From assembly GCA_013286165.1 (NCBI GenBank), contig JABDGF010000005.1, positions 1 to 64,000 of the forward strand: DNA of 64,000 nt, read 5' to 3'. Below are positions 1-64,000 of the stretch, one piece after another. How positions within the stretch are numbered: position 1 is the stretch's first letter; the number at the start of each line of letters is the position of its first letter. The position numbers and the translations under genes were made by a program. Origin of the DNA: Acidobacteriota bacterium. GTDB lineage: Bacteria; Acidobacteriota; Terriglobia; Acidiferrales; UBA7541. Under the pieces are notes generated by a model that did not search any database, had not been told where the DNA came from, and worked only from the letters and a program-made list of their open reading frames with translations.

Positions 1-1
1 A

Positions 2-1819
2 CTCGCGCTGAGCGCGTGCTCGCGGAACAGCGGCGGAAAACTTTGGTGCGGCACATGCCACGACCCTCACAACAAGCCGGCTGAACCGGTTTCGTACTAT
101 CGCGCGAAATGTTTGGCATGCCACGCGACGAGTTTTCCGGCGGCTCCGCATCCCGCCGCGCAAACGAGCGACTGCTTGAGCTGCCACATGCCGCGGCGCG
201 ATGCGAAAGATGGTGGACACACGGCGTTCACCGACCACCGCATTCAGCGGAAGCCGCAAGAAATGCCGAGCGCGCCTTCGGATTCTGGGATCGTGGCGTG
301 GCGTGAGCCGGCGGCGGAGTTTCAAACGCGAAATTTGGGCATCGCTTCGATTGACGCCGGAATGCAACGCCACTCGGGCGCGCTGATTTTGCAGGGCTAC
401 CGGATGCTCACAGCGGTACAGGAACAATTTTCCGGCGATAGCGATTTTTTCAAGTGGATCGGGCAGGCGCTCTTGATCGGCAAGCAAGACGCGGAAGCGC
501 AAGTCGCGCTCGAGCGTGCCGCGCAACTCGATCCAAATTCGGCGGTTACACAGGGCGACGCTGCGTCTCCGTATTTGCAGGACGGCGATGACGCCGGAGC
601 CATCGGGCATCTTGAGCGCGCGCTGAAAATCGATCCGCTCGATCTGCCGGCGGCGAGCAAGCTGGCTGCGCTCTACAAGAAAGATGGGCACGATGCCGAG
701 GCGGACGAGCTTTCCGAACGCGTGCGCGCTGCGATGAATGCGGCGGGAAAACCAACTGCGTTAGGAGCGGGCGCATCGAGTGCATCCAACGCGGGGCCGC
801 TTGCCGAGAGCGTCTATAAAAATATTCAGGTGTTGAAGGGCGTGCGCGCCGATCAGGTGGTGCCGTCGATGGAATTTACTTCGTCGTCGCTCGGTGTGCA
901 GTGCAGCTACTGCCACGTGGAAGGGCATTTCGAGAAAGACGACAAGAAGCCGAAGCAAACGGCGCGCGCGATGATGCGGATGGTCTTCGGGCTGAACGAG
1001 AAGAGCTTCAACGGAACGCGCGGTGTGACGTGCTATTCGTGCCACCGCGGAAGTGTCGATCCAGCGGGAACGCTCGATCTGAGCGCGAGTGGCCGCGCGG
1101 CGAGTGGCAAGGGCAGTGCGAACGTATCGACGATCCTGCCTTCCGCACGACAGATTCTGGACGCAGCGGTCGCTGCGAGCGGCGGGCAGGACGCGCTCGA
1201 CCGCGTTACGACTCGCATTGCGCGCGGACATGAAATGTCGAACGGGCAAACGTTGCCGATCGAGATCTACACCGACGCGAGCGGAAAAATTGCTGTGGTA
1301 CGACAGGTCGCTGGCGGCGCCACGGCGACGACGGTGTTTGACGGGAGCGAAGATTGGACGACTGCGCCGGGACGTCCCGCGCGGATCATGCATGAAGCAG
1401 ATGCGGCGACAGCGCGGCTCGACGCCGATCTAAGGTTTCCGGCCGACCTGCTGGATGAATTTCCGGAGGCGACCGCCGAATATTTTGAAGAGCTGGATGG
1501 GCGGCCGGTGTATGTAGTGAGCGCGAAGGGCAGCGCACCGCTCGAATTGAAGCTCTACTTCGATCGAGACACGCACACTTTGGTGCGCGAACTCCGGTAC
1601 GCAGAGTCTCCGCTTGGGCGCAACCCGACGCAAATCGATTACGCGGATTATCGGAACGTGAGTGGCGTCGAAGTTCCGTTTCGCGTCACGGTCACGAAGC
1701 CTGGTGGGACGTCAGTGATCGAATTCGACGATGTGCAGGCCAATGTGCCGATCGATCCATCGGTGTTCGCGCGCCCAGCTTCCCTTGGCGCGGCCGCTGC
1801 GACGGCGCCGAAACCGTGA
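2..1819 (+). CDS. Multihaem cytochrome c / TPR-repeat protein, 5'-truncated by window edge
   Basis: Frame 2 is open from the window edge. CXXCH motifs seen: CGTCH and CLACH (upstream of the listed ORF start), CLSCH, CSYCH, CYSCH. A TPR-like segment lies in the middle (ALKIDPLDLPAASKLAALYKKDG). Confidence 0.85.
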   Translation, partial: LALSACSRNSGGKLWCGTCHDPHNKPAEPVSYYRAKCLACHATSFPAAPHPAAQTSDCLSCHMPRRDAKDGGHTAFTDHRIQRKPQEMPSAPSDSGIVAWREPAAEFQTRNLGIASIDAGMQRHSGALILQGYRMLTAVQEQFSGDSDFFKWIGQALLIGKQDAEAQVALERAAQLDPNSAVTQGDAASPYLQDGDDAGAIGHLERALKIDPLDLPAASKLAALYKKDGHDAEADELSERVRAAMNAAGKPTALGAGASSASNAGPLAESVYKNIQVLKGVRADQVVPSMEFTSSSLGVQCSYCHVEGHFEKDDKKPKQTARAMMRMVFGLNEKSFNGTRGVTCYSCHRGSVDPAGTLDLSASGRAASGKGSANVSTILPSARQILDAAVAASGGQDALDRVTTRIARGHEMSNGQTLPIEIYTDASGKIAVVRQVAGGATATTVFDGSEDWTTAPGRPARIMHEADAATARLDADLRFPADLLDEFPEATAEYFEELDGRPVYVVSAKGSAPLELKLYFDRDTHTLVRELRYAESPLGRNPTQIDYADYRNVSGVEVPFRVTVTKPGGTSVIEFDDVQANVPIDPSVFARPASLGAAAATAPKP

Positions 1820-1991
1820 CGCCGCGCACATCGCTCGAAATCTTCGCCTTTTAGCACGCTTGACAATGTGATTTCCAGGCGCGTATATACGGTGGGTAAA
1901 CGATTACTCAGTTTTGGGCATCGAGATGCCCGTGGAGCGGGTTCAGTTCCAGCCTACGCCGCCGACCTCAGCGACTTCCGGAGACCAGCCA

Positions 1992-3848
1992 ATGAAGAAA
2001 ACCTCGAGACGTGAATTCATGACGCACGCGGCGGTAGGCGCTGGAGCGGTATGGGCGGCGAATTCGATGCCCGCATGGGGACGAGCGGCACAGGGCCAGG
2101 TGCAGGTGGCGATCACGCCGCAACTTTCCACGTTTGGCTATGCGCAGGTGCAGCTGCTCGACAGTCCCTTCCGCCGCCAATTCGACCAGAACCATGACCT
2201 CTATCTCCATTTGAACGAAGACGCGATGCTCAAACCCTTCCGCAAGCGCGAAGGCTTGCCCGCCGACGGCCCGGACATGGGCGGCTGGTACGACGACGCG
2301 GACGATTTTAGCGCGATGGACAATTTTCACGCGTTCATCCCCGGCCACAGTTTTGGACAGTATCTTTCGGGCCTCGCGCGCGCCTACGCGATCACGGGCG
2401 ACAAGGCGACGCAGGAGAAAATCGACCGGCTGGTGCGCGGCTACGGCGCGACGGTGGATCCGGCGGGGAAGTTTTACGTGGACTACCGGCTGCCGGCTTA
2501 CACGTTCGATAAAACGTGCTGCGGCTTGATCGACGCGCACGAGTTCGCGGGGAATAAGGATGCACTCGATGTGCTGAAGCGCAGCACGGACGCTGTGTTG
2601 CCGCACCTGCCCGAAAAAGCGCTGAGCCGCCCGGAACAACGCGCGCGGCCGCACAAAGACATCGCATACACATTCGACGAGACGTACACGCTGCCTGAGA
2701 ATTTTTTCCTCGCGTACCGGCGAAGCGGCGACCCGCGCTACAAGGACCTCGCGGTGCGGTTCATCGAGAAGGAGTACTTCGATCCGCTGGCGGAAAATCA
2801 GAATGTGCTGCCGGGCGAACACGCTTACAGCCACGTGAACGCGCTCAGCTCGGCGATGCAGTCGTATCTGGTGCTCGGCGACGAGAAATATCTGCGTGCC
2901 GCGACCAACGGATTCCGCATGATCCAGGAGCAGAGTTTTGTGACGGGCGGCTGGGGACCGAACGAAGCGTTCGTGGTGCCCGGCAGCGACGAGCTGAACC
3001 AAAGCCTAGGGTTGACGCACGCGAGTTTCGAAACGCCGTGCGGCGCGTACGGCCATTTCAAAATCACGCGCTACTTGCTGCGCCAGACGGCCGATTCGCG
3101 CTACGGCGACAGCATGGAACGCGTCCTCTATAACACGATCGGTGGTGCGTGGCCGATTCTGCCGGACGGCACGTCGTTCTACTACTCGGACTACAACAAC
3201 GCCGGCGTGAAAGTTCACTACAAGGATAAATGGCCGTGCTGCTCAGGCACGTTCCCACAGCTTGCGGCGGATTACGGCATCAGCTCGTATTTGCAGGGCA
3301 AAGACGGCGTGTACGTGAATTTGTTTTTGCCTTCGGTGCTGAGCTGGACGCAGAACGGAACGCCGGCGAAATTGACGCAAACGACGCAATATCCGCGCGC
3401 GAACACCACGCAGATGGTGCTGCAGCTCGCGAAGCCGGAGACGTTCACGACCTACGTCCGCATTCCGGGCTGGACGACGCCGAAGACCGTGGTGAGCGTG
3501 AACGGCTCGAAAATTTCGCAGGATGTGGTGCCCGGTAAATTCCTGGCGGTTCAGCGGACTTGGAAAGACGGCGACCGGATCGAGGTCGAATTTGACATGC
3601 CGATGGCGCTCGAGCCGATCGATACGAAAACTCCCGGCACCGTGGCGTTGCTCACCGGACCCACGGTGCTTTTCGCGGTGAATAATCCGCCGGACTCGAT
3701 CACGCGCAAGCAGCTGCTCGCTGCGGCACCGCTCTCGCAAACTTCGTCGGATTGGATCGTGAAGACGGACACGCGGCCGGTAACGATGCGGCCGTTCTCC
3801 GCGATCATGAACGAGGAATACCGGCTATACCTGCAGGTGAACGGATAA
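1992..3848 (+). CDS. Exported glycoside hydrolase, GH127/DUF1680-like (beta-L-arabinofuranosidase family)
   Basis: Tat-type N-terminus MKKTSRREFMTHAAVGAGAVWA; DUF1680-like core; KWPCCSGTFP CC motif. Start placed at the internal ATG 1992. Confidence 0.8.
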   Translation: MKKTSRREFMTHAAVGAGAVWAANSMPAWGRAAQGQVQVAITPQLSTFGYAQVQLLDSPFRRQFDQNHDLYLHLNEDAMLKPFRKREGLPADGPDMGGWYDDADDFSAMDNFHAFIPGHSFGQYLSGLARAYAITGDKATQEKIDRLVRGYGATVDPAGKFYVDYRLPAYTFDKTCCGLIDAHEFAGNKDALDVLKRSTDAVLPHLPEKALSRPEQRARPHKDIAYTFDETYTLPENFFLAYRRSGDPRYKDLAVRFIEKEYFDPLAENQNVLPGEHAYSHVNALSSAMQSYLVLGDEKYLRAATNGFRMIQEQSFVTGGWGPNEAFVVPGSDELNQSLGLTHASFETPCGAYGHFKITRYLLRQTADSRYGDSMERVLYNTIGGAWPILPDGTSFYYSDYNNAGVKVHYKDKWPCCSGTFPQLAADYGISSYLQGKDGVYVNLFLPSVLSWTQNGTPAKLTQTTQYPRANTTQMVLQLAKPETFTTYVRIPGWTTPKTVVSVNGSKISQDVVPGKFLAVQRTWKDGDRIEVEFDMPMALEPIDTKTPGTVALLTGPTVLFAVNNPPDSITRKQLLAAAPLSQTSSDWIVKTDTRPVTMRPFSAIMNEEYRLYLQVNG

Positions 3849-3902
3849 CTTCGCGTAGCGTTCCGCATTTCTAGATTTCGAGCCACGACGCTCGGAGGGA
3901 CC

Positions 3903-5987
3903 ATGGATGTCAAGAAGAGGATCTCGCGCAGGAATTTTGTGTCTTCGGCGATCGCGGCTGGCGCTGCGGCCGCCGTGCTCCCCGTGGGGACGCTGATCGC
4001 AGAAGTGGCGAATCCGTTCCGGTCGGGCTACCTGTTGCAGGACGCGCCCGGCCTCTTGCCGACGCCGTCTTGGAAAGACCAGGGCGTTGAGAATCTCACG
4101 CGGTCGCCGCACGCGAAGCTGAAGAACATTCCGGTGCGCGCGGTGACGATTCATGAAGGCTTCTGGTACAAGCGGCGCGAGATCAACATCAACAAGAGCA
4201 TTCCCAGCATGCACGACCTGCTCGAATCGAACGGCCGCATGGAGAATTTCCGCCGGCTGATCGGCAAGAGCACGGCGGCGCAGAGTGGGCCCGTTTATTC
4301 CGACTCCGACATTTATAAGTGGACCGAAGCGGTCGGGTTCACGCTGCAATCCGGTCCGTACCCGGAGCTTCGTGCGTCGGCGAACAAATTTATCGACGAC
4401 GTGGTGGCCACGCAGCTGCCGAACGGATACTTGAACACGTATTACGTGGGCGACAAAGCGTCGCAGATCATGCTGCCCGCGACGCAGACCACGGGGCACG
4501 AGCTTTACAACATGGGGCACTACCTGCAGGGCGCGATTGCGTACTACCGCGGCACGGGCGATCCGAAAATGCTCGAAGCCGGAATGAAGTTCGTGAACGA
4601 CTTCCTGCTGCCGAACTACGGACCGGCGCCGCTGAAGCCGATCGTTTCCGGGCACCCTGAAATCGAGATGGGATTGATCGAGCTGTACCGCATGACGGGC
4701 GACAAACGGCAACTCGACCTCGCTGGTTACATTCTGCGCGGGGATACACGCATCGAATTGCCGGCGCACCGCACAATTTATATGTTTAGCGGAACGCCGT
4801 TCACGGAACGCACGAAGCTGGAAGGACACGCGGTTCGCGCGATGTACGCGTGCTGCGGCGCCACCGACTACTACATGGAGACGGGCGACGAGACGTACCT
4901 GAAGACGCTCAACACTTTGTGGAACGATTTGACGGCGTCGAAGATGTACATCACCGGCGGAGTTGGCGCGCGGCAGGCGGGCGAAGCGTTTGGCGATGCG
5001 TACGAATTGCCCAACGCTCTTGCGTATGGCGAAAGCTGCGCGGCGATCGGCAACATGATGTGGAACTGGCGCATGCTCGCGGTCACCGGCGACGCGAAGT
5101 TCACCGACGTGATCGAGCGCGCGCTTTACAACGGCATCAATTCCGGCATGTCGCTCGATGGCACGCTGTATTGCTATCGCAATCCGCTGGCTTTCGATCC
5201 TGCCACGGGCGATACGATTCGCAACACTTGGTATGACACGACATGTTGTCCACCCAATCTCGAGCGCACGTTCGCTTCGCTGCCTGGATATTTCTACAGC
5301 ACGAGCGCGGACGGAATTTACGTGCACCTCTACGACAATTCGGATCTCGACTGGAAGCTCGAGAACGGGACGGGGCTTAAGATTTCGCAGAAGACGAATT
5401 ATCCGTGGGACGGAGGCGTGAACCTGACGGTGACGCCGGCGCAGACTTCGGAGTTCACCATCTATCTGCGCATCCCGGGCTGGAGCGAAAGCGCACAAAT
5501 AATGGTTAACGGAAAGAGTGTGAGCGGCGCGAAAGGCGGCGAATATCTGGCAGTGAAGCGTTCGTGGGCGGCGGGCGACACAATTCAGGTGAAGTTTGAA
5601 ATGACGCCGCAAGTGCTCGAAGCGAATCCGCATGTGGTGGAAGACGAGGGACGCGTCGCACTGCAGCGCGGGCCGCTCGTATATTGCCTGGAACAACTCG
5701 ACCAGCCAAACGGCACGACAATTGAAGACGTGTCGGTGAATATCGGGCACAAGGCTTCGGACGGATTCAAATCCGAGTTCAAGCCGGATTTGCTGGGCGG
5801 CGTGATGGTGTTGCAGCACGAGGGCGAGCTGATCCAATATCCGGACTCGCGCAACTCGCTCTACATGCAATACCAGCAGGATCGGCCGAAGAATAAGCCC
5901 GTCGAGCTGACTTTCATTCCTTACTACGCGTGGGCGAACCGGGACAAGTCGCCGATGCAGGTTTGGACGCAGCTGACGAAGGTTTGA
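3903..5987 (+). CDS. Exported glycoside hydrolase, GH127/DUF1680-like
   Basis: Tat-like N-terminus KKRISRRNFVSSAIAAGAAAAV; YGESCAAIGNMMWNWRM and TTCCPPNLERTFAS, consistent with the E-x-C / CC signature of GH127. Confidence 0.88.
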   Translation: MDVKKRISRRNFVSSAIAAGAAAAVLPVGTLIAEVANPFRSGYLLQDAPGLLPTPSWKDQGVENLTRSPHAKLKNIPVRAVTIHEGFWYKRREININKSIPSMHDLLESNGRMENFRRLIGKSTAAQSGPVYSDSDIYKWTEAVGFTLQSGPYPELRASANKFIDDVVATQLPNGYLNTYYVGDKASQIMLPATQTTGHELYNMGHYLQGAIAYYRGTGDPKMLEAGMKFVNDFLLPNYGPAPLKPIVSGHPEIEMGLIELYRMTGDKRQLDLAGYILRGDTRIELPAHRTIYMFSGTPFTERTKLEGHAVRAMYACCGATDYYMETGDETYLKTLNTLWNDLTASKMYITGGVGARQAGEAFGDAYELPNALAYGESCAAIGNMMWNWRMLAVTGDAKFTDVIERALYNGINSGMSLDGTLYCYRNPLAFDPATGDTIRNTWYDTTCCPPNLERTFASLPGYFYSTSADGIYVHLYDNSDLDWKLENGTGLKISQKTNYPWDGGVNLTVTPAQTSEFTIYLRIPGWSESAQIMVNGKSVSGAKGGEYLAVKRSWAAGDTIQVKFEMTPQVLEANPHVVEDEGRVALQRGPLVYCLEQLDQPNGTTIEDVSVNIGHKASDGFKSEFKPDLLGGVMVLQHEGELIQYPDSRNSLYMQYQQDRPKNKPVELTFIPYYAWANRDKSPMQVWTQLTKV

Positions 5988-6076
5988 TCGGCGTCGCGGC
6001 GGCAACACCCTGAAACTCGGGTAGAATCGTCTAAGGAAGTTTAGATAATCCGTTTCGATCGCGATCGGACCACTGC

Positions 6077-7834
6077 GTGAAGATTTCACGGCGTCTATTT
6101 CTCGCATCTCTCTCTGTAGGAATTCCAACTCTCGTAGCGAACGGCCAAGGCACGGCTTCGCGCAATGTGAAGGCGCAGCCGCGGATGAAGTCGTCCGGCA
6201 AGCCGTGGGACGCGACGTTTGTGGACGTGGCGCGCCAGGCGGGACTGACCGCGTCGGTAATTTGCGGCGATCCGGGGCAGGCGGACTACATCCTGGAAGT
6301 GATCGGCTGCGGCTGCGCGTTTTTCGACTACGACAACGACGGCTGGCTCGACATTCTCGTGCTGAGCGGCTCGCGGCTGCACGGCGACACGCGAGACGCG
6401 ACGAACCGGCTCTACAAAAATAATCGCGACGGCACATTCACCGACGTGACGGAGCGCGCAGGATTGAAGCGCAGCGGCTGGGCTTCGTCGGTAAGCGTCG
6501 GCGACTACAACAACGACGGCTTCGAAGACCTCTTCATCACCTACTTCGGCGAGAACGTCCTTTACAGGAACAATGGTGACGGCACGTTCAGCGACGTGAC
6601 GCAGGCCGCGGGCCTGAAGGGCGACCCGAAGCGATGGGGCGCCGGCTCCTCGTTCATCGATTACAACCGCGACGGCCATCTCGATCTTTTCGTTTCGAAT
6701 TACGTTCAATTCGATTTCGAGCACATTCCCAAGCCGGGCTTTAATGTGAATTGCAATTGGAAGGGCCTGCCGGTGAATTGTGGACCGCGCGGACTCCCTC
6801 CGGGATATCACTCGCTCTACCGTAACAATGGCGACGGGACTTTCACAGACGTAAGCCAGCAGGCTGGAATTTCTGGATCGCGCGGAAGCTACGGGATGAC
6901 GGTAGTGTCTGCCGATTTCGATGAAGACGGCTGGCCAGACATTTATGTCGCGTGCGATTCGACGCCCAGTCTGCTTTTCATGAACAACCATGACGGCACG
7001 TTTCGCGAAGAAGGTGTGGCGCGAGGCGTCGCGTTGAATGAAGACGGCATGGAACAGGCCGGGATGGGCATCGGCATCGGCGATTACAACTTCGATGGGC
7101 ATCTCGACATTTTCAAAACCCATTTCGCGGACGACACGAACGTACTGTACCGGAATGACGGCAAAGCGAATTTCGACGACGTGACGAACGCTGCGCATCT
7201 CGGAACCGAGACGCATTACATCTGCTGGGGCACGGGGATCGTCGATCTCGACAATGACGGGAATCCGGACATTTTTGTGGTGGCAGGCAGTACGTACCCG
7301 GGAATCGAGCGGAAGCTGCCGCAGTATCCGGATAAATGTCCGCGAATGCTTTTCCGGAATTTGGGCAACGGAACATTTGAGGAATTGACGACCGAAGCGG
7401 GACCGGAACTTGCGGCATTACATTCGAGCCGCGGCTGCGCATTTGGAGATTTCGACAACGACGGCGATCTAGACATTTTGATCGTGAATCTCAACGAGCC
7501 GCCGACGCTGCTGCGGAATGATCTGGCTGGAGCGCACCACTGGATCAAGGTGAAGCTTGTGGGCACGACGTCGAACCGGAGCGCGATTGGCGCGCGGGTG
7601 CTGGTGCGCTACGGGAAGAAGTTGCAAGCGCAGGCGGTGATGAGCCAGGCGAGTTTTTACTCGTCGAACGATCCGCGGCTGCATTTTGGATTGGGCGACG
7701 AGCGCGTGGTGGATATCGATGTGGTGTGGCCCAGCGGCAAATCGGAAAAATTTGCGCGCGTATCGGCCGATCAGCTGGTTGTGATTAAAGAAGGCAGCGG
7801 GATCGTGCCGGGCGCGCATCTCGCGAAGAAGTAA
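6077..7834 (+). CDS. FG-GAP/VCBS repeat, ASPIC/UnbV-type CRTAC1-like protein
   Basis: Multiple DYDNDGWLDI / DYNNDGFEDLF / DFDNDGDLDI repeats with LYRNNGDGTF; C-terminal SNRSAIGARV and VDIDVVWPSG, typical of ASPIC/UnbV. Confidence 0.9.
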   Translation: MKISRRLFLASLSVGIPTLVANGQGTASRNVKAQPRMKSSGKPWDATFVDVARQAGLTASVICGDPGQADYILEVIGCGCAFFDYDNDGWLDILVLSGSRLHGDTRDATNRLYKNNRDGTFTDVTERAGLKRSGWASSVSVGDYNNDGFEDLFITYFGENVLYRNNGDGTFSDVTQAAGLKGDPKRWGAGSSFIDYNRDGHLDLFVSNYVQFDFEHIPKPGFNVNCNWKGLPVNCGPRGLPPGYHSLYRNNGDGTFTDVSQQAGISGSRGSYGMTVVSADFDEDGWPDIYVACDSTPSLLFMNNHDGTFREEGVARGVALNEDGMEQAGMGIGIGDYNFDGHLDIFKTHFADDTNVLYRNDGKANFDDVTNAAHLGTETHYICWGTGIVDLDNDGNPDIFVVAGSTYPGIERKLPQYPDKCPRMLFRNLGNGTFEELTTEAGPELAALHSSRGCAFGDFDNDGDLDILIVNLNEPPTLLRNDLAGAHHWIKVKLVGTTSNRSAIGARVLVRYGKKLQAQAVMSQASFYSSNDPRLHFGLGDERVVDIDVVWPSGKSEKFARVSADQLVVIKEGSGIVPGAHLAKK

Positions 7835-7893
7835 CGCGCGAAATTTTTAGAACCTCGTTCGAGCGCCATTGACCAAATATAGCCGCCGTGTGA

Positions 7894-8874
7894 TTGTTGG
7901 CGCGACTTTCCGAGAATTTCCCTGTGCAGATCGCTGAACTCATCCTTCCCGTGTTTGCCGTGATTGTGTCTGGCTGGATCGCCGGCTACTCCGGCTACCT
8001 TTCTCGCTCGACCGCCGACGCGCTGATCCACTTCGCCTACAACATCGCGATGCCCGCGCTCTTGATCGTAACGATCGCCCAGGAGCCGGGTCGTTCACTC
8101 ATTAACTGGCGTTTTCTGGCGGCGTTTGGCGGCGGGTCGCTGCTGTGTTTCTTCGCCGTGTTTGGAGTGATGAGTATCGGCGCTTCACGAAGCGTCGCGA
8201 GCCGGACGATGTACGGCATGGCTGCATCGATGACCAACACGGGCTTCGTCGCTTTGCCGATCCTGCAAGCAATTTACGGCGAGCGCGCCGTGCTTCCGGC
8301 AGCGATCGCGACGGTGTTTGTGGCGGTTGTGATGTTTCCGTTGGCGGTGATCCTGCTCGAGGTTCGGCCGAGAGACGGGCAAGGCTCACGCGCCGTTCCG
8401 ATGCTGACGGTGAAGCACGTGGTGTTGAATCCGCTCGTGATTTCCACGGTGGTCGGAATGCTGCTCTCTGTCCTCGGACTCCGGATGCCTGCTCCGTTTA
8501 CCGCATACTTCGGGATTTTGGCGGGCGCGCTCACGCCGTGCGCGCTATTCGCGATCGGACTCGGGCTCTCGCTCGAGGGATTGCGCGCCAACGTGAAGCA
8601 GGCGTCGCTGCTTTCTGTAGTGAAGCTCGTCGTGATGCCGCTAATCGTTTGCGGACTGTGTGCGTTGCTGCGGCTCGAGCCGCTGTACACGATCGCGGCG
8701 GTGATTTGCGCGGCGGTGCCTACTGCAAAGACTGTTTACATTCTGGCTGGCGAATATCAGTGCGAGGAAATGATGGTCGCGTCCACGATCTCGATGACGA
8801 CGGTCGGTTCCCTTGCGTCGCTCGTGATCTGGATCTACGCGCTCGCGAAGCTGGCGGCGCGAATCGCTGTGTGA
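7894..8874 (+). CDS. AEC (auxin efflux carrier) family transporter
   Basis: About 10 hydrophobic segments; PVFAVIVSGWIAGYSG and a C-terminal PTAKTVYILAGEY motif. Start could be downstream (GTG near 7924). Confidence 0.8.
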   Translation: MLARLSENFPVQIAELILPVFAVIVSGWIAGYSGYLSRSTADALIHFAYNIAMPALLIVTIAQEPGRSLINWRFLAAFGGGSLLCFFAVFGVMSIGASRSVASRTMYGMAASMTNTGFVALPILQAIYGERAVLPAAIATVFVAVVMFPLAVILLEVRPRDGQGSRAVPMLTVKHVVLNPLVISTVVGMLLSVLGLRMPAPFTAYFGILAGALTPCALFAIGLGLSLEGLRANVKQASLLSVVKLVVMPLIVCGLCALLRLEPLYTIAAVICAAVPTAKTVYILAGEYQCEEMMVASTISMTTVGSLASLVIWIYALAKLAARIAV

Positions 8875-8907
8875 CGAGGGATACGAAGACCTACGAAACC
8901 AGAAAGG

Positions 8908-8982
8908 TGGCTCCCCGGGCTAGATTCGAACTAGCAACCCTTCGGTTAACAGCCGAATGCTCCACCATTGAGCTACCGGGGA
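8908..8982 (-). tRNA. tRNA-Asn (GTT), including encoded CCA
   Basis: Minus strand TCCCCGGTAGCTCAATGGTGGAGCATTCGGCTGTTAACCGAAGGGTTGCTAGTTCGAATCTAGCCCGGGGAGCCA folds as a cloverleaf: acceptor TCCCCGG/CCGGGGA, anticodon loop CTGTTAA, TTCGAAT T-loop. Confidence 0.97.
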
Positions 8983-9086
8983 CCAGCAGGCGAGACACCT
9001 AATTTACAACAAACTGAGCGGGGATGCTACTGGCGCTGGTCGAACTTCGTGACGAATTGACGGCGTTCGGCGACCCTCTGCGACGC

Positions 9087-9470
9087 TTAGTGATGCTCGA
9101 TTGCGCGGCCGGCGAGCACGCCGAGCCAGACGCAGATGAATCCGGCGACGACACTGCCGACTACGTTGAGCAGCGCGATCAGGTGGTCGCCGCTTTCGAA
9201 GCTGCGGAACGTGTCGTACTCAAATGCAGAAAACGTGGTGTAGCCGCCGATGAATCCAATGGGGATCAGGTAGCGCCAGTTGGGGCTCAGGTCGGTGCGC
9301 GCAACCAGAATCGTAACGATCATGCCGATGAGGAACGAGCCGGTGGTGTTCACGGCGAAGGTGCCCCACGGAACGCGCGTGCCGAATTTGCTGGTGAGCA
9401 GCGTGCCGACCCAGAAGCGCATCACCGAACCGACAAACCCGCCCACGCCGACGATCAAATATTTCAGCAT
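9087..9470 (-). CDS. crcB: Fluoride ion channel CrcB/Fluc
   Basis: GGFVGSVMRFW, GTFAVNTTGSFLIG and GFIGGYTTFSAFEYDT are characteristic CrcB motifs; 127 aa. Confidence 0.95.
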   Translation of the reverse strand: MLKYLIVGVGGFVGSVMRFWVGTLLTSKFGTRVPWGTFAVNTTGSFLIGMIVTILVARTDLSPNWRYLIPIGFIGGYTTFSAFEYDTFRSFESGDHLIALLNVVGSVVAGFICVWLGVLAGRAIEHH

Positions 9471-9593
9471 CCACGCTCCAGCTTTAATGCCGATGCACGG
9501 AAGATGATACGTCGCGGCAAGTCGAAGTCAATCGTTGAAGCGGATGTGCAGCGAGCGAGCGGTAAGCGCGAAGCGGAATCGAGCGCGCTAAAA

Positions 9594-9890
9594 CTATTGG
9601 AGCTTTTGCGTGGATGCGTCGTGGCAAATGAGATTTTCGAAGATCGCAAGTACGTGTTGGCGGTAGCGAACGACGCGCTCGAGCACGGGCCGCAGCTCGG
9701 GCTGGCGGATCGTCTCTTTATCCCACTTTGCGAGGACGCCGGCCGGAACCTGAATGTCTCTCCGGAGTTCTTCGGCGGAGTGCCCGCGAAGGAAGAGGCC
9801 GTAGAAAAAAGCGGCTTCGCGCTGCGGGAAATCAAACTCCTGCAGGAGTTCCTCGCCGGGCTGTGCAATCGGGTTGGCGGTGGTTGCCAT
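9594..9890 (-). CDS. Conserved hypothetical small protein
   Basis: 98 aa ORF with plausible composition (FDFPQREAAFFYGLFLRGHSAEELRRDIQVPAGVLAKWDKE), HTH-like spacing; no firm family. Confidence 0.5.
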   Translation of the reverse strand: MATTANPIAQPGEELLQEFDFPQREAAFFYGLFLRGHSAEELRRDIQVPAGVLAKWDKETIRQPELRPVLERVVRYRQHVLAIFENLICHDASTQKLQ

Positions 9891-9994
9891 GTCAGAAATC
9901 GCAGTTTACAGATTTTCGCGTTCGCGTCAAGACTGAGTGGAGCGAAAAAGGAAATTCTCTGATCGTTTGCAGAACGAGCATTCGATGTTGGAAG

Positions 9995-10010
9995 TGGCAC
10001 GAAAGTTGCT
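9995..10010 (+). promoter_or_regulatory. Candidate sigma54 (-24/-12) promoter
   Basis: TGGCACGAAAGTTGCT matches consensus TGGCACG-N4-TTGCW exactly. Confidence 0.5.
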
Positions 10011-10208
10011 AAACAGGCCGTAAAACGGGCCTGAAAGCGCCGCTCGGATTTTCCGCTAACTCGTCTGCTTTCAACTTCTCAGCGGCAGCGAAGAATACAC
10101 GCCTCGTCGGCGGGAAAAATTCCGGACGAACCTGGGCAATGGTAGCAACGGTTCGCCGAGGATGGCTGATCGGTATTCGCGCAGAAATCTTTAATACATC
10201 TGGGGACG

Positions 10209-10242
10209 AAAAAGCGGGGACGCTTATGGAAAACGCCCCCGC
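10209..10242 (-). terminator. Intrinsic terminator downstream of sodB
   Basis: Minus strand GCGGGGGCG-TTTTCCATAAG-CGTCCCCGC followed by TTTTT (9-bp stem with one G.U). Confidence 0.8.
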
Positions 10243-10268
10243 CTTTGATGCGCTCCGCTTGCTCGCGG

Positions 10269-10880
10269 CTACTTTTTTGCGTCGGCGAAATTCTCGGCGA
10301 CCTGCGCCCAGTTGATCGTGTTCCACCAGGCCTCGAGATATTCCGGACGGCGATTCTGATACTTCAGGTAGTACGCGTGCTCCCACACATCGATGCCGAA
10401 AAACGCTTTGCCGCCGTCGATGATCGGGTTGTCCTGATTCGCGGTGGATTCGATCACCAATTTCCCGTCGCGGAAGAGCAGCCAGGCCCAGCCGGAGCCG
10501 AAGCGCTTGGTGCCGGCGTCAATCAACTTGGCTTTGAAATCCGCGAAGCTGCCGAACGCACCGTTGATCGCCGTGGCGAGATCGCCGCTGGGTTCGCCGC
10601 CGCCGCCCTTCTTCATGATCTTCCAGAAGAGCGAGTGATTCAGGTGACCGCCCGCGTTGTTGCGCACAGCGGTGCGAATCGCTTCGGGGATGCTGTTCAG
10701 TCCGGTGAGAAGCTGCTCGACGGTTTTATTCTGCAGGTCGGCGTGGCCCTCGAGCGCTTTATTCAGATTGGTTACGTAAGCGGCGTGATGCTTGTCGTGA
10801 TGGATTTCCATGGTTTTCGCGTCGATGTAGGGTTCGAGCGCGTCAAAGGCGTACGGCAATGGCGGAACTGTGAAAGGCAT
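10269..10880 (-). CDS. sodB: Superoxide dismutase (Fe/Mn type)
   Basis: [41 protein letters not shown] and [19 protein letters not shown]. Confidence 0.96.
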
Positions 10881-11035
10881 TTGAGGAAAGCTCCTTATTT
10901 AAATGTCGAGTAACGAATACTCGATTCAGTTCATTCCCTCTTTCCGGCTCCCTGATTATACTCATCCCGCGCGAAGATAAAGGGAAAGACGGCTTTCTTC
11001 GCCGCCGCCCGTTAGATGATTTGAAGGAGTGAAAG

Positions 11036-11746
11036 ATGCCAGCCACGGAACACGTGGAGAAGCATTTCACATCGACCGCGTTCGTTCGCGACATCGTGAT
11101 CGGAATGGCCGATGGGTTGACGGTGCCATTCGCGCTGGCTGCTGGACTGACGGGCGCTGTGGCTGCGTCTGTGAAAGGGACGAGCATCATCATCACGGCG
11201 GGATTCGCGGAGATCGCGGCGGGATCGATTGCGATGGGGCTCGGCGGATATCTCGCGGCGAAGACCGACACGGAACATTACGCGAGCGAGCTGGATCGCG
11301 AATATCGCGAAACTGTGGAGCTTCCGGAAGTTGAAAAAGAAGAGGTGGCGAAAGTATTTCGCGATTACGGATTGAGCGAGCAGCAGATGGCGCCGATCGT
11401 TTCCGTAATCACGGCCGACCAGAAAAAGTGGGTCGATTTCATGATGCGATTCGAGCTGGGCCTCGAAACGCCGGATCCTTCGCGCGCGTCACGGAGCGCG
11501 GGAACGATTGCGGCGTCGTACATCGTCGGCGGCTTGGTGCCGCTCGCGCCTTACATTCTTTTTCGGCACGACGTGAACACGGCGCTGATGCTCTCGATTT
11601 GCGTGACACTGGTGGCGCTCTTCATTTTCGGCAGTATTAAAGGTCACTACACGGGAGTAAAGCCGCTTCGAGGAGGGCTTCAGACGGTCTTGGTGGGAGG
11701 GCTGGCGGCAGCGGCGGCGTTCTTTCTGGCGCGCCTGATTAGTTAG
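11036..11746 (+). CDS. VIT1/CCC1-family membrane protein (Fe/Mn transporter-like)
   Basis: VRDIVIGMADGLTVPFALAAGL, GSIAMGLGGYLAAKTDTEHY, and C-terminal TM segments. Confidence 0.88.
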   Translation: MPATEHVEKHFTSTAFVRDIVIGMADGLTVPFALAAGLTGAVAASVKGTSIIITAGFAEIAAGSIAMGLGGYLAAKTDTEHYASELDREYRETVELPEVEKEEVAKVFRDYGLSEQQMAPIVSVITADQKKWVDFMMRFELGLETPDPSRASRSAGTIAASYIVGGLVPLAPYILFRHDVNTALMLSICVTLVALFIFGSIKGHYTGVKPLRGGLQTVLVGGLAAAAAFFLARLIS

Positions 11747-12058
11747 GCCCCGACCTGGCGAGATAGTGTAAATCCATTAGGGTCAGCGACTTCTGGGGAA
11801 TCGAAAGCGAAGGAAAATCGGCGCACCATCCGCGGACCCTTTTACGATTTTTTTCAAGCTTACCCTCACGAATTCCTCAACCGCATTGTTTGCCGCAAGA
11901 TACGCGCCGATTTTTCAGCCCGACGCGTGCTAACCCTCGCTAACACCCTTTTCCCCCGCCTACGTCAAATAATTTACGAGAAACGAAGCGCGCCCCCGTA
12001 GCGCGCCGGACTCGAAAAGAGTAAATTTGGGTTCCGAGAGAAAACAGGAGAGACAGCC

Positions 12059-13567
12059 ATGCAGAGCAGTACAGTGAAGATTCGCCGCTGGGTCGCCGGA
12101 GTCGCGGTGACGGCAGCATTCGCGGGAGGCGCCCTCCTCTCGCAGGGATTCAGAGATTGGGCCGGCCACACAGTTTTGGGTTCGCCGCGCACGCCGGTTA
12201 CGATCGCGCAGAACGCGCTACCGGTGAGCCTCGGCAATTTCGCAAATGGATTTTCCGCAGTTATCAAGCCCGCGCTTCCGGCCGTGGTCAACATCCGCAC
12301 TTCGAAAATCGTGAAGCCGCAAGCGGGACAAATGTCGCCGATGTTCAACGACCCGATGTTCCGCCAGTTTTTTGGCGATCAGGGCAACGGCATGCAGCCG
12401 AAGGCGGAGCGTGAACAGGCGCTCGGCTCTGGCGTAATCATCACGGCAGACGGCACGATTCTGACGAACAATCACGTGATCGACGGCGCGACCGACATCA
12501 AGGTGTACCTCAACGACAAGCGCGAGTACGCGGCGAAGTTGGTTGGCGCGGACTCGAAGACGGACATCGCTGTGCTGAAGATCGAAGCGAAGGATCTTCC
12601 GACGCTGCCACTCGGCGATTCCGGCCAGTTGCAGGTGGGCGACCTGATTTTTGCGATCGGCGATCCATTCGGCATCGGTGAAACAGCGACGATGGGCATC
12701 GTCAGCGCCACAGGCCGGGCGGATCTCGGCATCGAGCGCTACGAAAACTTCATTCAGACCGATGCTGCCATCAATCCGGGCAATAGCGGCGGGGCGATGA
12801 TCGACATCCACGGCAACCTGGTGGGCATCAACACCGCGATTCTTTCGCACGGCTCCGGCGGCAACGAAGGCGTGGGCTTTGCGATTCCGATGAGCATGGT
12901 GAAGCCGGTGATGGACCAGATCCTCTCGCACGGCAAAGTGATCCGCGGCTACCTGGGCATTCTGCCGCAGGACGTGACGCCGGAACTTGCGAAGGCGTTC
13001 AACTACAACCAACCCGGTGGCGTGCTGATCGGCAACGTCGCAAACGATACGCCGGCTCAGAAGGCCGGTTTGCACCAGGGCGACGTGATCACGGCTCTGA
13101 ATGGGCAGCCGACAACGGACAAGAACACGTTCCGCAACGCGGTGGCTGCGATGGCGCCGGGTACGAACGTGAAGTTGGATGTGTGGCGCGATGGCAAGAC
13201 GTCGACCTACAACATCACGTTGGCAGAGCTCCAACCGGACAAGGGTGAGCAGGAAGGACCGGCGGATAATTCGACGAGCGGTGGTCTGGAAGGCGTGAAC
13301 GTCCAGAACATCACGAGCGACATCGCGGGTCAGCTGAATCTGCCGGCGAGCACGAAGGGTGTGGTGATCACGTCGATCGATGACGCCAGCCCCGCGGCAG
13401 CCGCCGGCCTGAATCGCGGCGACGTGATTCAGGAAGTGAATCACAAGCCCGTGACGAGCGTGGCCGAATACCAGAAGGCGGTCGCAGCGTCGCCGGCCAA
13501 CCAGCCGCTATTGCTCTTGATCAACGAGGGCGGCATCACCCGGTACGTAGTTGTGGAAGCGCACTAA
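12059..13567 (+). CDS. Do/DegQ-like periplasmic serine protease with two PDZ domains
   Basis: LGSGVIITADGTILTNNHVIDGA, TDIAVLKIEA, NPGNSGGAMIDIHG (catalytic Ser), two PDZ domains. Confidence 0.94.
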   Translation: MQSSTVKIRRWVAGVAVTAAFAGGALLSQGFRDWAGHTVLGSPRTPVTIAQNALPVSLGNFANGFSAVIKPALPAVVNIRTSKIVKPQAGQMSPMFNDPMFRQFFGDQGNGMQPKAEREQALGSGVIITADGTILTNNHVIDGATDIKVYLNDKREYAAKLVGADSKTDIAVLKIEAKDLPTLPLGDSGQLQVGDLIFAIGDPFGIGETATMGIVSATGRADLGIERYENFIQTDAAINPGNSGGAMIDIHGNLVGINTAILSHGSGGNEGVGFAIPMSMVKPVMDQILSHGKVIRGYLGILPQDVTPELAKAFNYNQPGGVLIGNVANDTPAQKAGLHQGDVITALNGQPTTDKNTFRNAVAAMAPGTNVKLDVWRDGKTSTYNITLAELQPDKGEQEGPADNSTSGGLEGVNVQNITSDIAGQLNLPASTKGVVITSIDDASPAAAAGLNRGDVIQEVNHKPVTSVAEYQKAVAASPANQPLLLLINEGGITRYVVVEAH

Positions 13568-13610
13568 GCTGGTAGTCGGTAGAAACCGTAACTAACCATC
13601 GTAGAGATAC

Positions 13611-13647
13611 GGGGTTCGAGTGCCCAAACTCGAACCCCCTTCTCTTT
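13611..13647 (+). terminator. Intrinsic terminator after the Do-like protease
   Basis: Perfect 10-bp stem GGGGTTCGAG-TGCCCAAA-CTCGAACCCC (13611-13638), followed by CTTCTCTTT. Confidence 0.75.
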
Positions 13648-13927
13648 CGTCACACGTAACGGTAATTCCACAACCGAGCCCACCCAGACGGGTTAGAGTA
13701 GTTAGGGGCTTCTTCCGCAGTTCACGTTGAATCGGTCGATTCGGTGCAGCGGAGCTTACTTTGTTGTCACCCGCTGACGCGCAAGTTATCGCTTTCAGCA
13801 CGATGGACGATAGAATGGTACTTACGTCCTATTAACCCCGGCCCCTGGTTCTAGTACTTAGATAGCATCGGCAGTATTCGTGTCTGAACGCATCTAAGAA
13901 ATCTAAGTAGGGGGAATCGGAGAGAGT

Positions 13928-14962
13928 ATGTCGCGGACCACAAATCGAGGTGTCTTCAACGCCTCGCTGCTCCCAGAGGCGCAGCCTCGTTGGGATCTAT
14001 TCAGCGCTGGTTTTGGGCTGCAGATCGTCGCGGTGACTGCATTGGTCGTGATACCTCTGCTGATGCCCCAGAAGTTCGAAGCGGCTCAACATTACTGGAC
14101 TACTCCGGTCGAAACGCCGCCGATTGTGGCTTGGAAGCCACAGCCGCCTCCTCCCCAGCCGAAACCGACGCCGATCAAGGCTGCTGTGAAGCCTGAAGTG
14201 AAGCCCGAACCCGTCATCGCGCCTCCCGTGGAGGTGCCGAAGCCGAAGGTTTACAACCCGGTGGTCGCGGCTCCCGTGGCCAAAAAGATTGAAACGAAGA
14301 AGGTTACGCCGGATGTGGATGTTGCTAAGGCGTTTCCGGACCCTGCCCCGATTTCGATGGGCAGTTCGGCCCTGCCTACGCTCAAGAAGCCCCGTGAAGC
14401 GGTGCAGACCGGCGGCTTTGGCGATCCGAACGGCGTGAAGGCTAACAACGTCACCACTAAGAATCCGAATATCAACGTCGCAGGCGGCTTCGACATGCCT
14501 GCCGGCGCAGGACAAGGTAACGGCACGGGCGGCGCGAATGGCGCCAAGGGCGTGATCGGCAGCTCGGGCTTCGGCAATGGAGTGGCAGCCGGCGGCTCCG
14601 GTGGCGGTTCGCACGGATCGGTGAAGACCGGCGGCTTCGATGAGAAGGCCGCGGACGCTCCGACGGCAAAGCCGAAGACCGTCGCGCCAAATACGAAGGG
14701 CGTGCAGATACTTTCCAATCCTAAGCCGATTTACTCCGAAGAGGGCCGGGCGAAGAAGATCGAAGGGGATGTACGCATCCAGGTCGTCTTCACCGCGTCC
14801 GGGGAAATCCAAGTGCTCCGCGTCGTTCAGGGTCTAGGTTACGGGTTGGATGAAGCGGCCGAAGCGGCTGCCAAACAGATCAAGTTCAAACCGGCCACAC
14901 AAGATGGCCAGCCCGTGGATCAGACCGCCGTAGTTCACATCGTTTTCGCACTCGCGAATTGA
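13928..14962 (+). CDS. TonB-family energy transducer
   Basis: N-terminal TM, Pro/Lys-rich linker (PQPPPPQPKPTPIKAAVKPEVKPEP), C-terminal TonB domain (KPIYSEEGRAKKIEGDVRIQVVFTASGEIQVLRVVQGLGYGLDEAAEAAAKQIKFKPA). Confidence 0.88.
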   Translation: MSRTTNRGVFNASLLPEAQPRWDLFSAGFGLQIVAVTALVVIPLLMPQKFEAAQHYWTTPVETPPIVAWKPQPPPPQPKPTPIKAAVKPEVKPEPVIAPPVEVPKPKVYNPVVAAPVAKKIETKKVTPDVDVAKAFPDPAPISMGSSALPTLKKPREAVQTGGFGDPNGVKANNVTTKNPNINVAGGFDMPAGAGQGNGTGGANGAKGVIGSSGFGNGVAAGGSGGGSHGSVKTGGFDEKAADAPTAKPKTVAPNTKGVQILSNPKPIYSEEGRAKKIEGDVRIQVVFTASGEIQVLRVVQGLGYGLDEAAEAAAKQIKFKPATQDGQPVDQTAVVHIVFALAN

Positions 14963-14976
14963 AAAGGGGAATGGAA

Positions 14977-16713
14977 ATGCGCATCTGGAAGAATGTCCTA
15001 ACGTTGACGCTGCTCGGCGTTGCCGCGGGCTCTGCTGCCGCGCAATCCCAACCGGCGAATCAAACGCAACCGCAGTCCACTCCCGCCGCCGCGGGACCTG
15101 TGGTGACTGTGGATCAGGCGATCGATCGCATCACTGCCCGCGAACGCGAGCAGATTGCGACGTTCCGTCGCTTCAGCCCGATCATCGAGACGTACATCCA
15201 GGAAATGAAGTCCGATAAGGACATGGGTGCCGTCCCGGTGAAGGACCACTATTTCCTGGGCCAGGCCGATCTTTCCAAGGGCATCGTGGACCACTCGATG
15301 CTGGGCGCCCGAAAGGGGAAGTTCGACGCGGTGAATCCGCTGGTACACATGAGCGGAATGTTCACCTCCTCGTATGTTCCCGAGGGCTTCCTGCAGATGA
15401 TTTATATCGACACGACGGGATTCGACCGGCAGCACTACCAGTTTGACTACGTGCGCCGCGAATTCCTCGGCGAAGTCCGCTGTGTGGTGTTTGACGTGAC
15501 GCCGCTGCCGAAGTCTGGCCGCGGTCGCTTCAAGGGCCGCGTCTGGGCGGAAGATCAAAATTTCACGATCGTGCGCTTCAACGGCGTGTACACGCCGATT
15601 GCCGGCATCAACAGCTTCAACCTGCACTTCGATAGCTGGCGCACGAACGTTCAACCGGGCCTTTGGCTGCCGTCGTACGTGTACAGCCAGGAATCGGACC
15701 TGAAGGAATTTCTGGGCGGCAACATCCGCTTCAAATCGCAGACCCGCCTGTGGGGCTACGACCTGAAGAACGTCGGGCACCAATCTGAATTCACTGAACT
15801 CACCGTGGAATCGCCGACGATCAATGACGAAGCCGTGCAACAGTCGCAGGATCGTTCGCCGATCGAAGCCGAGCGCGAGTGGCAACACCAGGCGGAAATC
15901 AACGTGCTGGACCGCTTGCAGCGCACCGGTTTGCTCGCGCCTCCGGGAGAAGTGGACAAGGTGATGGAAACCGTCATCAACAACCTTGAGGTCACCAACA
16001 ATCTCGACATTCAACCGGAAGTGAAGTGCCGCGTGCTGCTCACCGGCACCATCGAAATGTTCACCATCGGCCACACCATCGTGCTGAGCCGCGGCTTGCT
16101 CGACGCGCTACCGGACGAAGCCAGCCTGGCCTCGATGCTCGCGCAGGAATTGGCGGACATCATCGTCACCAAGCCCTCCACCGACCAATGGGGCTTCAAC
16201 GACACGACAAACGTGAGCACCACCGAAGCGCTCTCGCACTTCTCGTTCAAGGACACGCCCGCGGAAGTGCAGCTCGCCAACGCGAAAGCCCTCGAACTGC
16301 TGAAGAATTCCCCGTACAAAGACAAGCTCTCCAGCGCGGGTCTCTTCATGAAGCAGCTTGATGCGGAATCGAAGAGCCTGCCGGCGCTGATCAATCCTCG
16401 TCTCGGAAACCGCGTGCAGTTTGGCGATCAGCTCGCAAGCACGGCGCCGAATCTGGACGTGAACAAGCTCGACCAGATCTCGGCTCTTCCGATCGGCGCG
16501 CGCATCAAGGTGGATCCGTGGAGCGATCACGTGGAACTCGTGAAAGCAAAGCCGGTACCGCTGCTGTCCGCGCGTGAAAAGATGCCGTTTGAAGTGACGC
16601 CGTTCATGCCGTTCCTGACGCGCTACCAGAAGCCGGGCGAAGGCCCTGCGGCCGATGCGCAGAAGGCGGACGTCGCGAAGAAAGATTCACAGCAACAGTC
16701 GCAGCAGCAGTAA
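14977..16713 (+). CDS. Exported M48-like protein with degenerate zinc site
   Basis: Signal peptide; M48-like context IGHTIVLSRGLLDALPDEASLASMLAQELADII. Upstream start at 14959 (overlapping the tonB stop) also possible. Confidence 0.7.
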   Translation: MRIWKNVLTLTLLGVAAGSAAAQSQPANQTQPQSTPAAAGPVVTVDQAIDRITAREREQIATFRRFSPIIETYIQEMKSDKDMGAVPVKDHYFLGQADLSKGIVDHSMLGARKGKFDAVNPLVHMSGMFTSSYVPEGFLQMIYIDTTGFDRQHYQFDYVRREFLGEVRCVVFDVTPLPKSGRGRFKGRVWAEDQNFTIVRFNGVYTPIAGINSFNLHFDSWRTNVQPGLWLPSYVYSQESDLKEFLGGNIRFKSQTRLWGYDLKNVGHQSEFTELTVESPTINDEAVQQSQDRSPIEAEREWQHQAEINVLDRLQRTGLLAPPGEVDKVMETVINNLEVTNNLDIQPEVKCRVLLTGTIEMFTIGHTIVLSRGLLDALPDEASLASMLAQELADIIVTKPSTDQWGFNDTTNVSTTEALSHFSFKDTPAEVQLANAKALELLKNSPYKDKLSSAGLFMKQLDAESKSLPALINPRLGNRVQFGDQLASTAPNLDVNKLDQISALPIGARIKVDPWSDHVELVKAKPVPLLSAREKMPFEVTPFMPFLTRYQKPGEGPAADAQKADVAKKDSQQQSQQQ

Positions 16714-16737
16714 GAGCGGCGGCTTCGATTTATCGGA

Positions 16738-16775
16738 AGGGCGGGTGGCTTCGGCCATCCGCCCTTTTTGTTTTT
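16738..16775 (+). terminator. Strong intrinsic terminator with UUCG tetraloop
   Basis: AGGGCGGGTGGC-TTCG-GCCATCCGCCCT (12-bp stem, one G.U), then TTTTGTTTTT. Confidence 0.93.
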
Positions 16776-16818
16776 GGGGAACGCAGCGTTTGCGGCTTGG
16801 TCGAGCTCAGGTGCAGTG

Positions 16819-18138
16819 TTATGGATTCACGGGCAGCCGCAGGTGCGCTTCGGAGCCGTGCGTGCCTTCGCGATTTTCGAGTGTGAGTGTGCCGCCGTGC
16901 GCCTCTGCGATTTGGCGGCAGAGCACGAGGCCGATGCCGGAGCCGCCGGGTTTCGTGGTGAAAAAGGGCACAAAGAGGTTGGCAGGGTTCGGAATCCCAG
17001 GGCCGTCGTCTTGCACCACCACTTCCACGGCGCCGCGATCGAGCCGCCACGAAATGCGAACGCCACCGCTGGTCTCGATCGCCGCGTCGATCGCGTTGTG
17101 AAGAAGATTAATCATCAGCTGCTCGATCTGATCGGGATCGGCTTCGATCATGATGTCTTCGCCCGGCAACACTTGAACGGCGAGGCGGCGTTCGAGTTCC
17201 GCCACGCGGCGCAGGAGCCCGCCGATTTCGAGAGGACGCATCGACGGCGGCGGCAATTTTGCGAGGCGCGCGTAGGCGCTCATGAAACGCGCGAGACCGT
17301 CGGAGCGCGTGGCGATGATGTTGAGGCCGCTGCGCATGTCGTCTTGCCAGTCGTCGGCGCGATCTTTTCTACCCAAGATAAATACGAGGTTCTCCGCGAC
17401 GGATTTGATCGGCGCGAGGGAATTATTGAGTTCGTGGCCGAGCACGCGGATCAGGCGCTGCCACGCTTGCCGCTCTTCATCGCGAAGCGCGCGGCTGATA
17501 TCTGAAATCACCACGAGCTGGTGCGACACTCCACCTTCGCGAAAAATGCTGCGGTGAATTTCCCAGCGGCCCACTTTCCCGGGGAATTCGATCTGCGCGA
17601 TGCGTGGCGTGGCGCCTTCGAGGCATTCGTGAAGGTTCAGCGCCTCCGCTGTGCGGCCGAGCAACAACTCGGCGTCTTGATTCAGAATGCGTTCGCCGGC
17701 ACGATTGACGAGCCTGAGGTGATCGGTGCCATCGAACGCGAAGACGGCGACGTCGATTTCTTCCATCACCTTGCGCAGAAGCGCCGTGGCTTCCAACGCG
17801 CCGAGCCGTTCGCGGCGGAGCGTTTCGCCCAGCGCGTTCACTTCCCAGAGAACTTCGCCGAGCACGTCGTCGCGATTGGCGCCGCGCGCGCGAATCGAGA
17901 AGTCACCTTCGCGCAGAGCGGCGAGCAGGTTGGAAACGGTGCGGAGTGGAAACGTGACGCGGCTTTGCGCCGAGAATGCGAAGCTCAGCCAGGCGACCAC
18001 CATCACAATCGTCAGCGTCCACTGCAGCTTCGGCGAGAATGCGCCGAGCCACAGCAGAATCAGCGCGACGACCGTGCCCCCCAGCCCGGCGGCCAGAGCG
18101 AGCAACAAAATCCGGCGCTCGTACAGAAGTGGACTCAA
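16819..18138 (-). CDS. NtrY-like sensor histidine kinase
   Basis: Two TM segments, HAMP/PAS, RVLGHELNNSLAPIKSVAENL H-box, DDGPGIPNPANLFVPFFTTKPGGSGIGLVL. Confidence 0.92.
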   Translation of the reverse strand: MSPLLYERRILLLALAAGLGGTVVALILLWLGAFSPKLQWTLTIVMVVAWLSFAFSAQSRVTFPLRTVSNLLAALREGDFSIRARGANRDDVLGEVLWEVNALGETLRRERLGALEATALLRKVMEEIDVAVFAFDGTDHLRLVNRAGERILNQDAELLLGRTAEALNLHECLEGATPRIAQIEFPGKVGRWEIHRSIFREGGVSHQLVVISDISRALRDEERQAWQRLIRVLGHELNNSLAPIKSVAENLVFILGRKDRADDWQDDMRSGLNIIATRSDGLARFMSAYARLAKLPPPSMRPLEIGGLLRRVAELERRLAVQVLPGEDIMIEADPDQIEQLMINLLHNAIDAAIETSGGVRISWRLDRGAVEVVVQDDGPGIPNPANLFVPFFTTKPGGSGIGLVLCRQIAEAHGGTLTLENREGTHGSEAHLRLPVNP

Positions 18139-19502
18139 AGGCTGTATTTTTGCAGGCGGCGGTAAAGCGCGCTGCGGCTAAGGCCGAGTGCCTTGCTCGC
18201 ATGGCTTACGTTGCCGCCGAAGCGTGCGAGCGCTTTTTGGATCAACACACGCTCCACGTCTTCAATTCCCATTTCGTCGAGGCGCAGCGCGGATTCGCGC
18301 GTGGGGCGCAGGCCCAGATCGCTTGCGCGAACCTGCGGCCCCTCGGCCATCAGCACAGCGCGCTCAACGGAGTGATCGAGTTCGCGAATATTGCCGGGCC
18401 ACGGATGATCCATCAGCAATTGCAGCGCAACGGGCTCGAAACCCTCGAGCTGTTTGCGGTAGCGCTGCGCAGACTGCCGCAGAAAATGATGCGCGAGCAA
18501 CGAAATGTCTTCCTTGCGTTCGCGCAGCGGCGGCAGGTGAATTTCTATCGTGTTGAGGCGGAAGAGCAAGTCCTCGCGGAATTTTCCAGCGGCGACTTCA
18601 GCTTGAATGTCAGCGTTGGTGGCGGAAATGATGCGGACATCGACGCGGCGCGTGGTGGACGAGCCGACGCGTTCGAGTTCGCCGGTTTCAAGCGCTCGCA
18701 AGAGCTTCGCCTGCAAGTTCATCGGAACGTTCGCAATTTCGTCGAGGAAGAGCGAGCCGCCGTCGGCAAGCTCAAAGCGCCCCACGCGATCGGACTTTGC
18801 ATCGGTGAACGCACCCTTCACGTGGCCAAAAAGCTCGCTCTCGAAAATTCCTTCCGGCAAGCCGCCGGCATTCACCGTCACAAGCGGGCGGCTCGATCGG
18901 GACGATAGCGCGTACAGCGTTCGCGCGACTACATCCTTACCCGTGCCGTGTTCACCGGTAATCAGCACGTTCGCGTCGGAAGGCCCAACGCGCGCGATCA
19001 AATCCATCACCGGGCGCATCGCGGCGGATTCGGCGATCATCACCGGCCGGCCATCGGCGCGCAGCAGGCGATTCTCCGCTTCGAGGCGTTGACCGCGACG
19101 CAGCGCTTGCGAAAGTTCGATCTGCGTTTTCAGAATCGCAAGCAGGCGCGCATTTTCCCACGGCTTCTGCACGAAATCTTTCGCGCCGCGGCGCATCGCT
19201 TCCACCGCAAGTTCCAGGCTGCCCCACGCCGTCATCACGATGATCGGAAGCGTGCTGTCTTTCGAGCGGATATTGGAAAGCAGGTCGAGGCCTTCCTGGC
19301 CGGACGTGGTGTCGCGAGCGTAGTTCAAATCCATCAGCAGGCCGTCGAACTCGCGGACCTCGAGCGCCGAAAGCACCGCCGCTGGCGACGCGACCGTCTC
19401 AGTCTCGAAGCCTTCCGCCTTCAGCAAGAGGCGCAGGGCTTCGCGAATGTCTTGCTGGTCGTCCGCGACGAGAATTCGTGTGCGGTTTGCGTTCGAAGTC
19501 AT
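18135..19502 (-). CDS. Sigma54-dependent response regulator (NtrC family)
   Basis: REC (ILVADDQQDIREALRLLL), AAA+ (GEHGTGKDVVA; ELFGHVKGAFTDA), C-terminal Fis-type HTH (SHASKALGLSRSALYRRLQKY). Start MTSNANRTR at 19502; the ORF extends to 19571. Confidence 0.93.
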   Translation of the reverse strand: MTSNANRTRILVADDQQDIREALRLLLKAEGFETETVASPAAVLSALEVREFDGLLMDLNYARDTTSGQEGLDLLSNIRSKDSTLPIIVMTAWGSLELAVEAMRRGAKDFVQKPWENARLLAILKTQIELSQALRRGQRLEAENRLLRADGRPVMIAESAAMRPVMDLIARVGPSDANVLITGEHGTGKDVVARTLYALSSRSSRPLVTVNAGGLPEGIFESELFGHVKGAFTDAKSDRVGRFELADGGSLFLDEIANVPMNLQAKLLRALETGELERVGSSTTRRVDVRIISATNADIQAEVAAGKFREDLLFRLNTIEIHLPPLRERKEDISLLAHHFLRQSAQRYRKQLEGFEPVALQLLMDHPWPGNIRELDHSVERAVLMAEGPQVRASDLGLRPTRESALRLDEMGIEDVERVLIQKALARFGGNVSHASKALGLSRSALYRRLQKYSL

Positions 19503-19581
19503 GTTGCGCGGCCTTTCTCCCTGATGAATCCGTCCGTTTTCCGGCGTCACTGTGTCCCGCTCTTGCATCATTGGTTAGCCC

Positions 19582-22047
19582 TCACTCGTATCGCAGCGCG
19601 CTCAACGGATCCACTTTCGTCGCGCGCCGCGCCGGAATATAACAAGCCGCGAGCGCCACGAGCCCCAGCGCCACTGCCACGCCGGCGAACGTGATCGGAT
19701 CGCGTGCCTTGATTCCGTACAACTGACTTTCCAGATATTTCATGGCGATCAGCGAGCCGATCAGGCCCATGGCCAGACCGAGCAGCGCGAGCTTCATTCC
19801 GTCGCGAATGATCATGCGCACCACATCGTCTGGCCGCGCGCCCAGCGCCATGCGGATTCCGATCTCGTGAGATCGCTGCTCCACCGCGTATCCCATCACT
19901 CCGTAAATTCCGATGGCTGCCAGCACGCCCGCCACTGTGGCGAAAAATGCCAACAACGACATATTCAGCCTCCGCTGCGCCACCGCGATCTCGAGATATC
20001 CGTCCATCGATCGCACGTCGGTAACCGGTTGATTCGGATCGGACGCTTCCACGGCGTGGCGGATCCCGGCCGTCAACTGATTCGGATCGCCCTTCGAACG
20101 CACGGTGAGATGCACCATGCGCGAAGGATCCTGAGCGAGCGGCAAATACATCTGCCCGGCTTTCGCTTCGCCCCACGCCCAGTCGCGCGCGTCTGCCACG
20201 ATGCCGACGACGGTGAGCCAACCGGCGCGAGGCTCGGCGTCCCACGGCTGGCGCGTCGCGGGAAAGATTAATTTGACCTGCTGGCCCACGGGATCCTGTC
20301 CCGGCCAGTAGCGGCGCGCGAGCGTCTCATTGATGATCGCGACGCCCTGCGTGTTTGGACCATCGGCGGCTGTGAATCCGCGGCCCTCTTTCACGGCGAT
20401 GCCCATCGTTTCGAAGTACCGCCAATCCGCGACGCGATATTGCGTCGTCGGTTGCTCGTCGGTTTCCGTGATCGGATGTCCTTCAACTTCAAAATTGCAA
20501 AACACGTTCCAGCCCGTGAGCGGCAGGAAATTCACCGCGCTTGCCGACTGCACGCCGGGCAGCGCCTCGACCTTTCCGAGCACGTCGCCATAGAAGTTCG
20601 AGACGCTCTGCGTCGTCGGGTAATTCGCCGGAGATAAAAATATCTGCATCGTCAGCAAGTTCGACGGATTGAAGCCCAGGTCTTCGGACATCATCCGGCT
20701 GAAACTCCGCACCAGCAGGCATGCGCCCACCAGCAGCACTACCGAAAATCCGACCTCGCTCACGATCAGCGAAGAACGGATGAACTGGCTTCGCCGTCCG
20801 CTCGTCGTGCCGCGGCTGCCGCCTTCCTTCAGCGACTCGTAAATCCTGGCGCGCGCAATCTGCACCGAAGGCGCGAGCCCGAAAATCACGCTCGTCACGA
20901 AGGCGATGGCGATCGTGAAAGCCAGCACCGTCGCGTCAATCTGAATCCACTCAGGATGCGGAATCTGCCCGCGTCCCGTCGGCGGCGGCAAAAATACTCG
21001 AAGCAAATGCAGCCCGCCGACCGCGAAAATAATTCCAATCACCGCGCCGAGCATCGCCAGCAGAAAACTTTCGGTCAGCAGCTGGCGCAAAATCCGGTTG
21101 CGCCCCGCGCCCAGCGACGAACGCACCGCGATTTCCCGCTCCCGCGTCGCCGCTCGCGCCAGCATCAAGTTCGCTACGTTGGCGCTCGCGATCAGCAGCA
21201 AGAAACCAACCGCCGCGAGAAGCAGCAGAAGCCCGGGCCGAAGCGAGCTGACCAGCTCATCGTGAAAGCCAGTCACGCGCAGACCGTTTTTCTGGTCGAT
21301 GCCCGGGTACTTCCTTTTCAATTCCTCCTGAATCCCGCGCATTTCCGTTTGCGCGCGGGCGATCGTCGCTCCCGGCGCAAGCCGACCAAAAACCACCAGC
21401 TCGTGGTCCTCGCGATCCAGCTTCGCCCGGTCAAACGCAAACGGCCGCCATATATCGAACGATGGCGACGTGCCGTAGAGCGAAAAGCTTTTCGGCAGCA
21501 CACCGACGACGGTCGCCGGCTTTCCGTCCAGCTCGATCGTTTTCCCAACTACGCCCGGGTCGGCCGCGAAATGGCGCCGCCACAGGCCGTCCGTCAAAAT
21601 CACCACAGGCTCGTGGCCCGGTTGCTCGTCGTCCTTCTCAAAATCGCGGCCCAGCGCCGGCGTGACCTTCAGCATCCGGAAGAAATTCCCGGAAACTTCC
21701 GAACCCCACACGCGCTCCGGATCGCCGCTTCCCGTGATCGTGAAGTACAAGCCGCGCCATCCCGACAGGCTCTGGAAGGAGTGATTCATCTCCTGCCAGT
21801 CGAGAAATTCCGCCGGCGACGCCGTACCTCTCACGATGTTTCGTTCGCTATCGGTTTCCCAGATTGTTACCAGCTGCCTGGATTCTGGGAAGGGCAGCGG
21901 CCTCAACAGCACGCCGTTAATCACGCTAAAAATCGTTACGTTGGCGCCAATTCCGATTGCGAGTGTGACGATCGCCACGACTGCGAATCCAGGATTTCTC
22001 CGCAGCGTTCGCCAGCCGTAGCGGAGGTCCTGCCAGAAAGTTTCCAT
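19582..22047 (-). CDS. MacB/FtsX-like ABC permease (ADOP type)
   Basis: WQDLRYGWRTLRRNPGFAVVAIVTLAIGIGANVTIFSVINGVLLRPLPFPES, typical ADOP N-terminus; C-terminal FtsX domain ending KVDPLSALRYE. Confidence 0.93.
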   Translation of the reverse strand: METFWQDLRYGWRTLRRNPGFAVVAIVTLAIGIGANVTIFSVINGVLLRPLPFPESRQLVTIWETDSERNIVRGTASPAEFLDWQEMNHSFQSLSGWRGLYFTITGSGDPERVWGSEVSGNFFRMLKVTPALGRDFEKDDEQPGHEPVVILTDGLWRRHFAADPGVVGKTIELDGKPATVVGVLPKSFSLYGTSPSFDIWRPFAFDRAKLDREDHELVVFGRLAPGATIARAQTEMRGIQEELKRKYPGIDQKNGLRVTGFHDELVSSLRPGLLLLLAAVGFLLLIASANVANLMLARAATREREIAVRSSLGAGRNRILRQLLTESFLLAMLGAVIGIIFAVGGLHLLRVFLPPPTGRGQIPHPEWIQIDATVLAFTIAIAFVTSVIFGLAPSVQIARARIYESLKEGGSRGTTSGRRSQFIRSSLIVSEVGFSVVLLVGACLLVRSFSRMMSEDLGFNPSNLLTMQIFLSPANYPTTQSVSNFYGDVLGKVEALPGVQSASAVNFLPLTGWNVFCNFEVEGHPITETDEQPTTQYRVADWRYFETMGIAVKEGRGFTAADGPNTQGVAIINETLARRYWPGQDPVGQQVKLIFPATRQPWDAEPRAGWLTVVGIVADARDWAWGEAKAGQMYLPLAQDPSRMVHLTVRSKGDPNQLTAGIRHAVEASDPNQPVTDVRSMDGYLEIAVAQRRLNMSLLAFFATVAGVLAAIGIYGVMGYAVEQRSHEIGIRMALGARPDDVVRMIIRDGMKLALLGLAMGLIGSLIAMKYLESQLYGIKARDPITFAGVAVALGLVALAACYIPARRATKVDPLSALRYE

Positions 22048-22195
22048 AAGGGGCCCGTCCCAAGCTTCAAGTAACGCACCATATTACCGCCGCGTTACGT
22101 GATGTCCAATTCGAGCCCGTCGCTGTGTTGCACGTCGCTTCGGATTCTATTCGCCGCAGGCCGCGGCGCAGCAGCTCCGGCGCAGCTGTGATTCG

Positions 22196-22897
22196 CTAGC
22201 GATTTGCTACGGCCACCTCCCCTACGTGAGTGTTGCCATCGACGATCCATCCATCCGCGAGTTGAATGATCCGGTTTCCGTACGCGGCCCACGCGTCGTT
22301 GTGGGTTACCTGAATAATCGTCGTGCCTTCGTCGTTCAACTTCTTCAGCAGGTCCATGATCATTTTTCCCTGGCTCGTGTGCAGGCTTCCTGTCGGCTCG
22401 TCCGCCAGAATCACTTTCGGTTTGCCGATCACCGCGCGCGCCACGGCCACGATCTGCTGCTGCCCGCCGGAAAGCTGGCTCGGGAAAAGCGCTTTTTTTC
22501 CGACGATCTGGAATCGGTCGAGAATGTCGGCCACCGTGCCTTCGCGTTCATTCTTTTTCATGTCGCGGTAAGAAAGTGGCAGGTCGAGATTTTCAGCGAC
22601 AGTGAGATTGTCGAGCAGGTGATACTGCTGGAAGACGAACCCGATGTATTTTTTGTGCAGCTCGGCGCGGCGGCGGTTGTCGAGCTTGTGAACAGGATTG
22701 TCGAGCAGGTAGTACTCGCCCTTCCATGCGCCGTCCAGCATGCCGATGATGCCCATCAGCGTGGATTTGCCCGCGCCCGACGGGCCCATCACGGTGACGA
22801 AATCGCCTTCTTTAATTTCCAGGTTGATCCGGCGCAATACCCACGTCTTTCCCGCGCCTGATTCGTAAGCCTTTTCTACGTCGACCAGCTTAATCAT
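22196..22897 (-). CDS. ABC transporter ATP-binding protein (MacB/LolD type)
   Basis: Walker [10 protein letters not shown], signature LSGGQQQ, Walker [10 protein letters not shown]. Confidence 0.94.
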
Positions 22898-22931
22898 CGC
22901 TCCGGCTCCTCGGAATCTCTCGCGCCGCTTA

Positions 22932-24146
22932 CTAATTCACGGCGACAACAATTAATGTGGCGTCATCCTGCCACGCGCCATCGCAAAACTCGTGCACCGC
23001 TTTCATGATATTCTTCTGCATCTGTTCGGCGTCATGCGACCGATTTTCAAGCACGATATCGACCATACGCTTGTCGCCAAATTCTTCCGCCGCTGAGTCC
23101 GCGGCTTCGGTGACGCCGTCCGTAAAGAAAACGACGCGGTCGCCTGCCGCCAAATCTTCCACGCCGCTCGCGTAGCGCTCGTTCGGAAAAATTCCCAGAA
23201 CGCCGCCGCCGATTTCCAGGCGCTTGTGCGAGCCGTCGCGCCGCACCACGATCGGCGCGTTGTGCCCCGCATTCACGTACCTGAGTTTGCGCGCTTCGCC
23301 ATCAAGCTGCGCGTAAAAAAGCGTGATGAACCGGTCGGCGCCCAGGTTGTCGCAAACCAGCGCATTGAGCCGGTCACACACAACTTCTGGCTCCGATTCG
23401 CTCGCCGCAAGGCCGCGGAACGCCGCCTGCAAGTTGCCCATCACCAGCGCCGCCGGCATGCCTTTGCCTGCAACGTCCGCGATGCAAATGCCGAGCGTTT
23501 CGCGCTTCAGCGCGAGAATGTCGTAGTAATCGCCGCCCACCACGCGCGCCGGCTGCCACATCGACGAAATGCCGAAGCCGGGTATCGCGGGAATTTCGTG
23601 CGGTAGAAAACGCTGCTGAATCTCCCGCGCTTCTTCGACTTCCGATTCGCGCAGCTTCAGTTGCGAGGCGATCTTGGTCTGCGTCCGCGCATCTTCGAGC
23701 GACTGTTTCTGCCGGTCGCGATTCTCGCGGCCTTTCTGAATTTGCGTGTTCAGAATTTCGAGTAGCTTGGCATTCACCCACGGCTTTTCGACGAAATCGC
23801 CCACGCCGCGCTGCATCGCCTGCACCGCGAGCCCAACCGTCGCCCATCCCGTCATCACCACGATCGGTGGTGTATTCTCGCGCGTCTTCAGGCGCGAAAG
23901 CAGATCGAGCCCTTCCGCGCCCGACGTCGTATCGCGCGCGTAGTTGAGGTCCATCAGCACCACATCGAATTCGCTCTGCGAAAGCGCGCCCAGCAACGCA
24001 GCCGGCGACGTCACCGCCTCCGTCGCGTAACCGTTGCTCTTCAAAAGCAGCCGCAGCGCCTCAAGCAGATCGGGCTGATCGTCGGCGATCAGCACCCGCG
24101 GTTGCACCGAAATGTTGTTCTCTCGAATTTCCATTGCGCTAACCAT
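22932..24146 (-). CDS. Response regulator with SpoIIE/PP2C-type phosphatase output
   Basis: REC domain VLIADDQPDLLEALRLLL plus RsbU-like ARVVGGDYYDI, IADVAGKGMPAALVMGNLQ, DRVVFFTDGVTEAAD. Confidence 0.94.
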   Translation of the reverse strand: MVSAMEIRENNISVQPRVLIADDQPDLLEALRLLLKSNGYATEAVTSPAALLGALSQSEFDVVLMDLNYARDTTSGAEGLDLLSRLKTRENTPPIVVMTGWATVGLAVQAMQRGVGDFVEKPWVNAKLLEILNTQIQKGRENRDRQKQSLEDARTQTKIASQLKLRESEVEEAREIQQRFLPHEIPAIPGFGISSMWQPARVVGGDYYDILALKRETLGICIADVAGKGMPAALVMGNLQAAFRGLAASESEPEVVCDRLNALVCDNLGADRFITLFYAQLDGEARKLRYVNAGHNAPIVVRRDGSHKRLEIGGGVLGIFPNERYASGVEDLAAGDRVVFFTDGVTEAADSAAEEFGDKRMVDIVLENRSHDAEQMQKNIMKAVHEFCDGAWQDDATLIVVAVN

Positions 24147-24194
24147 GGGGCTGGGAATCCCTGTCTGCTACTACGTTTGAATCGAGTCCGAGTT

Positions 24195-26702
24195 TCAGTC
24201 GTATCGCAGCGCAACCATCGGATCCACGGTCGCAGCCTTGCGTGCCGGCAACAAACCCGCCATCGTCGCAACCACCGCCAGCAGCACCGCCGAAGCTACG
24301 AACACGAACGGATCGCTCGCCTTCACGCCATACAGCTGCGTTTCCACCACACGCCCCAGCAGATACGCAACCACAAGCCCAATCGCGAGGCCCGCCGCAC
24401 ACATCACCACAATCTCGCGCAGAATCATCCACGCCACATTGCCCGTGGACGCGCCGAGCGTCATCCGAATTCCAATCTCGCGAGTGCGGCGCGCCACTAC
24501 ATACGCCATCACGCCATACAGCCCCAGCGCCGCAAGCAACGAAGCAAGCAGCCCGATGCTCAACGCGAAGACCGTGATCAATCGATCCGTGAACGCGAGT
24601 TCGTTCACTTCGGCGACAAGTGTCTTCAGCTCAGACACCGGCAAGTTCGCGTCGAATCTCCGTACCGTCTCGCGCAACGTGGTGCCGAATGCGGCCGGGT
24701 CCGAATCGGTGCGCACATAAAAGCTCGCCGTGCCCGGCAAGTCCTTTTGCGAATACGGCGTCAACACGAAGGGCCGGATCGCGCCGCGCAAATCGACGCT
24801 CTTCGCGTCGCCCATGATCCCGACAATTTCGATGTCGATCTTCGTGCCGTCGCCGGCGCCCCATCCGAAATGCATGCCGATGGGATCGCGGCCGGCGTAG
24901 TAGCGCTTGGCCATCGTTTCGTTGATGATCGCTACTTTCTGCGACGCAGCGGTGTCTGAATCGTTGAACTCGCGCCCGCGCTTCAGCGGAATGCCGAGCG
25001 TGGCGAGGTAATTCGGACCGGTGAAGTTGTCATCCACGTCGGTGGTTTCGTCTTCGCCGCGCTTGTAGCCTTCGGGTGTGATGTTCCGGGACGCGTTGCT
25101 ATTCGTAAGAATAGGAATTTCCGCGACGCTCACCGATTTCACGCCCGGTAGCGCCTGAATCGCTTGCGTCAATTGCTGCACGAGATTTTCTTCGTGCTGG
25201 ATGTTGTAGGCGCTCAACTGAGGCGAGACGGAAAACTGGATTACGTGCTCCGTCTTGAGGCCGAGATCCTGCGTCTGCAAATTGCGAAGGCTGTGCGCGA
25301 AGAACCCCGCGCCTGCGAGCAGCACGGCCGTAAGCGCCACCTGCGCCACCATCAAGCCCTTTCGCATGCGAACGTTGCTCGCGCTGCCCGTGGTACCGGA
25401 CGCGTTTTCTTTGAGCGTAATAGCGATGGAATTCGCGCTCGCGCGGATCGCCGGAAGAAAGCCAAACAACACGCCCGTAACGAGCGTCAGCCCCAGCGCG
25501 AACAACATTACGCGCATATCGAGCTGCGGCCTCAATCCCGATGCGCCGATCGACTGAGGAATCGAATTCACTACAGTCGCGAGCGTCCATGCCGCCACAA
25601 GCAATCCGGCCGCGCCGCCCGCGATGGCGAGCAGCAAACTTTCCGTCATCAACTGGCGCACCAACCGCCAACGACCCGCACCCAGCACCTGGCGAAGCGC
25701 AATCTCGCGCTGCCGCGCTTCCGAACGCGCAACAAGCAGACTTGCGAGATTCGCGCACGCAATCAACAGCACCAAGCCGACCATGCCCATCAGGATCACC
25801 AGCGGCCGCTTCGCATCGGCCTGCAGGATCTGGCGGCCGCGCGCGCCCTGCGCGAGCACCATTTTGCGCGCCAGAAATTCTTTCTTCGCGCGCTCGGAAA
25901 AATTCATCGTCGCCAGGTCGTCCACCAAATACGCGTGGTATGACGGCTGAATGCCGGCTTCGGCCTTCGCGATGGACATACCTGGCTTGAGCCGCGCCAG
26001 CATCGCGATCCAGAAATTCCGGCGATCCATCAAGTCGTCGTTCGCGGGCATCAGCGCCGGCTTTTCGGTGATCGGAATGAAAATGTCGGGAATTGTGCCC
26101 ACTTGCGTGCCGGTAAATCCGGGCTGAGCTACGCCGACCACGGTGAGCGAGACGCTGTTCACCAGAATTTGTTTGTTAAGGATTTGCGAATCGGAGCCGA
26201 AGTGCCGCGCCCAGTATCCGTGGCTCAGAACGGCCACCGGATTTGCGCTCTTGGCGGTTTCGTCGTCACTCGTGAAAACGCGTCCCAGCAACGGCTTCAC
26301 GCCGAGCACCTGAAAATAATTGCCCGTGACGAGTTCGCCGCTCGCCATTTCGGATTCGCCATGGCCCGCGACGTTAAGGTCCACCGGGTAGCGGCCAATC
26401 ACGCCGCTGAACACATCGTTGTTGTCGCGGATGTGCTTGTATTCGAGGTAGGAAAACGATCCGTCCGAATCGCCATCGCTCCAGACATGCCCGTTGCGCA
26501 AACCCGGCGAAGTGAGGATCACCAGTTCCGCGGGATTCTGCACGGGCAGCTGCCGGAGCAGCACCTGATCGGTGAGCGAGAACATCGCCGTATTCACGCC
26601 GATGCCGAGCGCCAGCGTGAGAACCGCGATCAATGCGAACGCCGGATTCTTCGCAAGATTGCGAAGGGCGTGCCGGACGTCCTGCATCAGATTCTGCATC
26701 AC
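24195..26702 (-). CDS. MacB/FtsX-like ABC permease (ADOP type)
   Basis: MQDVRHALRNLAKNPAFALIAVLTLALGIGVNTAMFSLTDQVLLRQLPV; ends PARKAATVDPMVALRYD. Confidence 0.94.
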   Translation of the reverse strand: MMQNLMQDVRHALRNLAKNPAFALIAVLTLALGIGVNTAMFSLTDQVLLRQLPVQNPAELVILTSPGLRNGHVWSDGDSDGSFSYLEYKHIRDNNDVFSGVIGRYPVDLNVAGHGESEMASGELVTGNYFQVLGVKPLLGRVFTSDDETAKSANPVAVLSHGYWARHFGSDSQILNKQILVNSVSLTVVGVAQPGFTGTQVGTIPDIFIPITEKPALMPANDDLMDRRNFWIAMLARLKPGMSIAKAEAGIQPSYHAYLVDDLATMNFSERAKKEFLARKMVLAQGARGRQILQADAKRPLVILMGMVGLVLLIACANLASLLVARSEARQREIALRQVLGAGRWRLVRQLMTESLLLAIAGGAAGLLVAAWTLATVVNSIPQSIGASGLRPQLDMRVMLFALGLTLVTGVLFGFLPAIRASANSIAITLKENASGTTGSASNVRMRKGLMVAQVALTAVLLAGAGFFAHSLRNLQTQDLGLKTEHVIQFSVSPQLSAYNIQHEENLVQQLTQAIQALPGVKSVSVAEIPILTNSNASRNITPEGYKRGEDETTDVDDNFTGPNYLATLGIPLKRGREFNDSDTAASQKVAIINETMAKRYYAGRDPIGMHFGWGAGDGTKIDIEIVGIMGDAKSVDLRGAIRPFVLTPYSQKDLPGTASFYVRTDSDPAAFGTTLRETVRRFDANLPVSELKTLVAEVNELAFTDRLITVFALSIGLLASLLAALGLYGVMAYVVARRTREIGIRMTLGASTGNVAWMILREIVVMCAAGLAIGLVVAYLLGRVVETQLYGVKASDPFVFVASAVLLAVVATMAGLLPARKAATVDPMVALRYD

Positions 26703-26792
26703 CGCTCCTCCGCTAAGCCATCAGAACACACCCGTGCGCCCGCTTACGACAACCACATTGGGCTGCTGGGTGAGGCGAGCCGGGCGAAAAGC

Positions 26793-27506
26793 TTATGCCG
26801 TCGCCGGTTTCTGACCGAGCGTTTCTTCCACGATTCGTCCGTCAAACAGGTGAATCGTGCGATCCGCGATGCTCGCGTAGCGCGGGTCGTGCGTCACCAT
26901 GCAGATCGTCGCGCCTTCGCGGTGCAGCTGGCGCAGCAAATCGACAACGGCTTCGCTGTTCTTCGAGTCCAAGTTTCCGGTCGGTTCGTCCGCCAGCAGG
27001 ATCGACGGCTGGCCTACCAATGCACGGGCCACCGCGACGCGCTGTTGCTGACCGCCTGAGAGCTGCGAAGGATAGTGCTTCATGCGGTGCGCCATGCCCA
27101 CGCGCTCCAGCACTTCCTGCACGCGCTTCTTACGCTCCGCCGAGGCCATGCTGCGGTAGGTGAGCGGCAGCTCGACGTTCTCGTACACCGTGAGATCGCC
27201 GATCAAATTGAACGCCTGGAAGATGAACCCGATCTCGCGGTTGCGGATGCGGGTGCGGTCCGATAGCGAAAGGTTCGCCACGGCCTGCTGGTTGATCTGG
27301 TAGTTGCCCTCGGTGGGCGAATCGAGCAACCCGAGGATCGAGAGCAGCGTGGATTTGCCGCAACCCGAAGGGCCGGCGATCGAAAGGAATTCGCCGTTCT
27401 GTATTTCCAAATGGACGCCGCTCAACGCGTGCGTCTCGACTTCATCCGTGTAGAAAACCTTGGTTACGCCGTTTAGTGAAATCAGCGCCTGACTGGTGGT
27501 ATTCAT
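26793..27506 (-). CDS. ABC transporter ATP-binding protein (MacB/LolD type)
   Basis: [38 protein letters not shown]. Confidence 0.95.
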   Translation of the reverse strand: MNTTSQALISLNGVTKVFYTDEVETHALSGVHLEIQNGEFLSIAGPSGCGKSTLLSILGLLDSPTEGNYQINQQAVANLSLSDRTRIRNREIGFIFQAFNLIGDLTVYENVELPLTYRSMASAERKKRVQEVLERVGMAHRMKHYPSQLSGGQQQRVAVARALVGQPSILLADEPTGNLDSKNSEAVVDLLRQLHREGATICMVTHDPRYASIADRTIHLFDGRIVEETLGQKPATA

Positions 27507-27566
27507 CCTCTGCTCCTAGAGAATCACTGTTTGTTACGAGTGGCGCGCGGCCAAAAGTTCCCTAAA

Positions 27567-28877
27567 TTATTTCAATTGAACGCGATCGTAGTTGTCCCAG
27601 GCCGACATGTCGGACAGGATCACCTTATCGCCCACGTCCAAACCCTTCAGGATTTCCACCTGATTGACGGAAACGCGGCCCAGCTGCACCTGCACACGCT
27701 CGGCTTCCTTGCCGTCGTCCACGATCTTGAATAGGCCCACCGTGCTATTGGCCTCGCCATGCACCGGCCGCCCCACAAACAGCACATTCGTAAGGCGTTC
27801 GATCTCGACCGTGCCTTCCACGCTCAGGTCCGGCCGCGCGCCCGGAGGCAGCGGCCCATCGAGCGCCACGTCCACCGTGACCGTGCCGTTCGTGACGGCG
27901 GGGTCCACGCGCGAAACGTGCCCGGCAATCGTGCCGTTGTGCGTATCGACCACAGCCTTCTGGCCCGGCGTCACGTCTTTCGCCTGGGTTTCAGCAATCT
28001 TCAGCTGCGCCTTCAGGTGCGTCGGCTGCGCCACGCGCGCCAGCACCGTGCCCATCGTCACCTTCTGGCCAACTTCCACGTCCAGCTCTTCCAGCATGCC
28101 GTCGATGCCCGGCTTGATGTGCAGCTGATCCATCTGTGACTTTTTGAGTTCCCACAACGCGCGATTCTGGTTCACTTTCGATTCCTGCACAGCAAGCTGC
28201 GCGTTGATCGAGTTCTCGAATATCGTGACTTCCTTCTGTGCCAGGTCGTTTTCCTTGGCCAGCTCTTCCGCCTGCACCTGCGCCGTCTTCACGTCGAGCA
28301 TCGGAGCGAGGCCGTTCTTGCCCAGCTCCTCTTTCGTCTGCCGCTGCATTTCCGCGGTGCGGTACTGCGACGAGATACTCGCAGCCTGCGTGCGCTTGTC
28401 CATCAGCTGGTTCTCAAGCGTCGCCTTGGTCTGCTCGAGCATCGCTTGTGCGCCTTTGTACTGGTACTCGGCGTCCAGCGTCTCCTGCTGCAATTGCGGG
28501 TTGCTCAAATCGAAAATTACGGTATCGGCTTTGACGGGCGTGCCGGGCAGAAGATAGCGCTGCTGCACCTGTCCATCAGTCGCGGCGGGAATCAGGCGGA
28601 TGGTTTCCGGCACCAGCGTGCCGAGTCCGCGAACGTCGCGCAGCATCGGGCCGCGCTGCACGGTGCCCGGCCAAATCGTGCCGGCATCCACCGACGGCGC
28701 CGCCGGCTTCAACTTCGAAAGCGCGAACGTAACCAGGGGTACGAGTATGATCGCCGCCACCACGTAAATCGTGCGGCGAATCTTTTTCTGTCGCTTCGCT
28801 TCAGGGCGTGCAATGTCCACGGGAAACTGACCTCGGCACACTGTATCGCAAATAGGATTCCGCGACGGAGTGTACAC
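27567..28877 (-). CDS. Efflux periplasmic adaptor (HlyD/MacA-like)
   Basis: N-terminal TM, lipoyl/coiled-coil/beta-barrel layout (LPGTPVKADTVIFDL; GMLEELDVEVGQKVTMGTVLARV). Start may be internal. Confidence 0.88.
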   Translation of the reverse strand: MYTPSRNPICDTVCRGQFPVDIARPEAKRQKKIRRTIYVVAAIILVPLVTFALSKLKPAAPSVDAGTIWPGTVQRGPMLRDVRGLGTLVPETIRLIPAATDGQVQQRYLLPGTPVKADTVIFDLSNPQLQQETLDAEYQYKGAQAMLEQTKATLENQLMDKRTQAASISSQYRTAEMQRQTKEELGKNGLAPMLDVKTAQVQAEELAKENDLAQKEVTIFENSINAQLAVQESKVNQNRALWELKKSQMDQLHIKPGIDGMLEELDVEVGQKVTMGTVLARVAQPTHLKAQLKIAETQAKDVTPGQKAVVDTHNGTIAGHVSRVDPAVTNGTVTVDVALDGPLPPGARPDLSVEGTVEIERLTNVLFVGRPVHGEANSTVGLFKIVDDGKEAERVQVQLGRVSVNQVEILKGLDVGDKVILSDMSAWDNYDRVQLK

Positions 28878-29048
28878 TAAGTTGTTTTATTTGTGCTAGA
28901 TGAACGCAATCGCGCCCGCCGAAAACGCACGTTTTGGGCGTTCGTGGGAATCCGCCGTCCCGCAATCGGACATTATTTCGTTGCACTAGCGCGACGAGGG
29001 GCTTGCCGGCGAAGTCGCGCTGAGCGCCCTTTCGCCGGCAGATTCGGG

Positions 29049-30884
29049 CTACTGAGCTGCTTCTGTGCTGGCCTTGATTTCCTGCCAGCGCTTGGGGCGC
29101 TTGCCGGCGTCTAGAACTTTTTTGCGCAGGCGGATCGACTTCGGCGTCACCTCGACGAACTCGTCGTCCGCGATGAACTCGATCGCCTTTTCAAGCGTCA
29201 TATCGCGCGGCGGCACCAGGCGAATCGCTTCGTCAGCCGAAGACGACCGCATGTTGGTGAGCTTCTTTTCCTTGGTGATGTTCACGTTCATGTCGTCTTC
29301 GCGCGCGTTCTCGCCGACGATCATTCCCTCGTACACTTCGATCGTGGGTCCGACGAACATTTCGCCGCGCTCTTGAATTCCCCAGATCGCGTAAGCCGTC
29401 GTCACGCCCGCGCGGTCGCACACCAGCGCACCCGTAAGACGCATCGCCATGTCGCCCGCGTATTCCGTCCAGCCTTCGAGGATCGAGTGCACCAGCGCCG
29501 TGCCGCGCGTATCCGTCATCAACTGCCCGCGCAAGCCGATCAGTCCGCGCGACGGGATGCGGAACTCCATACGCACGCGTCCCGAGTTGTGGTTCACCAT
29601 TTTGGCCATTTCACCGCGGCGCGTGCCCATCAACTCCATCACGATGCCGATGAAATTTTCCGGGCAATCGATCACCAGCAGCTCGAGCGGCTCCATGCGC
29701 TTGCCGTTTTCTGTGCGTACCACGATTTCCGGCTTGCCCACCATCAACTCGTAGCCTTCGCGGCGCATCGTTTCGATCAGGATCGCGAGCTGCAGTTCAC
29801 CGCGGCCCAGCACGCGAAACGCATCCGTGGTATCCGTCGCTTCCACGCGCAACGAAACGTTGGTCAGCAATTCCTTCTCGAGGCGCGAACGAATGTCGCG
29901 CGACGTTACAAATTTCCCTTCGCGGCCCGCAAATGGCGACGTATTGATCGTGAACACCATCGTCAACGTCGGCTCGTCGATCGTCAGCGGCTCCAGCGGA
30001 GCCGGATTCTCGAGATCGGTAATCGTTTCGCCGATCTGAATTCCTTCCACGCCCGCGATTGCGACGATGTCGCCGGCCTTTACCACTTCCGCTTCCACGC
30101 GCTCTAGGCCATGAAACGTGAACAGTTTTGTGATCTTCGTCGGCTGAATTTTTCCATCGAGCTTCGAGATCGCCACTTCCGTGCCGCGCGTCAACGTGCC
30201 TTCGAAAACACGCGCAATCGCGACGCGGCCAAGGAAATCGCTATAATCGAGGTTCGTCACCTGAATTTGCAGAGTCTTGTTCGGATCGCCCGTCGGCGCC
30301 GGAATCGATTTCACAATTTGTTCGAAGAGTGGCTCAAGCGTGGTGGACGAATCGCCCACCGCATTGTGCGCGACGCCGAGCTTCGCATTCGTGTACATCA
30401 CCGGAAAGTCGAGCTGGTCTTCCGTCGCGTCGAGGTCGATAAAGAGGTCGTAAATTTCGTCGAGCACAGCGGCAGGGCGCGCGTCTGGACGATCAATCTT
30501 ATTCAGCACAATGATCGGAGGCAGCTTCGCCGCCAGCGCCTTCTGCAGTACGTAGCGCGTCTGCGGCAGCGGGCCTTCGCTCGCATCGACGAGCACGATC
30601 ACGCCGTCCACCATGCGCAGCGCGCGTTCCACTTCGCCGCCGAAGTCGCTGTGACCCGGCGTATCCACGATATTGATCTTCGTGCCCTTGTACTCGATCT
30701 CGGTGTTCTTCGCGAGAATGGTGATACCGCGCTCACGCTCGAGGTCGTTCGAGTCCATCACGCGCTCGACGATTTCCTGGTTCACGCGCCACGTGCCGCT
30801 CTGCTTCAGCATCGCGTCCACAAGAGTGGTTTTGCCGTGGTCAACGTGCGCAATGATAGCTATGTTTCGGATGTTCGTATTCAT
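29049..30884 (-). CDS. typA: GTP-binding protein TypA/BipA
   Basis: [58 protein letters not shown] and a full-length BipA C-terminus. Confidence 0.97.
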
Positions 30885-31097
30885 GTGTATGCACTACCAG
30901 CGATTGAATTTAAAAGGTTTAGCGCGGTCTTGCAGCCCTGACCGAGCCCTACACTACGGTGCTAAGGAGGCGTACAGGAGCAAACAACGCACCTCTATCT
31001 TAGCATGCGGCAGGGCCTCCCGCCACGCATTCTGGCCGCGCGCGATAGAGGCGCGCAGGGGCTCGGGTTGTGTCATGATCTGCGCCGGAGGTGTCGC

Positions 31098-31661
31098 GTG
31101 AAAAAATTGCTCTCGTTCGCATTCGTTGCTTTGATCTCTATCCCCGTCGCCGCACAAGCTCAGGACGCGGCTAAGCCTGCCGCGCCGGCAAACCCGATCA
31201 CCATGAGCGAAAAAGGTATCTACAACTCCGCCGTTGGCGACGTGGTCGCTGCGGCGCAAAAAATGTCGGAGGAAAACTATTCATTCAAGCCCACTCCCGA
31301 GGTTCGCAGCTTCGGACAGCTGGTGGGCCATGTCGCCGATGCGAACTTCATGTTCTGTGCTCTGGTGAGCGGCGAAACGATGCCGCAGAAGGACATCGAG
31401 AAAACCAAGACATCGAAAGCCGACCTGGTCGCGGCACTGAAAGAAAGCGTCGCGTATTGCAACAAAGTGTATGACGGCATGACCGACGCGAAAGGCGCCG
31501 AACTGACCAAGTTCATGGATTTCAAACTCGCGCGGCTCAGCGTGCTTACCGTGAACACGGCGCACACCGACGAGCACTACGGCAACATGGTCACGTATAT
31601 GCGCTTGAAGGGTCTCGTGCCTCCGACGAGCGAGAACCAACAAGCTCCGCCGGCAAAATAG
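31098..31661 (+). CDS. Exported DinB-family protein
   Basis: GTG start with signal peptide VKKLLSFAFVALISIPVAAQAQ; FGQLVGHVADANFMFCAL and HTDEHYGNMVTYMRLKGLVPP are DinB-like. Confidence 0.85.
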   Translation: MKKLLSFAFVALISIPVAAQAQDAAKPAAPANPITMSEKGIYNSAVGDVVAAAQKMSEENYSFKPTPEVRSFGQLVGHVADANFMFCALVSGETMPQKDIEKTKTSKADLVAALKESVAYCNKVYDGMTDAKGAELTKFMDFKLARLSVLTVNTAHTDEHYGNMVTYMRLKGLVPPTSENQQAPPAK

Positions 31662-31741
31662 CTCTCAATTCTCACGCCATGGAACACGGCTCGAGACGTT
31701 CGTCTCTTTGAACGTCGTCTTTCGTGATATATGTTTGCCCG

Positions 31742-32653
31742 ATGTCCACGGCGATACTAATCGAAAATCTAACTAAACGCTTTCGCGACGTATCTGCCGT
31801 CGATGGCTTGAACCTGTCCGTGCCGGAGAACTCCATCTTTGGCCTCGTTGGCCCAAACGGCGCCGGCAAAACCACCGCAATCAAAATCATCATGAACATC
31901 CTGCGCGCGACGAGCGGCCGCGCGCAGGTCCTTACTTGGGACAGCACTCAACTCTCGGGCGCAGCGTTCGAATCGATCGGGTACGTGTCGGAAAACCAGA
32001 AGCTCCCCGAATGGATGCGTGTTTCGGAGTTTCTCGCCTACGCCAGGAATTTCTATCCCACCTGGGATCGCGACCTCGAAAAAGACTTGGTGCAGCGCTT
32101 CGACCTGCCTCCCAAAAGACAGCTCAAAAAACTCTCACGTGGTATGCGCATGAAGGTCGCCCTCGCGAGTTCGCTCGCCTACCGCCCGCGCCTGATCGTG
32201 ATGGACGAGCCATTCAGCGGCCTTGACCCCGTGGTGCGTGACGAGCTGATCGAATCCATCTCAGAACGCGCTCAAGGCTCGACCGTGCTGATCTCTTCTC
32301 ACGACCTCGCCGAAATCGAATCGCTCGCGAATCACATCGGTTATCTCGAAGCGGGCCGCCTGCGTTTTTCTGAATCGTTGAGCAGTCTTGCCTCACGCTT
32401 TCGTCAGGTCGATCTCACTTTCGCAGCCCCGCCCACGATTCCTGCTCAACTTCCCGTTAGCTGGATGAGGCTTGAGGCCACGGGCACCGCCGTTCGATTC
32501 ATCGAAAGCACTTTCGATGAATCCAAGACCCGTTCCGAAATCACCCAAGTCTTCGGAGAAGGCTCGAGCGCCGCATTCACGCAGATGTCGTTGCGCTCCA
32601 TCTTCCTCGCCGTCGCAAGAGACGCCCGCAAACATCGGGGGACGAGCGCATGA
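31742..32653 (+). CDS. ABC transporter ATP-binding protein
   Basis: GPNGAGKTT, LSRGMRMKVALASSLAYRPRLIVMDEPFSGLDP. Start MSTAILIENL; an ATG at 31724 is also in frame. Confidence 0.92.
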   Translation: MSTAILIENLTKRFRDVSAVDGLNLSVPENSIFGLVGPNGAGKTTAIKIIMNILRATSGRAQVLTWDSTQLSGAAFESIGYVSENQKLPEWMRVSEFLAYARNFYPTWDRDLEKDLVQRFDLPPKRQLKKLSRGMRMKVALASSLAYRPRLIVMDEPFSGLDPVVRDELIESISERAQGSTVLISSHDLAEIESLANHIGYLEAGRLRFSESLSSLASRFRQVDLTFAAPPTIPAQLPVSWMRLEATGTAVRFIESTFDESKTRSEITQVFGEGSSAAFTQMSLRSIFLAVARDARKHRGTSA

Positions 32654-34179
32654 ACCAAGTCCTCTACATCCTCCGCAAAGACATCCGCCGCCAGCGTCTC
32701 GAAATCGCGGCATCCCTGTTATTGCTTCTGGCCTTCGCATGGAAAAGTCCGATGGTGTGGAACAACGGCACCGACGAGACTTCGTCTGTCCGGCTTCTGT
32801 TCGGTGTCGTCGGCGTGGCACTCATCTTGTCGTGGTGGTTTCTGATCATTCGCGTGGTGCAGGGTGAATCCCTCGTCGGCGATCGGCAATTTTGGCTCAC
32901 TCGCCCTTACCGCCGGCACAGCCTCTTGCTCTCCAAAGTCCTCTTCATCTTCCTATTCGTGAACCTGCCGGTCTTCATCTTCGATATCGCCGCTCTACAT
33001 CACGCCGGATTCGCTCCGTGGCAGCACGGAGCGGGTCTTCTGCAAGGTCAGCTTTTACTCACCGCATTCCTAATCGTTCCGATCGCTACGATCAGCGCAT
33101 TCACCGAAACCATCGCGCAAGTTCTGCTGGTGTTCTTGGGGCTAATCGTCTTCTTCGTGGGATTGAATTGGATCACCGACAAAATTCCTAGTTCGTCCTT
33201 CGGCAGCAACGTTCCGGGCGGCGTGGTGATTATTATCTTGGCCTGCGTGTGTGTGGCCGTGTTGGCTTTGCAATACTTCAGGCGAGACACACGGCTTTCC
33301 CGGTTCATTGTCCTCGGCAGTTTGTGCGTGATTGCGTTGATCTTGATCGCAGCGCCCTACAATCGCCTGATCGAACATGCGTACCCGAAAACGCCCGACG
33401 GCCCTTTCACTGCGATCCGCGCGGCGGTCCAGAAGTCGAACCCAAAAAGACGCGAAGAGCCCTCCTTTTATAACAACAAGGTGAGCCTCACTACGGCCAT
33501 GAAAGTCGATGGCCTTGCCGACGGTTCACTCGTCGTTATCGATGCCGCCCGGCTTTCCATTTTTGCGTCCAATGGTCGCGCGTGGAATACGGGCTGGGTG
33601 GGCTCGTCGCGAACGATCTGGTCTAACTCAAGTGAATTCCGGGAAATGTTTGCCGTGGATAAGAATTTCTACTCGTCCGTGGCTTCGGACGACGTCCGTC
33701 TGCGCGTCGAGTTGGCGGTGTCTCAATACCACGAGCATTTCCTCGGGCCGGTAACCGTCGCGGCTACCGATTTCCGCGTGACTAACGATGGAATTTGTTC
33801 GGGTGCCGACGTTCGCGTCTTCCGCGCTCTTCGCTGTAGAGCCGCCCTCAATGAACCTGCCTTCACGGCGCAATTCAGTCCGCTCGACACCACCTGCACC
33901 CTGCCCGATGCTTCATGGCCTTCCTTGCAAGTCCGTCGGTACGACGCCGCGGTCTCGGCGGAATTCGGCGGCGGCGCCGGCGTCGTCCCCATTCATCCGT
34001 TCGATATAAATTTTGGCGAAGCCACCGATCCCTCGGGTAAGAAAAGCGTTTTCATTATTTGTCCCGGAACAAAATTCGATCTCGCCAAGCCCGTGCACGT
34101 TGGACAGTACAGAGTCGAATCTGAAGTTCAAGCGGTGCGCCTACCCGATTATCTTTCGACCAACGACTTCGACGAATGA
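32650..34179 (+). CDS. Integral membrane protein, probable ABC permease partner
   Basis: ATG overlaps the ATPase stop by 4 nt; about 6 N-terminal TM segments followed by a large soluble domain. Confidence 0.72.
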   Translation: MNQVLYILRKDIRRQRLEIAASLLLLLAFAWKSPMVWNNGTDETSSVRLLFGVVGVALILSWWFLIIRVVQGESLVGDRQFWLTRPYRRHSLLLSKVLFIFLFVNLPVFIFDIAALHHAGFAPWQHGAGLLQGQLLLTAFLIVPIATISAFTETIAQVLLVFLGLIVFFVGLNWITDKIPSSSFGSNVPGGVVIIILACVCVAVLALQYFRRDTRLSRFIVLGSLCVIALILIAAPYNRLIEHAYPKTPDGPFTAIRAAVQKSNPKRREEPSFYNNKVSLTTAMKVDGLADGSLVVIDAARLSIFASNGRAWNTGWVGSSRTIWSNSSEFREMFAVDKNFYSSVASDDVRLRVELAVSQYHEHFLGPVTVAATDFRVTNDGICSGADVRVFRALRCRAALNEPAFTAQFSPLDTTCTLPDASWPSLQVRRYDAAVSAEFGGGAGVVPIHPFDINFGEATDPSGKKSVFIICPGTKFDLAKPVHVGQYRVESEVQAVRLPDYLSTNDFDE

Positions 34180-34345
34180 CGGCTGTCCCGCGTCACTTCC
34201 GCACACCAAAGCGCTTTTCCACCCGACTTCTTGATGCTAGTAACGCTCTGGCCTCACTCGCTCCACCACGTTGATGCGCCCTACACATCACGTGGTATTT
34301 TTTCTGCGAACGCACCTTTGCAAAACGCCATAGGAGTCTCCGCTT

Positions 34346-34696
34346 ATGAACAACGTCTCCGTGAACTTCAATATGGTCACCACGGCCCTTGAACTGCCGG
34401 GATACAAGATCGTGAAATCGTTCGGCCTGGTGCGCGGCATCACCGTCCGCTCGCGCAGCATCTTCGGCACAATCGGCGCCTCGCTCGAGACGCTCGTCGG
34501 CGGCAACATCACGCTCTTCGAAGAAATGTGCGAGAAGACTCGCGAAGAAGCTCTCGAGCTGATGATGCAGCACGCCACCCAGCACGGAGCCAACGCGGTG
34601 ATCGCGATGCGCTATGACGCGAACGAGCTGATGCAGGGCGTCACCGAAGTTCTCGCCTACGGCACGGCCGTGCAGGTCGTCCCAGTTACCGCGTGA
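34346..34696 (+). CDS. YbjQ/UPF0145 family protein
   Basis: LPGYKIVKSFGLVRGITVRSRSIFGTIGASLETLVGGNI and ANAVIAMRYDANE are characteristic of this family. Confidence 0.88.
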   Translation: MNNVSVNFNMVTTALELPGYKIVKSFGLVRGITVRSRSIFGTIGASLETLVGGNITLFEEMCEKTREEALELMMQHATQHGANAVIAMRYDANELMQGVTEVLAYGTAVQVVPVTA

Positions 34697-34818
34697 ACTC
34701 CGCGCAATCAATTCGCATCCGAACCTCAGGCGACTCGCGAGGCGCCGCGCATCTGCACTGGCGTCCCGCGCTGCCGCGAGCATACAATTCTGATAGTTCA
34801 CGTTTGGAGGCTTCAGGA

Positions 34819-35631
34819 ATGAAGGCTGCGCCGCACGCGCTCGTGCTCACACTCGCTCTCACACTCTGCTCGATCTCGCTCGCCGCGCAATCGGCGCCCG
34901 CCGCTTCCGCAGCAAAAGCCGAGGCCGCCAAGGTCGTAACGGTCTCGACCAAGTCGCAGGACGTGACCTACCCGAGCGGTAAAGACACTCTCACCGGATA
35001 TCTCGTCGAGCCCGAGAAACCGGGCACCTACGGCGCCGTGATTGTCGTTCACGAATGGTGGGGCATGAACGACTGGGTGAAGGAGCAGACGCAAAAGCTC
35101 GCGTCGCTCGGCTATGTGGCGCTCGCCGTCGATCTTTACAACGGCAAGTCCGCCACCGATCCCACCGAAGCACACGAACTTTCACGCGGCTTGGCGCAGG
35201 ACCGCGCGATTCGCGAAATTCAGGCAGGCTACGACTACCTCGACACGCTGAAGAGCGTGAATAAGGATCGCATCGCGATCGTCGGCTGGTGCATGGGCGG
35301 CGGCTATGCGGCAGATTTTGCGGTGAAGCAGCCGCGACTGGCGGGCCTGGTGATCAACTACGGCGCGCTGCCCAGCGATCCCAATGATCTGCAGCAAATC
35401 GCCCCGCCCGTGCTCGGCAATTTCGGCGCTGACGACAAGGGCATCACGCCTGCCGACGTAAAACAATTCCAGGATTACCTGAAGAAGCTGGGGCATTACG
35501 TGGATATCAAGATTTACCCGGGCGCGGGCCACGCGTTTGAAAATCCCAACAACACGAACGGTTACCGCCCCGAAGCTGCGGCGGATGCGTGGGCGCGCAC
35601 CGTCACGTTCTTGCACCGTTGCCTCGGCTAA
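34819..35631 (+). CDS. Exported dienelactone hydrolase family protein
   Basis: Signal peptide; AVIVVHEWWGMNDWVKEQTQKLASLGYVALAVDLYNG, IAIVGWCMGGGYA, YPGAGHAFEN. Start moved to ATG 34819. Confidence 0.92.
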   Translation: MKAAPHALVLTLALTLCSISLAAQSAPAASAAKAEAAKVVTVSTKSQDVTYPSGKDTLTGYLVEPEKPGTYGAVIVVHEWWGMNDWVKEQTQKLASLGYVALAVDLYNGKSATDPTEAHELSRGLAQDRAIREIQAGYDYLDTLKSVNKDRIAIVGWCMGGGYAADFAVKQPRLAGLVINYGALPSDPNDLQQIAPPVLGNFGADDKGITPADVKQFQDYLKKLGHYVDIKIYPGAGHAFENPNNTNGYRPEAAADAWARTVTFLHRCLG

Positions 35632-35665
35632 TCGGCGAGCGCAACGGCGCGGCTGGTGCGGCGGC

Positions 35666-36142
35666 CTAGGGCCTCGCGGGCAACCTCTTCGCGAGCAGCA
35701 AATCGATCGCGTACTTGCCCGGCCCGAAAAAAAGCACGATCAGTCCCACAAACAAAAATAGAAACGGCGCGGCCGCGACGAATTTGTCCGGATCCGAAAC
35801 GAACGACTTGAACGCCTCGTGATCCGCGGTGAGAAACGCCACCAGCATATCGATCACGATCCCGAGCGCCGTGATGCGCGACAGCAGACCCAGCGCCAAC
35901 AGAATTCCGCCGACCAGCTCGAACCCTGAAACGAAAACCGCGGTGAAATGCGGCGCAGGTATCCCCAGATTTGTGAAGAACCCCACTACGCGCGAAGTAT
36001 CCTGCAATTTTCCCCATCCCGCCTCTGCGAACTGCCAGCCAAAATAAACACGGATGAGCAGCAGGAATGCGGACTGCAAAGCGTTCATCACCCGCACAAA
36101 CGTCGCGTGCCAGCTGAAAATGGGATTCGTTGCGATGCTCAT
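35666..36142 (-). CDS. DoxX-family membrane protein (last gene of buf/gig-like cluster)
   Basis: LLLIRVYFGWQFAEAGWGKLQDTSRVVGFFTNLGIPAPHFTAVFVSGFELVGGILLALGLLSR is typical DoxX. Confidence 0.9.
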   Translation of the reverse strand: MSIATNPIFSWHATFVRVMNALQSAFLLLIRVYFGWQFAEAGWGKLQDTSRVVGFFTNLGIPAPHFTAVFVSGFELVGGILLALGLLSRITALGIVIDMLVAFLTADHEAFKSFVSDPDKFVAAAPFLFLFVGLIVLFFGPGKYAIDLLLAKRLPARP

Positions 36143-36195
36143 GGAAAAAACTTCTCCTCGCGCCGCTGTGAAAACTCGCGTTACCGCGGGCGCTT

Positions 36196-37092
36196 CTACT
36201 TCTTTGAATTTTTATCGATGTGGCAAAACCAGCCGAGCGAAGACCACGTTTGAAACCATTGCTGCACGTGCGCCCGCTGGTCAGCGGGGGAAATTTTCGT
36301 GCCCGTCCACGCCGTGTCGAGCGCTTTCGCGAGAGTCTTGCCGGCCGCGATCGCCGCAAGAATCGCATACTCCTCGCGCTCCAGCCGCCGGAAATATACC
36401 TCTTCATCGACGCGGTGAACGCAGAGAAAAATCTCGGCCGGCTTCAGCGCCGCCACCTGCCGCACGCGCTTCTTTTTCTGCCGCTCGCTGAACGCGTTAC
36501 TGGCCACGTTCAGTTCGTCCATATCTTTGCGCACCTCGATCAGCAGGTCATCTACGGGATAGCGCAAATCGAGCAGGTGAATGTACGGCTGCACCTTCAA
36601 TCGCAGTTTCGATGGATCAGCCTTCGCAAGGTCCGCTTGCTTCAAGCCCGGCTCGGCCAGCCCATCGAATGCGTCGATATCAGCCCATTCGAGCCGCGCC
36701 ATATCCACGGCCAGCGCCGCCCGATCGCCCAGCATCGCCGTGTGTTTGCGGAGCCAGCCTTCGAGTCGCGCGCCCAAATTTCGCAGCGTAAACGATTCGG
36801 AAGGGCAGTCGATCAGGTACGCCTTCGACACCGCATCGAACTTCCGTTCGCCGAGCACAGCGCGCAGCCCTGGAAAATCCTCCGCGAACCCGCTCAACAC
36901 GCGAAACCAATACTGCCTGTTGTAAATCTCAAGCCGCTCGAAGGAAGTGAGCCGGTCGTTCGGCTTGATGAATTTCGCGGCCTCGGCGCGCATCGAGCCT
37001 CCGCCCGGCGCATTCGGCCGCATCCGCTCGTCGCGCGTCAACGGAGTCATCACCGCACGCGCCATGCGCCGCTGAATCGCAGCGAGCTTCAT
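36196..37092 (-). CDS. DUF2063 family protein (BufC/HvfC/GigC-like partner protein)
   Basis: N-terminal LAAIQRRMARAVMTPL, then LEIYNRQYWFRVLSGFAEDFPGLRAVLGERKFDAVSKAYL; start overlaps the upstream MNIO stop by 4 nt. Confidence 0.88.
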   Translation of the reverse strand: MKLAAIQRRMARAVMTPLTRDERMRPNAPGGGSMRAEAAKFIKPNDRLTSFERLEIYNRQYWFRVLSGFAEDFPGLRAVLGERKFDAVSKAYLIDCPSESFTLRNLGARLEGWLRKHTAMLGDRAALAVDMARLEWADIDAFDGLAEPGLKQADLAKADPSKLRLKVQPYIHLLDLRYPVDDLLIEVRKDMDELNVASNAFSERQKKKRVRQVAALKPAEIFLCVHRVDEEVYFRRLEREEYAILAAIAAGKTLAKALDTAWTGTKISPADQRAHVQQWFQTWSSLGWFCHIDKNSKK

Positions 37093-37940
37093 CCAGCCTT
37101 CTTCAGCACGGCGCTTGCGAGAAATTTGTTCGCCTTCAGCGCTTCGTCATGCACTTCGTCAAACGACGGAATGCTGTCGTCCCACTCCAGCAGCGTCGCC
37201 GTATGGCCCACACGCTCGATCGCTCGCGCATAAATCTTCCACACCGGATCGATCACCGGATGGTCGTGCGTATCCAGAATGTATTTGCGGTATTTCGAAT
37301 GTCCGGCAATGTGAATCTGCGCCACGCGCTCGGCCGGCACGCTGTTCACGTAATCAAACGGATTGAACGAGTGATTCTGCGACGAAACGTAAATGTTATT
37401 CACGTCGAGCAGGATGCCGCAGTCCGCGCGCTCCACCACTTCGTTCAGGAATTCCCACTCCGTCATCTCTGAGACATGAAATTCCGCGTAACTGCTCACA
37501 TTCTCGACCACCACCGGCACTTCCACAAAATCCTGCACTTCACGAATCTTTTGCGCCGTCACGCGAGCCGCCTCAAACGTGTACGGCATCGGCAGCAGAT
37601 CGTGCGTGTACCGCCCATCGACGCTGCCCCAGCAGAGATGATCCGAAAGCCACGGCGTCTTCGTCCGCTTCACCAGCGCCTTCAGGCGCCGCAGGTGCTC
37701 GCGATTCAATTTCTCCGCCGAACCGAAATACATCGACACGCCGTGCTGCACCACTTTGTATTGATCGAGAATTTGATCCAGGATTCGCAGCGGCCGCCCG
37801 CCGTCGATCATGTAGTTCTCGGAAATAATTTCGAACCAATCCACCACGGGCTTGCGCGTCAGGATGTGGTGGTAGTGCGGCGCGCGCAGACCAATCCCGA
37901 TCCCGTAGTTTGTGAAATTGTTGAACCGGTTCGCCGGCAT
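37089..37940 (-). CDS. DUF692 / multinuclear non-haem iron oxidase (MNIO; BufB/HvfB/GigB-like)
   Basis: GIGLRAPHYHHILTRKPVVDWFEIISENYM, SDHLCWGSVDG, VENVSSYAEF, ILLDVNNIYVSSQNH, QIHIAGHS, all characteristic of DUF692. Confidence 0.95.
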   Translation of the reverse strand: MPANRFNNFTNYGIGIGLRAPHYHHILTRKPVVDWFEIISENYMIDGGRPLRILDQILDQYKVVQHGVSMYFGSAEKLNREHLRRLKALVKRTKTPWLSDHLCWGSVDGRYTHDLLPMPYTFEAARVTAQKIREVQDFVEVPVVVENVSSYAEFHVSEMTEWEFLNEVVERADCGILLDVNNIYVSSQNHSFNPFDYVNSVPAERVAQIHIAGHSKYRKYILDTHDHPVIDPVWKIYARAIERVGHTATLLEWDDSIPSFDEVHDEALKANKFLASAVLKKAG

Positions 37941-37950
37941 TCACAGCTCC

Positions 37951-38011
37951 AAAAAAAGAATCGGTGTCAGAGACTCGGCAACACGCACCACGCCAGGCCC
38001 CTGACACCGAT
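37951..38011 (-). terminator. Terminator-like hairpin between RiPP precursor and MNIO genes
   Basis: Perfect 11-bp inverted repeat ATCGGTGTCAG (minus strand, 38011-38001) / CTGACACCGAT (37970-37960), followed on the minus strand by TCTTTTTTT and then the GGAG SD of the MNIO gene. Confidence 0.75.
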
Positions 38012-38019
38012 GATAGACG

Positions 38020-38331
38020 TTACGCCTTGGGCGCGTCGCTGCTCGGCATCTTCGAACCATCCGTCGCGCAACCACCCTTGCCCTTGCACGAGTTCTGGCC
38101 CTTGCAGCCGTTGTCGCTCGACTTACATCCGCCCTTGCCCTTGCAGGAGTTCTGACCCTTGCAAGCGTGCTTTTCCTTCACCTTCGTGTCTTTCGTGGAC
38201 TGATCCTGCGTGTGAGTTGCCGCGGCGCGCGCGCCGGCCACAACGTTCGACGCCTGAACTGCCGAGCCCGTCCCCGCCAGCAATCCGGCGAGAGCTGCGC
38301 CCGCGATCATTGCCTTCTTCGACTTTGTCAT
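38020..38331 (-). CDS. Small secreted Cys-rich RiPP precursor, bufferin (BufA-like) type
   Basis: 103 aa; signal peptide MTKSKKAMIAGAALAGLLAGTGSAVQA; six Cys in two identical CKGQNSCKGKGGC blocks; GGAGG SD at 38341-38345; adjacent DUF692/DUF2063/DoxX genes. Confidence 0.88.
   Translation of the reverse strand: MTKSKKAMIAGAALAGLLAGTGSAVQASNVVAGARAAATHTQDQSTKDTKVKEKHACKGQNSCKGKGGCKSSDNGCKGQNSCKGKGGCATDGSKMPSSDAPKA
38068..38106 (-). repeat. Core repeat 2 (CKGQNSCKGKGGC)
   Basis: 39 nt encoding the same 13 aa as 38125-38163. Confidence 0.95.
38125..38163 (-). repeat. Core repeat 1 (CKGQNSCKGKGGC)
   Basis: 39 nt encoding the same 13 aa as 38068-38106, with some synonymous differences. Confidence 0.95.
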
Positions 38332-38848
38332 GTGCTGTTTCCTCCAGTTGAGTGTGATTCCTTACTTCTTTCGAGCAAGGCCCGTTGAATCGGCTGGGAG
38401 TTTCCGCGTTCGTTCGATCGAGCGTCTGGCGCCCCTGCCTGAAACTGTGCTGCAACCGCCCCGCAACCCGTGCCGCAATTTCGCGATTCCAACAGGTAAC
38501 GCGCGCTACGTCCTTCCGGACGTCCCACTCGTGCCCCTTAGACTGCGTGAGTTCGGTTTGGTTACAGGCTATCTTTTGCAGCGCTCCATCGATGCTGACC
38601 GCGGCCAATGCGGCCCCGCGGCGTCCACCGCCGCTGAGCCTGCCATCGGAACTGGGCGAGGCTGACCTCACCTTGTACTCCTTTCCGAGGGCTTGGTCCA
38701 GATACTTCCCTTACGCTTTATCACGCGCCATTGGATTTATGTGCGCAAATCGTTCCGTGGTGACAAAAATGTGACAACTCGACAGGTATCGGCGACGAGC
38801 GCAGCTTTCCCGGCCGTTGCAGCGCCTGCCTTTGCGGTTGTGGCCTGA

Positions 38849-40495
38849 CTACTGAACGGGCAGCGCGTGGCCGTCAGTGTGCGCTATTGAGACACCTGCC
38901 AACTTCGCGAGCGTTGGCGCGATATCCGCCGGTGACGCGCCCGTAGGATCGGACTTTGCGCGAACGCCCGCGCCCATCACCAGCAGCGGCACGTGCTGGT
39001 CGTAATCGTACGGCGATCCGTGCGTTGTGCCAGAGGGCTTGCTCGACGATTTCGCGTAGAAAAACCAATACGGCTTCGGGATCACGATCACGTCGCCGCT
39101 CCGGCTTGCGTAGTAGCTATAGTTTGCAGCTTGCGCGAGCGGCTTGGTGGACGAAAGTTTGGCGAGCGAGTCTCCCGCGAACGCGTCCGCGATTCCCGGC
39201 ACCGTCTTGATCGCCGCTAGCACCGCCTGCACCGCCGCTGGATTCGACTTCAGCTTCTCCGCCACGTCCGCCTTGAAGTAGAGGTTCTGATCCTGGAAGC
39301 TCGCGACTGGATCGGCACCCAAATTGTACGGCGCGAGCGCCTGTTCCACCTGCGCCTTCACCGCCAGAATGTCCGCGCGCCCCGCGTCCATGCTTTTCTG
39401 CGCGCGCAATTCCGGAATGGGTGCGACTCCGTGATCCGCCGACAGCGCCACAACCCAATTTCCACGCCCTACCGTTTTGTCGAGATGGTCGAATAGTTTT
39501 CCGATTGTGCCGTCCAGCTGCAGCAGCGTGTCCTGAATTTCCGCGCTGTCGGGACCATATTGATGTCCCACCAGATCCAGCGCCGAGAAGCTGATCCCCA
39601 GCACATCCACCGAGCCGCGCTGACCGAGCTTCATGCTATCCACAAGCGATTCGCCCATCGCTTCAAGGTAAGTGTCGGAATACGGGCTACCTTGCCACGC
39701 ATCATAAAACCCCCGATCCGCCAACCCGCTCGCGCTGAGCGCATGAGGAAACTCCGAGCTGAGCGGCGCGCCCGACGAATCCATCGCACCGCCACCAGCA
39801 GGCGCCGCCCACGTCTTCGACACGTCCGCTTCGATCGGGTGCGCCGTCACAAATGCCTGCACCTCCGGCACGCGCGCCGATTCGTACGCCGTCGAAGTGA
39901 CCCAGCGCGATCCCTCGAGCCAAGTCACCGCGTCCGCGTTGTGCCCCGCAAGCGTCGCAGCGGAGCGCGCCTTCAACGACATCGTCACCGTGCGCGAACC
40001 TTTCGACTCTTTGCGAATCTGTTCCGCCAGCGACGGCGCGTGCATCCGCCACGCGCTCTCGCCCTTGCCATCCGCAGCCGGCGCGCCATCGCCCGCGCCG
40101 TAGCTGATGAGCGTCACCTTCGGATCGCTTACGCACGTCACACGCGTGTTCTTATCGCGCTGATACCAATCATTCGCGATCATGCCGTGCGTGGAAGGGA
40201 AGTCGCCCGTCGAAATCGTCGAGTGCCCCGCGCATGTCACCGTATTCGCGTACGGGTAATAAGCGTTCGTGAATTGCGCACCCTCCGTCACCAGCCTGTG
40301 CAATCCGCCGTGCCACGACGCGCTGAAGCGGTCCACATAATCCGCGCGCATCTGATCGACCACCAAAATCACCACCAGCTTCGGCCGCTGCGGTTTCGCT
40401 GAAACGCTCGCGATCCCGAGCGCCAAAACCGCCACTGCGAACAACGCTCCAACGCGCAAAATTCTCCCAGAGCCTTTTATCATAGCGATCCCCAC
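38849..40495 (-). CDS. Alkaline phosphatase superfamily protein, PafA-like
   Basis: LVVILVVDQMRADYVDRF, NAYYPYANTVTCAGHSTISTGDFPSTHGMIANDWY (nucleophile Thr region), VALSADHGVAPIPE. Confidence 0.9.
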   Translation of the reverse strand: MGIAMIKGSGRILRVGALFAVAVLALGIASVSAKPQRPKLVVILVVDQMRADYVDRFSASWHGGLHRLVTEGAQFTNAYYPYANTVTCAGHSTISTGDFPSTHGMIANDWYQRDKNTRVTCVSDPKVTLISYGAGDGAPAADGKGESAWRMHAPSLAEQIRKESKGSRTVTMSLKARSAATLAGHNADAVTWLEGSRWVTSTAYESARVPEVQAFVTAHPIEADVSKTWAAPAGGGAMDSSGAPLSSEFPHALSASGLADRGFYDAWQGSPYSDTYLEAMGESLVDSMKLGQRGSVDVLGISFSALDLVGHQYGPDSAEIQDTLLQLDGTIGKLFDHLDKTVGRGNWVVALSADHGVAPIPELRAQKSMDAGRADILAVKAQVEQALAPYNLGADPVASFQDQNLYFKADVAEKLKSNPAAVQAVLAAIKTVPGIADAFAGDSLAKLSSTKPLAQAANYSYYASRSGDVIVIPKPYWFFYAKSSSKPSGTTHGSPYDYDQHVPLLVMGAGVRAKSDPTGASPADIAPTLAKLAGVSIAHTDGHALPVQ

Positions 40496-40499
40496 TCAA

Positions 40500-42713
40500 T
40501 TAATTTGCCGCGTGAGCAGCGGCCAGATTCCCTCGCAGCACCGTGATCGATGCCGCTGGCAGCTCGTATACGCCGGAAGGCGATGCTTGCACCGTCGATC
40601 GCGCCGCCGGACCATCCGGATCAGCGTAGCCTTCCTTCCTCGCCGGATGCCACGTGTACTGTTCCTTCCCAAACGTGATGCGCGCCACATCGCCCGTGAA
40701 CGACCGGTCCGCACCACTCGCCTCGTCACGAAACGCGATCTTCACCGAGTGCGCGTGACCGTAATCCTTATTCACCAGCAGCACAGCCCACTGCCCATCC
40801 GGCCGCTTCAGCGGATACGCCGTCACCAGCGTGTGCCCGTCGCCATCCTTTATATCCGCCGCCGCGCGAAACAAAGTGTGAGGCTGATCCACAGGCTGCG
40901 CCCACTCCTTTGTGAGCACCTCCGCCGCGAAATATTGCGACACCTTTTGCCGGATCTTGAAGTCCTTATCCAGCATGAACATGTGGTACGTGCCCCAGCT
41001 GTTCTTGCAGTTCGGGTGCGCGGGCGAGTACGGCAGGTCATGGTAGTAATACGTCCCCTGCCCACCGGCCGTCAGAAATCCGCCAAAGGAATCCGCGAGC
41101 CACAACGCGCCAAACACTTCCACCGACGCCTCGCCGCCGTGCGCGTTCGTCTCCGTATCAAAAAGCGGCGTCCCCGGCGGCAAACCATCCGCGCGCCACA
41201 CATCCATGATGTGCATGATCAGCTGCGGCTCTTGATAAATGTTCGCCCACGGCGTTTCGCATCCGTCGTACGGATAGTGTTCAAACGACATGAACGTGAA
41301 ATCGCTCATCCGCCCGTGCGCCTTCAAATAATTCAGGAATCGCCCGAACCACGAATCGTTGCCGCTCGCATCGCGCCACGTCTTGATGTCTTCCGTCACG
41401 CCCTGAAACGCCGGCCCTCCAAGTTGTAGCTTCGGATCCACGCGATGCAGCGCCGTCGCCCACTGAATATAAAGCGACGCGTAATCCTCCGGCACCATGT
41501 ACTGGCCGTCCGCCTCTTCACCCATCTCGACGCGCGCGATCGGATATCCGCGCTTCTCGATGTACGCGATCTGATTCGCCGAATCTTCCGGCACTCCGTA
41601 CACCAGCGCGATGGGAATGATCGCCGGCATCCCGCGCGTGATTCCGCTCGTGTAAAAAAGGTCAAAGCCCGGTTGATCGCCGGACCACATTTGATTCGGC
41701 GCAGTCAGCAAGTCGGACGCTTGATGCCATGGATCCACCGACGAGCACAGCGTGTAGGTCTGGTCCTGTCCCTTCGTGTGCCGCACGTAGTCCGTGAACT
41801 TGCCGCTCGCGTCCGTCGCGCCGAGGTACACCTCGTTGATCGCGTAGCCGACGCAATTCCGCTTATCCGCCGAGCCGTGCGTGTCGCAAGTGTTCGACGA
41901 TTCCGTCATCAACACGCGCACATAGCGAAGCTTAACCGGCGTATCGGCGAGCCTTAGCGTCACGTCGCCGCCTTTCGCAGCGCGAAACTCGGCGCCCGGA
42001 AAAGTCTTCCAATCGCCCGATGCCTGTTCGTCCATCGCGTCGCCGGTGCCGACCCAATACTGCACCTGGTAAACACGCGCGTACGGCTCGGCCCAATCGA
42101 TCTTGATCGTGTTCACCGTTTTCTTCGCTTCGAGATCGATCACGATCCATTGCGGATGCAGCGTGTCCGCCTCGCCCGTGTACGCGCTCGTCAGATAAGG
42201 ATTGCTCTTCCAGTACGATTTCGTGTCGCCGTCATTCAGCCGCGAGTAGCCGTCATCTTCCGTCCCGCCGTTGCGCGTGAATCCCCGATGCGGCAGCGCG
42301 TAGCCATACGAATGCCGGATCGGTTCGCTGGTCGGCATCGCATCGCCAACGAAATATCCTCGGCCACGGTCCGTCGGATCGCTCCACATCCCCTTCGGGT
42401 TCCAGTGCCAGTCCTGAATGAAAAGTTCCGTGTTCTGCCGGTAGCTGATCTGGCCCCATCCCGCGGACTGAATCTGCGCCAGTTGGTCAGGCGCAAAAAA
42501 TATGTCGGTCATATTGCTCGGCACTCGGTCCACCGTCGAACCCAGTGCGTAGAGCGGGCTGAACGTGTTCACCGCATGCGCGGGCGTCGCGTCAATTGTG
42601 ACTTTGCCGGTCGCTGCAGTCTGCGCCGTAGCCACCGTAGGCGCGGCGCTAAGCGCCAGCATTGCAATCGCCGCACACACGCCGTCGCGCATCGTGAATT
42701 TTCGCAACCTCAT
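40500..42713 (-). CDS. Exported glycosidase-like protein (GH39/GH51-like barrel) with internal F5/8-type (discoidin-like) segment
   Basis: Signal peptide; WIVIDLEAKKTVNTIKIDWAEPYARVYQVQYWVG resembles an F5/8-C/CBM32 domain; ARVEMGEEADGQYMVPEDYASLYIQWATALHRVDPKLQLGGPAFQG resembles clan GH-A hydrolases. Confidence 0.65.
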   Translation of the reverse strand: MRLRKFTMRDGVCAAIAMLALSAAPTVATAQTAATGKVTIDATPAHAVNTFSPLYALGSTVDRVPSNMTDIFFAPDQLAQIQSAGWGQISYRQNTELFIQDWHWNPKGMWSDPTDRGRGYFVGDAMPTSEPIRHSYGYALPHRGFTRNGGTEDDGYSRLNDGDTKSYWKSNPYLTSAYTGEADTLHPQWIVIDLEAKKTVNTIKIDWAEPYARVYQVQYWVGTGDAMDEQASGDWKTFPGAEFRAAKGGDVTLRLADTPVKLRYVRVLMTESSNTCDTHGSADKRNCVGYAINEVYLGATDASGKFTDYVRHTKGQDQTYTLCSSVDPWHQASDLLTAPNQMWSGDQPGFDLFYTSGITRGMPAIIPIALVYGVPEDSANQIAYIEKRGYPIARVEMGEEADGQYMVPEDYASLYIQWATALHRVDPKLQLGGPAFQGVTEDIKTWRDASGNDSWFGRFLNYLKAHGRMSDFTFMSFEHYPYDGCETPWANIYQEPQLIMHIMDVWRADGLPPGTPLFDTETNAHGGEASVEVFGALWLADSFGGFLTAGGQGTYYYHDLPYSPAHPNCKNSWGTYHMFMLDKDFKIRQKVSQYFAAEVLTKEWAQPVDQPHTLFRAAADIKDGDGHTLVTAYPLKRPDGQWAVLLVNKDYGHAHSVKIAFRDEASGADRSFTGDVARITFGKEQYTWHPARKEGYADPDGPAARSTVQASPSGVYELPAASITVLRGNLAAAHAAN

Positions 42714-42787
42714 CGTTGTTCGAGCCTCCGCATTCGCGCCATAATCGGGCCGCCTGATGGTAAATGCAATCCGCTCGCGAGGCTCTG

Positions 42788-43564
42788 ATGATTTTCAGAA
42801 TTTACGATGAAAAATCCGCGCTGGGTAAATCCGCGGCCACTCATGCCGGGAACCTTATCCGCCAAGCCATCGCAGACCGCGGCAGCGCACGCATCGTAGC
42901 CGCCAGCGCCGCCTCGCAATTTGAATTTCTCAAAGCTCTCATCACAGAGCCCGGCATCGACTGGAAAAAAGTCGAACTCTTCCATCTCGACGAATACATC
43001 GGCCTTCCGGCGAATCATCCCGCCAGCTTCTGCAAATTTCTCGAGGAGCGCCTGATTGCAAAAACCGGCATCACGAATACGCACCTACTCAATGGCGAAA
43101 AGGATCCCGCCGCGGTGATCGCCGAAGTGAACGAAGCCATCTCCGCCGCGCCCATCGACGTAGCTTTCGTCGGCATTGGTGAAAACGGCCATCTCGCCTT
43201 CAACGATCCTCCCGCCGATTTCGAAACCGAAGTGCCGTACATCGTCGTGAAGCTCGACGAACCGTGCCGCCAGCAGCAGGTAGGCGAAGGCTGGTTCCCG
43301 GATCTCGCGCACGTCCCCACGCACGCGATTTCGATGTCGATCCGCCAGGCGCTGAAAGCCAAAGAAATTCTCGCCATCGTTCCGGACACACGCAAAGCCG
43401 CCGCCATCGCCGCCTGCTTCAACGGTCCGATCACGCCGCTCGCGCCTTCTTCGATTCTTCGCACGCACGCGCACGCGACGATCTACCTCGATCGCAATTC
43501 CGCCGCGCAGCTCACACCGGAAGCTCTCGCCCAATTTTCCGAACGCAGCGAAGCGAAAGCCTGA
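42788..43564 (+). CDS. nagB: Glucosamine-6-phosphate deaminase family protein
   Basis: [43 protein letters not shown]. Confidence 0.9.
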
Positions 43565-43581
43565 CCGTCGCCGCAAAACCC

Positions 43582-44901
43582 ATGCCGCAAGCCTCCACCG
43601 GCCGCCGAACCATCCCTTCGCTGCGCTGGTGGATCGTCGCTGTGCTCTTCGCCTCCACAGTAATCAACTACGTTGATCGCCAGACGCTCTCGCTTCTCGC
43701 TCCGTTCCTCAAGCGCGAGCACAACTGGTCGAACACCGACTACGCCAACATCGTTGTCGCCTTCCGCGTCGCGTACGCCATCGGCCAGACGGTTTGCGGC
43801 CGTCTGACGGATCGCGTCGGCACCAAACGCGGTCTCACCATCACCGTGCTGTGGTATTCGATCGCATCAATCTTTACGCCGCTCGCGCGCGGCTTTCGCA
43901 GTTTTCTCGGTTTTCGTTTTCTTCTGGGCGCCGGCGAATCGGGGAACTGGCCCGGCGCGGCGAAAGCTGTCTCCGAATGGTTTCCCAAGCAGGAGCGCGC
44001 ACTCGCCACCGCGATTTATGACAGCGGCTCCTCCATCGGCGGAGCCATCGCGCCTTTCATCATTCTTCCTTTATATCTGCGCTGGGGCTTGAAGCCGGCC
44101 TTTGCAATTCCCGGCATCCTCGGGTTTCTGTGGCTCATCGTGTGGCGCAATTTTTATTACTCGCCGGCAGATCATCCGCGCATCAGCAGCGCCGAACGGG
44201 AGATGCTCATCAACGACGCCGCGGCTGATGTTGCGACACCCGCAGCGCCTGCGAAACGCCCTCCGATCGCTGAACTGCTCAAGCTCTCGCAAACCTGGGG
44301 CGCCATCATCGCCCGCGCGTTCACCGACCCCGTATTCTTCTTCATTGCCGATTGGTTTCCGATCTACCTCGTCGCAAAGGGCATCACACTGCAATCGGGA
44401 CTCGTTGCGATTTGGATCCCATTCGTCGCCGCGGATCTCGGCAATCTCTTCGCCGGCGCTGCATCCGGTTACTTGATTCGCCGAGGCTGGCCCGTCGGCC
44501 GGGCGCGAAAAGCGCTCGTGATCTTCGGCGGCCTCGGCTGCACGCTACTGATTCCGACTGTGCTCACAGTGAATCTACTCGCACTCACAGTCCTCTTCGC
44601 AGTCGCCACGTTCTGCTACGCCGCGTTCACCACCATGGCCAACGTGCTGCCCACAGACCTCTTCCATACAAACTCCGTCGGCACCGTCAGCGGTCTCGGC
44701 GGCACGGGCGCAGCCATCGGCACCATCATCGTCTTCGAATTGGCAGGCCACATCTCCGACGCGCGCATTGCCACAGGCACGCACCTTTTCGATCCGCTGA
44801 TGATCCTCAGCGGCCTCATCCCGCTCACCGGTATGCTTCTCGTGCTGCTGCTCGTTCGAAACACACGCGCCACCAACGATGGACTCGTGAGAAAAATTTG
44901 A
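43582..44901 (+). CDS. MFS transporter (hexuronate/ExuT-like)
   Basis: RWWIVAVLFASTVINYVDRQTLSLLAPFLKREHNWSNTDYA; 12 TM-like segments. Start moved to ATG 43582. Confidence 0.88.
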   Translation: MPQASTGRRTIPSLRWWIVAVLFASTVINYVDRQTLSLLAPFLKREHNWSNTDYANIVVAFRVAYAIGQTVCGRLTDRVGTKRGLTITVLWYSIASIFTPLARGFRSFLGFRFLLGAGESGNWPGAAKAVSEWFPKQERALATAIYDSGSSIGGAIAPFIILPLYLRWGLKPAFAIPGILGFLWLIVWRNFYYSPADHPRISSAEREMLINDAAADVATPAAPAKRPPIAELLKLSQTWGAIIARAFTDPVFFFIADWFPIYLVAKGITLQSGLVAIWIPFVAADLGNLFAGAASGYLIRRGWPVGRARKALVIFGGLGCTLLIPTVLTVNLLALTVLFAVATFCYAAFTTMANVLPTDLFHTNSVGTVSGLGGTGAAIGTIIVFELAGHISDARIATGTHLFDPLMILSGLIPLTGMLLVLLLVRNTRATNDGLVRKI

Positions 44902-44939
44902 AGAACTCGCATGATAAAGTCTTGGGCGCCGGAGGCTCC

Positions 44940-45944
44940 ATGCGCATCCACCACGCCGCGATTTTTGTAGCCGTCCTTTTCATCAGCGCCGTCGCAGTCG
45001 TTTCCACTCCGCCCGCGCGCTCCCAACAATCCGAGCCGCAACGCGAAATCTGCATCACCATCGACGATCTTCCCGCCGCTTCCGCGCAAGCCATGAACGG
45101 CGCGGAAATCTTCGACATGACCACGAAGCTAATCGCCACTCTCACCGCGCAAAAAGTTCCAGCCGTCGGGTTCGTCAATGAAAACAAGCTCTACTACGAC
45201 CTCAACGACGTGCAGCCGCGCATTGCAGCCCTCCGCCTGTGGACCGACGGCGGCTTCGAACTCGGCAATCACACCTTCAGCCACATGTCGCTCAACAACA
45301 ATCCGCTCAGCGCGTGGGAAGAAGACGTCGTGCGCGGCGAGAGCGTCACGCGCCTTCTCGACGCGCAGCACAAAATCAAGCTGCGCTACTTCCGTCACCC
45401 CTTCCTCGACACCGGCCTCGACCTTGAAACGCGCCGCCAGGCCGAAATGTTTCTCGCACAGCGCGGCTATCGCATCGCTCCCGTCACGATGGACGCGTGG
45501 GACTGGATGTTTTCCGGCCCGTATGCCTACGCGCGCAAAAATAACGACGCCGCTCTTCAGCAGCGCATCGTCACCGAGTACCTCGCCTACACCACAACCG
45601 TCTTCGACTATTACGAAAAACTTTCACGCGACCTCATCGGCTACGAGCCGCGCCAGATTCTTCTGCTTCACGGAAACTGGCTCGAGGCCGATCACATCGG
45701 GGAGCTTTTCGATTTGCTTCGCAAGCGCGGCTACAAATTCGTCACGCTTGAGCGCGCACTCGACGATCAGGCCTACGCGCTGCCAAACACCTACGTCGGC
45801 CCCGAAGGCATGGGCTGGATCGACCAGTGGGCCATCACGCAGGGCAAGCCGCCGCTGCACACGCCCGTGTTTCCGCAGTGGGTAATCGACAAGGCGCACG
45901 AAATCTCCGCGCCTCGCGAACCGGTCACTCCGGCGAAGCCGTAA
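44940..45944 (+). CDS. Exported polysaccharide deacetylase family protein
   Basis: Signal peptide; ICITIDDLPA, FELGNHTFSHMSLNN, RYFRHPFLDTG. Start moved to ATG 44940. Confidence 0.88.
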   Translation: MRIHHAAIFVAVLFISAVAVVSTPPARSQQSEPQREICITIDDLPAASAQAMNGAEIFDMTTKLIATLTAQKVPAVGFVNENKLYYDLNDVQPRIAALRLWTDGGFELGNHTFSHMSLNNNPLSAWEEDVVRGESVTRLLDAQHKIKLRYFRHPFLDTGLDLETRRQAEMFLAQRGYRIAPVTMDAWDWMFSGPYAYARKNNDAALQQRIVTEYLAYTTTVFDYYEKLSRDLIGYEPRQILLLHGNWLEADHIGELFDLLRKRGYKFVTLERALDDQAYALPNTYVGPEGMGWIDQWAITQGKPPLHTPVFPQWVIDKAHEISAPREPVTPAKP

Positions 45945-46036
45945 TCCAAATCAACGCCCGAGCCATAGTCTTCAAACGTGCTTCGGTGTTAGGCTCGTGT
46001 GCTCACGCCTTGATTTTCCGGTCCTGGGGGAGTGGT

Positions 46037-47464
46037 ATGCCGCATTCGCGTTGGAAAATTGCCGCAGGTCTAGCCGCGCTTTTCGCTAGCGCTGGAATTT
46101 TTGCAGGCGCAGCCCGCGCGCAGGTCAGCGACGCCGACAAGGAACTCGCGCACAGCATTTACAAGCAGCTCATCGAAATCAATACGACGGACTCCGTTGG
46201 CAGCACCACCGTCGCCGCCGAAGCCATGGCCAAACGCCTCCGCGACGCCGGCTTTCCCGCCTCCGATGTGCAAGTCCTCGGCCCCAACGATCGCAAAGGC
46301 AACATGGTCGCGCGCATTCACGGCACCGGCGCGAAAAAACCCATCCTCTTCATCTGCCACCTCGACGTAGTCGAAGCCAAGCGCGAAGACTGGTCGATCG
46401 ATCCCTTCACCTTCACCGAAAAGGACGGCTACTTCTACGGCCGCGGCACCGGCGACATCAAAGACGGCGACGCAATCCTGATGGCCACGTTCATCCGCCT
46501 CAAAAAAGAAAACTACAAACCCGATCGCGATCTGATCCTCGCGCTCACCGCCGACGAAGAGGGCGGCTCGTTCAACGGCGTCGAGTGGCTTCTGAAAAAC
46601 CACCGCGATCTGATCGACGCGGAATTCATTCTCAATCCCGATGCGGGGGGATTCGAACTCGATAAGGGCAAGCACACCGTCGTCGGCATCCAGGCCGCCG
46701 AGAAGATGTATCAGGATTACGAGCTGAAGGTCACCAATCCCGGCGGCCACAGCTCGCTTCCCACCTCTTCCAACGCCATTTACGAACTTGCGAACGCACT
46801 CGTGAAATTGCAGCGCTTCCAATTTCCTCTCGAACTCACCGACGTCACGCGCACTTACTTCGCGCGCGAATCGCCCATCGTCGGCGGCCAGGTCGGCGAC
46901 GACATGAAAGCGATCCTCTCGGTTCCGCCCGATCACTTCGCCGTCGATCGCCTCTCTGCGATTCCTTATTACAACGCGCGCCTCCGCACCACCTGCGTCG
47001 CCACGCGCCTCGACGGCGGCCACGCCAATAACGCCCTGCCCGGCATGGCGAAAGCCAACGTGAATTGCCGCGTGATCCCCGGCCACTCGCCTGACGAGAT
47101 TCAAGCCACGCTCACGCAAGTGATCGAAGATCCCAACGTGACGCTCACGCAAGTGCAATCCGGCGCGATTCGCGCTCGCACCGCGCCGCCGTCGCCGCTT
47201 CGTCCAGACGTGATGGGCGCGCTCGAATCCGTCTCCAAACAAATGTGGCCCGAAGCGATCGTGATCCCCGTGATGGACGCGGGCGCAAGCGACGGTGCGA
47301 TTTCGCGCGGCTTCGGCGTTCCCACTTACGGCGTGCCCGGCGTCTTCATGGACATCGATGACGATCGCTCGCACGGCCGCGACGAACGCATCCGCATTAG
47401 CGCATTTTATGAAGGTCTGGATTTTTATTACCGCTTTACGAAGGCCCTGAGTTCCGCGCAATGA
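46037..47464 (+). CDS. Exported M20 family metallopeptidase
   Basis: Signal peptide; ILFICHLDVVEAKREDWSIDPFTFTEKDGYFYGRGTGDIKDGDAI, LTADEEGGSFNGVEWLL, NPGGHSSLP. Confidence 0.93.
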   Translation: MPHSRWKIAAGLAALFASAGIFAGAARAQVSDADKELAHSIYKQLIEINTTDSVGSTTVAAEAMAKRLRDAGFPASDVQVLGPNDRKGNMVARIHGTGAKKPILFICHLDVVEAKREDWSIDPFTFTEKDGYFYGRGTGDIKDGDAILMATFIRLKKENYKPDRDLILALTADEEGGSFNGVEWLLKNHRDLIDAEFILNPDAGGFELDKGKHTVVGIQAAEKMYQDYELKVTNPGGHSSLPTSSNAIYELANALVKLQRFQFPLELTDVTRTYFARESPIVGGQVGDDMKAILSVPPDHFAVDRLSAIPYYNARLRTTCVATRLDGGHANNALPGMAKANVNCRVIPGHSPDEIQATLTQVIEDPNVTLTQVQSGAIRARTAPPSPLRPDVMGALESVSKQMWPEAIVIPVMDAGASDGAISRGFGVPTYGVPGVFMDIDDDRSHGRDERIRISAFYEGLDFYYRFTKALSSAQ

Positions 47465-48390
47465 GCTTCGGCCGCACCGCAATCCTAAAAGCCGCGCAAA
47501 GCCCGTGGCTGCGCGAACGCGCTCCGCGTCTCGGCTTCGTTCGCCGCACCGTGAGCCGCTTCATGCCCGGCGAAGAAGCGGACGACGCGCTCGCCGCATG
47601 CCGCACGCTCGCCGGCCATGGTATCGCGAGCGTGCTGACCCATCTCGGTGAAAATATTACCGATCGCGCAGAAGCCGAAGCCGTGAAGCAGCACTATCTC
47701 GATCTCAATCAGCGCATCATCACCGCGCAGCTTCCCACCGAAATTTCCGTGAAGCTCACGCAGCTCGGCCTCGATCTCGATCCCGAATTTTGTTACGCCA
47801 ACGTCGCCACGCTGATCGAAGCCACGCCTCCCGAAAAAGTCTTGTGGATCGACATGGAGCAAAGCCCCTACGTGGACGCGACGCTTGCGATTTTCAAACG
47901 CGCCCGCGCCGCCTACGCCAACGTCGGCATCTGCGTGCAGGCCTACCTCTACCGCACCGGCCAGGATCTCGACACTCTAATTCCGATGCGCGCCGCGATC
48001 CGCCTGGTGAAAGGCGCCTACAACGAACCCGCTGAACTCGCGTATCCCGTGAAGAAAGACGTGGACGAAAATTATTTCCATCTCGCGCAGCGCCTGCTGA
48101 GCCCTGAAAGCCGCAAACTCGGCGTGCGCGCCGCAATCGCCACACACGATAAGCCGCTCATCGCTCGTCTCAATGAGTGGGCTGCGAGCCAAGGCGTCCC
48201 GAAGCAGGGCATCGAATACCAAATGCTCTTCGGCATCCAGCGCGCCGAGCAGCAGCGCCTCGCTGACGCAGGCTATCGCTCCACAGTCCTCGTCGCCTAC
48301 GGTACCTTTTGGTTCCCGTGGTTTATGCGCCGTCTCGCAGAGCGCCCCGCAAACGTGCTTTTCCTCGCGCGCAACTTCTTCTCAAATTAA
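47461..48390 (+). CDS. Proline dehydrogenase
   Basis: TEISVKLTQLGLDLD, VLWIDMEQSPYVDATL, RLVKGAYNEP, IATHDKPLI, EYQMLFGIQ, VAYGTFWFPWFMRRLAERPANVLFL. Confidence 0.93.
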   Translation: MSFGRTAILKAAQSPWLRERAPRLGFVRRTVSRFMPGEEADDALAACRTLAGHGIASVLTHLGENITDRAEAEAVKQHYLDLNQRIITAQLPTEISVKLTQLGLDLDPEFCYANVATLIEATPPEKVLWIDMEQSPYVDATLAIFKRARAAYANVGICVQAYLYRTGQDLDTLIPMRAAIRLVKGAYNEPAELAYPVKKDVDENYFHLAQRLLSPESRKLGVRAAIATHDKPLIARLNEWAASQGVPKQGIEYQMLFGIQRAEQQRLADAGYRSTVLVAYGTFWFPWFMRRLAERPANVLFLARNFFSN

Positions 48391-48454
48391 TTTAGGATTT
48401 TCGTATCAGGAAGGATCGTCGCAAGCGCAACTGCGCGCACACAACCAATGAACT

Positions 48455-49207
48455 CTATGCGCGACGCGTAGCTTCGTCTTTTTCCACTTTGCCGTCGCGC
48501 ACGCGAATCACGCGATGGGCGTTCGCCGCGATGTCCGGCTCGTGCGTCACCAGAATGATCGTATTGCCCTGCGAATGCAGCGACGCAAACAGCGCCATGA
48601 TTTCTTCGCCCGTCTGCGAGTCCAGGTTTCCCGTCGGCTCGTCCGCCAGCAAAATAGACGGCTTGTTCACCAAAGCTCGCGCGATCGCCACGCGCTGCCG
48701 CTGGCCGCCGGAAAGTTCGTTGGGCTTGTGCCCCATTCGCTCGCCGAGGTCCACCTGCTTCAGCGCCTGTTGCGCGCGCTCGATGCGCTCTTCCGCCGGA
48801 GTGCCATTGTAAATCATCGGCAGCTCCACGTTGTGCAGCGCCGTCGCTCGCGGCAACAAATTGAAAGTCTGAAAAACGAATCCGATTTCTTTGTTGCGGA
48901 TGTACGCCAGTTCGTCGTCGTCCAGCTGGCTCACCAGGCGCCCAGCAAGCCAGTAGCTGCCCTTGGTCGGAGTGTCGAGGCAGCCGATCAAATTCATCAG
49001 CGTCGATTTTCCCGAACCGGAAGGGCCCATGATCGCCACATACTCGCCCTTATTGATCTTGATGCTCACGCCGCGCAGCGCGTGCAGCTTCTCCGTGCCC
49101 ATTTCATACGTCTTCCAAAGTTCATCGGTCTGGATGACGATGCCGGAATCGATTAGGTCCTGTCGATAGTTCTGCCCGACGGACACCGCGGATGCTGCCA
49201 TGTTCAA
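48455..49207 (-). CDS. ABC transporter ATP-binding protein (MacB/LolD type)
   Basis: [52 protein letters not shown]. Confidence 0.95.
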
Positions 49208-49258
49208 AAAATCTCCTGGAACGGGAACTCGATCTGGACCTCGACCGCGTAACCCGCG

Positions 49259-50662
49259 TTAGCTTGCAGAGTCAGGTCCGCCGCCGGTCGGCGCGTTGTT
49301 GTTCACCTTGATCGTCGCTCCCGGCTTCAAGGTGCGCAGCGCCTTGTAGCTGCCCGTCACGATCTCGTCGCCGGATTTGACGCCGCTCGTTATTTCGATG
49401 TCGGTCACGCCCGTGATTCCGGTTTGCACCGGGATGAACTCCGCCTTCTTGCCGCGGATCACGAATACTCCCTGCACTTCAGACTTCTGCACCGCGTCGC
49501 CAGCCGCCGCCGGTTTCGGAGCCGCCAGCGTCACGTTGCCGTTCGCGCCCTTCGCCGCTTCGTCCAAATCGCGCTGCGTGCGCACGGCCAGCGCCTGAAT
49601 CGGAATCGTCAGTACGCCATCCTTCTTAGCCGTCTGAATCTTGGCGCTAGCGGAAAGCCCGGGGCGCATCGTGTCCGGCGGGTTATCCACCACCACTACT
49701 ACCTTGAAGTCCCTTGCTTCCTGCGTGTTAGCCGTCGTCTGCGTCGTCGCCGCCTGCCCTGAAGAGCGCAAAATGGCCAACTCACCGACCTGACTCACAT
49801 GGCCCTTAAAGGTCTTCCCCGGAATCGCGTCGATCGTCACATCCGCCGGATCGCCGGACTTCACGTTCGTGATGTCCGTCTCGTCCACCTTCACTTCCGC
49901 CGTCACCACGCTCATGTCCGAGATGGTCATCAGGAAGCTGCCCTCGGCGTTCTGAATGCCGGGCACCACGTTCTCGCCCACGCGCACCGCGATGTAGCTC
50001 ACAATCCCATCAATCGGCGCCACATAAGTCGTTTTCCGCAGCACGTCCTTCGTGTGCGTCAGCACCGCGCTCGATTGGTTCAGGTTGAATCGCGCCTGCT
50101 CCCGCGCCGCCTTCACCTGCGCCACCTGCGCCTGGGCCGCGGTCAACGCCGCCGACGCGCTGTCAAAGGTCGCCTTTCCCGCGTCGTAATCCGACTTCGC
50201 GATCAGCTGCTGGTCGTACAGTTTCTGCGTCCGGTCGAAGTCAAACTTGGCCTTGGTCAGGTCCGACTGCCGCTGCGCCAGCGTCGCCACAGCCGAATCG
50301 TAATTGGCCTGCGACATCCGCATACCGGCCTCATTCGAATCGATCTGCGCCTGCTGGGCCTGCACGTCTGCACCCGGCTGTATGTTCTCTAGTTTCAGCA
50401 GGATATCGCCCTTCTTGACGTGGTCGCCCTCTTTCACCACGATCTCGGTGATCTTGCCGATGCCTTCGCCCAGCACGTTCGTGTAGTTCTTCGGGCGCAC
50501 CTCGCCCGAGGCCGTCACGATGGACGTCAGGTCGGCCTTCACCACCTTGCCGGTCTGGACTTCCACCACGCCCTTATTGGCCTGATACACGCTGTACCAG
50601 ACAATCCCGCCCAGCACCGCCACGGCGCCGATTCCTAGCGATACCTTCTGCCACGTTTTCAT
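49259..50662 (-). CDS. Efflux RND/MacA-like periplasmic adaptor
   Basis: N-terminal TM; VQTGKVVKADLTSIVTASGEVRPKNYTNVLGEGIGKITEIVVKEGDHVKKGDILLKLE; coiled coil; IDGIVSYIAVRVGENVVPG. Confidence 0.93.
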   Translation of the reverse strand: MKTWQKVSLGIGAVAVLGGIVWYSVYQANKGVVEVQTGKVVKADLTSIVTASGEVRPKNYTNVLGEGIGKITEIVVKEGDHVKKGDILLKLENIQPGADVQAQQAQIDSNEAGMRMSQANYDSAVATLAQRQSDLTKAKFDFDRTQKLYDQQLIAKSDYDAGKATFDSASAALTAAQAQVAQVKAAREQARFNLNQSSAVLTHTKDVLRKTTYVAPIDGIVSYIAVRVGENVVPGIQNAEGSFLMTISDMSVVTAEVKVDETDITNVKSGDPADVTIDAIPGKTFKGHVSQVGELAILRSSGQAATTQTTANTQEARDFKVVVVVDNPPDTMRPGLSASAKIQTAKKDGVLTIPIQALAVRTQRDLDEAAKGANGNVTLAAPKPAAAGDAVQKSEVQGVFVIRGKKAEFIPVQTGITGVTDIEITSGVKSGDEIVTGSYKALRTLKPGATIKVNNNAPTGGGPDSAS

Positions 50663-51114
50663 TTCTTCTTACCCTTGAATGTCTCTGATTGCGCCGCAAA
50701 AACGCCCTGCACATACACTACGCGCGGGCACACCGGAATGTTTCCCTTTAGACGCAGGCACGGCCGGAAAGACAGGCGCGACAATCGTTTTCGGGGCTAC
50801 CGGGGAGTCGGGCTCCACTCTGCCCGACCGACTCGAGAGACGCAATTTGGAGTGTAAACCGAATTCTCCAAGAAGTGAATCGGCATGCGATATCGCGCCG
50901 AATTTTCACCGCCCGTTGATACTCCGGTCGGTTCCATTTTGGAACCACCCCGCTACCTGTACCTACCTGTGCAAAGCTGTGGAAATCCTCGGGCAACCCC
51001 TTGCCACACAGAGGATTCCAACCCACCAAGCGCTGGGGTGAGGGCTTTCTCACGTTGACCTGTACTGGTGGACAGGTTAGACTTCTCAGCCGTATTGGGC
51101 GCAAAGGTGTAACC

Positions 51115-52878
51115 ATGAACCGTAAGGCTTCTTTTCTCGTTTTGGCATCTTTTGTAGTGGCGTTCGTGTGTGCCCCGCGTGTTTCCGCCCAGGGCGAATC
51201 CCAAAAACCGGCGCAAGGTTCATCCTCGCCGCAAGATCAGACTCCCGCCGACAAAAAAGCCGCGCAGCAAGCCAAGAAAGCCAAACAAAAGCGCGACAAA
51301 GATCTCTTCAACGAACTCGATTCGCAGTACAAGAAGTGGCTCAACGAAGACGTGATCTACATCATTTCGCCCGAAGAACGCAGCTCATTCCTGCACCTCA
51401 CGACGAACGAAGAGCGCGAACAATTCATCGAGGCCTTCTGGCAGCGCCGCAATCCCGATCCCGATTCGGCTGACAATTCCTTCAAAGAAGAGCACTACCG
51501 CCGCATCGCCTACACCAACGAACACTACTCTTCGGGTATTCCAGGCTGGAAGACCGACCGTGGCCGCATTTACATCATGTGGGGCCCTCCGGACGAAGTT
51601 CAGACCCACCCGACCGGTGGCACCTACGATCGCCCCGCTTCAGAAGGTGGCGGCGAAACTTCCACCTACCCGTTTGAAGATTGGCGCTATCGCTACCTCG
51701 AAGGTATCGGCGAAAACGTCGAAATCGAATTCGTCGATCCTACGATGAGCGGCGAATACAAGCTCACGATGGACCCCAGCGAAAAGGACGCGTTGATCAA
51801 CGTTCCCGGCGCCGGCTTGACCGAAATGGAATCCATGGGCCTCGCCAGCAAGACGGCGCGTTTCAATAACACCGACGGCACGCACGACGCGCAGCCCATC
51901 GGCTTGCTGCCCGAAACGATGCAGGAATTTTCGCGCCTCGATTTGTACGCCAAGATTCAGCAGGCGCCTCCGGTGAAATATCCTGACCTGGAGGCCGTCG
52001 TCACCTCGCGCTTGGTTCGCGATCAGGTGAAATTCCAGTACCGCACGGATTTCCTCCGCATCACGTCAGACACCGTGCTTGTACCGATCACCATTCAAAT
52101 TCCTACGCGCCAGTTGAGCTTCAAGGAAAAAGACGGCGTGGACTCCGCCTCCGTGAATCTTTTCGGACGCGTCACCAGCATTAGCGGACGCATCGTTCAG
52201 ACCTTCGAAGACAACGTGCGCCGCGACTATCCCGCCGCGCAGCTTCAGAAGTCGCTCGATACGGCGTCGATCTACCAGAAAGCTGTGCCGCTCACGCCTG
52301 GCCTGTATCGACTGGACATCGTTCTCAAAGATACCAACAACGGCAACGTCGGCGTCGTTAACGCCCGTCTCGCCGTTCCGCGCTTCGAAGACGACAACTT
52401 GTCTTCCAGCACTCTGATTCTCGCCGACCAGATCTCCCGCGTATCCGCGCACGACATCGGCCTCGGCCAGTTCGTTCTCGGCGATTTGAAAGTTCGCCCC
52501 AAGCTCGACAGCTCGTTCAGTTCTTCAGACAGCATGGGCGTCTTCCTGCAGGTCTATAACCTCAAGACCGACGAAAAGACGCACAAAGCCGATGCCAGTG
52601 TGCAATTCCGCGTTACGCGCGAGAAGGAATCCACTCCCGTGCTTTCCTTCGACGTGCCGCAGAACAACCTTCCCGAACACGGCGAAGAGCTCACGCTCGA
52701 AAATCGAATCACGCTCGGTTCGCTCTCGCCGGGCAAATACAAGCTCGAAGTTGCAATCACAGACAACATTGCCAAACAAACCATCACTCCCACTGCCGAT
52801 TTCACGGTGAAGGGTAGCGGCGCAGCAGCGCCCGCTCCGGCTCCAGTGGCGCAACAGGCAAAACCGCAAGGAAGGTAG
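51115..52878 (+). CDS. GWxTD domain-containing exported protein
   Basis: Signal peptide; LTTNEEREQFIEAFWQRRNPDPDS and PGWKTDRGRIYIMWGPPDEVQTHPTGG. Start moved to ATG 51115. Confidence 0.92.
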   Translation: MNRKASFLVLASFVVAFVCAPRVSAQGESQKPAQGSSSPQDQTPADKKAAQQAKKAKQKRDKDLFNELDSQYKKWLNEDVIYIISPEERSSFLHLTTNEEREQFIEAFWQRRNPDPDSADNSFKEEHYRRIAYTNEHYSSGIPGWKTDRGRIYIMWGPPDEVQTHPTGGTYDRPASEGGGETSTYPFEDWRYRYLEGIGENVEIEFVDPTMSGEYKLTMDPSEKDALINVPGAGLTEMESMGLASKTARFNNTDGTHDAQPIGLLPETMQEFSRLDLYAKIQQAPPVKYPDLEAVVTSRLVRDQVKFQYRTDFLRITSDTVLVPITIQIPTRQLSFKEKDGVDSASVNLFGRVTSISGRIVQTFEDNVRRDYPAAQLQKSLDTASIYQKAVPLTPGLYRLDIVLKDTNNGNVGVVNARLAVPRFEDDNLSSSTLILADQISRVSAHDIGLGQFVLGDLKVRPKLDSSFSSSDSMGVFLQVYNLKTDEKTHKADASVQFRVTREKESTPVLSFDVPQNNLPEHGEELTLENRITLGSLSPGKYKLEVAITDNIAKQTITPTADFTVKGSGAAAPAPAPVAQQAKPQGR

Positions 52879-54585
52879 ATGGGGTTTTATTCTCGCCTCG
52901 GTCGAGTTCTCTTTCTCGGCGCACTCGTATGCGCGCTGGCGATCTCTGCCAAGGCTGCGCCGGATGGTGGGAAACTCTCGGGCGTTGTTGTGGACGCCGG
53001 CGGCATCCCGCAGATGGGCGCCACCGTCATCGTCACTTCCGAAGCCGTCTTCTCGAATCTGTCATTTGAAATTCTCACCAACGACCGCGGCAAGTTTGCG
53101 GTGGGAAATCTTCCCGCCGGCTCTTACTCCATCAAGGTGACTCTCGCCGGCTTCCTGCCGTCGATCGAGCAGAACGTTCTCGTCAACGATCAGCACGTTA
53201 CCCTGTTGCAGATCGTCCTCGGCTCCGTCTTTTCTTCTTTCGATAAATTGCGTCGCGCGCCTGATCAGCAGGTCTCCACCGACGAATGGTCTTGGGTTCT
53301 CCGCAGCTCGGCCGCCACGCGTCCTGTGCTTCGCTGGCAGGATTCCAATGTCGCGATGACGAACCAAGGTCTTCCGGTCGATTTTTCGCAGCAGGGCCCT
53401 CGCGCCCGCGTTGAGTTGACGTCCGGCTCCGATCATCCCGGTTCGATCAGCGGGCTCTCCGATGCGCCCGGTACGATCGTCGGTTACGACTACGAATCCG
53501 GCGGCCTCGGCGCCGTAATCATCGCCGGGCAGTACAGCTCGGATGGCAATTTCTCTTCGAGCGGCATCGTCACGCAGTGGCTTCCCGCCGGCCAGAATGG
53601 GCCAGTCACCACGCTGCTTGTCCGTGAGACCGGTCTCGGCGATGGCGGCGCTTCGTTCCGCGGACTGCGCATGTCTCACGATGGTTCGCTCGCCGTCGGT
53701 GATCGCGTCAACATTCGCTACGGCGCGGACCTGATCATGGCGGGCTTTTCCGGCACCACCACTTCGGTTCGCCCGCGCGCGCAAGTCGCCGTGAAAATCA
53801 ATCCCACATGGCGCGCATCACTTCTGGTCGCCGAAGCGAATTGGCAAGATACGCCCACTGCCGAAGGCACGCTCCAAGGCGCCATGCAGCAGCTCGATAT
53901 GTTTCCGACGCTGCTGATGCACAATGGCCACTCCGTTCTCGACGGCGGCTTGCACGAAGAGCTGGCTCTCGAACACGACCTTGGAAAGAAGTCCACGATC
54001 ACCGCTGCGGTGTTCAACGATCAGTCGTCCAACACCGCGATCTTCGGTAAGGGTCAGGTCTCCGGTCCCGATTACCTCCCGGATTTCTTCTCGAACGTCT
54101 TCGCATATGACGGCGGCGAGATGCATTCCGGCGGCGCTCGCGTCGCGTACACCCGCAAGTTCTCCGAAGACGTCGATATGACCGTCGTATATGCCTACGC
54201 CGGCGCGCTCGCGCCAAATGGCGACGCCTCAGAAGCCGCGCTGCGCAACTTGCTCTCAACCCAGTTCCGGCAAAGCGCTGCTGCCCGAGTCTCCGCGAAG
54301 ATTCCGAAGTCCGGCACCAAAATCGTCACCAGCTACAAATGGCTCAGCGGACCCACCGTCTCGCAGCAGGATGAGTACGGCGAGTCGATGTATCGCATCG
54401 ATCCCTACTTGAGCGTCCAGATTCACCAGCGGCTGCCGAACTTCATCCCCGGCCACGCCGAGATCGTCGCCGACTGCGGCAACCTCCTCGCCCAAGGCTA
54501 CGTCACACTCAATACCAGTGATGGCGGCGTGGTTCTGATCCCCACCTATCGTTACTTCCGGGGCGGCTTAAGCTTCCAGTTCTAA
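52879..54585 (+). CDS. Carboxypeptidase-regulatory-like (CarboxypepD_reg) domain protein with probable outer-membrane beta-barrel
   Basis: Signal peptide; GKLSGVVVDAGGIPQMGATVIVTSE...RGKFAVGNLPAGSYSIKVTLAGFLP; amphipathic strand pattern and terminal Phe (GGLSFQF). Confidence 0.75.
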   Translation: MGFYSRLGRVLFLGALVCALAISAKAAPDGGKLSGVVVDAGGIPQMGATVIVTSEAVFSNLSFEILTNDRGKFAVGNLPAGSYSIKVTLAGFLPSIEQNVLVNDQHVTLLQIVLGSVFSSFDKLRRAPDQQVSTDEWSWVLRSSAATRPVLRWQDSNVAMTNQGLPVDFSQQGPRARVELTSGSDHPGSISGLSDAPGTIVGYDYESGGLGAVIIAGQYSSDGNFSSSGIVTQWLPAGQNGPVTTLLVRETGLGDGGASFRGLRMSHDGSLAVGDRVNIRYGADLIMAGFSGTTTSVRPRAQVAVKINPTWRASLLVAEANWQDTPTAEGTLQGAMQQLDMFPTLLMHNGHSVLDGGLHEELALEHDLGKKSTITAAVFNDQSSNTAIFGKGQVSGPDYLPDFFSNVFAYDGGEMHSGGARVAYTRKFSEDVDMTVVYAYAGALAPNGDASEAALRNLLSTQFRQSAAARVSAKIPKSGTKIVTSYKWLSGPTVSQQDEYGESMYRIDPYLSVQIHQRLPNFIPGHAEIVADCGNLLAQGYVTLNTSDGGVVLIPTYRYFRGGLSFQF

Positions 54586-54762
54586 CCTCGCAGCTTCTAC
54601 TGGATTCGGGAACCGAGATTCCACAATTGGTATGAGTTCTTCGAACGTGCATTTATTTTCCCGTAATCTGCTGACAATAGGCCGCTTACATATTCCGGAA
54701 TCTCTGCATTGCTGGAATTCAACGTGCTACCATTCCGCCTGGAGCTGTGCGGGTGTGCGCGA

Positions 54763-57582
54763 ATGAATGACAGTCTGCGAATGCGACTCGGTGCGGTGCT
54801 TCTGGCACTGCTGACCCTCGCCGCCGTCATTTTCGCCTTCCTGAATTTCCAGCAGCGCAGCCGCTACGTTCAGGCAGATGACGGCGTCACCTGGATGGAC
54901 TCCACTTCCGGCGTCACCGCCTGGCACGTGGTCGCCGATTCGCCCGCCTCCAAAGCCGGCATCAAGGAAGGCGACGTCGTCGAGACCGTTCGCGGCGTTC
55001 CTGTCCACCGCAGCACAGACGTCACGAAAGTTCTGTTCCGCGTCACGCCCTGGACCGAGATCCGCTACCAGCTTCGCCGCGACAATCGCACGTTCGAAAC
55101 TCCCGTCGTCACCGCACCTCAAGACACCGGCAATTCCATCGACGACTATCTGCGCATCACCGCGCTCCTTTACCTCTTCATCGGCCTTTTCATTTTCGTC
55201 CGCCGGTGGAACGCGCCGCGCGCCGTCCATTTCTACGTCTTCTGCCTCGTCTCGTTCATCCTTTACAGTTTCCACTACACCGGCAAGCTGAACGCCTTCG
55301 ACTGGAAAATTTATTGGGGCAACGTGATCGCGCTGCTCCTGCAGCCCGCGCTGCTCGTTCACTTCGCACTCGTTTTCCCGGAGCGCCGCGGCACCCTCTG
55401 GCCCAAGCTCCTCGCGGTTTACACGCCGCCCGCCGCGCTGCTCACGCTGCATATCTTCATCGCCACCGGCACGCTCGACTTTTTGCCCTCGATCACCACG
55501 CAGCGCTGGCTCGATCAAATGGAGCTTGCCTATCTCGGCGCGTACTTCCTGCTCGCGGCCGGAATTTTCCTCGCGAGTTATTTCCGCGCTCCCAGCGGCG
55601 TCCTGCGCCAGCAGCTCAAGTGGGTCACCGGCGGCACGTTCGCCGGCATCACGCCGTTCCTGCTTTTCTACATCGTTCCGTTTTTCTTCGGCTTCGTCCC
55701 CTCATCCTGGATGAAGGTCTGCGTCTTCTCGCTCGCGCTCATCCCGCTCTGCTTCGGCTACGCCATCATTCGCTACCGCTTGATGGACGTGGACATCATC
55801 TTCAAGCGCGGCCTCTCGTACACATTCGCGACGGCCACCGTAGTCGGCATCTACTTCGCCATCATCGCGATCATCGGCGAAATGGCGCATCGCCCGGGTC
55901 TTTCCACTGGCCCCGCCGGCGCTGTGATCGCCATCGTTGTCGCCGCGTTCTTGATTGAGCCACTCCGCGTCGGCGTGCAAGCGCGCCTCGATCGCTTCTT
56001 TTATCGCGATCGCCTTGACTACCGCCGCACCCTGATCGAATTCGGCCGTACGCTCACCAACGAAGTCCGCCTCGAGCCGCTCGTCGCCTCCGTGCTCGAC
56101 CGCGTCTCGCAAACGCTGCTCGTCGATCGCCTCGCGATCTTCCTAGAAGACGAATCGAATCCCGGCCACTTCGTGCTCTCGCGCTCCATGGGAGTTCGCC
56201 CCGAAGGCCCGCTCGATTTGAATTTCCTCGATCCGGCGAATCCCGCGCTCCAGAGCGGCTGCCTGTTTTTCGAATCTACGCGCGCGGCCGCCGACCTGCA
56301 GCCTTCCGTCCGCCGCACGCTCGAAGAACTCGACCTCAATTACTTCATCGCCTGTCGTTTCCGCGAACGCGTCGTCGCCGTCCTCGGCCTCGGCAAGACG
56401 GTCGATGGCGACTACCTCTCGAGCGACGACCTTGAACTCCTCAGCACCATCGCCGGCTACGTCGCCATCGCTATCGAGAATGCCCGCCTCTACTCGTCGC
56501 TCGAGCAAAAAGCCGTGCAGATCGAGCGCCTCAAAGATTTCAGCGAAAATATCGTCGAGTCGCTCAATATCGGCGTTCTCACGATCGACCTCGAAGACCG
56601 CATCGAGTCCTGGAATCCGCAGATCGAAGATTTGCTCGCCGTGCCGCGCGCCGAAGCCATTGGCCGCAAGCTCGAAGACATTCTTCCCTCGGATCTCGTC
56701 GCCGAAATCAACGCGCACGCCTCAAGCGATCGCGTCGCCGGTATTTACAAATACCGCCTCAACGCGCGCTCGAATCGTCATCTCGTCGTCAATGCGTCCA
56801 TCGCGCCGCTCGTCGGAAAATCCGGCGCGCGCCTCGGCCGCCTAATCCTTCTCGACGACATCACGCAGCGCGTTCGCATGGAAGATCAGCTCGTGCAAAC
56901 CGAGAAGCTCACCTCGCTGGGCCTTCTCGCCGCGGGCGTCGCGCACGAAGTGAACACTCCGCTCGCCGTGATCTCGAATTACATCCAGATGCTCGCGAAA
57001 CAAATTCCTGCCGACGATCCGCGCCAGAAAACAATCGAACGCATCGTCAAGCAGACTTTCCGCGCCAGCGAAATCGTCAACAACCTTCTGAATTTCTCGC
57101 GCACCGGCGCCGCCGAATTCGTCGAAGTCGATATCAACTCCGTCCTCGAAGAAACTTTGACGCTCGTCCAGCATCCATTCAAGACGGCCCAAGTGAACGT
57201 GATCAAGAATTACAACGAAACGCTGCCCCCGGTTCTCGGCTCGATGACGCGCCTACAGCAGGTCTTCCTCAATCTTTTCATGAACGCGCGCGACTCCATG
57301 CCACAGGGCGGCATGCTTGAAGTCCGCACCGGCGCGCACAATGGCTCGGTCGAAATCGAAGTCACAGACACCGGATCGGGAATCCCGCCCGAACATTTGC
57401 AGAGAATTTTTGATCCGTTCTTCACCACGAAGTCCGTCGGCAAGGGCACCGGCCTCGGCCTCTCGGTGAGCTACGGAATTATCAAAGAACACGCGGGCAA
57501 AGTTGACGTCCGCTCCACGCCGGGCAAGGGCACATCCTTCCGGCTCGAATTTCCCGTAGCCAGGAAACCGGTCCATGCCTAA
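54763..57582 (+). CDS. Membrane histidine kinase: PDZ-like + multi-TM + GAF + PAS + HisKA/HATPase
   Basis: PDZ-like [28 protein letters not shown] block; [62 protein letters not shown]. Start placed at [10 protein letters not shown]. Confidence 0.92.
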
Positions 57583-59056
57583 GGGCACAATCCTCGTCGT
57601 TGACGACGAGATCGAAATCCGCGAAGGCCTCGAAGCCCTCCTGACTTCGGAAAGCTTCGACGTTACGCTCGCCGAAAATGGCGAAGCAGGCCTTCAGAAA
57701 CTCGAGGATCGCCCGTTCGATCTTTTGCTTCTTGACGTAAGCTTGCCCGGCCGCAACGGCATCGAACTGCTGCGCGAAATTCGCGCGCGCGATCCGCAAC
57801 TCGCCGTCATCTTGATCACCGCCTTCGGCTCCATCGATATGGCTCGCGCCGCATTCAAAGGTGGCGCGCAGGATTTCATCACCAAGCCGTGGTCCAACGA
57901 CGAACTCATCGCCACGGTCTCGCTCGCGATCGAAGGCCGCCGCCTCCGCGACGAAAACGTTCAGCTCAAGCGCGCCCTGAAGCAGCGCTACAACTTTCCA
58001 AACATCGTCGGCAAGAGCGACAAGATGCAGGCCGTGCTCGACCTCGTCACACAGGTCGCGCCGTCGCGCTCCACCGTTCTGCTCAGCGGCGAAAGCGGCA
58101 CCGGTAAAGAAGTCATCGCCAAAGCGATTCACTCCGCTTCCACGCGCACAGACAAAGCCTTCATCCCCATCAACACCGGCTCGATTCCCGTCGATCTTCT
58201 CGAATCGCAGCTCTTCGGCCACGTGAAGGGCGCCTTCACCAGCGCCGTCGCCTCGAAAAAAGGTCTTTTCGAAGTCGCCGACCAGGGCACAATTTTCTTC
58301 GACGAAATTTCCACCGTCAGCACCGAAACGCAGGCCAAGCTTCTGCGCGTCATTCAAGAGCGCGAGTTTATGCGCCTCGGCGGCACCGAAACGATAAAAG
58401 TCGACGTCCGCATTCTCGCCGCGTCCAACGAAGACCTCCGCAAGCTCGTCCGCGAAGGCCGCTTCCGCGAAGATTTGTTTCACCGGCTCAACGTGATCTC
58501 CATTCACTTGCCGCCGCTTCGCGAACGCAAGGAAGACATCCCGCTACTCGTCGATCGCTTCCTGAAGCAATATTGCCAGGACAACGGCAAGCCAGTTCGC
58601 ACGTTCACCAACGGCGCGATGAAGCTGCTCGTCGATTACGATTTTCCGGGCAATGTGCGCGAGCTCGAAAATGCCGTCGAACGCGCCGTTGTTCTTTCCA
58701 CGCAGGAACACATGGACGCGGACCTGCTCCCCGAAGCGATCCGCACGCGCGAAATCGTTCGCGGCGTCCGCCTGCAGCTCAATGAATTTCTGCCGTCGCT
58801 CCCGGGCGAAGCCGGCGGCCGCGAAACTTCTCCCTCTCTATTCGCCATTCTCGAGGAAGTCGAGCGCCGCATCATCGTGGACATGCTCGAGCGCACCAAC
58901 TGGAACCAGACCGAAGCCTCCGAACGCTTCCAGGTCCCGCTGAGCACGCTAAATCAAAAAATTAAACGCCTAGGCATCGAAACGCGCCGCCGCAACCCCT
59001 CCGCGCGCCCCTTCGACGACGACCCTCCCACCACCAACTTCGCCGCCAACTGCTAG
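57575..59056 (+). CDS. Sigma54-dependent response regulator (NtrC family)
   Basis: REC, GESGTGKEVIAKAIH, ELFHG-region GHVKGAFTSA, GTIFFDEIS, C-terminal Fis HTH; overlaps the HK stop by 8 nt. Confidence 0.95.
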   Translation: MPKGTILVVDDEIEIREGLEALLTSESFDVTLAENGEAGLQKLEDRPFDLLLLDVSLPGRNGIELLREIRARDPQLAVILITAFGSIDMARAAFKGGAQDFITKPWSNDELIATVSLAIEGRRLRDENVQLKRALKQRYNFPNIVGKSDKMQAVLDLVTQVAPSRSTVLLSGESGTGKEVIAKAIHSASTRTDKAFIPINTGSIPVDLLESQLFGHVKGAFTSAVASKKGLFEVADQGTIFFDEISTVSTETQAKLLRVIQEREFMRLGGTETIKVDVRILAASNEDLRKLVREGRFREDLFHRLNVISIHLPPLRERKEDIPLLVDRFLKQYCQDNGKPVRTFTNGAMKLLVDYDFPGNVRELENAVERAVVLSTQEHMDADLLPEAIRTREIVRGVRLQLNEFLPSLPGEAGGRETSPSLFAILEEVERRIIVDMLERTNWNQTEASERFQVPLSTLNQKIKRLGIETRRRNPSARPFDDDPPTTNFAANC

Positions 59057-59177
59057 TGGAATAGCCTGCCGCGCAGGCTGTCCTCCAACGACCACACCTC
59101 GACGTGAGATCACAATCGCGCGCGGACAAATCCCACAACGACACATTGCCTTCGTCTCACGAGCTTCTCCTACAACC

Positions 59178-59240
59178 CCGTCATCCAGCTTGTCCTGAGC
59201 GGAGCGAAGGGAGCGCCATTCACGGCCCGAAGGATCTTTC
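59178..59240. repeat. Single copy resembling the dispersed GTCATCCTGAGCGnAGCGAAGGATCT-type intergenic element
   Basis: CCGTCATCCAGCTTGTCCTGAGCGGAGCGAAGGGAGCGCCATTCACGGCCCGAAGGATCTTTC; resembles an intergenic motif I recall from many genomes. Only one copy seen here. Confidence 0.4.
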
Positions 59241-59289
59241 TTCTCTTTTGTAATTGCACAACAAGGCAGGCCAACCACTTCACTGCAAC

Positions 59290-59613
59290 CTACTTCGCAG
59301 ACGTCTCCAACGCCAACGTCACCCGCTTCAATTCCCGCACATCTCGAATACTCCACCCACTCCCCAACTCCCCCGTGAGCCGCGCATTCACCTCATCCAC
59401 GCTCAGTCCATTCACCGATGCGACAAACGCGCCCCACTCCTCCACTACTCGATTTCTCTCTTCCGCATTCGCATCCTCGCAAAACGCCCGCGCCGCCGCC
59501 GCCGGCGTTCCGTACTCATCCTCATAATCCTGATTCAAATACGCGCGAACGAATGCCCGCAACGCCGCAAACTGCTGCGCCTTTCCACTCGTCTCTTCCG
59601 TCATCGCGGACAC
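59290..59613 (-). CDS. CdiI-like immunity protein
   Basis: FVRAYLNQDYEDEYGTPAAAARAFCEDANAEERNRVVEEWGAFVA matches the pattern of CDI immunity proteins; overlaps the toxin 3' end by 13 nt. Confidence 0.75.
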   Translation of the reverse strand: MSAMTEETSGKAQQFAALRAFVRAYLNQDYEDEYGTPAAAARAFCEDANAEERNRVVEEWGAFVASVNGLSVDEVNARLTGELGSGWSIRDVRELKRVTLALETSAK

Positions 59614-60158
59614 TCCGGATACGCCGTCAACACGTAGAAATCATTCCCGCCATACGCCTTCAACACGATCAACGCGTCGTATGCCTGCACCGCCGTCGTC
59701 GATCCGCGCGCGATGCAGCGCCCCACTGGATGCTGCGGCGATCCGTGATAATCGATCACCAGATTCGGCTTTCGCCCGCTGCGATCGAGCCATCGCTCCA
59801 ATTTCGCGTTGTGCTCCAGCGCTTCGCCCACCGCTTCTTCTGCAGACGCGCGATCCGTCCAAGTGGACGACGCCGAAATATTTTCGTCCTGCAGCCGCTC
59901 GAGCAATTCTTGATCGCTGCGCCCCACATGCTTTCGCAGCGTGTGCCCGCCGTGCTGCTCGTCGATCTCCAGATTTCGCCGCGCGCCATGCGTCGACGAA
60001 CCGCGCGCCTCACTCTGCGCCGGCGTTGCAGCCGCACCAGAATTCGACGGCGTCCCAGTCGAACCGCCGCCACACGCCGCAAAGCTCGCGCAAGCAAACA
60101 GCACTACCGCCGAGAAAAAAGGAAGTGTAACGCCGCGAAGGGAAGTCGTGCGTTTCAA
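59601..60158 (-). CDS. Putative lipoprotein carrying a bacterial RNase A-like (CdiA-CT type) toxin domain
   Basis: Signal peptide with FAAC|GGGSTG lipobox-like site; LEIDEQHGGHTLRKHVGRSDQELLERLQDENISASSTWTDRASAEEAVGEALEHNAKLERWL ... VIDYHG...PVGRCIARGS...VLKAYGGNDFYVLTAYPE, matching bacterial RNase A-like toxin domains. Confidence 0.8.
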   Translation of the reverse strand: MKRTTSLRGVTLPFFSAVVLFACASFAACGGGSTGTPSNSGAAATPAQSEARGSSTHGARRNLEIDEQHGGHTLRKHVGRSDQELLERLQDENISASSTWTDRASAEEAVGEALEHNAKLERWLDRSGRKPNLVIDYHGSPQHPVGRCIARGSTTAVQAYDALIVLKAYGGNDFYVLTAYPECPR

Positions 60159-60176
60159 GCGCGTCGCCTCAAAAGT

Positions 60177-61109
60177 CTAAGCAGTCAGCGGCCGTCCCGC
60201 GATGTTTTCCAAAATGCGGTACGGTGCCACGTCCGGTGTCACCAGCGCGGCTGGTGGAATCAAAAAAGTCTGCTCGATCGCGTACTGGCCACTCATCACC
60301 GCGTGCGCCACACAGTCCGTGAACACAATCCAAGTCGCCAGCGGAGGAAAATCGATCTGCGTCTTCGGCGTATTCTTCTGAAAATCTGCATTCTCTTTCA
60401 GGTAGTCGTGAAAACGCAGCATGAACATGTCGTACGGCGAACGCACCGCCGACGTGAGCCCCAGCTTTGCGCCTAGATTCTGAACAGCGCGGCTGATCGC
60501 TGAATCGTCGTCCGCGATTTTCTCAAGCCCCGCCGTCTTAGCGAACTTACCTGCGATCGCGCCGAAGTTTTCTGTCGTGTTCCACACACGCGGCCGCGAT
60601 GGATTCAAATTCGTAAAAATCCGTAGGATGCGTCCGCCCCGCGTAGGCCGGCTCGGAAACGCATCCACGTGTAACAGGTCGTTACGTTTATGCAGCGGTA
60701 AATCCCGGCCTTCCTCTTCCAGCGGGCGGAAGCTCGCGAAATCCAAAATCCATTTATCTTTGTACGGGGAAAGAAACTTGCCGGCGAAATCGATCACTTG
60801 CGCGCTGTAGCTTCGGAAAATCTTCTGCAGCCGCTCCACCGTAGCGCTATCTCCGCTCACGCCGCGCAGCACATCCTCCGTCGGCCGGTAGGAAACGTTC
60901 TTGTGCATCCGCAGCTCGCTCCACTGCTGCTCGCGCAAGAATCGTTGATCGTCCGTTGAAAGCTGAAAGGGAAGTTCGCGAAAAAAAAGAATTTCTCCGC
61001 GCTCGAGCATCTCGCAGTACGCGCGCGAACGCGCTTCGCGCTGCTCGCCAGACGTCCATCCGCCCGGCGCCTTGTAATCTTCCACCTGAATCCAGGGAGC
61101 GTTGGCCAT
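60177..61109 (-). CDS. Kdo hydroxylase (KdoO)-like Fe(II)/2OG oxygenase
   Basis: LERGEILFFRELPFQLSTDDQRFL, KNVSYRP, DFASFRPLEEEGRDLPLHKRNDLLHVDAFPSRPTRGGRILRIFTNLNPSRPRVWNTTENF. Confidence 0.8.
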   Translation of the reverse strand: MANAPWIQVEDYKAPGGWTSGEQREARSRAYCEMLERGEILFFRELPFQLSTDDQRFLREQQWSELRMHKNVSYRPTEDVLRGVSGDSATVERLQKIFRSYSAQVIDFAGKFLSPYKDKWILDFASFRPLEEEGRDLPLHKRNDLLHVDAFPSRPTRGGRILRIFTNLNPSRPRVWNTTENFGAIAGKFAKTAGLEKIADDDSAISRAVQNLGAKLGLTSAVRSPYDMFMLRFHDYLKENADFQKNTPKTQIDFPPLATWIVFTDCVAHAVMSGQYAIEQTFLIPPAALVTPDVAPYRILENIAGRPLTA

Positions 61110-61168
61110 CGGAATTTCGCAGCTGCTTGGATACTACCGCACCACGCACAACAACTCGGTGGCCGCGA

Positions 61169-61708
61169 TTACGCCGGCCGCTTGTATCCCGGCGGCATCA
61201 ATGTCGTGCTTAGGTCGAGTCCCGAAAGATCCACGCCTTCGAGATTCGTCTCGCGCAGAATTGTCGTCCGCATCGTCGCGCCTGCAAACGTCGCGCCCTG
61301 AATTTTCGCATCACGGAAATTCGCAGCGCCCAAATCCGCGTTGCGGAAATTCGCGCCCGTGAAATCCGTGCGGAATAGTTCTGCGCCGCCCACTTTCGCG
61401 TCGCCCAAATCTGCTCCGCTCGCGTGCGCTTCGGTCAGGTCCGCTTTACGCAGGTCCGCGTTCTTCAGATTCGCCTTCGTCAAATCCGCCGACGAAAGCC
61501 GCGCATTATAAAATTTCGCGCCTTCCAGATTCGCGCCGATGAAGTTTACGAGGTCCAGGTTCATGTTCGTAAAGTCCACGCCGGAAAGTTGCGCGCCGGA
61601 AAGATCCGCGCGCGCGCCAGTCTCGTCGCCGCTGATAAATCGTCGGTGCTTCTCAATAATATCGGAAATGCGCTCGCCCTTATGTCGAACGCTGTTCGGG
61701 GTTCTCAC
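61169..61708 (-). CDS. Pentapeptide repeat protein
   Basis: Run of A(D/N)LXX repeats: LSGAQLSGVDFTNMNLDLVNFIGANLEGAKFYNARLSSADLTKANLKNADLRKADLTEA. Confidence 0.95.
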   Translation of the reverse strand: MRTPNSVRHKGERISDIIEKHRRFISGDETGARADLSGAQLSGVDFTNMNLDLVNFIGANLEGAKFYNARLSSADLTKANLKNADLRKADLTEAHASGADLGDAKVGGAELFRTDFTGANFRNADLGAANFRDAKIQGATFAGATMRTTILRETNLEGVDLSGLDLSTTLMPPGYKRPA

Positions 61709-61855
61709 CGGTTCTTCACTCCATTTTCTGAAAGGTTGCGTCCACGGCGCGTCTCACCACGCCTGCGCTAGCCCTAAATTTTACTAGATTCTGCCCGAAT
61801 CCAGCCATGCTTCGCTGTCGCTCCGCCACGAATTGTTTTGTGGTAACGTCGGCGT

Positions 61856-62866
61856 ATGCGCGCGCCCGTTCTCGCTCTCGCCCTGCTTGTTTCGCTCGTC
61901 GCGCCCGCCGCGCTTCACGCCCAGCAGACCGAGCAGCCGCCCGCCGAAGAATTCGTCGCGAATCTTGCCGCCGGTCGCGTCGTCATCGCCGTCGTTAAAG
62001 ACGCCATTGTCATCGCCACAATCGAAAATCCCATCGAAGTTCAGACGCATGTCCCCGCGCCCGTCCCGGTTTCGTCGCTACGCGCTGAGATTCTTCTGGG
62101 CGCCATTGATTGGCAGTCGCCATCTTCTCAACAGCAAATCGCCCGGCTTGACCAGGAACTCCCTCGTCTGCGCGGCTCGGTCGCCGCAGGTTCCCTCGCG
62201 AAATCGGCCCCTTCTCTCGGTGGCGGCGGAGCCGTTGCGAACGCCGAAGCCGTTGACCTCGAAGGTGTCGGCCAAGCCCTCTTCGAGCGGTTCAACGAAG
62301 TCACCCGAGGCATCCACGGCAAGATCGCTCTGCCGGTTGGCGAACCTCTCGCTCAGCTCATCGTCGCTGGATACGCTCGAAACTACGGCCCGGAGGTCTG
62401 GCTTCTCACTTTTGATGTGAAACAGGACATCCAGCGCGAGGATTACTACAACACCCACGTCACGCGCCCCACCTTCTCTCAATACTGGCCCACCGAGAAA
62501 GGTGAACGCCGGACGCTGATCGAGTTTCAGTATCCGCCCGAGAATCCCGCGCCCACGATCCTCGACCTGCTGAAGAACAAAGACCCGCGCATCGACAAAA
62601 TCATCTCCAGCGACGCGAAAATGTCGCAAGTCGCTGGCTTGTTCGCGTCAGGAGATAGCAAACTCATTCTCGGCGTCGATGCTGTCCAGTTTCTTCGTGC
62701 GGTGATCGGCGCGATCTCCACCGAAAAGACGCGCATCACGGTCTCCACCATCACCGAAGATAACGGCTTGCAGTGGGTGCTTAAGCCGCCTGCCGAACCA
62801 AAGTTGCCTCCGCCGCCCGGCCAGAAGCAACCAGTTCCCGACCGGCCGTCGCTCCTCCACAACTAG
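61856..62866 (+). CDS. Exported hypothetical protein
   Basis: Signal peptide MRAPVLALALLVSLVAPAALHA; no family recognised. Confidence 0.65.
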   Translation: MRAPVLALALLVSLVAPAALHAQQTEQPPAEEFVANLAAGRVVIAVVKDAIVIATIENPIEVQTHVPAPVPVSSLRAEILLGAIDWQSPSSQQQIARLDQELPRLRGSVAAGSLAKSAPSLGGGGAVANAEAVDLEGVGQALFERFNEVTRGIHGKIALPVGEPLAQLIVAGYARNYGPEVWLLTFDVKQDIQREDYYNTHVTRPTFSQYWPTEKGERRTLIEFQYPPENPAPTILDLLKNKDPRIDKIISSDAKMSQVAGLFASGDSKLILGVDAVQFLRAVIGAISTEKTRITVSTITEDNGLQWVLKPPAEPKLPPPPGQKQPVPDRPSLLHN

Positions 62867-62868
62867 CC

Positions 62869-63396
62869 CTAGGCTTTTCCTTCCGCCAGCTTCGCCTTCA
62901 GCTTGGCGTTTTTTTCGTCAACCGCCTTCGCCAATTCCTCTTTATGTTCCACGAGCTTCTTCGCGATCGCTGGGTCAGACAGCCCCAGAATCTCCGCCGC
63001 GAAAATCGCCGCGTTCGTCGCCCCCGCCTTGTCGATCGCCATGGTCGCCACGGGGATTCCGCCGGGCATCTGCACCGTAGAAAGTAACGCGTCCAGCCCG
63101 TTCAGCGAGCTTGTCCCCATCGGCACGCCGATCACTGGGATGGTCGTGTTCGCCGCCATCACGCCCGCTAGGTGCGCCGCAGCTCCCGCCGCCGCGATCA
63201 TTACTTTCAGCCCGCGGCCAAGCGCCGTCGTCGCATACTCGTGCGCGCGTGCCGGCGTCCGATGCGCAGACATGATCTCGAGCTCATACGGTATTCCAAA
63301 CTTCTCCAGTGCCTTGGTCGCCTCCGCCATCATCGGCAAGTCGCTGTCCGAACCCATAATGATCCCCACCAAAGCTTTCTTGTCTTGCGCGCTCAC
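62869..63396 (-). CDS. purE: N5-carboxyaminoimidazole ribonucleotide mutase
   Basis: [69 protein letters not shown]. Confidence 0.96.
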
Positions 63397-63420
63397 TCGT
63401 TGCTCTCCTTATATATACAG

Positions 63421-63879
63421 TTAGGCCGTCGCCAGCGCTTCCGCCGGTTCAGCCGCCACCTTTTGAATCAAATCAATCCTGTCGCCCTTCCGAATTCTGC
63501 CCGAGGTCACCACCCGGCAAAGCCATCCGCGCTGCCCTCGAAGCGCTTCCTCGAGGCCTTCGCGAATTTCCTCCATCCGGGGACATGGTTCGCAGCGAAG
63601 CGAGAGTTCGAACGTCGCCTCTCCAACCCGCAACTGCTGCCCAACCTCGAGCTTTAAGAAATCCAGCCCACGAACCACAAGATTCTCTTTCGTAGCGCCG
63701 GGCGCCAGCTCAAATTTCTCAAGCATCTTCACATCGACCAGCAGCACCTGCCGCTTGCTGCCCACCCGGCCGTGTATGCAGCCGCGAAGCCCCTTATTCT
63801 CAACGGCTTCAGCCGCTTCCACTTCTTTCATAGGGAACCGGTGCACCAGGCACAAGAAGATGTTCAGAATCTCAGCCAT
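63421..63879 (-). CDS. MOSC domain protein
   Basis: GCIHGRVGSKRQVLLVDVKMLEKFELAPGATKENLVVRGLDFLKLEVGQQLRVGEATFELSLRCEPCPRMEE, MOSC pattern. Start at ATG 63879. Confidence 0.8.
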   Translation of the reverse strand: MAEILNIFLCLVHRFPMKEVEAAEAVENKGLRGCIHGRVGSKRQVLLVDVKMLEKFELAPGATKENLVVRGLDFLKLEVGQQLRVGEATFELSLRCEPCPRMEEIREGLEEALRGQRGWLCRVVTSGRIRKGDRIDLIQKVAAEPAEALATA

Positions 63880-64000
63880 TCTGGGTTCCCAACGCCGCCT
63901 TCGTTCCCGCAGTTTCATCCGCCGCCGGCGCAGCGACTCCGATGTCCTTCCGGTAGTGCGCACCATCAATCTGAATTTTGTCCACTGCCCCGTAAGCCGC
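63872..64000 (-). CDS. purD: Phosphoribosylamine-glycine ligase, C-terminal fragment (window edge)
   Basis: Open minus-strand frame from the edge: AAYGAVDKIQIDGAHYRKDIGVAAPAADETAGTKAALGTQNG*, a PurD-like C-terminus. Stop codon overlaps the MOSC start (ATGGCTGA). Confidence 0.75.
   Translation of the reverse strand, partial: AAYGAVDKIQIDGAHYRKDIGVAAPAADETAGTKAALGTQNG

Follow-up and report, generated by a model that had tools for sequence, protein, structure and literature searches.

A probable Buf2-like peptide precursor with a two-half six-cysteine core in a soil Acidobacteriota bacterium

The precursor gene and its operon

Four reverse-strand genes in the order bufA-bufB-bufC-doxX form an operon in the window, the whole 64,000-nucleotide stretch of Acidobacteriota DNA that was analysed, with bufA as the first gene. 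The bufA-like gene (38020..38331, (-)), as given in the ORF list, encodes a 103-aa precursor that likely consists of a Sec signal peptide, a linker and a six-Cys core. It is followed by bufB (37089..37940, (-)), which encodes a 283-aa MNIO (formerly DUF692) maturase that scores 350.1 bits against NF050167 (cut-off 310) and 357 bits against PF05114 (MbnB_TglH_ChrH), and by bufC (36196..37092, (-)), the start of which overlaps the bufB stop with four bases shared and which encodes a 298-aa DUF2063 partner (PF09836, 47.6 bits, cut-off 27.2). The last gene of the cluster, doxX (35666..36142, (-)), encodes a 158-aa protein (PF07681, 74.9 bits, cut-off 23.6). A precursor, an MNIO and a DUF2063 protein, often with a DoxX, constitute the published core of a bufferin cluster (PMC12452194), and the first-pass annotation of the short gene as a precursor within a modification cluster (MNIO + DUF2063 + DoxX) is borne out. 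Neither a copper regulator nor a sigma factor was identified among the cluster genes, a sigma-70 promoter scan upstream of bufA returned nothing above chance, and no known RNA family was found within 35600-38900 (E <= 0.1). A gene for a PafA-like alkaline phosphatase / phosphodiesterase (38849-40495, (-)) shares the strand of bufA and lies ~520 bases upstream of it, and a YbjQ-family protein, described in Pfam as putative heavy-metal-binding, is encoded near the cluster on the opposite strand (34346-34696, (+)).

By eye, the precursor begins with a Lys-rich start, a hydrophobic stretch and an AxA-like site, and the probable signal peptide is MTKSKKAMIAGAALAGLLAGTGSAVQA (38250..38331, (-)), with the cleavage site also placed by eye from the sequence. 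Residues A12, A13 and G16 of the signal region are invariant in 59 relatives. Residues 55-88, HACKGQNSCKGKGGCKSSDNGCKGQNSCKGKGGC, are encoded within 38056-38175 and contain the same 13 residues, CKGQNSCKGKGGC, twice, as half 1 (residues 57-69; 38125..38163, (-)) and as half 2 (residues 76-88; 38068..38106, (-)). The halves are separated by KSSDNG, resulting in a Cys spacing of 5-5-6-5-5. These 13 aa are the longest exact internal repeat in the precursor, and are far beyond the maxima of 7 aa and 8 aa obtained from 20,000 shuffles each of the whole protein and of the Cys-rich core alone, so that the repeat is not an effect of composition. The two identical 13-aa blocks with six Cys originally described are thus confirmed, as are the synonymous differences between their DNA copies, which affect 5 of 39 bases (GGT/GGC, TCC/TCG, GGC/GGT, GGA/GGT and TGT/TGC) and leave every residue unchanged. 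AlphaFold2, supplied with 59 sequences, did not fold the precursor with confidence (mean pLDDT 50, pTM 0.18), and comparison of the precursor with phage families and solved structures yielded nothing meaningful.

Layout and history of the two halves

A scan of genome contigs from one genome collection confirmed 519 relatives of the precursor, the best of which are mostly from Acidobacteriota, with some from Verrucomicrobiota. Counted by genome, and in samples biased toward the window's own kin, relatives were found by searches of the phylum (31 of 297 genomes), the class (112 of 399) and the family (17 of 89). Cultured genera among the relatives from the contig scan include Edaphobacter, Silvibacterium, Occallatibacter and Paracidobacterium. 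A same-strand bufB lies directly downstream of bufA in nearly all loci with room for one, bufC follows bufB, and doxX is usually next where the flanks suffice. One locus has two tandem Buf2-like precursor genes (L081:3764-4060 and 5145-5435) ahead of a single bufB, and a contig labelled as Betaproteobacteria (L105, CAJCHZ010000107.1) encodes a precursor 69% identical to that of the window, reflecting either transfer or mis-binning.

The layout was evaluated in 113 distinct precursor proteins extracted from fetched loci. The Cys spacing is exactly 5-5-6-5-5 in 95, six have 12 Cys (5-5-6-5-5, 8, 5-5-6-5-5) and the others either show the 5-5-8-5-13 spacing or are irregular. A looser search for 13-residue halves gave 99 ORFs with two and 5 with four. 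Three halves were counted in two proteins, both of them four-half proteins with one degenerate half, and one irregular protein has six. Single-half counts come from canonical Buf2 sequences that lack the final GGC in the second half, from a deletion form (L026) or from an unrelated ORF (L031). Repeat number in the relatives, at 6 or 12 Cys, therefore shifts mostly in whole six-Cys units, each a pair of halves; for published Buf2 precursors, 6 Cys are documented in 90% and 12, through domain duplication, in the rest (PMC12452194). The variation in steps of 13 aa plus linker that the first-pass annotation had anticipated was not seen, and no lone half was found. The outcome named there as a refutation, a lack of conservation of the motif among homologues, did not appear, as the unit CKGxNxCKGxGGC is strongly conserved in the relatives. 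The two-half six-Cys unit is the normal form in soil Acidobacteriota and not a special duplication. The deletion form L026 lacks the linker together with the Cys that opens half 2, which leaves it with five Cys; bufB and bufC are retained downstream. Two irregular precursors, L029 and L024, have 16-18 and 10 Cys, respectively, with extra short CKS or CKGPEGC motifs outside the six-Cys units.

Comparison of the two halves within each of the 105 relatives with a two-half layout revealed identity at 13 of 13 positions in 8, at 12 in 41, at 11 in 33, at 10 in 20 and at 7-9 in 3. The half 2 sequence is nearly invariant, CKGKNSCKGKGGC, with Lys at position 4 in 101, Ser at position 6 in 97 and Lys at position 10 in all 105, whereas half 1 has Lys/Gln, Ser/Asp and Lys/Gln, respectively, at these three variable sites. 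Half 2 is thus the more constrained of the two, and they are not interchangeable. Where half 2 of the window has its first Gln, nearly all relatives have Lys and, among 20 family members, the codon at this site is a Lys codon (AAG or AAA) in all but the window, where it is CAG, and L045. The exact identity of the window halves lies roughly one substitution from the common state.

A recent tandem duplication or gene conversion, followed by selection for two equal modules, would explain why 13 of 13 residues are identical with 5 synonymous differences, and there are a few other loci in which the halves differ by only 1-3 bases. This explanation is nonetheless very improbable. Almost every relative has the two-half layout, which is therefore old, and identical halves are found in only 8 of 105. 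When each half of the window is compared with its orthologue in the five nearest loci, there are 0-4 base differences in half 1 and 3-6 in half 2. The window's own two halves differ by 5 bases, so that orthologous halves agree to a similar or greater degree. The sister half 2 also has a Lys codon at the site of the window CAG. The orthologue comparison thus disfavours recent duplication or gene conversion as the source of the identity. The synonymous differences had been taken to indicate that the blocks are under selection for identity, an idea that does not survive a comparison in which 97 of 105 relatives have non-identical halves and the window identity itself rests on a Lys-to-Gln difference from the sister species. 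Selection preserves each half and not the sameness between halves, and the exactness of the window repeat is not itself functional.

The residues that follow the Cys also distinguish the halves. In the window precursor, Lys follows C57, C63, C69, C76 and C82, five of the six Cys, and Ala follows C88. Among the 105 relatives, Lys follows C1 in 102, C2 in all, C3 in 103, C4 in 93 and C5 in all, and C6 is followed by Ala in 97 and by Lys in one. If a Cys-Lys context guides BufB, there would be five candidate modification sites, with C88 the odd one out. C63 and C82, the invariant CK sites of the two halves, are predicted to be modified, and C88 would be the most likely to escape. The proposal that the blocks represent two equivalent metal-binding or modification modules is therefore retained in part: a role for the Cys as modification and metal-binding residues is expected by homology to bufferins, but a strict equivalence of the blocks is contradicted by the near-fixed half 2, the variable half 1 and the Ala after the last Cys.

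Family assignment and the type of the maturase

The precursor matches NCBIfam BufA2 (NF050166) with an E value of 1.5e-10 and 41.1 bits, below the whole-protein cut-off of 60, and all 59 members of the precursor alignment match this single family (E <= 0.001). Close relatives with the 5-5-6-5-5 layout and printed scores, at 34-47 bits, are also below the cut-off, and so the window precursor is named Buf2-like and not a strict member of NF050166. Canonical Acidobacteriota BufA2 proteins, which score 62-70 bits and so are above the cut-off, have a spacing of 5-5-8-5-13 with GKGW in the second half, whereas the window precursor has a full repeated second half ending in GGC. The locus nevertheless has the bufABC adjacency with doxX, the above-cut-off BufB and the six conserved Cys of a Buf2 cluster. 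Fusion of the DUF2063 domain to one of RRE type is a further trait of Buf2 clusters; when the RRE-type part of BufC was inspected, the match to NGO1945_C (17.4 bits) was below the cut-off of 27. BufC is also below the cut-off for the HvfC family (42.6 bits, cut-off 142) and had no match among solved structures, and DoxX is below that for HvfX (63.7 bits, cut-off 80).

Three precursor classes, DUF2282, Lys-Cys repeat and Cys-Lys, have been described, and the residue beside the catalytic Asp of the MNIO is Asp in Cys-Lys enzymes and Phe in Lys-Cys enzymes (PMC12668002). BufB has the motif EWDD at positions 252-255 (E252-W253-D254-D255), whereas its nearest solved relative, 3BWW, has ERDF at the aligned stretch, with Phe at the final position. 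Of 129 related BufB proteins, 121 have an EWDD-type motif. BufB therefore has Asp, not Phe, next to the catalytic Asp, as in Cys-Lys captophorins, and this residue fits a substrate rich in Cys-Lys-Gly.

Six closely spaced Cys, many Lys and the proximity of a heavy-metal-binding-like YbjQ protein could together describe a metallothionein-like peptide that binds metal through free thiols, unmodified, with the adjacent MNIO acting elsewhere or not at all. The bufA-bufB-bufC order is, however, tight and conserved across phyla with short gaps, the precursor matches the BufA2 profile and the BufB active site is of the Cys-Lys type, all of which make such a peptide very improbable. A Lys-Cys (EGKCG) oxazolin/HvfA-type RiPP would share the enzyme superfamily and partner with the locus, and BufB also hits the HvfB family, below its cut-off. 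Such a RiPP is scarcely credible, as the precursor has Cys-Lys-Gly and not Gly-Lys-Cys-Gly, contains neither EGKCG, the repeat of HvfA/oxazolin, nor GKCG, and is accompanied by a BufB that scores 350 bits for the BufB family versus 253 for HvfB, with Asp where Lys-Cys enzymes have Phe. With a probability that we place at roughly 90%, the gene encodes the precursor of a bufferin-type, Buf2-like (Cys-Lys) copper-binding RiPP.

Among characterised systems, Buf2 (BufA2, Buf_6/12Cys; PMC12452194) shares with the window the bufABC-doxX order, a precursor that in the window has a probable signal peptide, six conserved Cys (12 if the domain is duplicated), GxNxCKGxG motifs and the same MNIO class; its published characterisation is described as preliminary. 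Cys-Lys captophorins (PMC12668002) have multiple Cys-Lys motifs, a DUF2063 (PME1) partner and the Asp after the catalytic Asp, as in the window, but the chemistry solved in that study is that of fontiphorin, oxazolin and gonophorin, not of the Cys-Lys six-Cys type, and its BufA2 is a structural model only. Six-Cys DUF692 precursors from Antarctic soil (PMC8692599) are similarly encoded by ~240-bp ORFs that specify six conserved Cys and lie ahead of DUF692 and DUF2063 genes. They differ in being from Gammaproteobacteria and in their low conservation outside the Cys, with no internal two-half repeat reported. The Caulobacter Buf1 (DUF2282) bufferin, a Sec-exported, copper-binding peptide matured by an MNIO and a DUF2063 protein, is likened to the window precursor but belongs to a different precursor family with four conserved Cys, of which the central Cys are modified and the outer Cys form a disulphide.

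The intergenic hairpin and a proposed mechanism

The gap between bufA and bufB contains a terminator-like or attenuator-like hairpin, ATCGGTGTCAG...CTGACACCGAT, then TTCTTTTTTT (37945..38010, (-)). On the coding strand, the window gap has a long stem and a T-rich tail, with a folding energy of -33.8 kcal/mol and a z-score of -3.0. In 64 distinct bufA-bufB gaps, window included, the mean z-score is -3.07, with 45 gaps scoring under -2 and 61 containing a stem of 9 or more pairs. Among control stretches of equal length, the mean z-score is 0.03 for those from coding sequence and -1.55 for those upstream of bufA, the latter thus being somewhat structured. The position of the hairpin is kept in most relatives, with stem sequences that differ by lineage. 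A simple terminator scan did not list it, probably owing to the loop and stem limits of the rule. Many relatives have a weak T-run after the hairpin, in contrast to the strong one of the window, and termination, 3′-end protection and processing are therefore all possible. The simplest purpose for such an element is an excess of precursor over enzyme.

Gene order, protein families, motif conservation, the substrate-type residue of BufB and the history of the halves are direct observations. From the behaviour of characterised relatives, in the cytoplasm BufC would present the precursor to BufB, which would oxidise Cys-Lys cysteines to 5-thiooxazoles, at -4 Da each, and the Sec system would then export the peptide, which would chelate excess copper in the periplasm. 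The traits expected of bufferins and captophorins are conversion of Cys to 5-thiooxazole, with a -4 Da shift and an absorbance near 305 nm, and binding of copper with protection in the periplasm. The hairpin after bufA probably permits the precursor to be made in excess over the enzymes, the least certain step of this scheme. We suggest, tentatively and at somewhat less than even odds, that there is a symmetric Buf2 subtype, with a copy-like second half, that is widespread in Acidobacteriota and Verrucomicrobiota and in which a position-conserved but sequence-variable hairpin sets a high precursor to enzyme ratio. The peptide is an ordinary representative of a class that is widespread and has been described only recently, with a tidy subtype and one operon feature, the hairpin; the main texts of PMC12452194 and PMC12668002 mention no hairpin or terminator.

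The assignment would place a peptide of an uncultured soil Acidobacteriota bacterium in the bufferin class, with a two-half, Cys-Lys, six-Cys form that is widespread in the lineage. The relatives, with 6 versus 12 Cys and with half 1 variable and half 2 fixed, offer a natural panel in which Cys modification and copper load may be related to repeat number, and the hairpin represents a candidate expression element between the precursor and enzyme genes.

Follow-up and report, generated by a model that had tools for sequence, protein, structure and literature searches.

On the reverse strand of the window, which is the whole 64,000-nucleotide stretch of DNA analysed here and comes from a soil acidobacterium, lie two adjacent genes that a preliminary description, made from the sequence alone, had correctly placed there. 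The upstream gene encodes a putative lipoprotein ending in an RNase A-like domain and the downstream gene encodes a small CdiI-like protein. Their features are as follows, in window coordinates.

59601..60158 (−): toxin gene, encoding a 185-aa putative lipoprotein with a C-terminal RNase A-like domain; TTG start, TGA stop
60167..60170 (−): GAGG, a Shine-Dalgarno-like motif 8 nt 5′ of the TTG, from reading the sequence
60075..60158 (−): predicted lipoprotein signal peptide, residues 1-28, MKRTTSLRG plus a hydrophobic core; from sequence, with the leader architecture kept in homologues
60072..60074 (−): putative lipidated Cys29, lipobox FAAC; cysteine invariant in the order
59952..60071 (−): low-complexity, unconserved linker, residues 30-69; from domain search and homologue comparison
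59616..59948 (−): RNase A-like toxin domain PF18431, residues 71-181; from profile match and fold
59928..59930 (−): putative active-site His77, aligned with H175 of CdiA-CT Ykris
59895..59897 (−): putative active-site Arg88, aligned with R186 of CdiA-CT Ykris
59625..59627 (−): putative active-site Thr178, aligned with T276 of CdiA-CT Ykris
59619..59621 (−): putative active-site Tyr180, aligned with Y278 of CdiA-CT Ykris
59290..59604 (−): immunity gene, CdiI_2 (PF18593), 104 aa; ATG start inside the toxin stop
59601..59604 (−): ATGA stop/start overlap of 4 nt, predicted translational coupling; from homologous pairs

Leader, toxin domain and immunity partner

The toxin protein starts with positively charged residues, which lead through a hydrophobic core to the lipobox; about 40 low-complexity residues and then PF18431 follow. 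The leader also holds an alternative lipobox (LFAC, Cys23). The short lipoprotein-type leader reported earlier is real, as a hydrophobic core is followed by the same cysteine in all eight homologues from the order of the window. We scored the leaders of 26 homologues with a simple rule (hydrophobic core plus lipobox) and found a cysteine after the hydrophobic core in about 21; the rule is imperfect, as by eye L021 (APAC) is lipoprotein-like and L024 is not, which leaves the count unchanged. Five homologues (L017, L024, L025, L027 and L047) carry an ordinary signal peptide or a transmembrane segment at the N-terminus instead. An N-terminal hydrophobic segment is kept in every homologue examined, while the cysteine and the domain are separated by about 34 to 75 residues of unconserved linker. 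The conserved trait is predicted export to the cell envelope, in most homologues combined with a lipid anchor.

The toxin domain matches PF18431 (RNAse_A_bac) over the full profile (positions 1-113 of 113) with 90.3 bits, compared to a gathering cut-off of 27 (E = 1.9e-25), and its partner matches PF18593 (CdiI_2) with 37.9 bits, compared to a cut-off of 26.7 (E = 3e-9). These searches against the toxin and immunity families, which the preliminary description had proposed, thus place both proteins above cut-off, with sequence matches far beyond chance. An AlphaFold (AF2) model of the toxin, built from 25 sequences (the window protein and its relatives, alignment A4), has a mean pLDDT of 96.1, and its best matches in the PDB are both toxin chains of 5e3e (Foldseek, E = 4.5e-11 and 2.1e-10, TM 0.80-0.88). 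The fold comparison, named beforehand as a possible refutation, upheld the RNase A-like fold (TM 0.80/0.87 to 5e3e_B, at about 32% identity). At the profile level, the toxin alignment matches 5e3e_B (E = 7.4e-23) and the immunity alignment 5e3e_A (E = 1.7e-7), each finding its own chain of this one crystal complex and no other PDB chain convincingly. The vertebrate-type RNase 7bfl matches the toxin model weakly (TM about 0.4), so the kinship with RNase A runs through the Yersinia toxin, which is also the literature basis for the RNase A-like label (PMC9086364).

The passage of that review on CdiA-CT Ykris gives H175, R186, T276 and Y278 as its activity residues. With a numbering offset derived from the four residue identities, these align with H77, R88, T178 and Y180 of the window protein, which are invariant in 25/25 homologues. 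Profile match, predicted fold and conserved putative active-site residues together bear out the RNase A-like toxin domain, and by its sequence the protein is a member of PF18431, presumably with RNase activity and toxicity.

The partner gene was rightly called CdiI-like, given its PF18593 match. Its product has no signal peptide by inspection and its model (pLDDT 88.5) is all helical, with the immunity chains 5e3e_C/A as best matches (TM 0.66-0.74). The 13-nt overlap first reported between the two genes rests on a GTG start at 59613 and has to be revised: of 24 homologous pairs, 19 have an overlap of exactly 4 nt between toxin stop and immunity start, mostly ATGA, so the ATG at 59604 is the likelier start and the overlap is 4 nt. 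Divergence of the toxin and of the immunity protein is correlated (r = 0.76, confounded in part by shared ancestry), and dN/dS values of 0.08-0.22 in two close pairs indicate purifying selection. The sequence evidence supports the PF18593 protein as the cognate, CdiI-like immunity protein, which would neutralize the toxin.

Distribution and genomic context

PF18431 is carried by 8 of 95 genomes of the order and by 18 of 396 sampled across the phylum. Within the order, CdiI_2 is confined to the same eight genomes, where it always adjoins the toxin gene, and neither family occurs alone; the window's own genus has the pair in two genomes. The named relatives come from metagenome-assembled genomes of Acidobacteriota (Terriglobia, Acidobacteriaceae, Candidatus Acidiferrum) and from one alphaproteobacterial one. 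No CdiI_2-like partner was recognized by eye in the downstream frames of the alphaproteobacterial homologue L047.

The surroundings of the pair in the window are as follows.

59057..60176 (−): inserted cassette, full extent between two convergent genes; from congener comparison
60177..61109 (−): Kdo hydroxylase (PF11004), flanking, outside the pair, 18 nt 5′ of the toxin start
57575..59056 (+): NtrC-type sigma-54 response regulator, flanking, convergent, outside the pair; from domain search

The Kdo hydroxylase and NtrC-type regulator genes are convergent and 59-174 nt apart in most congeners (L052-L054, L056, L057, L059-L061, L063 and L065, where both flanks were recovered), compared to 1127 nt in the window, where the gap holds the pair. 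In other genera, the pair stands beside unrelated genes. Given the short congener junction and the unrelated neighbours elsewhere, the pair is a cassette with a history of repeated gain or loss.

Further insertions and neighbours were seen around these loci. Downstream of its Kdo hydroxylase gene, L051 carries another insert at this junction, some 670 nt long, whose open frame encodes a His-rich protein with a signal peptide, and the junction between hydroxylase and regulator may be one that accepts insertions. Four relatives of another genus have the pair directly adjoining tRNA-Val(gac) (L010 9258-9334; L011 9691-9767; L014 9831-9907; L015 660-736), with a sigma-54 activator on the opposite side. 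Upstream of the Kdo hydroxylase, the window encodes a pentapeptide-repeat protein (PF00805, E = 8.7e-34; 61169-61708, minus strand), an order kept in L009. We found no flanking repeats at the cassette ends, no sigma-54 promoter motif upstream of 20 homologues despite the NtrC-type neighbours, and no sigma-70 promoter or convincing terminator that stood out at the pair.

A compact two-gene unit with coupled translation, inserted at different sites, could also be a selfish addiction cassette of the toxin–antitoxin kind, in which unexported toxin acts in the cytosol once the pair is lost and export is incidental. We consider this improbable, as the hydrophobic N-terminus of all homologues, with its lipobox in about 21/26, would remove the toxin from its target, the toxin-then-immunity order follows that of polymorphic toxins, and a profile search found no antitoxin-type DNA-binding domain. 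An RNase with a coupled inhibitor gene might also belong to an anti-phage or abortive-infection module. That role is very hard to reconcile with the data: PADLOC gave no match to the toxin and noise only for its partner, no neighbour genes are conserved in the flanks examined, and an exported toxin is ill-suited to sensing phage inside the cell. No phage homologue was found.

Delivery and proposed mechanism

The preliminary description had the toxin free of any CdiA, T6SS or Rhs carrier, and this held. PF18431 is the only domain that profile searches found in the 185-aa protein, which has no escort or translocation domain and is not part of a large CdiA carrier with a TPS domain. The T6SS sheath protein VipB (PF05943) is missing from all eight carriers of the order, while the Escherichia coli control and six other Acidobacteriota carriers were positive; a T6SS is therefore not required in general. 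CdiB-type ShlB (PF03865) was found in 0/8 order carriers, in a search where the control genomes likewise gave no match. As the window's own genome (G000) is only 55% complete, the argument from missing delivery genes depends on the carriers with more complete genomes (G010, 98%; G050, 97%; G041, 95%; G037, 91%).

Elsewhere, the same toxin domain does ride on such machines. On a Rhizobium tumorigenes plasmid (NZ_CP117264.1; L079 3482-5044) Hcp and VgrG of a T6SS cluster enclose the domain together with an annotated CDI immunity protein. In an acidobacterium (L028, G401:C7), a 2510-aa open frame, taken as Rhs-like by eye from its YD-type repeats, ends in an RNase A-like domain. Both carrier types, minimal lipoprotein and Rhs-like, thus exist in Acidobacteriota. 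A single toxin domain is found on several carriers, the minimal form among them, as is characteristic of polymorphic toxins.

We consider it probable that the pair is a cassette of an envelope-anchored RNase toxin and its cytosolic immunity protein, aimed at neighbouring cells. The toxin gene would yield a Sec-exported lipoprotein in which a lipid-modified Cys29 and a flexible linker hold an RNase A-like domain at the cell envelope, perhaps exposed on the surface; this domain would act independently of metal through His77, Arg88, Thr178 and Tyr180. The product of the translationally coupled immunity gene, small, all-helical and cytosolic, would cap the active site and so shield the producer from toxin made by itself or by a sibling. 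The toxin would most likely enter the cytosol of neighbouring cells and degrade RNA there, by a route independent of CdiB and T6SS; candidates are display on the surface, membrane vesicles, proteolytic cleavage of the linker with release of the toxin, and transfer of the lipoprotein.

Since an exported RNase is here co-translated with an inhibitor that stays in the cytosol, active toxin is to be expected in that compartment, whether ahead of its export or on arrival from a neighbouring cell. We favour the latter because of the mobility of the pair, its patchy distribution and its kinship with CDI and T6SS cargo. Co-occurrence within the order, conserved residues, ATGA coupling and the prevalence of the lipobox all count for a toxin/immunity cassette. 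Against an attack on neighbours counts that the protein has no receptor-binding or membrane-crossing domain, as does the number of PF18431 copies: multi-toxin arrays are typical of kin-discrimination systems, and here each genome has one or two copies and no such array.

The other source of cytosolic toxin would be the producer itself. The protein could be a periplasmic or surface RNase for nutrient scavenging or clearance of extracellular RNA, with the CdiI-like protein guarding the cytosol from unexported enzyme and no cell attacked. An enzyme that is simply exported could well have such a minimal leader and lack a delivery domain, no delivery partner is conserved nearby (no partner gene of any kind is, in the flanks of the homologues examined), and intracellular inhibitors of secreted RNases have precedent in barnase/barstar. 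Yet toxin domain and immunity protein form a cognate pair in a CDI system, the same domain sits in a T6SS cluster or an Rhs protein elsewhere, and a patchy distribution with unrelated insertion sites suits a weapon better than a housekeeping enzyme, so that we hold scavenging to be unlikely.

If neighbours are indeed killed, either a lipoprotein carries a toxin between cells with no dedicated machine, or there is an unrecognized delivery route outside the myxobacteria. The toxin and immunity folds are known, and the new part is a bare nuclease with a predicted lipid anchor and without a known delivery machine, kept with its partner across a phylum of soil bacteria in which antagonism has received little study.

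A second minimal layout was seen in three genomes of one acidobacterial genus (L083 1333-1851, L084 and L085; minus strand), which encode a short protein with a signal peptide and a bare EndoU nuclease domain (PF14436; matches at about 1501-1845). The gene is followed by a small one matching UPF0231/YacL (PF06062, E = 2.2e-6). From these matches, the two make up a second putative minimal exported RNase with a candidate immunity partner. A search with PF18451 for other toxins of the same layout gave no match, and had no positive control. We put forward only tentatively, as something that may well not hold, that Acidobacteriota have a class of leader-only interbacterial toxins, in which a bare toxin domain, joined only to a Sec or lipoprotein signal and paired with a cytosolic immunity protein, follows an unrecognized route without CdiA filament, T6SS or escort domain, its cargos being RNase A-like/CdiI_2 pairs and, separately, exported EndoU/UPF0231 pairs.

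Comparison with known systems

One of the nearest known systems is CdiA-CT/CdiI of Yersinia kristensenii (5e3e), with which the pair shares toxin fold, active-site residues, immunity fold and toxin-then-immunity adjacency. Whereas the Yersinia toxin is the C-terminus of a huge CdiA exported by CdiB, here there are only a lipoprotein leader and a 40-aa linker. Assignment to the CDI (CdiA/CdiB two-partner) systems was rejected, as there is no CdiA.

The same architecture is described by the NCBIfam model NF041883 (RNase_A_lipo, RNase A-like domain-containing lipoprotein), which matches 8/8 order homologues; the window protein scores 60 bits compared to a curated cut-off of 200, and so falls outside that curated family. 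As NCBI has a curated model for such proteins, the concept of an RNase A-like lipoprotein is already present in annotation. In our literature searches we found no paper that names PF18431 or links ‘RNase A-like domain’ with ‘lipoprotein’.

The preliminary description had likened the delivery to that of SitA, and a SitA-type toxin would be moved between cells by TraAB outer-membrane exchange. Lipobox (FAAC at Cys29, with lipidation predicted), disordered linker, C-terminal nuclease and an adjacent cytosolic immunity gene are indeed shared with SitA/SitI of myxobacteria (PMC5562445, PMC8546572). However, SitA families are defined by an escort domain of about 375 aa (PMC8546572), in place of which only 40 unconserved residues separate Cys29 from the toxin domain here, and SitA has been reported only from Myxococcales with traAB (PMC5562445), a different phylum. 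The TraA repeat (Myxo_Cys_RPT, TIGR04201) was found in 0/22 carriers, although no control genome matched either. We therefore reject membership in SitA, find the proposed kinship unsupported, and regard TraAB-mediated transfer as highly improbable.

Sec-exported (‘T2SS/Sec-dependent’) polymorphic toxins, as described by Zhang et al. (2012), and Neisseria MafB have a signal peptide, a C-terminal toxin and an adjacent immunity gene in common with the pair (PMC3482391). Those lineages carry constant N-terminal domains (MafB-N, APD1/2 and others), whereas here there is none and mostly a lipid anchor. The pair is thus most likely a minimal, stripped-down variant of a polymorphic toxin/immunity pair, with a predicted lipid anchor, putative toxicity and no known delivery machine attached to it.
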